Positions 1-20,696 of a stretch of 20,696 nt of DNA are shown here, in pieces (the first letter of the stretch is position 1; each line of letters starts with the position of its first letter). The position numbers were made by a program, and so were the translations under genes. Source of the stretch: a virus; the IMG/VR virus record IMGVR_UViG_3300025598_001756, positions 1 to 20,696 of that record, one strand, 5' to 3'. The notes under the pieces are model-generated. The model was not told the DNA's origin, made no database searches, and saw nothing but the letters and a program-made list of their open reading frames with translations.

Positions 1-2
1 AT

Positions 3-440
3 TTGAACATTAGAATCCCGGCTACTGATGAAGATTTACGTGAGTGCTACGCTGATGCGTTAGCAAGCCAAACAAGCACTTACATAAGATGCACAAGTAG
101 AGAAGCCAAATTAGAAAAAAATCCAACTGTTGTAAATAACAAATGGAAAAAAATAGTCAACGAAGACACTAGTAAAGTTGTAGTTTGTATCGGAGAAGGG
201 TTAACTTACGCTTTAGGTTCATTTGCTGATTCTTCCATTTACTGGACCACAGATCCAACTTCTACATTACCGGAAGAATTAAACTGCTACAAAGAAATTA
301 TTATTTTAGAACCTTATACTGGTAGTTTTATACAAATACCAGAATCATTTACACATAAATCAATCACACGCAGAAATTTTAAAACCGAAAACAAAAAAAT
401 TATGAAACAAAACTTAGGATGGGAGGATTTTATTTTATGA
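3..440 (+). CDS. Transketolase-like protein, C-terminal part (5'-truncated at window edge)
   Basis: The frame is open from the first bases, and the only early start is a TTG at position 3, so this is probably the 3' end of a longer gene. The text around residues 5-35 (IPATDEDLRECYADAL, then TYIRCTSRE) resembles the end of the pyrimidine-binding domain of transketolases. The segment at about 52-65 (TSKVVVCIGEGLTYAL) and the later EIIILEPYTGS resemble the C-terminal domain. Two-subunit transketolase-like enzymes are common in O-antigen and sugar-nucleotide clusters, which fits the SDR, cupin and GMD genes that follow. The stop overlaps the next start (ATGA), which implies translational coupling. 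The assignment rests on weak motif similarity; another thiamine-diphosphate or Rossmann-like protein is possible. Confidence 0.45.
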   Translation: MNIRIPATDEDLRECYADALASQTSTYIRCTSREAKLEKNPTVVNNKWKKIVNEDTSKVVVCIGEGLTYALGSFADSSIYWTTDPTSTLPEELNCYKEIIILEPYTGSFIQIPESFTHKSITRRNFKTENKKIMKQNLGWEDFIL

Positions 441-1045
441 AAAAAATTTTAGTAATTGGATCTAACAGCGATACTGCCAAGGCCACCATGGCTCGTTTAG
501 AAAAAGATCACATAATAGTTAAAATAAACAGAAGCATAGTTGATTTAGCAGATGCTACTGCTAGTGAAAAAATACGAAATTTGCTAGCAATTGAACAACC
601 AGATGTTGTTATTCATTGTGCTGGTGTGTTTGATGTTACTGATGATTTTGATACTATTTTTGATATTAATGTTAAAAGTCACTGGGCAGTTATTAAATAT
701 TATTTTGACAATCCGCCAAATAAATTGATACGATTTATTCAGCATGGGTCAAGCACTTATAAGCAAGGGCGTAGAAAGTGGCCGTTGTATGCGGCTAGTC
801 GTGCCGCACAACATAGCATGTGGCAAGGAGCAAATGAAGCGGCTCCAGAAAATTTTAAATTAGGAATAGTTCATCCTGTGCGAGTTAATACAAAACATGT
901 AGCACACTTGCCACAACCTAACCCAGAACTTTGTTTAGAACCAGATGATGTAGCTGCCGTTATTGAAGACATGGCTCGCAATATGACGGAAAGCTATTGC
1001 GTAGATATGGATTACAAAAAACCAAACAACGCAAATGAATCGTAA
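437..1045 (+). CDS. SDR-family (short-chain dehydrogenase-like) protein
   Basis: A 202-residue Rossmann-type protein. The N-terminus MKKILVIGSNSDTA has the beta1-loop-alpha1 of an NAD(P)-binding fold, with GSNSDTA in place of the usual TGxxxGxG. HCAGVFD (residues 60-66) matches the NAG-type strand-4 motif, HGSS (103-106) supplies the Ser, and YAASR (118-122) sits where YxxxK is expected, with the catalytic Lys replaced by Arg. I chose the ATG at 437 over an upstream start at 419 because a GGGAGG Shine-Dalgarno (421-426) lies in front of it and the start overlaps the preceding stop. It probably acts on a sugar-nucleotide or related metabolite with its neighbours. The Arg substitution may reduce or change the chemistry. 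The substrate is unknown. Confidence 0.75.
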   Translation: MKKILVIGSNSDTAKATMARLEKDHIIVKINRSIVDLADATASEKIRNLLAIEQPDVVIHCAGVFDVTDDFDTIFDINVKSHWAVIKYYFDNPPNKLIRFIQHGSSTYKQGRRKWPLYAASRAAQHSMWQGANEAAPENFKLGIVHPVRVNTKHVAHLPQPNPELCLEPDDVAAVIEDMARNMTESYCVDMDYKKPNNANES

Positions 1046-1451
1046 AATTTTTAGTAAAATTAATAATCAACTACTAGTATCTATTATAAGTACGTACGAA
1101 CAAGATACCCTGCGAGTAGATTCAGCCAGTGAAGCAGAAATTTTGCAAGTTTGTTCTTTAAAATTGCCTGCCGGTAGAAAAGTAAAACCACACAAACATT
1201 TACCGATTAAAAGAGAAACTTTAGGTACACAAGAATGTTGGATAGTTTTAAAAGGTAAATTAAGTGTTCAAATATTTGATATTAACGATGATATCATTGA
1301 AACATTTATTATTAATCAAGGAGATTGCATGACAACATATAATGGCGGGCACACACTAACTGTACTCGATGACGCAGTAGTCGTCGAAGTTAAGAATGGC
1401 CCGTATTACGGATCAGCTCTTGATTCAGCATCGATTGATATTAAAAATTAA
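1035..1451 (+). CDS. Cupin-fold protein, possible sugar isomerase or epimerase
   Basis: A single-domain cupin of 138 residues. The first cupin motif is visible as PHKHLPIK with His53 and His55, followed by Glu67 in the spacing expected for metal binding, then the strand LKGKLSVQIFD. The second motif is GDCMTTYNGGHTL with His106. It begins inside the end of the SDR gene (11-bp overlap), so the two are likely co-translated. Small cupins in sugar-nucleotide clusters are often ketoisomerases or epimerases; context makes that plausible here, but nothing in the sequence fixes the substrate. Confidence 0.7.
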   Translation: MNRKIFSKINNQLLVSIISTYEQDTLRVDSASEAEILQVCSLKLPAGRKVKPHKHLPIKRETLGTQECWIVLKGKLSVQIFDINDDIIETFIINQGDCMTTYNGGHTLTVLDDAVVVEVKNGPYYGSALDSASIDIKN

Positions 1452-1463
1452 CTTAGGAAATAT

Positions 1464-2438
1464 ATGACAAAAACAGCATTTATAACCGGCGTTGCCGGAC
1501 AAGACGGGAGTTACTTGGCTGAGCATCTACTTAGTCTAGGATACCGAGTAACCGGAATCATTAGACGTAATAGTACAGTAGAACATCAACGAAATCGTGT
1601 AGATCATTTGTCTTTGGATTTAGAATACGGTGATTTGCTTGATCAAAGTTCGCTAGAACGTTGTCTTCGCATGTTCCAACCAGACGAAATTTATAATCTG
1701 GCAGCACAGTCTCATGTTCGTATCAGCAGTGACATGCCTCAATTCACTGCGCAAACAAATGCTCTAGGTGTGCTTAACATGCTTGAGGCATATAGAAATA
1801 TTGTGCCCGAAGCAAAATTCTATCAAGCAAGTAGTTCAGAAATGTTTGGAACTTCAGTTGATGCCGACGGTTATCAACGTGAAACAACACCTTTGCGCCC
1901 AGTTAGTCCTTACGGATGTGCTAAAGTGTTTGGATTTAACATTGTACATCATCATCGCAAGGCCTACAAATTATTTGCCGCCAACGGTATTTTATTCAAT
2001 CATGAATCACCAAGACGAGCTAGTAATTTTGTTACCAACAAGGTTGTTAAATCTGCTGTAGAAATTTCATTAGGATTAAGAAATAAATTAGAACTAGGAA
2101 ATATGGATAGCTATCGTGATTGGGGACATTCTTATGACTATGTTAGAGCTATGCATTTGATTTTACAACAAGATACACCAGATGACTATGTAGTAGCCAC
2201 TGGCGAAACTCGAAGTGTACGTGAAATGTGCGAATATGTTTTCACCAAACTAGGATTAAACTATCAAGACTATGTAGTTCAAAATCCTAAATATTTGCGA
2301 CCAGAAGAGTTACCTTATTTAAAAGGTGATAGTACTAAAATTCGAACTCAACTAGGATGGGCTCCTAAATATTCGTTTTACGACTTAATGGATGAAATGA
2401 TAGCTCATTGGCAAGAACAAATTCCCAACCAAAAGTAA
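1464..2438 (+). CDS. gmd: GDP-mannose 4,6-dehydratase
   Basis: This enzyme converts GDP-D-mannose to GDP-4-keto-6-deoxymannose, the entry point to GDP-fucose, GDP-rhamnose, GDP-perosamine and related sugars. The 324-residue protein opens with the NADP-binding loop TGVAGQDG (residues 8-15). It continues with the GMD-typical GIIRRNST, NLAAQSHV (78-85), SSSEMFG (123-129), the catalytic pair Y150/K154 in SPYGCAK, and FNHESPRR. It is somewhat shorter than many bacterial GMDs. An AGGAAAT ribosome site lies just upstream of the ATG. Phages of marine bacteria carry such genes, probably to alter host surface glycans or to decorate virions. It ends the first gene block; a promoter follows at 2464. Confidence 0.95.
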   Translation: MTKTAFITGVAGQDGSYLAEHLLSLGYRVTGIIRRNSTVEHQRNRVDHLSLDLEYGDLLDQSSLERCLRMFQPDEIYNLAAQSHVRISSDMPQFTAQTNALGVLNMLEAYRNIVPEAKFYQASSSEMFGTSVDADGYQRETTPLRPVSPYGCAKVFGFNIVHHHRKAYKLFAANGILFNHESPRRASNFVTNKVVKSAVEISLGLRNKLELGNMDSYRDWGHSYDYVRAMHLILQQDTPDDYVVATGETRSVREMCEYVFTKLGLNYQDYVVQNPKYLRPEELPYLKGDSTKIRTQLGWAPKYSFYDLMDEMIAHWQEQIPNQK

Positions 2439-2463
2439 AGTATTAAATTTGGTAAATCATAGG

Positions 2464-2492
2464 TTGACATTTATACGTATAGAGTTTACAAT
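2464..2492 (+). promoter_or_regulatory. Sigma70-like promoter for the 2520-5842 operon
   Basis: TTGACA at 2464-2469 and TACAAT at 2487-2492 are separated by 17 bp, the optimal spacing. The expected start is near 2499, leaving a leader of about 21 nt before the ATG at 2520. It lies in the only sizeable gap (81 bp) of the first 5.8 kb. Confidence 0.8.
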
Positions 2493-2519
2493 TGAGTATC
2501 TAGTTAGAAAGTAGACACT

Positions 2520-2987
2520 ATGAAATTATCTCAATTTTTCTTAACTGTTCTTGATCGTTTAGGACGTAAACGTATTATTATGGATAGACATAATAACGCT
2601 CCTTATTTAGAACGTTATTATGTTTTTTTAAAAGATAGAAAATGGTTTCCTTTTAATATCTTTGTTCATAAATTTTTAAAATCAGACCCTGACGATGTAC
2701 ATGATCACCCATGGCCTTATGCTACATTAATTTTAAAAGGCGGGTACTTTGAATGGGTGCCCATATTTGATAATGATGGTAAGAAAATCGCAGAAATGTG
2801 CCATTGGCGTGGTGCTGGTCATTTCCGCATTTGTAATGCCAAAAGCTATCATCGTATTGAGTTAGATCCAGAAGTTACTGCTTGGTCATTGTTTATGCCA
2901 GGACCTCAACTAAGAGAGTGGGGATTTTTGGTAAAAAATATTTGGATTCACAATGATGAATATTTAAAAGCAAAGAGTTCGACATGA
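2520..2987 (+). CDS. Cupin-like phage protein with HDHPW motif
   Basis: A 155-residue protein of unknown function. The centre has DDVHDHPWPYATLILKGGYFEW (His61 and His63 followed by a Gly-rich beta-turn) and a later SYHRIEL (His111), an arrangement typical of the two half-sites of a cupin/DSBH metal centre. The N-terminus is basic and hydrophobic (FFLTVLDRLGRKRII). It is first in the operon behind the 2464 promoter and overlaps the HIT gene by 4 bp (ATGA). No strong Shine-Dalgarno is visible. A small-molecule isomerase or hydroxylase-like role would fit the fold, but I cannot name a reaction. Confidence 0.65.
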   Translation: MKLSQFFLTVLDRLGRKRIIMDRHNNAPYLERYYVFLKDRKWFPFNIFVHKFLKSDPDDVHDHPWPYATLILKGGYFEWVPIFDNDGKKIAEMCHWRGAGHFRICNAKSYHRIELDPEVTAWSLFMPGPQLREWGFLVKNIWIHNDEYLKAKSST

Positions 2988-3364
2988 GTGATAAAATCTT
3001 CGATGGCCCGGATGATAAAGGTGATAGTTCAGCTCCGTGGGATAATGTACTACAGGAAGATTTTCACGTGGCGGTTTATTACGATAAGTATCCTTGTACC
3101 CCTGGACACTTGTTGTTTGTTCCTAAATACAACACAACACACATACTAAGTGAAGCATTCAATGACGCATTTAGATATGGGCGAGCAAAAGTCAACAGCG
3201 GTGAGTGGGATGGATTTAATATAGGATTAAACTACGGCGAGGCGGCTGGACAAACGGTTAATTGGCCGCATATACATCTTATACCCCGACACAAAGGAGA
3301 TGTAGAAGATCCAGTGGGTGGTGTAAGAAATACAATACCAGGCAAAGGTAATTATAAAAAATGA
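2984..3364 (+). CDS. HIT-family nucleotide hydrolase-like protein
   Basis: A member of the histidine-triad superfamily, whose members hydrolyse or transfer nucleotidyl groups (for example diadenosine tetraphosphate). CTPGHLLFVPK (residues 38-48) is the typical strand, and GQTVNWPHIHLIPRHKGD (89-106) is the active-site segment. The usual HxHxH triad here reads W-x-H-x-H: the first His is Trp94, while His96 and His98 remain. The C-terminal DPVGGVRNTIPGKGNY matches the tail of Ap4A-hydrolase-like HIT proteins. The length (126 aa) is normal. The start overlaps the preceding stop. Loss of the first His may be tolerated, since the central His is the nucleophile, but activity is uncertain. Confidence 0.8.
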   Translation: MSDKIFDGPDDKGDSSAPWDNVLQEDFHVAVYYDKYPCTPGHLLFVPKYNTTHILSEAFNDAFRYGRAKVNSGEWDGFNIGLNYGEAAGQTVNWPHIHLIPRHKGDVEDPVGGVRNTIPGKGNYKK

Positions 3365-3591
3365 GTAAGACAGCCAAAGACATTACTGACAATCTTATAC
3401 AAAGAGCCATGACAATGAAATTATTTTTAATTAGTCGTCCGGTCGAAAAAAACTGGTTACCAAAAGGTGCGTTGCCGTTTGATGTTAAAGCCAGTAAAGG
3501 CACGGCAACTTTTAAAGTATACGCAGTAAGTGAAAAAGAAGCAGACGATTTAGTAACCCAATATTTAGAGAATGGAGATGTTGATGAGTAA
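3361..3591 (+). CDS. Small conserved-type phage protein, function unknown
   Basis: A 76-residue protein starting in an ATGA overlap with the HIT gene and ending inside the start region of queE. It is basic in the first half (MSKTAKDITDNLIQRAMTMK). The second half (WLPKGALPFDVKASKGTATFKVYAVSEKEADDLVTQYLE) looks like a small alpha/beta fold, ending in an acidic helix. I do not recognise a family. Its position in a coupled operon and its protein-like composition support it as real. Confidence 0.65.
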   Translation: MSKTAKDITDNLIQRAMTMKLFLISRPVEKNWLPKGALPFDVKASKGTATFKVYAVSEKEADDLVTQYLENGDVDE

Positions 3592-4423
3592 AATTAAAGT
3601 ATCTGAATTATTTTATAGCGTTCAAGGCGAAGGGAAATACATGGGCGTGCCTAGTGTCTTCTTAAGAACATTTGGCTGTAATTTTTCTTGTAGTGGGTTT
3701 GGTATGCCAGACGGACAGCAAAGTAAAGAAGCTGAATTTATTGACCCGGTAAAATTTCGTTCCTACAATGACTTACCTTTAGTTTCTACAGGATGCGACT
3801 CTTATGCCTCTTGGCATCCTAAGTTTAAAGATTTTAGTCCATTACTAACGTCAGATGCTATAGTAGAACGCATCATGGAAATACTACCTCATAATGAATG
3901 GAGAGATGAGCATCTTGTTATTACGGGCGGTGAGCCTTTATTAGGGTGGCAACGTGCTTACCCAGAATTGCTAAATCATCCAAAAATGTCAAAATTAAAG
4001 TCAATTACATTTGAAACAAACGGTACACAAGAGCTCGACGAGGAATTTAGAAAATACCTATTTACATGGTCGCAAGATAGAAATAGAAAAATTACATTTA
4101 GCGTTAGTGCTAAATTACCAGGAAGCGGTGAAAAATGGGCATCAGCCATTCTACCAAATACTGTATGTAAATACGAATGGTTCGGTGATGCTTATTTAAA
4201 ATTTGTAGTAGCCACAGAGAAAGATATCTCAGATGCTGAAAGTGCCGCTAATGCTTATAGATCAGCAGGGTTCACTGGTCAAATTTATCTCATGCCAGTT
4301 GGCGGGGTTGAGTCAGTGTATAATTTAAATGCTAAAAATGTAGCATTGGCCGCAATGTCCAGAGGATGGCGATATAGTGATCGACTTCAGGTGCCGCTTT
4401 TCAAGAATGCGTGGGCAACATAA
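3584..4423 (+). CDS. queE: 7-carboxy-7-deazaguanine synthase (radical SAM), QueE-like
   Basis: QueE converts 6-carboxytetrahydropterin to 7-carboxy-7-deazaguanine, a step toward preQ0, which is used for queuosine tRNA or, in many phages, deazaguanine DNA modification. The N-terminus SELFYSVQGEGKYMGVPSVFLR is diagnostic for the family. The cluster-binding cysteines are unusual: Cys32 and Cys36 (GCNFSCSGF) are followed by an insertion, and the third Cys is Cys71 in GCDS, in place of the compact CxxxCxxC. TGGEP lies at 114-118. I chose the ATG at 3584 because GGAG (3574-3577) is spaced 6 nt before it; ATGs at 3572 and 3578 are alternatives. No queC, queD, folE or DNA transglycosylase gene lies in the window. 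Confidence 0.88.
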   Translation: MSKIKVSELFYSVQGEGKYMGVPSVFLRTFGCNFSCSGFGMPDGQQSKEAEFIDPVKFRSYNDLPLVSTGCDSYASWHPKFKDFSPLLTSDAIVERIMEILPHNEWRDEHLVITGGEPLLGWQRAYPELLNHPKMSKLKSITFETNGTQELDEEFRKYLFTWSQDRNRKITFSVSAKLPGSGEKWASAILPNTVCKYEWFGDAYLKFVVATEKDISDAESAANAYRSAGFTGQIYLMPVGGVESVYNLNAKNVALAAMSRGWRYSDRLQVPLFKNAWAT

Positions 4424-4424
4424 A

Positions 4425-4805
4425 ATGTTTGAAAAAATAAAAAAATTATTCAGCGCTAAGGAAGTCGCGGTCGAAGAAACTAAAGAACCCGCAGTTTCTA
4501 AAAGTGAAAAAGAACTGGCAACTGAACGCGGGGAACCTTACGTCAACATACTTAGCATGGACATTGATCCTGCCAATATAAATCAAGGAGCGTTTGAATT
4601 AGATTGGAACGATAAATTTGTGGCAAATTTAGTTAGGGCAGGATATCAAATGAATCCTGCTGATACAGATACCGACATTGTCGACCGCTGGTTCGTACAG
4701 GTTTGTCGCAACGTGGTTCTCGAGACTTATGAGCAATACGAAGCTATGAGTAATCGTGTAGTTAAGTCACGTGACGTCGGCGATGGGCGACGAGAGATAA
4801 GTTAA
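4425..4805 (+). CDS. Phage conserved protein of unknown function
   Basis: A 126-residue protein. The N-terminal 35 residues are charged and low-complexity (MFEKIKKLFSAKEVAVEE). The rest is a compact domain with EPYVNILSMDIDPANINQG, FELDWNDKFV and DIVDRWFVQVCRNV. This pattern resembles a hypothetical protein I associate with T4-like marine phages; I know no function for it. I chose the ATG at 4425, one base after the queE stop, over an upstream in-frame ATG at 4377 inside queE, because the upstream part reads as an out-of-frame shadow of the queE C-terminus. Confidence 0.65.
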   Translation: MFEKIKKLFSAKEVAVEETKEPAVSKSEKELATERGEPYVNILSMDIDPANINQGAFELDWNDKFVANLVRAGYQMNPADTDTDIVDRWFVQVCRNVVLETYEQYEAMSNRVVKSRDVGDGRREIS

Positions 4806-4814
4806 GGAGTACAT

Positions 4815-5279
4815 ATGATATTCAATAAAATTAAAGAATTAAAACAACAAGGTCTTGTTATAGGAATCACATTTAGCACGTTCGATTTATTTCATGCCGG
4901 GCACGTAGCCATGCTCAGTGAAGCTCGCAATCACTGTGATTATCTAATTGCCGGGCTACAAACAGATCCAACTATCGATAGGCCAGATACAAAAAACAAA
5001 CCAATACAAAGTATTGTTGAAAGACAAATACAATTAGCCGCTTGTCGATATGTAGACGAAGTTGTTGTATATCAAAGTGAAAAAGATTTGATAGACTTAT
5101 TGCTTATACTACCGTTGAATGTTCGAATTTTAGGTGTAGAGTACGAAGGCAAACAATTTACTGGTGACAAAGCTTGTTATCAACGTGGTATTGAAATCAT
5201 CTTCAATGGTAGAGACCACAGTTTTAGTTCATCTAGTTTACGTAAACGTGTAGCAGACGCTGAAAATAGAAAATTATGA
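4815..5279 (+). CDS. Cytidylyltransferase-like nucleotidyltransferase (HxGH)
   Basis: A 154-residue protein of the HxGH nucleotidyltransferase superfamily. TFSTFDLFHAGHVAML (residues 19-34) contains the HAGH signature (27-30), and FSSSSLRKRV (137-146) matches the C-terminal SSSxxR phosphate-binding motif. Relatives activate phosphorylated sugars or glycerol-3-phosphate with CTP, or heptose-1-phosphate with ATP. With GMD upstream, a role in making an activated sugar or alcohol for surface glycans is likely. A strong AAGGAG (4803-4808) precedes the start. The stop overlaps the next gene (ATGA). Confidence 0.85.
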   Translation: MIFNKIKELKQQGLVIGITFSTFDLFHAGHVAMLSEARNHCDYLIAGLQTDPTIDRPDTKNKPIQSIVERQIQLAACRYVDEVVVYQSEKDLIDLLLILPLNVRILGVEYEGKQFTGDKACYQRGIEIIFNGRDHSFSSSSLRKRVADAENRKL

Positions 5280-5842
5280 TTTTACTTGTATGCGGAGACG
5301 GACACACCGGGGGATCTCAAGCAGTTAACCAATTTGACTGCGCCGGCGGATATTTAAGTGAGTTACCACACCCTGAAAACTTGGCAGCCAGCTGGGGGAG
5401 ATTATTGAGTGTGAATCTCAAGGCTGGGTTTGATTATCGAGCAAAGCATACACATACCAATTCGATAATTTTAAATGAGGCCAAGGAATGGGTTGATTCA
5501 AATGCCTCTACTGAAAAAATTCTAATCATACAGTGGACAAATTCTACAGATGTAGAAACAGAACATGAAAATATATGGCAATTTCACTTATGGTTAGCGG
5601 AACGCAACATCGCTCATATTTTCTTTAATAGTTATGGTACTTTTTCAACTTGCGCAAACCAACATGACTGGGGAGTTAATTATATAACTCCTTACGATGA
5701 AAATGGAACGTATACTGCTAGGCTAAAAACTGCTGGTTTTGATACTGTGACCAATGAATCACCTTATTTTGGTGCCGATGGGCACATTTGGTGGGGTCAT
5801 TTTTTATTAAAATATATCATTCAAAACAAACTATTAAGTTGA
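5276..5842 (+). CDS. SGNH-hydrolase-like protein, unassigned
   Basis: A 188-residue protein. It opens with a strand-turn ILLVCGDGHTGG where SGNH hydrolases have GDS. Next comes ASWGRLLSVNLK, like the SWP-type segment of that fold, then IIQWTNSTDVE and IAHIFFNSYG. It closes with YFGADGHIWWGHFLLKYI, which recalls the C-terminal Asp-His motif. The order of these pieces fits an SGNH-like fold, but the nucleophilic Ser is not where expected, so enzymatic activity is uncertain. Coupling to the cytidylyltransferase suggests a role in the same glycan or lipid modification. Confidence 0.55.
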   Translation: MILLVCGDGHTGGSQAVNQFDCAGGYLSELPHPENLAASWGRLLSVNLKAGFDYRAKHTHTNSIILNEAKEWVDSNASTEKILIIQWTNSTDVETEHENIWQFHLWLAERNIAHIFFNSYGTFSTCANQHDWGVNYITPYDENGTYTARLKTAGFDTVTNESPYFGADGHIWWGHFLLKYIIQNKLLS

Positions 5843-5867
5843 CTTTTAATGTTGTTTGCGTTATAAT
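5839..5867 (+). promoter_or_regulatory. Sigma70-like promoter directly abutting the exonuclease start
   Basis: TTGACT (5839-5844), a 17-bp spacer and a perfect TATAAT (5862-5867). Only 5 nt (AAGAC) separate the -10 box from the ATG at 5873, so transcription should begin at or within 1-2 nt of the start codon. This predicts a leaderless message. The -35 box overlaps the stop codon of the upstream gene. Confidence 0.8.
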
Positions 5868-5872
5868 AAGAC

Positions 5873-6889
5873 ATGAAACAAAAATACCTACTAGTTGATT
5901 CGGCTAATCTTTTCTTTAGAGCTCGACACGGTGCACATCGTGGAGCAGATACTTCAGAAAAACTTGGCATGGCACTACACATTACTTTAATGGCCGCAAA
6001 TCGCATGGCGCAGAGATTTCAATCTGACCATACAATTTTCTGCTTAGAAGGACGTAGCTGGCGTAAATCGTTTTACAAACCCTACAAAGCTAATCGTGCT
6101 GTTTCTCGAGCTTCTTTAACTGAAAAAGAGCAAGAAGAAGACAAGATGTTTTGGGAGACGTATGATTCACTAACCACGTTTTTAAGTGAAAGAACAAATT
6201 GCAGTGTGCTAAGATGTCCCACTGCCGAAGCCGATGATTTAATTGCCAGATGGATCGCACTTCATCCAGAAGATGAGCATATTATCATTAGCAGTGATAC
6301 TGATTTCGTACAATTACTGGCGCCTAATGTCAAACAGTACAATGGGATTACCGATGAATTGCTAACCATTGATGGGATATTTGATGCCAAAGGTAAGCCG
6401 GTGCTTGATAAGAAAACCAAGCTACCCAAAACAACGCCAGATCCTGCTTGGTTATTATTTGAGAAATGTGTACGTGGCGATAGTACCGACAATGTCTTTA
6501 GTGCATATCCTGGTGTTCGTGAAAAAGGATCAAAGAATAAAGTTGGACTGCGTGAAGCTTTTGAAGATAAAGAGAAAAAAGGATTTGCGTGGAATAATTT
6601 AATGTTGCAACGTTGGAGTGACCCTGATGGAGTCGAACATCGTGTGTTAACTGATTATGAACGTAATTGTACCTTAATCGACTTGACAGCGCAACCCGAC
6701 GATGTTAAACTAGCAGTAGACACTTGTATACGAGAACAAATCAGCCACAAAGATGTTGGGCAAGTTGGTGTTAGATTTTTGCAATTCTGTGGTAAGTATG
6801 ATTTAGTCAAACTAAGTGATAATGCCGACAATTTTAGCAAGTGGATGAATGAAACTTATAAAGGAATACTGAATGACCTTAGTAGCTAA
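5873..6889 (+). CDS. FEN/RNase H-like 5'-3' exonuclease (PIN-like)
   Basis: A 338-residue structure-specific 5' nuclease of the flap-endonuclease type, which in T4-like phages removes RNA primers and flaps during lagging-strand synthesis. Metal-binding acids are visible: Asp9 in LLVDSANLFF, then Glu119, Asp121 and Asp122 in AEADDLIARW, and Asp142 and Asp144 in SSDTDFVQLL. FYKPYKANR (67-75) is the arched basic segment. DSTDNVFSAYPGVREKGSK resembles the helix-hairpin-helix DNA-binding motif (GDxxDNIPGVPGIG-like). It has its own promoter with essentially no leader, and no Shine-Dalgarno is possible. Its 3' end overlaps the next gene by 17 bp. Confidence 0.9.
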   Translation: MKQKYLLVDSANLFFRARHGAHRGADTSEKLGMALHITLMAANRMAQRFQSDHTIFCLEGRSWRKSFYKPYKANRAVSRASLTEKEQEEDKMFWETYDSLTTFLSERTNCSVLRCPTAEADDLIARWIALHPEDEHIIISSDTDFVQLLAPNVKQYNGITDELLTIDGIFDAKGKPVLDKKTKLPKTTPDPAWLLFEKCVRGDSTDNVFSAYPGVREKGSKNKVGLREAFEDKEKKGFAWNNLMLQRWSDPDGVEHRVLTDYERNCTLIDLTAQPDDVKLAVDTCIREQISHKDVGQVGVRFLQFCGKYDLVKLSDNADNFSKWMNETYKGILNDLSS

Positions 6890-7319
6890 ACCTATTATTG
6901 ATAAACAATTTTGGGTGGTACACCAAGATAATCGTAAGGTTGGCAACATCGAAGCGGTCGACGGCGGGTATCAGATAAAAATTGATAATCAAATTATAGG
7001 ACAATATAAAAATATCAAACTAGTAAAAGATATTGTAGAGTTTGAACCAGTAATTCCTGTTGCGAAGAAAAAAGCTACCACCAACGAAGTTTATGGGTAT
7101 AGCATTAGCGGACGAGCACATAATCCCATGTGGTATGTTCAAAAGCAATTACCTGTATATACCAAAACAAAAAAAAGTAAAAGTTGGTATGCTGCCGGTT
7201 GGTATTATGTAAAAAAAGGAAGAGCTTGGAGTACCATGCGGGATCCCAAGTTAATCACATTGCAAAGGTATCCTTACCAAGGACCTTATCACACAAAAGA
7301 AGAGGTAGTAAAACAATGA
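6873..7319 (+). CDS. Phage conserved protein, function unknown
   Basis: A 148-residue protein that starts inside the exonuclease gene. The N-terminal half is a small beta-rich domain (FWVVHQDNRKVGNIEAVDGG, IDNQIIGQYKNIK). The C-terminal half is strongly patterned and basic (YGYSISGRAHNPMWYVQKQLPVYT, SWYAAGWYYVKKG, PKLITLQRYPYQGPYHTKEE). This C-terminal segment resembles a conserved hypothetical protein of T4-like marine phages. No function is known to me. The Trp/Tyr-rich, Lys-rich surface would suit nucleic-acid or phage-protein binding, but that is speculation. It ends with a 4-bp overlap into the MazG-like gene. Confidence 0.7.
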   Translation: MTLVAKPIIDKQFWVVHQDNRKVGNIEAVDGGYQIKIDNQIIGQYKNIKLVKDIVEFEPVIPVAKKKATTNEVYGYSISGRAHNPMWYVQKQLPVYTKTKKSKSWYAAGWYYVKKGRAWSTMRDPKLITLQRYPYQGPYHTKEEVVKQ

Positions 7320-7684
7320 ATTTATTTCATGATCAAAAAAAATTTATGGTAGCCTGCGATCAAAAAGTTGATGCTTATGCCATTTCTCAGTATGCGATGT
7401 ATCTTAAACTAATTGACGAAGAAGTCAGCGAGCTTCATCAAGCTGTACTAGCCGATGATTTAGTAGAACAACTTGATGCGTTGATTGATATTCTAGTGGT
7501 CACTATCGGTGCCATACACAGCGCAGGGTTCGACGCCGAGGGTGCGTGGAAAGAAGTTATGTCTACTAATTTTGCTAAAATCGATAAAAGAACCGGAAAA
7601 GTCAAGCGTAGAGAAGATGGAAAAATTTTGAAACCGGAAGGGTGGGCTCCTCCTATGTTGAGCCCTTATATCAACAAATCATGA
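7316..7684 (+). CDS. MazG/HisE-like nucleoside triphosphate pyrophosphohydrolase
   Basis: A 122-residue all-alpha NTP pyrophosphatase of the MazG/PRA-PH superfamily. KLIDEEVSELHQAV supplies the EExxE metal-binding set (Glu35, Glu36, Glu39), and EQLDALIDILVV the paired ExxD (Glu51, Asp54) with Asp58. The tail NFAKID-GKVKRREDGKILKPEGWAPP matches the phage subgroup. Family members hydrolyse NTPs/dNTPs to monophosphates; phage forms have been linked to nucleotide-pool cleaning or ppGpp control, though this is not settled. The start at 7316 overlaps the preceding stop (ATGA); an upstream start at 7184 would only add a shadow of the previous gene. Confidence 0.85.
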   Translation: MNLFHDQKKFMVACDQKVDAYAISQYAMYLKLIDEEVSELHQAVLADDLVEQLDALIDILVVTIGAIHSAGFDAEGAWKEVMSTNFAKIDKRTGKVKRREDGKILKPEGWAPPMLSPYINKS

Positions 7685-7893
7685 GCTTGCATTTACAAAA
7701 ATTCATCGACAGAATGCGCGGTAATGAACATCGTAATAACAAAGATTTTGTTATGCCAATGTCAGATGCCAAGGGTATGCTCGCTGATTTAACTGAGCTG
7801 TTGCTAGAGCTAAATCATCTAAAAACCGCAAGTTCATCAGCTTTAACCAATAGTAGTGACGAAATTAACATATCAGGCGGTAACTTTAAGTAG
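7681..7893 (+). CDS. Small helical phage protein, function unknown
   Basis: A 70-residue protein starting in an ATGA overlap with the MazG-like gene. The first half contains LHLQKFIDRMRGNEHRNNKDFVMPMSDAKGML, followed by a leucine-rich helix (LADLTELLLELNHL) and a Ser/Asn-rich tail. The helix could dimerise. I do not recognise a named family. An in-frame upstream ATG at 7642 lies inside the previous gene and is unlikely to be used. Confidence 0.65.
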   Translation: MSLHLQKFIDRMRGNEHRNNKDFVMPMSDAKGMLADLTELLLELNHLKTASSSALTNSSDEINISGGNFK

Positions 7894-7899
7894 ATTTTG

Positions 7900-7907
7900 T
7901 ATAAATA
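7900..7907 (+). promoter_or_regulatory. T4-type late promoter TATAAATA
   Basis: A perfect match to the T4 late promoter core lies 23 nt before the GTG at 7931. With the core at about -13 to -6, the start falls near 7913, giving an 18-nt leader. The site lies just behind the stop of the preceding gene. Confidence 0.65.
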
Positions 7908-7930
7908 TAACTATACAGAAAGAATATAAA

Positions 7931-8221
7931 GTGAGCAGACCAAAACCGAAAATTTTAATAGAAGTTACAAACAAGTCTACCTACAAAACTGAGCAGATTT
8001 TATCAGCTGATGCTGTATATGCTGTATTTTTTCAAGGTAAACCTGTTAACCTACGAACAGTATATCAGCTTATAGCTTATCCTGGACCAAAATACAAAAA
8101 ATCCTCGTTTGGAAACAAAGGCCATGCATTTAACCTAGCTAAAAAATTAAATGAACAATTTAAAACCAATGATTTTGCTGTGTACGAATTAACCCAAGGT
8201 ACTCTTATCACCAAAGAATAA
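7931..8221 (+). CDS. Small basic protein, function unknown
   Basis: A 96-residue protein if it starts at the GTG at 7931 (VSRPKPKILIEVTNK). The frame is open further upstream to an ATG at 7856, but that part overlaps the previous gene and reads poorly, and the late promoter at 7900 would start transcription after it. The protein has a beta-rich first half (ILIEVTNKSTYKTEQILSADAVYAVFFQGKPVN). The second half (LIAYPGPKYKKSSFGNKGHAFNLAKKLNEQF) contains a helix and a Lys-rich loop. No family is recognised. Confidence 0.6.
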   Translation: MSRPKPKILIEVTNKSTYKTEQILSADAVYAVFFQGKPVNLRTVYQLIAYPGPKYKKSSFGNKGHAFNLAKKLNEQFKTNDFAVYELTQGTLITKE

Positions 8222-8224
8222 TGT

Positions 8225-8590
8225 ATGCGAGATAAAATCGAGCTTACTTCAACAATAATTAATCAATTACCCAAAGACCAATCTATTACCGTTGCTGATG
8301 CCGCGGTAGCATGGTGGTATAATCTCAGGACTGACGGCGGGTTAAGACTAACAGACGAAGGATATAATGTATTAGTTAAATTTTTAGAATTAGAATGTTA
8401 TAATTACAGCATCAAAGAATCAGACAACGTTAATAACAAAATGCTGTTATTGTTGGATAAAAAATTAACAATGCCCTACTACATAACAAAAAAGAAAAGC
8501 ATAATAACAATGATATCGTTTTTTAGTAGTAAAGAAGCCGTACTTATAAATTTGTATGGTGATTTAGAAAAATTTTTAAATAACTACTAG
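8225..8590 (+). CDS. Phage conserved protein, function unknown
   Basis: A 121-residue protein. The segment AVAWWYNLRTDGGLRLTDEGYNVLVKFLELECY (about residues 28-60) is distinctive and recalls a conserved hypothetical protein of T4-like phages. The rest is Leu- and Lys-rich with an acidic end (LINLYGDLEKFLNNY). The GGLRLTDEGY turn could be part of a winged-helix-like fold, but I cannot support a function. It starts 3 nt after the previous stop, so it is likely co-transcribed from the 7900 late promoter. Confidence 0.65.
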   Translation: MRDKIELTSTIINQLPKDQSITVADAAVAWWYNLRTDGGLRLTDEGYNVLVKFLELECYNYSIKESDNVNNKMLLLLDKKLTMPYYITKKKSIITMISFFSSKEAVLINLYGDLEKFLNNY

Positions 8591-8599
8591 TGTAGGTTT

Positions 8600-8607
8600 A
8601 ATAAATA
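8600..8607 (+). promoter_or_regulatory. Probable late promoter AATAAATA upstream of cspA
   Basis: AATAAATA fits the relaxed NATAAATA late core. The predicted start near 8613 would give an 18-nt leader that includes the AAAGGAA ribosome site of the cold-shock gene. Confidence 0.5.
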
Positions 8608-8631
8608 AAAGTATGTTTTTAAAGGAATAAA

Positions 8632-8835
8632 ATGACAACTGGAATCGTAAAATGGTTTAACGACGCAAAAGGATTTGGATTTATCACTCCAGATGATAAA
8701 GGAGCAGATTTATTTGCGCATTATACCCAAATTAAATCAGAAGGATTTAAAAGTTTGAAAGAAAATGCTCGTGTAAAGTTTGATGTGGTTAATGGCGCAA
8801 AAGGCCTACAAGCCAGCAACATAGAAGTATTGTAA
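8632..8835 (+). CDS. cspA: Cold-shock domain protein, CspA family
   Basis: A 67-residue single cold-shock domain. [18 protein letters not shown] carries the RNP1 motif KGFGF (residues 13-17). [10 protein letters not shown] is the RNP2 segment, with Leu/Ala where VFVHFS is usual. The C-terminus [16 protein letters not shown] is typical. Such proteins bind single-stranded RNA or DNA and act as RNA chaperones. Phage copies, known in pelagimyoviruses, may help phage mRNA translation. A clear AAAGGAA ribosome site lies 6 nt before the ATG. The gene ends directly before the tmRNA acceptor piece. Confidence 0.95.
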
Positions 8836-8839
8836 CAGA

Positions 8840-8908
8840 ATCTGCCAGCAATGGCAACTATAGTTGAAAGGCATTGCGGACGCGGTTTCGATACCGCCAG
8901 GTCCACCA
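8840..8908 (+). ncRNA. ssrA: tmRNA acceptor piece of a circularly permuted, two-piece ssrA
   Basis: The 3' tRNA-like end of tmRNA lies upstream of the coding piece. GGACGCGG followed by TTCGAT and ACCGC forms the T-arm, and CAGGTCC-A-CCA ends at 8908. CAGGTCC pairs over all 7 positions (one G-U) with GGGCCTG at 8951, the 5' end of the coding piece. CTATAGTT (8858-8865) pairs with AACTATAG (8984-8991), and TGCC (8843-8846) with GGCA further out, as nested P2-like helices. The T-loop reads as 6 nt if the T-A pair closes the stem, one short of normal. The exact 5' end is uncertain. A 42-nt spacer, which itself folds into an AAACATT/AATGTTT hairpin, separates the pieces. Confidence 0.85.
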
Positions 8909-8950
8909 AATTCCTCATCTGAAACATTTTATTACTAGAATGTTTTGGAT

Positions 8951-9190
8951 GGGCCTGAAATGGATTCGACGTGGTGAGAATAAAACTATAGGGATCGGCA
9001 AGGTAGAAGCCGTAGGATTAAGGCAACTTAATCAAAGACACACAAAAAGTAAATGCAAACGCATCGAAAGGCGAAGTAACTGTAAGCGGTAAGGGAATTC
9101 GTTTCTCTGCTCGTTCTACAGCAAAAGCCGAAGCATTCGCAGTTTAATCACTGGCGTTGATCAACTATGATTAGAAACAGAAAATAGTAG
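8951..9190 (+). ncRNA. ssrA: tmRNA coding piece (permuted ssrA) with tag reading frame
   Basis: The piece begins GGGCCTGAAATGGATTCGACG, the conserved 5' end of tmRNA. The region AAATGCAAACGC resembles the GTCGCAAACGAC resume site of E. coli, so the resume codon is probably GCA at 9055. Reading from there gives 30 codons, starting ANASKGEV and ending STAKAEAFAV, with TAA at 9145. The end recalls the EEFAVAA tag of Caulobacter but lacks the final Ala-Ala. A shorter tag AKAEAFAV from GCA at 9121 is an alternative. tmRNA rescues stalled ribosomes with SmpB; no smpB lies in this window. The 3' boundary is uncertain but precedes the terminator. Confidence 0.85.
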
Positions 9191-9216
9191 AAAAAGACTA
9201 CTTCGGTAGTCTTTTT
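9191..9216 (+). terminator. Rho-independent terminator of the tmRNA
   Basis: AAAAAGACTAC and its complement GTAGTCTTTTT pair perfectly around a TTCG tetraloop (9202-9205), followed by more Ts. It ends the CspA-tmRNA unit. Confidence 0.9.
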
Positions 9217-9218
9217 TC

Positions 9219-9247
9219 TTGACATTTAAATTAGTCAAGTGTATACT
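9219..9247 (+). promoter_or_regulatory. Sigma70-like promoter for the DUF2061 gene
   Basis: TTGACA (9219-9224), a 17-bp spacer and TATACT (9242-9247). The -35 box begins within the T-tract of the tmRNA terminator. A leader with AGGAAAG follows before the ATG at 9273. Confidence 0.8.
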
Positions 9248-9272
9248 TTATTTTTACTAGGAAAGTTGTAAA

Positions 9273-9485
9273 ATGATTGAAAATAAATTAAGAAGTTTAG
9301 CCAAAGCTGTAAGTTGGAGAATTACAGGTTCTGTTGATACTTTTATTGTTAGTTGGTTTATTACTGGACAAGCAAAGCTAGCTAGTGGTATCGCACTAAC
9401 AGAGTTGGTAACTAAAATTGGGTTGTATTGGGCACATGAACGAATTTGGGATCGATCCAATTGGGGGAGAATTAAAAATGATTAA
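9273..9485 (+). CDS. DUF2061 small membrane protein
   Basis: A 70-residue protein with the DUF2061 pattern: RSLAKAVSWRITGSVDTFIVSWFITGQ, then a second hydrophobic stretch LASGIALTELVTKIGLYWAHERIWD. Two membrane helices are likely, so the product should sit in the inner membrane. The family has no established function. It has its own sigma70-like promoter and AGGAAA ribosome site. Its last codons overlap a possible 35-residue downstream frame. Confidence 0.9.
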   Translation: MIENKLRSLAKAVSWRITGSVDTFIVSWFITGQAKLASGIALTELVTKIGLYWAHERIWDRSNWGRIKND

Positions 9486-9585
9486 AAATTACGCTAATTT
9501 AATACTTATTTCTGTTTCTACCATAAATAAAATACTAAATACAGTTGTTGAAATACAACAAATAAAGATTACCAAAAAAGATTGA
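9478..9585 (+). CDS. Possible 35-residue protein, function unknown
   Basis: The ATG at 9478 overlaps the end of the DUF2061 gene by 8 bp and opens a 35-codon frame: a hydrophobic first half (ANLILISVSTI) then a polar, Lys-rich end (VEIQQIKITKKD). Overlap coupling and a membrane-like N-terminus are the only support. The stop lies within the -35 box of the next promoter. It could equally be non-coding, since the stretch also holds CATAAATA (9522) and TACTAAATACAG (9533) late-promoter-like motifs. Confidence 0.35.
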   Translation: MIKNYANLILISVSTINKILNTVVEIQQIKITKKD

Positions 9586-9609
9586 CAATACAAGCAATGA
9601 TGTTACAAT
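9582..9609 (+). promoter_or_regulatory. Sigma70-like promoter for the 47-residue gene
   Basis: TTGACA (9582-9587), a 16-bp spacer and TACAAT (9604-9609). The text after the -10 box (TACAATACAT) matches that of the promoter at 18617. Confidence 0.75.
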
Positions 9610-9637
9610 ACATTTATTGTTTAAAAAGAGAAAACAA

Positions 9638-9781
9638 ATGACTTCATTACATAGACCATTTAATACGATATCCAAACAGGCGTGCTCAATGCCCGCTACT
9701 TGGTCGTCTACGTTTAATCGTTTAGATAATGTAAGTTCAGTAGAGATTTATCCAGTGGTCCGGGAGGACAAGAATACTTAA
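9638..9781 (+). CDS. Stand-alone 47-residue protein, function unknown
   Basis: The frame opens MTSLHRPFNTISKQACSM and closes VEIYPVVREDKNT. It sits alone between a sigma70-like promoter (9582) and a rho-independent terminator (9814), with an AAAGAG purine stretch before the ATG. Such isolated, promoter-driven tiny genes in T4-like phages often encode early host-takeover proteins, but nothing in this sequence names a target. A single Cys16 and a Trp22 are notable. The same transcript could instead act as a small RNA. Confidence 0.55.
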   Translation: MTSLHRPFNTISKQACSMPATWSSTFNRLDNVSSVEIYPVVREDKNT

Positions 9782-9813
9782 GCAATATACTTAAAAATTC
9801 TTAAACTTCCTAG

Positions 9814-9843
9814 ACCCTGAAACTAACAATTTCAGGGTTTTTG
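9814..9843 (+). terminator. Rho-independent terminator
   Basis: ACCCTGAAA (9814-9822) and TTTCAGGGT (9830-9838) pair perfectly around a 7-nt loop and are followed by a T run. It closes the 47-residue gene unit. Confidence 0.9.
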
Positions 9844-9860
9844 TTTATAAGCGTTAAACT

Positions 9861-10016
9861 ATGACAGATGAAAATAAAAAACAACTACAGCAAGCCGAAT
9901 GGATTAAAGAACACGTGCTAACCAACGAACAACAACGAAAGTTGATTTTAGAAAAGTTAGAGCGTGCCTTGAAATATCAGCAAGCTTGGAAAGAACAGAG
10001 CGCGAAGATTACCTAA
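9861..10016 (+). CDS. Small helical charged protein, 51 residues
   Basis: The frame reads MTDENKKQLQQAEWIKEHVL, then TNEQQRKLILEKLERALKYQ and a Trp-containing end. It is almost entirely helix-forming, rich in Glu, Gln and Lys, with heptad-like leucines that suggest a coiled coil or helical hairpin. No strong ribosome site is visible, and the preceding terminator leaves its promoter unclear. No family is recognised. Composition makes it more likely coding than not. Confidence 0.55.
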   Translation: MTDENKKQLQQAEWIKEHVLTNEQQRKLILEKLERALKYQQAWKEQSAKIT

Positions 10017-10026
10017 GAAGGATCTC

Positions 10027-10113
10027 ATGACCGCGAAGTGTGAAGAACTCCGGGAACGTAGCCCGGGCAGTGCACTTAAAACATACTGCGAAAGAGGGCG
10101 TCCTGCCGGATGA
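10027..10113 (+). CDS. Possible 28-residue protein (alternatively structured RNA)
   Basis: A GAAGGAT ribosome site lies 3-9 nt before the ATG of a 28-codon frame that starts MTAKCEELRERSPGSALKTY and ends CERGRPAG. The ELRERSPGSALKTYCE text resembles short Cys-containing proteins seen in T4-like marine phages. However, the same DNA folds strongly: CCGGG/CCCGG with a 7-nt loop, enclosed by AAGTGT/GCACTT. It is more GC-rich than its surroundings, so an RNA function is equally possible. Confidence 0.35.
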   Translation: MTAKCEELRERSPGSALKTYCERGRPAG

Positions 10114-10211
10114 TAAGTTAGTGGCGATAACACTAATGTGTAAAAAGGCAGAGTATTAAAATGTATTGTCATCAGTACATTTTAATACACGTATTCGCAA
10201 GAGTACGTTAT
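10114..10211 (+). repeat. Hairpin-rich leader of tRNA-Tyr
   Basis: TTAGTG and CACTAA form a 6-bp hairpin with a GCGATAA loop, inside a CTGCC/GGCAG closing pair. Then GTATTAAAATGTA (10153-10165) and its perfect 13-nt complement (10176-10188) form a stem around a 10-nt loop. No T-tract follows, so this looks like a processing or stability hairpin for the tRNA precursor and not a terminator. Confidence 0.6.
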
Positions 10212-10295
10212 GGAGTAGAAGCATCAATGGTGATGCAGTGGACTGTAAATCCGCCGTCTTTGACACGCTTGGTTCGATCCCAAGATGCTCCACCA
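10212..10295 (+). tRNA. tRNA-Tyr (GUA)
   Basis: Anticodon arm GTGGA-CTGTAAA-TCCGC gives anticodon GUA. The variable arm is long (about 13 nt), as expected for bacterial Tyr. The T-arm CTTGG-TTCGATC-CCAAG is canonical, and CCA is encoded. The acceptor has a G-U pair and a mismatch at position 7. Confidence 0.9.
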
Positions 10296-10296
10296 A

Positions 10297-10308
10297 TACT
10301 AAATACAG
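10297..10308 (+). promoter_or_regulatory. TACTAAATACAG motif, late-promoter-like
   Basis: This 12-mer occurs three times in the window (9533, 10297, 14205). Its ACTAAATA core resembles NATAAATA with one change. It lies 4 nt before the ATG of the 10313 gene, so the predicted start is within about 2 nt of that ATG. Confidence 0.5.
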
Positions 10309-10312
10309 TATC

Positions 10313-10807
10313 ATGCTAAAAAAATTACACGACATTGATGTTTTACCTATTTTAACTGAATACATCCATTTAGAAAAAAAGATCGAATGGGCTGTAATGG
10401 GTCACAAAGGTAAACAAGCAGGTATTCAGCATCTAGCAGGGGAAAATATTTGGTCTAGTGCAGTTGGTAAAGGCCGAGGAATCGACCTTACCTGTAACGA
10501 GTTAAATCCGCATATTAAAAATACAATATTTGAAAAATTAATAGTAGATTACAAACTTACTAGAACTAGACTAATGTGGGTCAACGAAATGAGTTGCTAC
10601 AGTATACACAAAGATTCAACCCCTAGAATTCATATACCTTTAATCACTAACCCCGAGTGTTATTTTGTATTCAAAGATAACACCCAGGCTACTATAGAAC
10701 ACATGCCAGCAGGAGCTGTTTATTGGACTGATACTAGAAAATTTCACACCTTTATAAACTGTTCAACGCAATCTAGATTGCATTTGATAGGAGTAGTAGA
10801 AGAATGA
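10313..10807 (+). CDS. Aspartyl/asparaginyl hydroxylase-like 2OG-Fe(II) oxygenase
   Basis: A 164-residue protein with the double-stranded beta-helix pattern of aspartyl/asparaginyl beta-hydroxylases. Fe ligands His99 and Asp101 lie in YSIHKDSTPRIHIPL and His145 in KFHTFINCS, with a 2-oxoglutarate-anchoring Arg155 in SRLHLIGV. MPAGAVYWTD is the usual connecting strand. The frame is open through the tRNA-Tyr region, but the ATG at 10313 just after the tRNA and the late-like motif is the sensible start. The substrate is unknown; phage members could hydroxylate protein or small-molecule targets. It overlaps the next oxygenase gene by 4 bp. Confidence 0.82.
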   Translation: MLKKLHDIDVLPILTEYIHLEKKIEWAVMGHKGKQAGIQHLAGENIWSSAVGKGRGIDLTCNELNPHIKNTIFEKLIVDYKLTRTRLMWVNEMSCYSIHKDSTPRIHIPLITNPECYFVFKDNTQATIEHMPAGAVYWTDTRKFHTFINCSTQSRLHLIGVVEE

Positions 10808-11259
10808 AGCCTTTGGTATTATTGAATTATCCGTTGGATTTAACCCGGTTATTGACAGAAGCTGATGAAATTAAAAAAACAGCAGAATCGTATGTTGATG
10901 GTAGATACAACAACGCACTAGACTATTGGAAAATAGCTAGAGACTACGGCGAATATGGTAAACAAATCTTAGAAGATTTTGGCTTAGGTGGCAAACCTAG
11001 ATATTATTGGTTGGCACCAAACAGTTACTTGCCTGAACATACTGATCACAATACCCAATGTTCGATTAATTTTGTACTAAGTAAAAATTTAGCTCCTGTT
11101 ACTGTCGAAAACGTTGATTATTTTTATACACAAGCTTTGCTAAATACTTCCGTTCGACACTCGGTTCGCAATGGCCCGGAAGAAAGAATATTGTTTAAAA
11201 TATCTATTTTTGATAAGACCTTTGAAGAAGTGGCTGAAATAATCAAATACAAGTTATGA
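10804..11259 (+). CDS. 2OG-Fe(II) oxygenase-like protein (second of the set)
   Basis: A 151-residue protein, translationally coupled to its neighbours on both sides (ATGA overlaps). LPEHTDHNTQCSINFVL supplies His79 and Asp81, and SVRHSVRNGPEERILFKISI supplies His119 with Arg122 or Arg128 for co-substrate binding. The HxD-to-His spacing is shorter than in the first enzyme, so it is a divergent paralogue and not a recent duplicate. The N-terminal helices (TRLLTEADEIKKTAESYV) probably pack on the beta-helix. The substrate is unknown. Confidence 0.7.
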   Translation: MKPLVLLNYPLDLTRLLTEADEIKKTAESYVDGRYNNALDYWKIARDYGEYGKQILEDFGLGGKPRYYWLAPNSYLPEHTDHNTQCSINFVLSKNLAPVTVENVDYFYTQALLNTSVRHSVRNGPEERILFKISIFDKTFEEVAEIIKYKL

Positions 11260-11927
11260 AACAAATTAACTTTAATTATAGTTCAAACTCATTATCTAAA
11301 GTTGATATCGACGAGTTCATTGATTTACACTTTGAATTAAACAATAATATACCTTTTAATAACCCTTACTACGAAAATACCATGACACGATGGAGAAGTA
11401 GTAAGTTTAAAAGTTTAGAAGACGTTAGAAAAAAATATCAAGATAGTAAAATATTAAAATATTTAGAACCGTCTATTACCCAAGCACAAAAACATGGTAT
11501 TTTGGGCTGTTATGATTTTAATACCATGATGATTGGTAATCACCCTAGACTCCCAAAGAAAGATGGTATAGTAAAACATTTTCATCGTGGATCAACACCA
11601 GGTATAGATTGTAATATCTACACAATAGTTTATCCATTACTAATTAATAATCCTGTAACCGAATATGTATGGATGCATTGGGTAGAACACGATCACAAAA
11701 CAGTTGATTTTGATAATCTTATTCGAACACCGGAAGATCATCAAGTGGTCAAAGATATGAGAGCTTTTGCCATTCAAGATCGCACTAGACCAGAAATCCA
11801 TATTCCGTTTCCTAGTGCCAATGAACAATTAACTTTTGAATTTAATGGTACACATTGGTTACATTCGGTAGAAAATTCAAAGGATAATATATATTTTGTC
11901 GTTGCGATTAGTGATACTAGAGAATAG
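11256..11927 (+). CDS. Unassigned protein, possibly a divergent DSBH oxygenase
   Basis: A 223-residue protein coupled to the preceding oxygenase. DGIVKHFHRGSTPGIDC contains His108 and His110, and FNGTHWLHSVENSKDNIYFVVAISD near the end (His203) looks like the last strands of a double-stranded beta-helix. However, the acidic Fe ligand of HxD is not evident (HFH instead), and the segment between is longer than in the neighbours. It may be a non-catalytic or differently metallated relative of the adjoining oxygenases. The assignment depends mostly on context. Confidence 0.5.
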   Translation: MKQINFNYSSNSLSKVDIDEFIDLHFELNNNIPFNNPYYENTMTRWRSSKFKSLEDVRKKYQDSKILKYLEPSITQAQKHGILGCYDFNTMMIGNHPRLPKKDGIVKHFHRGSTPGIDCNIYTIVYPLLINNPVTEYVWMHWVEHDHKTVDFDNLIRTPEDHQVVKDMRAFAIQDRTRPEIHIPFPSANEQLTFEFNGTHWLHSVENSKDNIYFVVAISDTRE

Positions 11928-11948
11928 TGTATACCTTACGCTTCAGTT

Positions 11949-12698
11949 CTATTTGATTTTAACTAATTTTATAAGATAAGCAGTGACATCAATCTGCCAC
12001 CACTTTTTACCAAATCTCCAGTCAGCAGGAAAAGCGTGATGATTATTGTGCCATCCCTCTCCCCAAACAAATATACCTGTTAACCAATGATTGGTACTGG
12101 TATCTCTGGTTTGATAATCTTGCCATCCTAAAAAATGACTCAGTGTATTAATGAAACTGCCGGCATGCCATAATATAAAACTTGGAAATAACCACAAATA
12201 TATCACCGCAAATGGGTCAATAGCGTAACAAAACAACCCGTAACCAGCATGTACTAACCAATAATATTTGTGCATATTGATATGAAAATTACTGCGTAAC
12301 AAATCAGGAACGTACTTTACACGCGGATGATGAAGCATACTAAAAAATTGAATTTTCCACCAAGGTAAATGATGTGGACTGTGCGGATCTCTGTCAGTAT
12401 CAGTGAATCTATGATGTTCTCTATGTACCGCACACCAAGCAATACTACTTCCGGTACCACCAATGGTACCTAAAAATGTTCCGAGATATTCCCACCATTT
12501 TGGTGCGTTGTAACTTTTATGACTAAGCAATCGGTGATAAATCCCGCTCATTCCAATAGCCCCGGTTAAAAAATATACAAAAAAAGCCCAAGCATAATGA
12601 GACATCGAAGCATACATTATCATTGGTATCAGTGATAGGTGTACTAAGATTTGAAATAACAACAACGAGTTATATTTTTTAAATAAATGGTTTAGCAT
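11949..12698 (-). CDS. Membrane fatty-acid desaturase (acyl-CoA/acyl-lipid delta-9 type)
   Basis: A 249-residue integral-membrane desaturase. All three histidine boxes are intact: HRLLSH (55-60), HREHH (92-96) and HNNHH (217-221), which together hold the di-iron centre. Hydrophobic stretches at about 15-30, 36-52, 72-88 and 150-180 fit four membrane helices. The length suits a bacterial DesC-like enzyme without a cytochrome fusion. It should introduce a double bond into host acyl chains and change membrane fluidity during infection. It is the only sizeable minus-strand gene, ends tail to tail with the 11256 gene, and has a late promoter whose core ends exactly 5 nt before the ATG, so its message should be leaderless. 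Confidence 0.92.
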   Translation of the reverse strand: MLNHLFKKYNSLLLFQILVHLSLIPMIMYASMSHYAWAFFVYFLTGAIGMSGIYHRLLSHKSYNAPKWWEYLGTFLGTIGGTGSSIAWCAVHREHHRFTDTDRDPHSPHHLPWWKIQFFSMLHHPRVKYVPDLLRSNFHINMHKYYWLVHAGYGLFCYAIDPFAVIYLWLFPSFILWHAGSFINTLSHFLGWQDYQTRDTSTNHWLTGIFVWGEGWHNNHHAFPADWRFGKKWWQIDVTAYLIKLVKIK

Positions 12699-12703
12699 AA
12701 GTA

Positions 12704-12711
12704 TATTTATA
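12704..12711 (-). promoter_or_regulatory. T4-type late promoter TATAAATA for the desaturase (leaderless)
   Basis: Read on the minus strand, TATAAATA is followed by TACTT and then the ATG at 12698. With the T4 late core at -13 to -6, the transcript would begin at the A of the ATG. The site lies in the 27-bp gap between the divergent desaturase and the 12726 gene. Confidence 0.75.
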
Positions 12712-12725
12712 CTGTGGGAGATGTT

Positions 12726-13505
12726 ATGGAACAGATAAAAAGATCTGAAAAAGAATTATTATCTAAGTATAGAAATGTTTTTTTAAACGAAGAAAACAAA
12801 TCTATCGAAGATTGGAAGAATTATGCTTATGTACCTTTAGATATTCCGAAATTTGACTGCCCGGAAATAGTCGAGTGGTTTTTTAATCGTTGTGCAGAAA
12901 CAAAAAAATTAAATATTTCGCATCATAATCCTTCTATTTATGATTTATTTTTTAATACAGTTGAAATTTACTATAACGAAAAAAGTAAGAATCGCACTAA
13001 AAAATACAGAACAGCCAATAATCTCACTGATGAATTCATAGAAAAATTCCCTGATTTTTACAATAAACTGTTGGAAAATTTTCCTTTTAAATCAGTAGGA
13101 TATTTAATGTTTTTAAACTGTACCGATGAGGTTAAAATGCATCGTGATCACGAAAATATTGTAGATGGGCCGACACAGTTTAGAATCATGCTTTATGATG
13201 AAAATCCAATATCTACTTTGGGTTTTGTAGATTCGTTGCCTGATACGGAAGTAGATCTTAGTAAAAAGTTTTTAACTGCGCAACTAGAAGATACTAATTC
13301 TTTGGCGTGGAACAATCTAAGAGTCAAACATGGTAGTTCTTATGATCCTAAATATAAAAAAATTATTTTAGGAATTATCGACTATGAATTAGATATGCCC
13401 AGGCTACATGATCTCATGAAAAGAAGCGTTGAAAAATATAAGCAACATGCCATGATCATCGACCGACCTACCAGTGACTATGTTAATATCAACAACGTGC
13501 GTTAA
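12726..13505 (+). CDS. 2OG-Fe(II) oxygenase-like protein (third clear member)
   Basis: A 259-residue protein. TDEVKMHRDHENIVDGPTQFRIML gives His139 and Asp141. LRVKHGSSYDPKYKKIILGIIDYEL gives His202 and Lys211/Lys212 where an Arg or Lys would bind 2-oxoglutarate. The first 120 residues are mostly helical and have no visible motif. The ATG at 12726 follows a good GGGAG ribosome site (12716-12720) and is preferred to the GTG at 12714. It is divergent to the desaturase with only 27 bp between them, so their control regions overlap. Confidence 0.72.
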   Translation: MEQIKRSEKELLSKYRNVFLNEENKSIEDWKNYAYVPLDIPKFDCPEIVEWFFNRCAETKKLNISHHNPSIYDLFFNTVEIYYNEKSKNRTKKYRTANNLTDEFIEKFPDFYNKLLENFPFKSVGYLMFLNCTDEVKMHRDHENIVDGPTQFRIMLYDENPISTLGFVDSLPDTEVDLSKKFLTAQLEDTNSLAWNNLRVKHGSSYDPKYKKIILGIIDYELDMPRLHDLMKRSVEKYKQHAMIIDRPTSDYVNINNVR

Positions 13506-13548
13506 TCAAAGAAATAAATGGCTAGCAGTCTTCCTGATATTATAAAAC

Positions 13549-14199
13549 ATGACATTCAGAACTTATCAATCATACCATCCTGACTTTATGATTAAACACG
13601 AAGAATATCCTTATGAAGATTCACGAAAATTATGCGAGTCTCTTACTCACTGGTGGGATCATGTTCAACGCAGAATTAAACATGCGAAAACAAAAAGCAA
13701 TTATGATTTAACCAGTGAAGAGACTAACAGTTTAAACTACAGCTTTAATGAAAAACTTAAAACCGGAAGCTTTAGTTTTTTAATTTATAAGAAAACAACA
13801 GTTGCCGGATTTCAAGGTCTGTTAATAATGGATGAAGGTCGAACTGCATTATGTCATCGCATGATGGGCAATCCTGAATTTCCTTTTGCGGATCATTTGG
13901 GCATGTGGACTGATATTTTCATGACCTGGCAAGTTAAATGTGCTTATGAAATGGGCTGTGAGCAATACAAATTAGGATGGAACTTACACAACTATTCTCG
14001 ATATAAGTCGCATAGAGATGCTACTATTAAAGATAGATTCAAACATAACGGCGTTAATTCTGGACTATTACAGAAATTTGATTACCTAGGAAAACAAACG
14101 TTATTTTACACTGAACAGTATGTAGCGGCGCTTGACTTAACTCAAGATTGGATAAGAGAATTAGTAGAGTCTCTCGAATACAAATTAATCGACGAATAG
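13549..14199 (+). CDS. Unassigned protein, possibly GNAT-like
   Basis: A 216-residue protein. The middle (GSFSFLIYKKTTVAGFQGLLIMDEGRTALCHRMM) has the strand-turn-strand look of an acetyltransferase core. DHLGMWTDIFMTWQVKCAYEMGCEQYKLGWNLHNYSRYKSH could be the following helix and motif B region. The CoA pyrophosphate-binding Q/RxxGxG/A is not evident, so this is only a suggestion. The N-terminus is rich in aromatic and His residues. ATTATAAAAC directly precedes the ATG, so it may be another message with a very short leader. It lies within the oxygenase block. Confidence 0.5.
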   Translation: MTFRTYQSYHPDFMIKHEEYPYEDSRKLCESLTHWWDHVQRRIKHAKTKSNYDLTSEETNSLNYSFNEKLKTGSFSFLIYKKTTVAGFQGLLIMDEGRTALCHRMMGNPEFPFADHLGMWTDIFMTWQVKCAYEMGCEQYKLGWNLHNYSRYKSHRDATIKDRFKHNGVNSGLLQKFDYLGKQTLFYTEQYVAALDLTQDWIRELVESLEYKLIDE

Positions 14200-14204
14200 T
14201 GGTT

Positions 14205-14216
14205 TACTAAATACAG
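14205..14216 (+). promoter_or_regulatory. TACTAAATACAG motif, late-promoter-like
   Basis: This is the third copy of the 12-mer. It ends 1 nt before the ATG at 14218 and is preceded only by the 5-nt gap after the 14199 stop. If its ACTAAATA core is used like NATAAATA, transcription would start at the ATG. Confidence 0.45.
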
Positions 14217-14217
14217 G

Positions 14218-14838
14218 ATGAAACTGTTATTTAAAATAAATTTACCACATCCGCCTCAATCTGTACTCGATGAGGTAATAGACATTGGAAACAACAGATA
14301 TGCCGATGCTGACTTAAGACAGCACATTGTAGGCTACGCTGGTGACACAGACTTTGGAAATGATCCTTTTGATCGCAGAAACAAGCGTAGAAGATTACTC
14401 GATGTTGATAAAGGCATTTATGCCAGAACCAAGCCTACTGATGAATTAAAGGAATTTATCTATTCGATTTTACCAGACTATGGCTTAACCGATGACAGAA
14501 TTGGTATTCAAACCACAATTAATCGTCATTTTCCTCATACAGATAAATTGTACGCAAGATTGATGTATCGTGTAAGTGGTGATGCTTGCGTCACCACTTG
14601 GTTCATCGAAGAAGGTCAAGAATTAATTAGAAAAAGTGGTATCGGATTCCTCGAGTATGATACTCCCACTTTAAAGCCCATCGAAAGCGGTGTACTCAAT
14701 AACGGTAATTGGTACTTGGTGATTTCAAATGTTATACACGGTGTCATGAATAACAAGGGTAAAAGAATTTCAATAACTGTTCCTATGGAAGAGTGGCAAG
14801 CCAATAAGCTTATCAGCGAGCATAACACAGAGGAATAA
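14218..14838 (+). CDS. 2OG-Fe(II) oxygenase-like protein (fourth clear member)
   Basis: A 206-residue protein. INRHFPHTDKLYARLMYRVSG provides His107 and Asp109. NWYLVISNVIHGVMNNKGKRISITVPM provides His174 and Arg183, in good spacing for Fe and 2-oxoglutarate binding. A basic stretch (DRRNKRRRLLDVDK, 52-65) in the N-terminal half could contact nucleic acid or membranes. It is followed 2 bp later by another oxygenase gene, so the two form a pair. The substrate is unknown. Confidence 0.75.
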   Translation: MKLLFKINLPHPPQSVLDEVIDIGNNRYADADLRQHIVGYAGDTDFGNDPFDRRNKRRRLLDVDKGIYARTKPTDELKEFIYSILPDYGLTDDRIGIQTTINRHFPHTDKLYARLMYRVSGDACVTTWFIEEGQELIRKSGIGFLEYDTPTLKPIESGVLNNGNWYLVISNVIHGVMNNKGKRISITVPMEEWQANKLISEHNTEE

Positions 14839-14840
14839 CT

Positions 14841-15572
14841 ATGTTAACACGTAAACAATTGCCATTGTATGGCAAGATACAAAAGACAGTAGATCTCGAA
14901 CGATTGATACAGTATTGCATCGATAAAGGCTATACTAACTACGATGCGTTTGTAGATGTTAAATACGGTGAAAACGAAAAGCACAGTGCTTTCTTAAAAA
15001 CACACGCTTTCAGTAAACAAAACTTTTTTACTGAAGATGAAGCTGTTGAGACTTTACAAGGTGAGAAGTATAAGCAACTGTATCTCACAGAAATTGACCC
15101 GTCTAAACTTGTTTCGTCGAATGAAGAAATCAACGCTACCAGCACAAGTACTTTTAGTAAAAATAAAAGAAGATTACCCACTTCCAGCAATTACTTGCCC
15201 GAAGCCGACGAACACAACTACGGAGTTCGAAACAATCATGTTAAAGATATCTTCGAAGAAATTATTGATATGTTCGAAAGTCCAGTTTGTCGTGTCAGAC
15301 TAGCAGTATTGATGCCAGGATTTTCAATTAAACCACATGTTGATTATGATCCTAGTTATATTGTTAGATATCATATTCCTATCATTACCAACAAAGCAGT
15401 AATATTTGGAGGTAAAAATAAAAATGAATCTACAGAATATACCATGCCAGCTGATGGAAGCATTTATTTTTTCAATAGCGGTGTGCTACATTGGGTTGGC
15501 AATCATGGCACAGAACCAAGATTGCATTTAATCATTGATACCAATGGTCAAGCAGATTTAGAATTAATTTAA
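14841..15572 (+). CDS. Aspartyl/asparaginyl hydroxylase-like 2OG-Fe(II) oxygenase (fifth clear member)
   Basis: The most canonical member of the set, 243 residues. PGFSIKPHVDYDPSYIVRYHIPIITN contains His166 and Asp168. MPADGSIYFFNSGVLHWVGNHGTEPRLHLIID contains His217 and Arg227, the classical aspartyl/asparaginyl beta-hydroxylase pattern. The first 145 residues form an extra N-terminal region not present in the short 10313 enzyme. A GAGGAATA stretch before the ATG can serve as ribosome site. Family members hydroxylate Asp or Asn, or small molecules in natural-product pathways; the target here is unknown. Confidence 0.85.
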   Translation: MLTRKQLPLYGKIQKTVDLERLIQYCIDKGYTNYDAFVDVKYGENEKHSAFLKTHAFSKQNFFTEDEAVETLQGEKYKQLYLTEIDPSKLVSSNEEINATSTSTFSKNKRRLPTSSNYLPEADEHNYGVRNNHVKDIFEEIIDMFESPVCRVRLAVLMPGFSIKPHVDYDPSYIVRYHIPIITNKAVIFGGKNKNESTEYTMPADGSIYFFNSGVLHWVGNHGTEPRLHLIIDTNGQADLELI

Positions 15573-15615
15573 AGTGTCAGTAAAAAAAATCACATAATGG
15601 GCTGTAAGGGTTGTT

Positions 15616-15687
15616 GGGGGATGAGCCAGGGCTCAGTTGAATTTTGCAAGTTTAGCTCGATCGGGGCGGCACCGATATCCTCCACCA
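15616..15687 (+). tRNA. tRNA-Ala (UGC) with non-canonical T-loop and short D-arm
   Basis: GGGGGAT pairs with ATCCTCC including the G3-U70 wobble that marks tRNA-Ala. The anticodon arm TGAAT-TTTGCAA-GTTTA gives UGC, and CCA is encoded. The D-region is only 15 nt (GAGC-CAGG-GCTC-AGT) without the usual U8-A9 linker. The T-arm is ATCGG-GGCGGCA-CCGAT: a perfect stem but G54-G55-C56-G57-G58 in the loop. At 72 nt it is short, and standard gene finders might score it low. Confidence 0.8.
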
Positions 15688-15692
15688 TTAAC

Positions 15693-15766
15693 ATCCGGTT
15701 AGCTCAATAGTAGAGCATTCGACTGATAATCGAAAGACAGAGGAGCGTTACCTCTACTGGATACCA
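15693..15766 (+). tRNA. tRNA-Ile (GAU) with non-canonical T-loop
   Basis: Acceptor ATCCGGT/ACTGGAT with A73 and encoded CCA. D-arm GCTC/GAGC. Anticodon arm TTCGA-CTGATAA-TCGAA gives GAU. T-arm AGAGG-AGCGTTA-CCTCT: the stem is perfect, but the loop has A54-G55 instead of TT while keeping C56. The D-loop (AATAGTA) lacks the GG pair. Confidence 0.88.
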
Positions 15767-15798
15767 AAACTTTAATTATCAATAACACAAAGGAAACT

Positions 15799-16269
15799 AT
15801 GAAATTTAACTTACCGCACATTAAAGAATATATCAGCGAGCAAAGTAACACAACAAAGATATACATTGGTGTAGATAGTGAAAGAGTCAAAATAAATGGT
15901 TTATGGTACGCAGATTATACCGCGGCTATTGTTGTTCATATTGATAGTAAACACGGATGTAAATTATTCGGGGAGGTAACTAGAGAACGTGATTTCGATA
16001 AGCCTAACAGACCCAACACACGGTTAATGACAGAAGTATACAAAGCCAGTGCTTTATACCTATCATTGGTCGATGTAGTAGGCGATAGAGAAATGTTTGT
16101 TCATTTAGACATCAACCCAAATGAATTTCATGCCAGCAGTAACGTAGTAGCACAGGCAATTGGTTATATTCGCGGTACGTGTAATGTGACCCCGTCCGTT
16201 AAACCCTACGCTTGGGCCGCAAGTACTGCCGCTGATAGGTTTAGAAGTTTAAAGATAGCAAATGAATAA
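15799..16269 (+). CDS. YkuK-like RNase H-fold protein (DUF458)
   Basis: A 156-residue protein matching the DUF458/YkuK pattern. KIYIGVDSERVK is the first strand with an acidic residue, and LFGEVTRERDF and LMTEVYKASALYLSLVD follow. FVHLDINPNEFHASSNVVAQAIGYIRG and VKPYAWAASTAADR close the domain. The family is predicted to have an RNase H-like fold, but its substrate is not established. An AAGGAAA ribosome site precedes the ATG. It sits between tRNA-Ile and tRNA-Leu, so the transcript probably carries both mRNA and tRNA; a role on RNA is plausible but unproven. Confidence 0.85.
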   Translation: MKFNLPHIKEYISEQSNTTKIYIGVDSERVKINGLWYADYTAAIVVHIDSKHGCKLFGEVTRERDFDKPNRPNTRLMTEVYKASALYLSLVDVVGDREMFVHLDINPNEFHASSNVVAQAIGYIRGTCNVTPSVKPYAWAASTAADRFRSLKIANE

Positions 16270-16291
16270 TGAGGGCGTGATAAAATAATTT

Positions 16292-16380
16292 AGGAGTATG
16301 GCGTAATTGGCAGCCGCGCTGGATTTAGGATCCAGTATCTGAAAGATGATGTGAGAGTTCAAATCTCTCTGCTCCCACCA
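16292..16380 (+). tRNA. tRNA-Leu (UAG)
   Basis: The anticodon arm CTGGA-TTTAGGA-TCCAG gives UAG. The long variable arm (ATCT-GAA-AGAT) is class II as expected, the T-arm GAGAG-TTCAAAT-CTCTC is canonical, and CCA is encoded. Base 1 is A opposite C72, a mismatch at the end of the acceptor stem. Confidence 0.9.
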
Positions 16381-16386
16381 AAATAA

Positions 16387-16415
16387 TTGACTTAATAGTC
16401 AACAACATATATAAT
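16387..16415 (+). promoter_or_regulatory. Sigma70-like promoter between tRNA-Leu and the 16439 gene
   Basis: TTGACT (16387-16392), a 17-bp spacer and TATAAT (16410-16415). The predicted start near 16422 leaves a short leader containing AAGGA before the ATG at 16439. Confidence 0.8.
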
Positions 16416-16438
16416 ACTAGCAACAAGGAAATAAAAGT

Positions 16439-16606
16439 ATGGCAAATAATCCACTAAAACACAAAACTGGCAAGACTCGTCTTGGTCCTTTGAATCTCAA
16501 GCAGTTGGAAGATATGTTGGCAAAAACATCAAAGGGTAAAGATAAGGCAAAAATCAACAACAGAATCAAAACAGTAAAATCTAGATTAGAAAAAGCTAAA
16601 GTTTAA
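16439..16606 (+). CDS. Very basic 55-residue protein, function unknown
   Basis: The frame begins MANNPLKHKTGKTRLGPL and continues with a Leu/Lys helix (LKQLEDMLAKTSKGKDKAKI) and a basic end (RIKTVKSRLEKAKV). About one third of the residues are Lys or Arg. It has its own sigma70-like promoter and an AAGGA ribosome site 9-13 nt before the ATG, and it is followed directly by tRNA-Thr. The composition suggests nucleic-acid or ribosome binding. No family is recognised. Confidence 0.75.
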   Translation: MANNPLKHKTGKTRLGPLNLKQLEDMLAKTSKGKDKAKINNRIKTVKSRLEKAKV

Positions 16607-16616
16607 AAAAGAATAT

Positions 16617-16692
16617 TCCCGGTTAGCTCATTTGGCAGAGCAGCCGCCTTGTAAGCGGCAGGTGGTCAGTTCGAATCCGACACCGGGAACCA
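16617..16692 (+). tRNA. tRNA-Thr (UGU)
   Basis: Acceptor TCCCGGT/ACCGGGA, D-arm GCTC/GAGC with GG in the loop, anticodon arm GCCGC-CTTGTAA-GCGGC giving UGU, canonical TTCGAAT T-loop, and CCA encoded. Confidence 0.95.
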
Positions 16693-16705
16693 AAATTTAA
16701 TATAT

Positions 16706-17275
16706 ATGGATCTTCAAAAAATATTCGAGTATTTAAAAAATTTATACTCATTCGATTTACATAAAGGGCCTTTCATTTATGGAAGTTCAACGGTTTATCA
16801 TCATTTAAGTTCTTTAGGCGAAAAACCTTCTTGGTTACCTAGAGAAATTGATATTTTGTGTAGAAATCAAACTCAATTTGATGAACTAGATGTTATTCTA
16901 ACTCCATTAGCCACTAATATTAGAATTTTTGATAGCCCTGAACATTTACGTGGCAATCAATATGCCAAAGACTTTGATATACCTAATTGTTATAAGATCC
17001 AAATCTTTATAGTCGATAAGGATCACGAACAAATATTAACTAACATAGACTATACTATTTTAAGATCCTGCACCGATTGTACTAATTGGTCTGTAGCACC
17101 GGGTACTATAGATGATATCAAAAACAAGTTGTTATTAGACAACAATGATCGTGTTCAATTTTTTATCAAACAAAAAGGCTACGAAACTGTAAAAAATAGA
17201 TATATAAAATATATAAGTCGAGGATTTGTAGATAGAGATAACTTAATTTTAAATAAAATAGAATCTTACAAGTGA
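16706..17275 (+). CDS. Nucleotidyltransferase-fold-like protein, unassigned
   Basis: A 189-residue protein. PFIYGSSTVYHHL (residues 22-34) followed by LPREIDILC (44-52) recalls the GSxxx...DxD pattern of the polymerase-beta-like nucleotidyltransferase fold. The first catalytic acid would be Glu47 or Asp49. IQIFIVDKDHE is a candidate third strand with an acid. The C-terminal half is helical with an aromatic, basic end (FIKQKGYETVKNRYIKYISRGF). The gene lies between tRNA-Thr and tRNA-Gly with only 13 nt before its ATG and no Shine-Dalgarno. A role in tRNA end processing is tempting but not shown. Confidence 0.5.
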   Translation: MDLQKIFEYLKNLYSFDLHKGPFIYGSSTVYHHLSSLGEKPSWLPREIDILCRNQTQFDELDVILTPLATNIRIFDSPEHLRGNQYAKDFDIPNCYKIQIFIVDKDHEQILTNIDYTILRSCTDCTNWSVAPGTIDDIKNKLLLDNNDRVQFFIKQKGYETVKNRYIKYISRGFVDRDNLILNKIESYK

Positions 17276-17301
17276 GAGTAGGCAAGCACTTTTTACAAAA
17301 A

Positions 17302-17377
17302 GCAGGTAAGGTGTTTATAGATACACAAAAGTCTTCCAAACTTTAGTAGACCGGGGCGGTACCGGCTACCTGCTCCA
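17302..17377 (+). tRNA. tRNA-Gly (UCC) with non-canonical T-loop
   Basis: GCAGGTA pairs perfectly with TACCTGC. The discriminator is U73, as expected for bacterial Gly, and CCA is encoded. D-arm GTGT-TTATAGAT-ACAC lacks the GG pair. Anticodon arm AAAGT-CTTCCAA-ACTTT gives UCC. The T-arm CCGG-GGCGGTA-CCGG has G54-G55-C56-G57-G58 like tRNA-Ala. The CCA overlaps a late promoter motif for the next gene. Confidence 0.85.
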
Positions 17378-17383
17378 TAAATA
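17376..17383 (+). promoter_or_regulatory. Late promoter CATAAATA overlapping the tRNA-Gly 3' end (leaderless)
   Basis: CATAAATA is followed by TTAAT and then the ATG at 17389, exactly 5 nt from the core. The predicted transcript starts at the A of the ATG. Confidence 0.7.
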
Positions 17384-17388
17384 TTAAT

Positions 17389-17565
17389 ATGAAACATAAA
17401 TTAAATTTAATCGAATCAGCAGAATCACCAGGGCCTAGTTATGTTGAACTTTCAGACGAAAATATCAAAGTCTTAGAAGAAATATTAAATGGACTTAATC
17501 AAATAAGTGAATTGGTTAATCAACAATATACGGAATTGAGATTAAGGAATGTAAGATATGAATAA
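17389..17565 (+). CDS. Small acidic protein, 58 residues
   Basis: The frame runs MKHKLNLIESAESPGPSYVE, then a helical part (LSDENIKVLEEILNGLNQIS, ELVNQQYTELRLRNVRYE). It begins at a CATAAATA late motif with 5-nt spacing and ends with an 8-bp overlap into the next gene, both of which support it. It is probably the first gene of a three-gene late operon. No family is recognised. Confidence 0.65.
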   Translation: MKHKLNLIESAESPGPSYVELSDENIKVLEEILNGLNQISELVNQQYTELRLRNVRYE

Positions 17566-17743
17566 GCTTAATGAATTAAATACTCATCTAGGAACTAAAC
17601 AATTAGTTGCTATCAATCAGGCTAAGAAATCAATTGCTAATATAATTAATCTTATGCCAAAAGAAGATATTATTTTAATGATGAATGAAATAGGAGATAA
17701 AATTCCCGATATTAAAAAATTATTATCTAAAAATAAAAAATGA
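17558..17743 (+). CDS. Small helical protein, 61 residues
   Basis: It overlaps the preceding gene by 8 bp and the next by 4 bp (ATGA). The sequence is helical throughout, with LVAINQAKKSIANIINLMP followed by IILMMNEIGDKIPDIKKLL and a basic end. Its AT-rich codon use matches its neighbours. Function unknown. Confidence 0.65.
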   Translation: MNKLNELNTHLGTKQLVAINQAKKSIANIINLMPKEDIILMMNEIGDKIPDIKKLLSKNKK

Positions 17744-17964
17744 GTTCTATATTAGAAGGTATAACAAAAGCACAAAGACAATTTCAAAGAATTAAAACTG
17801 AATTGTATATAACTTACATTTGGCAAAAAGCTAGATATCAATCAACTACAGGTGCTATACCAAAACTAAACATTAGTGTTGAAAACTTAAAACAATTACA
17901 AATCGAGTTAGCTAATCTTCGAAATCAATTATTAAAGTTAGGATATACCGAAGAACAATTATAG
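17740..17964 (+). CDS. Small helical protein, 74 residues
   Basis: Coupled to the previous gene by an ATGA overlap. The first half (ILEGITKAQRQFQRIKTELYITYIWQKAR) is an amphipathic basic helix. A loop (TTGAIPKLNIS) is followed by a Leu-rich coiled-coil-like helix (ENLKQLQIELANLRNQLLKLGY). This could be a structural or assembly chaperone component given the late promoter, but no family is recognised. Its stop codon abuts a structured RNA. Confidence 0.65.
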   Translation: MSSILEGITKAQRQFQRIKTELYITYIWQKARYQSTTGAIPKLNISVENLKQLQIELANLRNQLLKLGYTEEQL

Positions 17965-18044
17965 TCCGGCAAGTAGCTTAACAATGCTCAAACTGTATAG
18001 CTGGAATTTACCAGTGAAGTGGGAAGGAACGCCCATGTACGGAC
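17964..18044 (+). ncRNA. Candidate structured RNA of tRNA size, family unknown
   Basis: GTCCG (17964-17968) and CGGAC (18040-18044) close an 81-nt stretch. Inside, CTGG/CCAG and TGGG/CCCA hairpins can form. A rho-independent terminator follows within 6 nt. It has no CCA and no convincing anticodon arm, so it is not an ordinary tRNA. It may be a stable RNA or a structured 3' end of the upstream late operon. Confidence 0.4.
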
Positions 18045-18049
18045 ATCTC

Positions 18050-18072
18050 GAGGATGATAAGTCCTCATTTTT
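18050..18072 (+). terminator. Rho-independent terminator
   Basis: GAGGA (18050-18054) and TCCTC (18062-18066) pair around a TGATAAG loop, followed by ATTTTTATT. It ends the 17389-17964 late operon. Confidence 0.7.
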
Positions 18073-18084
18073 ATTGTTTAAGGC

Positions 18085-18558
18085 ATGGAAATAAAAAAAT
18101 CAAATTTACTAAAAGGGCGTGACAGCTATGATTCAACCAGTTCGGGCATGTTGATTCCTTTTCTCAACAGAAATGTTACGCCATATGCCACAGAAGCTGG
18201 CAGTATAAAATTTGAAATGGTTCCTGTCACCAAACAAAAAGACTTGATGATTAATCATGCCAGAATTTTTGCTCAGCAAGAATATGATCGCATCATGGAA
18301 TTGGTAGCTGTGTTGGAAAAGCAAGCCGAACAAATCAAACGCAGACTTGAAGTCACTGATGCTGTATATGCGGCAGTGTATGAATTTCAGCCGGTAATGG
18401 GACAAGAATATTGGCTGGTATGGAACCAGAGAAAGCGACACACTCTGCTAACGCAACACGGCCCTGATGATTGGAGCAGTGGAAAGCCCGCTGATTATGA
18501 GTATATCACAAAAATAAAATACATGGGTGATCATACTTGGTTGGAAATCGAAGATTAA
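18085..18558 (+). CDS. DUF2452-like protein
   Basis: A 157-residue protein. The N-terminal part has GMLIPFLNRNVTPYATEAGSIKFEMVPV. A helix follows (NHARIFAQQEYDRIMELVAVLEKQAEQIKRRLEVTDAVYAA), then FQPVMGQEYWLVWNQRKRHTLLTQHGPDDW. This order, especially the helix followed by KPVxGQxYYL-like text and a GPxxW segment, matches DUF2452, found in T4-like marine phages and some bacteria. No function is established. It starts 12 bp after the upstream terminator and is followed by the tRNA-cluster promoters. Confidence 0.75.
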   Translation: MEIKKSNLLKGRDSYDSTSSGMLIPFLNRNVTPYATEAGSIKFEMVPVTKQKDLMINHARIFAQQEYDRIMELVAVLEKQAEQIKRRLEVTDAVYAAVYEFQPVMGQEYWLVWNQRKRHTLLTQHGPDDWSSGKPADYEYITKIKYMGDHTWLEIED

Positions 18559-18616
18559 CTGTTGTTTTTACACAACACAATAACCCTAAACACATCATGG
18601 GTATCTGCCAACTAAA

Positions 18617-18749
18617 TTGACATTTAACTCCCGTGGTGCTACAATACATACATGTTAAGAAATTAACAAGTTTACTATCAAGTAAACGTTGTAGTATAAA
18701 AACAACAGTTGATAAAACAGTTGACATTTAAACAAAATGGTACTATAAT
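18617..18749 (+). promoter_or_regulatory. Tandem repeated promoters of the tRNA cluster
   Basis: Two sigma70-like promoters lie 104 bp apart. The first has TTGACA 18617-18622 and TACAAT 18640-18645; the second has TTGACA 18721-18726 and TATAAT 18744-18749. Both have 17-bp spacers. They sit in a direct repeat that shares TTGACATTTAA at its start and AATACATACATGTTAAG and AATTAACAA after the -10 box. A 14-bp inverted repeat (18557-18570 with 18697-18710) flanks the first. They point toward the structured RNAs and tRNAs from 18794 on. Confidence 0.8.
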
Positions 18750-18793
18750 ACATACATGTTAAGCAATTAACAATGTTCATTAAAAATTTAAAT

Positions 18794-19111
18794 TAGTATA
18801 GCAATCCTCTTAAATGAGGTGCTATATTAAAATGTATTAAAGGTTACCTACACCGTTAGGAACTTAAAGAAAGGAGCAAAGGGGCCGCCCTACGCAATCT
18901 TAAAGTTCATGAAACAAGCGCAAGCCGGAAAAGCGACGGAGTATGTAGGCAGTAATGACCGTACAGTCTTACGCGGAGACGTTCCCGTAAGTAGAGATAG
19001 ATGTACAATGGTTCCTTTAGTATAGTTTAATATAGTAGCGAGCGGCATCTTAAGTGATCGGAACGACCGTACAGCAGAGAGATGGTAGACTCTGCCCTAC
19101 TATAAAATTTT
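18794..19111 (+). ncRNA. Structured non-coding leader region, family unknown
   Basis: No convincing gene lies here. A 10-bp hairpin with an inner CCTC/GAGG stem (18794-18829) is followed by several stems: CTTACG/CGTAAG around 18970, a GC-GCAA-GC tetraloop near 18920, and an 8-bp closing stem TATAGTAG/CTACTATA (19031-19038 with 19097-19104). The last encloses GCAGAG/CTCTGC. GACCGTACAG occurs twice (18958, 19065). GGTTCCTTTAGTATAG at 19010 resembles the 5' end of the nearby Asp and Glu tRNAs but has no 3' partner. T4 makes stable RNAs of unknown function in its tRNA region, which is a fair comparison. Confidence 0.5.
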
Positions 19112-19186
19112 GGTCCCATAGTATAGTGGTTAATATAGGAGCTTGTCACGCTTCAGTCGGGAGTTCAATTCTCCCTGGGACCGCCA
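19112..19186 (+). tRNA. tRNA-Asp (GUC)
   Basis: Acceptor GGTCCCA/TGGGACC with G73 and encoded CCA, anticodon loop TTGTCAC giving GUC, and T-arm GGGAG-TTCAATT-CTCCC. All parts are close to canonical. Confidence 0.93.
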
Positions 19187-19189
19187 GAA

Positions 19190-19293
19190 TTTAACTAGAG
19201 AGCAAGCCTAGCATCTTGTAAAAGATACGCTAGCGGAATGGCAGAAATGAGAATACAGACGGAACCTTAAAGCCGAATCCGTCCCTAGTTAAA
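19190..19293 (+). ncRNA. Three-way-junction RNA candidate
   Basis: TTTAACTAG (19190-19198) and CTAGTTAAA (19285-19293) form a perfect 9-bp closing stem. Within it, CTAGC plus ATCTT pairs with AAGAT and GCTAG around a GTAA (GNRA) tetraloop (19208-19233). GACGGA pairs with TCCGTC (19258-19263 with 19278-19283). The text AATGGCAGAAATGAGAATACAGACGGA faintly recalls the D-arm side of a tRNA-Leu, and CCTTAAAG a UAA anticodon loop, but acceptor and T-arm are missing. It matches no RNA family I know. Confidence 0.5.
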
Positions 19294-19301
19294 ACTTTTA
19301 T

Positions 19302-19369
19302 GTCCTGGGAATCCACGCAAAGTTCGCAACTTTGGGCAGTGAGTAGGTGAAACTCCTACGAGGACGCCA
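19302..19369 (+). tRNA. tRNA-like RNA with minimal D-arm
   Basis: GTCCT pairs with AGGAC, followed by G73 and an encoded CCA. An anticodon-like arm CAAAG-TTCGCAA-CTTTG would give CGC (Ala), but the acceptor lacks the G3-U70 of tRNA-Ala. The T-arm stem GTAGG/CCTAC is perfect with a TGAAACT loop. Only about 11 nt lie between acceptor and anticodon stem, enough for at most a GG/CC mini-hairpin. It is a highly degenerate tRNA or a tRNA mimic. Confidence 0.5.
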
Positions 19370-19373
19370 ATTT

Positions 19374-19448
19374 GTTCCTATAGATTAGTGGCTAGATCAT
19401 CGCCCTTTCAAGGCGAAGAACGGGGGTCGGAACCCCGTAGGAACACCA
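19374..19448 (+). tRNA. tRNA-Glu (UUC)
   Basis: Acceptor GTTCCTA/TAGGAAC with A73 and encoded CCA. The D-arm keeps GG, the anticodon loop CTTTCAA gives UUC, and the T-arm CGGGG-GTCGGAA-CCCCG has G54 and G58 but keeps T55 and C56. Its ACACCA end is one strand of a 23-bp inverted repeat with the tRNA-His 5' end. Confidence 0.92.
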
Positions 19449-19528
19449 TATAGAAACACTTCTTCTGGAGCTGATGCCCAGACTAGTCTCTGATGATAAT
19501 CGTCGGAAGAAGTGTTTCTATATGGTGT
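19443..19528 (+). repeat. 23-bp perfect inverted repeat joining tRNA-Glu and tRNA-His
   Basis: Bases 19443-19465 are perfectly complementary to 19506-19528, with a 40-nt loop that can add wobble pairs. The arms reach into the tRNA-Glu ACACCA end and the tRNA-His GGTGT start. The stem would compete with the first acceptor pairs of tRNA-His and sequester the Glu CCA until it is cleaved. It is a likely double-strand RNase substrate for separating the two tRNAs. Confidence 0.85.
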
Positions 19529-19598
19529 CTATAGTGTAGCGGAAACACTAGGGATTGTGGTTCCCTCATCACCGGTTCGAACCCGGTTAGACACCCCA
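19524..19598 (+). tRNA. tRNA-His (GUG)
   Basis: G-1 is encoded and faces C73, the His identity pair. Acceptor GTGTCTA/TAGACAC, anticodon loop TTGTGGT giving GUG, canonical TTCGAAC T-loop, and CCA encoded. Confidence 0.93.
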
Positions 19599-19601
19599 AC
19601 A

Positions 19602-19766
19602 TTAAAGGTTATTTAACCAACGTAAAGCAGAATTTACATTGGTGAAATATTGCATTTCGAAATATTCAGTGTCGTAGACATCGCGCACCATGATACAACA
19701 TACTCCCTTATCATAAGATAAGTGAAAATGCAAACCATTCGGTGTTAAACTGTTGTATGTTTTCAC
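19602..19766 (-). CDS. Small minus-strand protein, 54 residues, between tRNA-His and tRNA-Arg
   Basis: Reading the minus strand from the GTG at 19766 gives 54 codons, with text such as NSLTPNGLHFHLSYDK, CCIMVRDVYDTEYFEMQYF and NSALRWLNNL. The composition is protein-like, with many aromatic residues. The start is supported by a CATAAATA late core that ends exactly 5 nt before the GTG, the same geometry as at three other genes. No Shine-Dalgarno is present, as expected for a leaderless message. It is antisense to the tRNA cluster. No family is recognised. Confidence 0.6.
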   Translation of the reverse strand: MKTYNSLTPNGLHFHLSYDKGVCCIMVRDVYDTEYFEMQYFTNVNSALRWLNNL

Positions 19767-19771
19767 ACTAA

Positions 19772-19779
19772 TATTTATG
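19772..19779 (-). promoter_or_regulatory. Late promoter CATAAATA for the minus-strand small gene (leaderless)
   Basis: Read on the minus strand, CATAAATA, then TTAGT, then GTG. The spacing of 5 nt places the start of transcription at the first base of the GTG. It lies 6 nt from the tRNA-Arg 5' end. Confidence 0.65.
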
Positions 19780-19785
19780 TAGTTT

Positions 19786-19860
19786 GCGTCTGTAGCTCAG
19801 TGGAAGAGTTCTGGTCTTCGAAACCAGCTGGCGGGAGTTCGAATCTCTCCAGACGCACCA
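19786..19860 (+). tRNA. tRNA-Arg (UCG)
   Basis: Acceptor GCGTCTG/CAGACGC, A73 and encoded CCA. Anticodon arm CTGGT-CTTCGAA-ACCAG gives UCG. Canonical T-loop TTCGAAT. Confidence 0.93.
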
Positions 19861-19873
19861 AGAAATTTTATCT

Positions 19874-19912
19874 CGGAGTATAGCACAGCCAGATAGTGCG
19901 CTCGGTTTGGGA
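19874..19912 (+). pseudogene. 5' half of an interrupted tRNA-Pro (UGG)
   Basis: CGGAGTA (acceptor), TA, D-arm GCAC/GTGC, G26, anticodon stem CTCGG and loop TTTGGGA form positions 1-38 of a tRNA-Pro. The sequence then departs from tRNA: no CCGAG follows. A matching 3' acceptor strand TACTCCG-A-CCA appears only at 20664-20674. The gene is therefore split by about 736 bp that holds an HNH gene and another tRNA-Pro. Confidence 0.75.
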
Positions 19913-19935
19913 AAATCTCGTTTTTGTATCGCTAT

Positions 19936-19943
19936 GATAAATA
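19936..19943 (+). promoter_or_regulatory. Late promoter GATAAATA for the HNH gene (leaderless)
   Basis: GATAAATA, then ATAGT, then the ATG at 19949: again exactly 5 nt from core to start codon. Confidence 0.65.
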
Positions 19944-19948
19944 ATAGT

Positions 19949-20431
19949 ATGAAAAACAGAATAACAAAACCAGGTTTGTTAGCAATGAATCGGAAGATAG
20001 GTTGCGTACATTGTGCTAAAGAGACTACAGTAGGAAACATAAAGAAGCATGAAACATCGTGTTTTTTAAATCCTAATAATGTAGTAGAGTGTTTAGTTTG
20101 TAGTAAGCCAATAAAAAACTATAAGGAATCAAAAGGTACTTGTAGTCGTAGTTGTGCTAACAAGCATTTTAGAAGTGGTGAAGGCAACGGTAATTGGAAG
20201 GGTGAAAACTATCAATCCATTTGTTTCCTTCATCATGAAAAGAAGTGTGTAGTATGCGGTGAGGATAAGATTGTAGCAGTTCATCATTATGACCATAATC
20301 ATGAGAATAATGATCCTAACAATTTAGTTCCGCTTTGTCCTACACATCATAGTTATGTACATAGTCGTTATGTTGTTGAGGTACAACCCGCAATAGACGA
20401 GTATGTTAAGAGATTTCTCCGGTTCGCCTAA
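19949..20431 (+). CDS. HNH homing-type endonuclease with zinc fingers
   Basis: A 160-residue protein. Cys pairs at 19/22, 48/51, 65/69, 100/103 and Cys130-His133 suggest several zinc-binding knuckles. VHHYDHNHENNDPNNLVPLCPTHHSYVHS (from residue 111) is the beta-beta-alpha-metal HNH motif. SGEGNGNWKGEN resembles the NUMOD-like GxxNPxW/GxGNxxWKG segment of phage homing enzymes. I chose the ATG at 19949 because of the late promoter 5 nt upstream; the frame is open back to 19907 inside the tRNA-Pro fragment. Its last five codons lie inside the second tRNA-Pro. It probably nicks or cuts a tRNA-Pro target and mobilises itself. Confidence 0.88.
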   Translation: MKNRITKPGLLAMNRKIGCVHCAKETTVGNIKKHETSCFLNPNNVVECLVCSKPIKNYKESKGTCSRSCANKHFRSGEGNGNWKGENYQSICFLHHEKKCVVCGEDKIVAVHHYDHNHENNDPNNLVPLCPTHHSYVHSRYVVEVQPAIDEYVKRFLRFA

Positions 20432-20495
20432 CCTGGTTATGGCACCTCGTTTGGGACGAGGAATAATGTGAGTTCGAATCCCACACTAGAGACCA
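20417..20495 (+). tRNA. tRNA-Pro (UGG), overlapping the HNH gene end
   Basis: D-arm GCC/GGC with GG in the loop, anticodon arm CCTCG-TTTGGGA-CGAGG giving UGG, T-loop TTCGAAT, and CCA encoded. Acceptor CTCCGGT/ACTAGAG has one A-C mismatch and one wobble. Its first 15 bases are also the last codons of the HNH gene. It shares the TTTGGGA loop, but little else, with the broken tRNA-Pro upstream. Confidence 0.82.
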
Positions 20496-20648
20496 AGAGC
20501 AGAGGATAGGTTACATTATCCAGTATGAGTCACTAAGGTAGGTACCTAATCCTTAGGGCAAGCAATAGTACACAAACGCGATGTAACAGGTGGTAGTGAT
20601 CTACTAATGGGCCAGCCTCAAAAATTGTGTCCACCAATTTAGAGTATA
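20496..20648 (+). ncRNA. Structured stretch of unknown nature inside the split tRNA-Pro
   Basis: No gene is visible. GGATA/TATCC (20504-20521), CTAAGG/CCTTAG enclosing the palindrome TAGGTACCTA (20533-20556), GTTACAT paired with ATGTAAC over about 60 nt, and GTAG/CTAC near 20592 give a folded RNA. A GTCCACCA end at 20629-20636 looks like a tRNA 3' end, but I find no full cloverleaf. Confidence 0.4.
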
Positions 20649-20674
20649 AGGTTTGATTCCTGCTACTCCGACCA
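20649..20674 (+). pseudogene. 3' remnant of the interrupted tRNA-Pro
   Basis: AGG-TTTGATT-CCT looks like the inner part of a T-arm, followed by GC and TACTCCG-A-CCA. TACTCCG is the perfect 7-bp partner of CGGAGTA at 19874, which is otherwise unpaired. Positions of about 39-50 are missing, so direct joining of the halves would not restore the anticodon stem. Confidence 0.6.
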
Positions 20675-20696
20675 TAGAACGTGCTGTTTAATCAAC

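Follow-up and report, generated by a model that had tools for sequence, protein, structure and literature searches.

Does the late promoter box of this phage lie so close to some start codons that the messages would carry no leader at all? The window analysed here spans an entire IMG/VR record (20,696 bp) and represents part of a large phage genome. A preliminary description had placed NATAAATA exactly 5 nt before the start codons of four genes devoid of a Shine-Dalgarno (SD) sequence, and had likened this arrangement to the late core of phage T4. All of this held on inspection: ATAAATA-N5-RTG is present at 12710-12696 (-), 17377-17391 (+), 19778-19764 (-) and 19937-19951 (+), the distance is 5 nt at all four sites, no 4-nt SD core occurs between -20 and -5 (4/4), and the T4 geometry is correct, the T4 late box being numbered from -13 and located about one helical turn upstream of the transcription start (PMC2988020). 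The motif matches the window five times, against 0.48 expected, and five or more matches were reached in 0/100 shuffles. The fifth match, at 8601-8615, is no gene start, its ATG opening a frame of 5 codons, so that an ATG at N5 proves nothing alone. Nor is 5 nt the only distance, as spacings 4 and 7 are also used in the window (at 14218 and 10313, respectively); with these two genes, missed in the preliminary description, six window genes have a short-spaced box.

The minus-strand box TATAAATA at 12704..12711, inside the 27-bp gap between two divergent genes, has spacing 5 to the ATG of a fatty-acid desaturase gene (11949..12698, -; PF00487, E = 8e-18) that is predicted to be leaderless; a distant desaturase (28% identity) of the related contig G003 also has spacing 5, as does the annotated desaturase of the cultured phage Mosig. 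The same spacing separates the box at 19937..19943 (+) from a predicted leaderless HNH endonuclease gene (19949..20431, +; phrog_1271, E = 8e-14), which has an in-frame TTG 14 codons upstream. At spacing 4, the box at 14208..14213 (+) is followed by a 206-aa gene (14218..14838, +), likewise predicted to be leaderless, whose ATG is the first start in its frame and lacks an SD. The weakest of the six is a 54-codon GTG frame (19602..19766, -), a doubtful gene whose box (19772..19778, -; spacing 5) lies between divergent tRNA genes and whose GTG is the only one among the spacing-5 starts. Because no homologue was found in the fetched relatives, this gene is considered putative, as is, for the same reason, the predicted leaderless 58-aa gene at 17389..17565 (+). 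The box of the latter (17377..17383, +; spacing 5) immediately follows a tRNA-like CCA end, and that of an Asp/Arg hydroxylase-like gene without SD (10313..10807, +; PF05118, E = 3e-5), for which an ultra-short leader is predicted, lies a few nt after another (10300..10305, +; spacing 7). The near-leaderless ends of these two messages could conceivably be products of tRNA 3' processing, with no promoter involved. We consider this unlikely: both genes also have the box at a standard spacing, and processing is inapplicable to the divergent desaturase and to many genes without an upstream tRNA.

The RNaseH/flap endonuclease of the window shares 52% identity with its counterpart in Pseudomonas phage PA5oct, ~48% with the Xanthomonas XaC1 and Serratia BF proteins, and 75-80% with the proteins of nearly all of the best 80 environmental contigs. 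The contigs come from lakes, and the phage group with the two promoter modes described below is one of freshwater jumbo phages related to PA5oct. The window desaturase, used as a query against viral contigs, gave no match. Five relatives from the best 80 contigs were read at length (G001, 317 kb; G002, 183 kb; G003, 80 kb; G004, 62 kb; G005, 43 kb), with G004 excluded from pooled counts as it duplicates G002 sites. In an unbiased scan of all hexamers at distances 0-30 before ATG (~127,000 pairs), TAAATA at distance 5 ranked second in the pooled set (52 seen versus 9.4 expected), behind the SD pair AAAGGA at distance 7, and TAAATA-N5-ATG was the top pair in G002 and in G003, which bears out the genome-wide enrichment of the N5 spacing that had been proposed as a check. 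The same pair was unremarkable in PA5oct and T4. The base preceding TAAATA is A or C.

At the level of genes, defined as open frames of 40 codons or more in 644 kb from the five related contigs, the distances from TAAATA to the gene start fall into two modes, with 77 starts at 4-8 nt, 7 at 9-16 nt and 88 at 17-30 nt. An SD core is present in 2/77, 1/7 and 50/88 of these, respectively (p = 1e-15 for the contrast by spacing class). The nearly empty gap at 9-16 nt is as two mRNA classes predict: with transcription starting a few nt past the box, a message would have either no leader or one with room for an SD. The mutual exclusion of short spacing and SD is likewise as expected if one promoter serves a leaderless and a leadered class. 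Among ATG and GTG starts, ATG accounts for 74/77 short-spaced versus 76/88 leadered genes; the former fraction fits the AUG preference of leaderless mRNAs in E. coli, which are translated mostly by 70S ribosomes (PMC9031893). Letter order mattered: 38 spacing-5 starts lie behind TAAATA, whereas the 14 alternative permutations of its letters have 0 to 7 each. An unfiltered hexamer scan of the overlapping loci was uninformative, being dominated by near-copies; reduced to distinct genes, these further loci yielded 18/2/24 starts at 4-8/9-16/17-30 nt. Distance histograms revealed no short mode in T4 (3/12/38 in the same three classes), PA5oct (4/12/44), RaK2 (3/9/29), XaC1 (5/2/22) or S-PM2 (0/4/22), and the Campylobacter phage CP220 gave 5/17/45. 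A chance origin of the pattern is ruled out by the shuffles, the permutations of the box letters and the comparison phages.

The strongest evidence for two modes comes from the comparison of orthologues. The portal gene (phrog_213; 80 loci) and another virion gene (phrog_11591; 79 loci) provided 149 starts with readable upstream DNA. TAAATA lies at 4-7 nt in 109/149, with an SD in 0/109; the remaining 40 have TAAATA at 17-27 nt (n = 30) or lack it (n = 10), and 39/40 have an SD. Intermediate spacings are absent among the 149 starts. Although the start picker gave preference to candidates having either signal (box or SD), and so made either easier to find, this does not account for the two never co-occurring at short spacing. 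The portal tree implies at least 8 mode changes, 6 of which are forced by well-supported branches, while the protein changes little, so that this gene offers a natural test of the benefit that leaderless translation brings to a virus. In G001/G002 pairs, whose proteins are 65-87% identical, spacing is mostly conserved (4/4, 5/5 or 7/7). Switching also touches the window: gene 7931 has its box TATAAATA at 7900..7907 (+), with the spacing of 23 typical of the leadered class, and in its family the spacing is 5 in the G001 orthologue and 18-23 elsewhere. Overall, the bimodal distances and the exclusion of SDs across orthologues support the leaderless late class originally proposed, with the amendment that spacing 7 implies a leader of 3 nt.

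The short-spaced class includes the portal, baseplate wedge and other virion proteins, metabolic genes (desaturase, radical SAM enzymes, nucleotidyltransferases) and endonucleases (the window HNH gene and NUMOD3/HNH genes of G002). Two further short-spaced frames in the loci have N-termini that, judged by eye, are GIY-YIG-like. A module of 11-17 bp combining promoter and start codon would, we suggest, suit mobile genes.

The bases following the box bear on where transcription would begin. At the fifth position behind TAAATA, A is found in 43/73 leadered versus 4/38 spacing-5 genes (p = 6e-7), and, in the orthologue sets, in 80/80 distinct spacing-7 upstreams versus 0/10 at spacing 5 or 6. The simplest rule would place the start point at the first A from base five after the box. 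Under this rule, messages with spacings 4 and 5 would be strictly leaderless, and spacing 7, the commonest one in some late genes, would leave a three-base leader, ACY-AUG. In the spacing-7 upstreams of loci L210-L289 and L291-L369, ACY before the AUG is nearly invariant (A 100%, C 93-97%), a constancy that suggests a defined 5'-ACY-AUG mRNA end.

The ATG behind the box might alternatively be an initiator motif of the promoter, its overlap with the start codon being incidental, in the manner of the TATG of phiKZ late promoters, which are served by the nvRNAP and in which the G is the start point (PMC5312081). A T does precede the ATG at 66% of spacing-5 sites, and the leadered box at 8601..8607 (+) is followed by N5-ATG, yet the cold-shock gene that it serves starts further on, at 8632 (spacing 24), behind an AAAGGA SD; in the relatives this gene has a plain leader with SD. 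Leadered promoters, however, show no ATG enrichment at this position, their fifth to eighth bases being variable, the same start codon is common to orthologues, and the SD is missing exactly where the spacing is short, all of which renders an initiator motif very improbable. The likeness to phiKZ is thus that the start-point motif contains the letters ATG; the difference is that here a -10 box would set the start. A core of the phiKZ type was also discarded on other grounds: the box itself is the core, and at spacing 4 the base before the ATG is mostly C, not T.

A gp55-type late sigma factor is encoded by G001 and G002 (phrog_12791, E = 6e-64 and 3e-60, respectively). It was found with PHROG late-sigma models, the general sigma-70 model PF04542 having found no late sigma in these two contigs; the window, a fragment without a sigma gene of its own, is too short to tell. 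The T4 family model of gp45 (phrog_223) matched T4 only, and not RaK2, XaC1, PA5oct or G001-G003, so that the late factors anticipated in the preliminary description were recovered for gp55 but not, in the jumbo relatives, for gp45. A divergent upstream neighbour is found for 32% of short-spaced genes versus 15.6% of genes without a box (p = 0.0014), and several divergent short-spaced genes, the window desaturase (27 bp) among them, span gaps of 15-37 bp. This bears on the possibility that TAAATA is a translation signal inside operons (an A/T-rich standby, an S1 site or coupling through a TAA stop) and not a promoter. Most short-spaced genes do have a same-strand upstream neighbour, but the TAA is the stop of the upstream gene in only 3/38 spacing-5 cases, divergent neighbours are twofold enriched, SD genes have the identical box 17-30 nt upstream of their starts, and relatives encode gp55. 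We rate a translation signal as scarcely more credible than an initiator motif.

Our preferred reading, to which we assign a probability of roughly 0.85, is that one T4-type late box serves both a leaderless or near-leaderless and an SD-leadered class of late genes in this phage group. (A/C)TAAATA would be the -10 element of a T4-type late promoter, read by the host RNA polymerase together with the phage gp55-type sigma. In the leadered class, transcription would start at least 12 nt before the gene and the SD would recruit the ribosome. In the short class, where the box lies 4-8 nt before the start codon and the SD is missing, the mRNA of genes with spacing 4 or 5 would start at the A of the AUG and that of spacing-7 genes about three bases earlier, as 5'-ACY-AUG, and translation would be initiated by the leaderless route. 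A search for an IF3 homologue, as a candidate ribosome-modifying factor, found none in the five relatives.

By box and sigma, and as far as tested, the system belongs with that of T4, whose late promoters (TATAAATA, gp55/gp33/gp45) have the same -10 box and lack a -35 element, a gp55-family sigma being present in the relatives as well. In T4, however, the box is mostly found 17-30 nt before SD genes, whereas in the present group about half of the boxes lie at 4-8 nt. The related jumbo phage CBB is reported to have ATAAATA before structural genes and a gp55, with gp33 and gp45 not found (PMC5259590); the late motif of CBB and GAP32 is the same, but a leaderless class was not reported for either (PMC5259590). 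The TA-led leaderless genes of Deinococcus and Actinobacteria (PMC3160421, PMC12340547) share with the short class a -10 box ~10-12 bp before the start and the lack of an SD, but theirs are bacterial housekeeping promoters, whereas here the promoter is a phage late one and orthologues switch to the SD mode. The open-access literature searched yielded no report of T4-like or jumbo phages with leaderless late genes. Leaderless phage mRNAs are known chiefly from isolated examples, lambda cI among them. If our reading is true, a large and common phage group makes core virion proteins (portal, baseplate) without SD-dependent initiation, and gene callers relying on an SD or a leader may put the starts of such genes in the wrong place. 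The short mode appears to be a second, widespread route to late viral proteins.

The arrangement recurs in a cultured phage, Mosig, a member of the Kyanoviridae infecting Pelagibacter (SAR11), in which gp55, gp45 and a late promoter accessory protein are annotated. Its genome contains 11 TAAATA-N5-ATG, seven of which (24964-, 60328-, 60990+, 92381-, 92996-, 94129+ and 106670-) coincide precisely with independently annotated start codons, against 0.17 expected (P ~8e-10). The seven genes encode the tail tube protein, a DNA end protector, the fatty-acid desaturase, an Asp/Arg hydroxylase, a nitroreductase, a UDP-diacylglucosamine hydrolase and a small product. In the distance histogram, 6 starts lie at spacing 5, 2 at 8, none at 4, 6 or 7, and 10 at 9-16, so that the 9-16 nt gap is less clean than that of the jumbo group. 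Since Mosig grows on Pelagibacter HTCC1062, the question of leaderless messages is open to testing in culture. It is tempting, though for now tentative, to extend the dual late programme to both of these distant gp55-type groups, the PA5oct-related freshwater jumbo phages and the SAR11 phage; a module of 11-17 bp might then unite promoter and translation start, late genes might change mode, leaderless or SD, over evolutionary time, and late in infection the cell might favour leaderless initiation.

Several other features of these genomes deserve mention. Many oxygenase-type genes are found in Mosig as well as in the window, where a run of 2-oxoglutarate/Asp-hydroxylase-type oxygenase-like genes occupies 10313-15572, and the pair of desaturase and hydroxylase is common to both. 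Two spacing-5 frames of PA5oct (144985+ and 180252-), the former without an upstream in-frame start, may represent isolated cases of leaderless genes in a phage that overall shows no short mode. Four copies of ATAAATATAC-N-TATG occur within 600 bp, inside a single open frame, at G002:C1:42659-43243 (-), in L109. The 5-codon frame MFLKE at the box-N5-ATG site before the cold-shock gene (8613-8630) overlaps the SD, with its stop 1 nt before the ATG of that gene, and could be a leaderless leader peptide or due to chance. tRNA-like 3' ends with CCA are seen in the window at 10215-10294, 15600-15690 and 17279-17376, all uncalled by ARAGORN and Rfam, and the first of these stretches resembles a tRNA-Tyr (anticodon GTA). 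A permuted (two-piece) tmRNA gene was called by ARAGORN in the window (8817-9238), at L106:14202-14640 and at L125:9452-9776, the window copy being also matched by Rfam RF04321. The tag of the G005 tmRNA, ANDEQFALAA, resembles betaproteobacterial tags, which we take to be a possible hint at the host.
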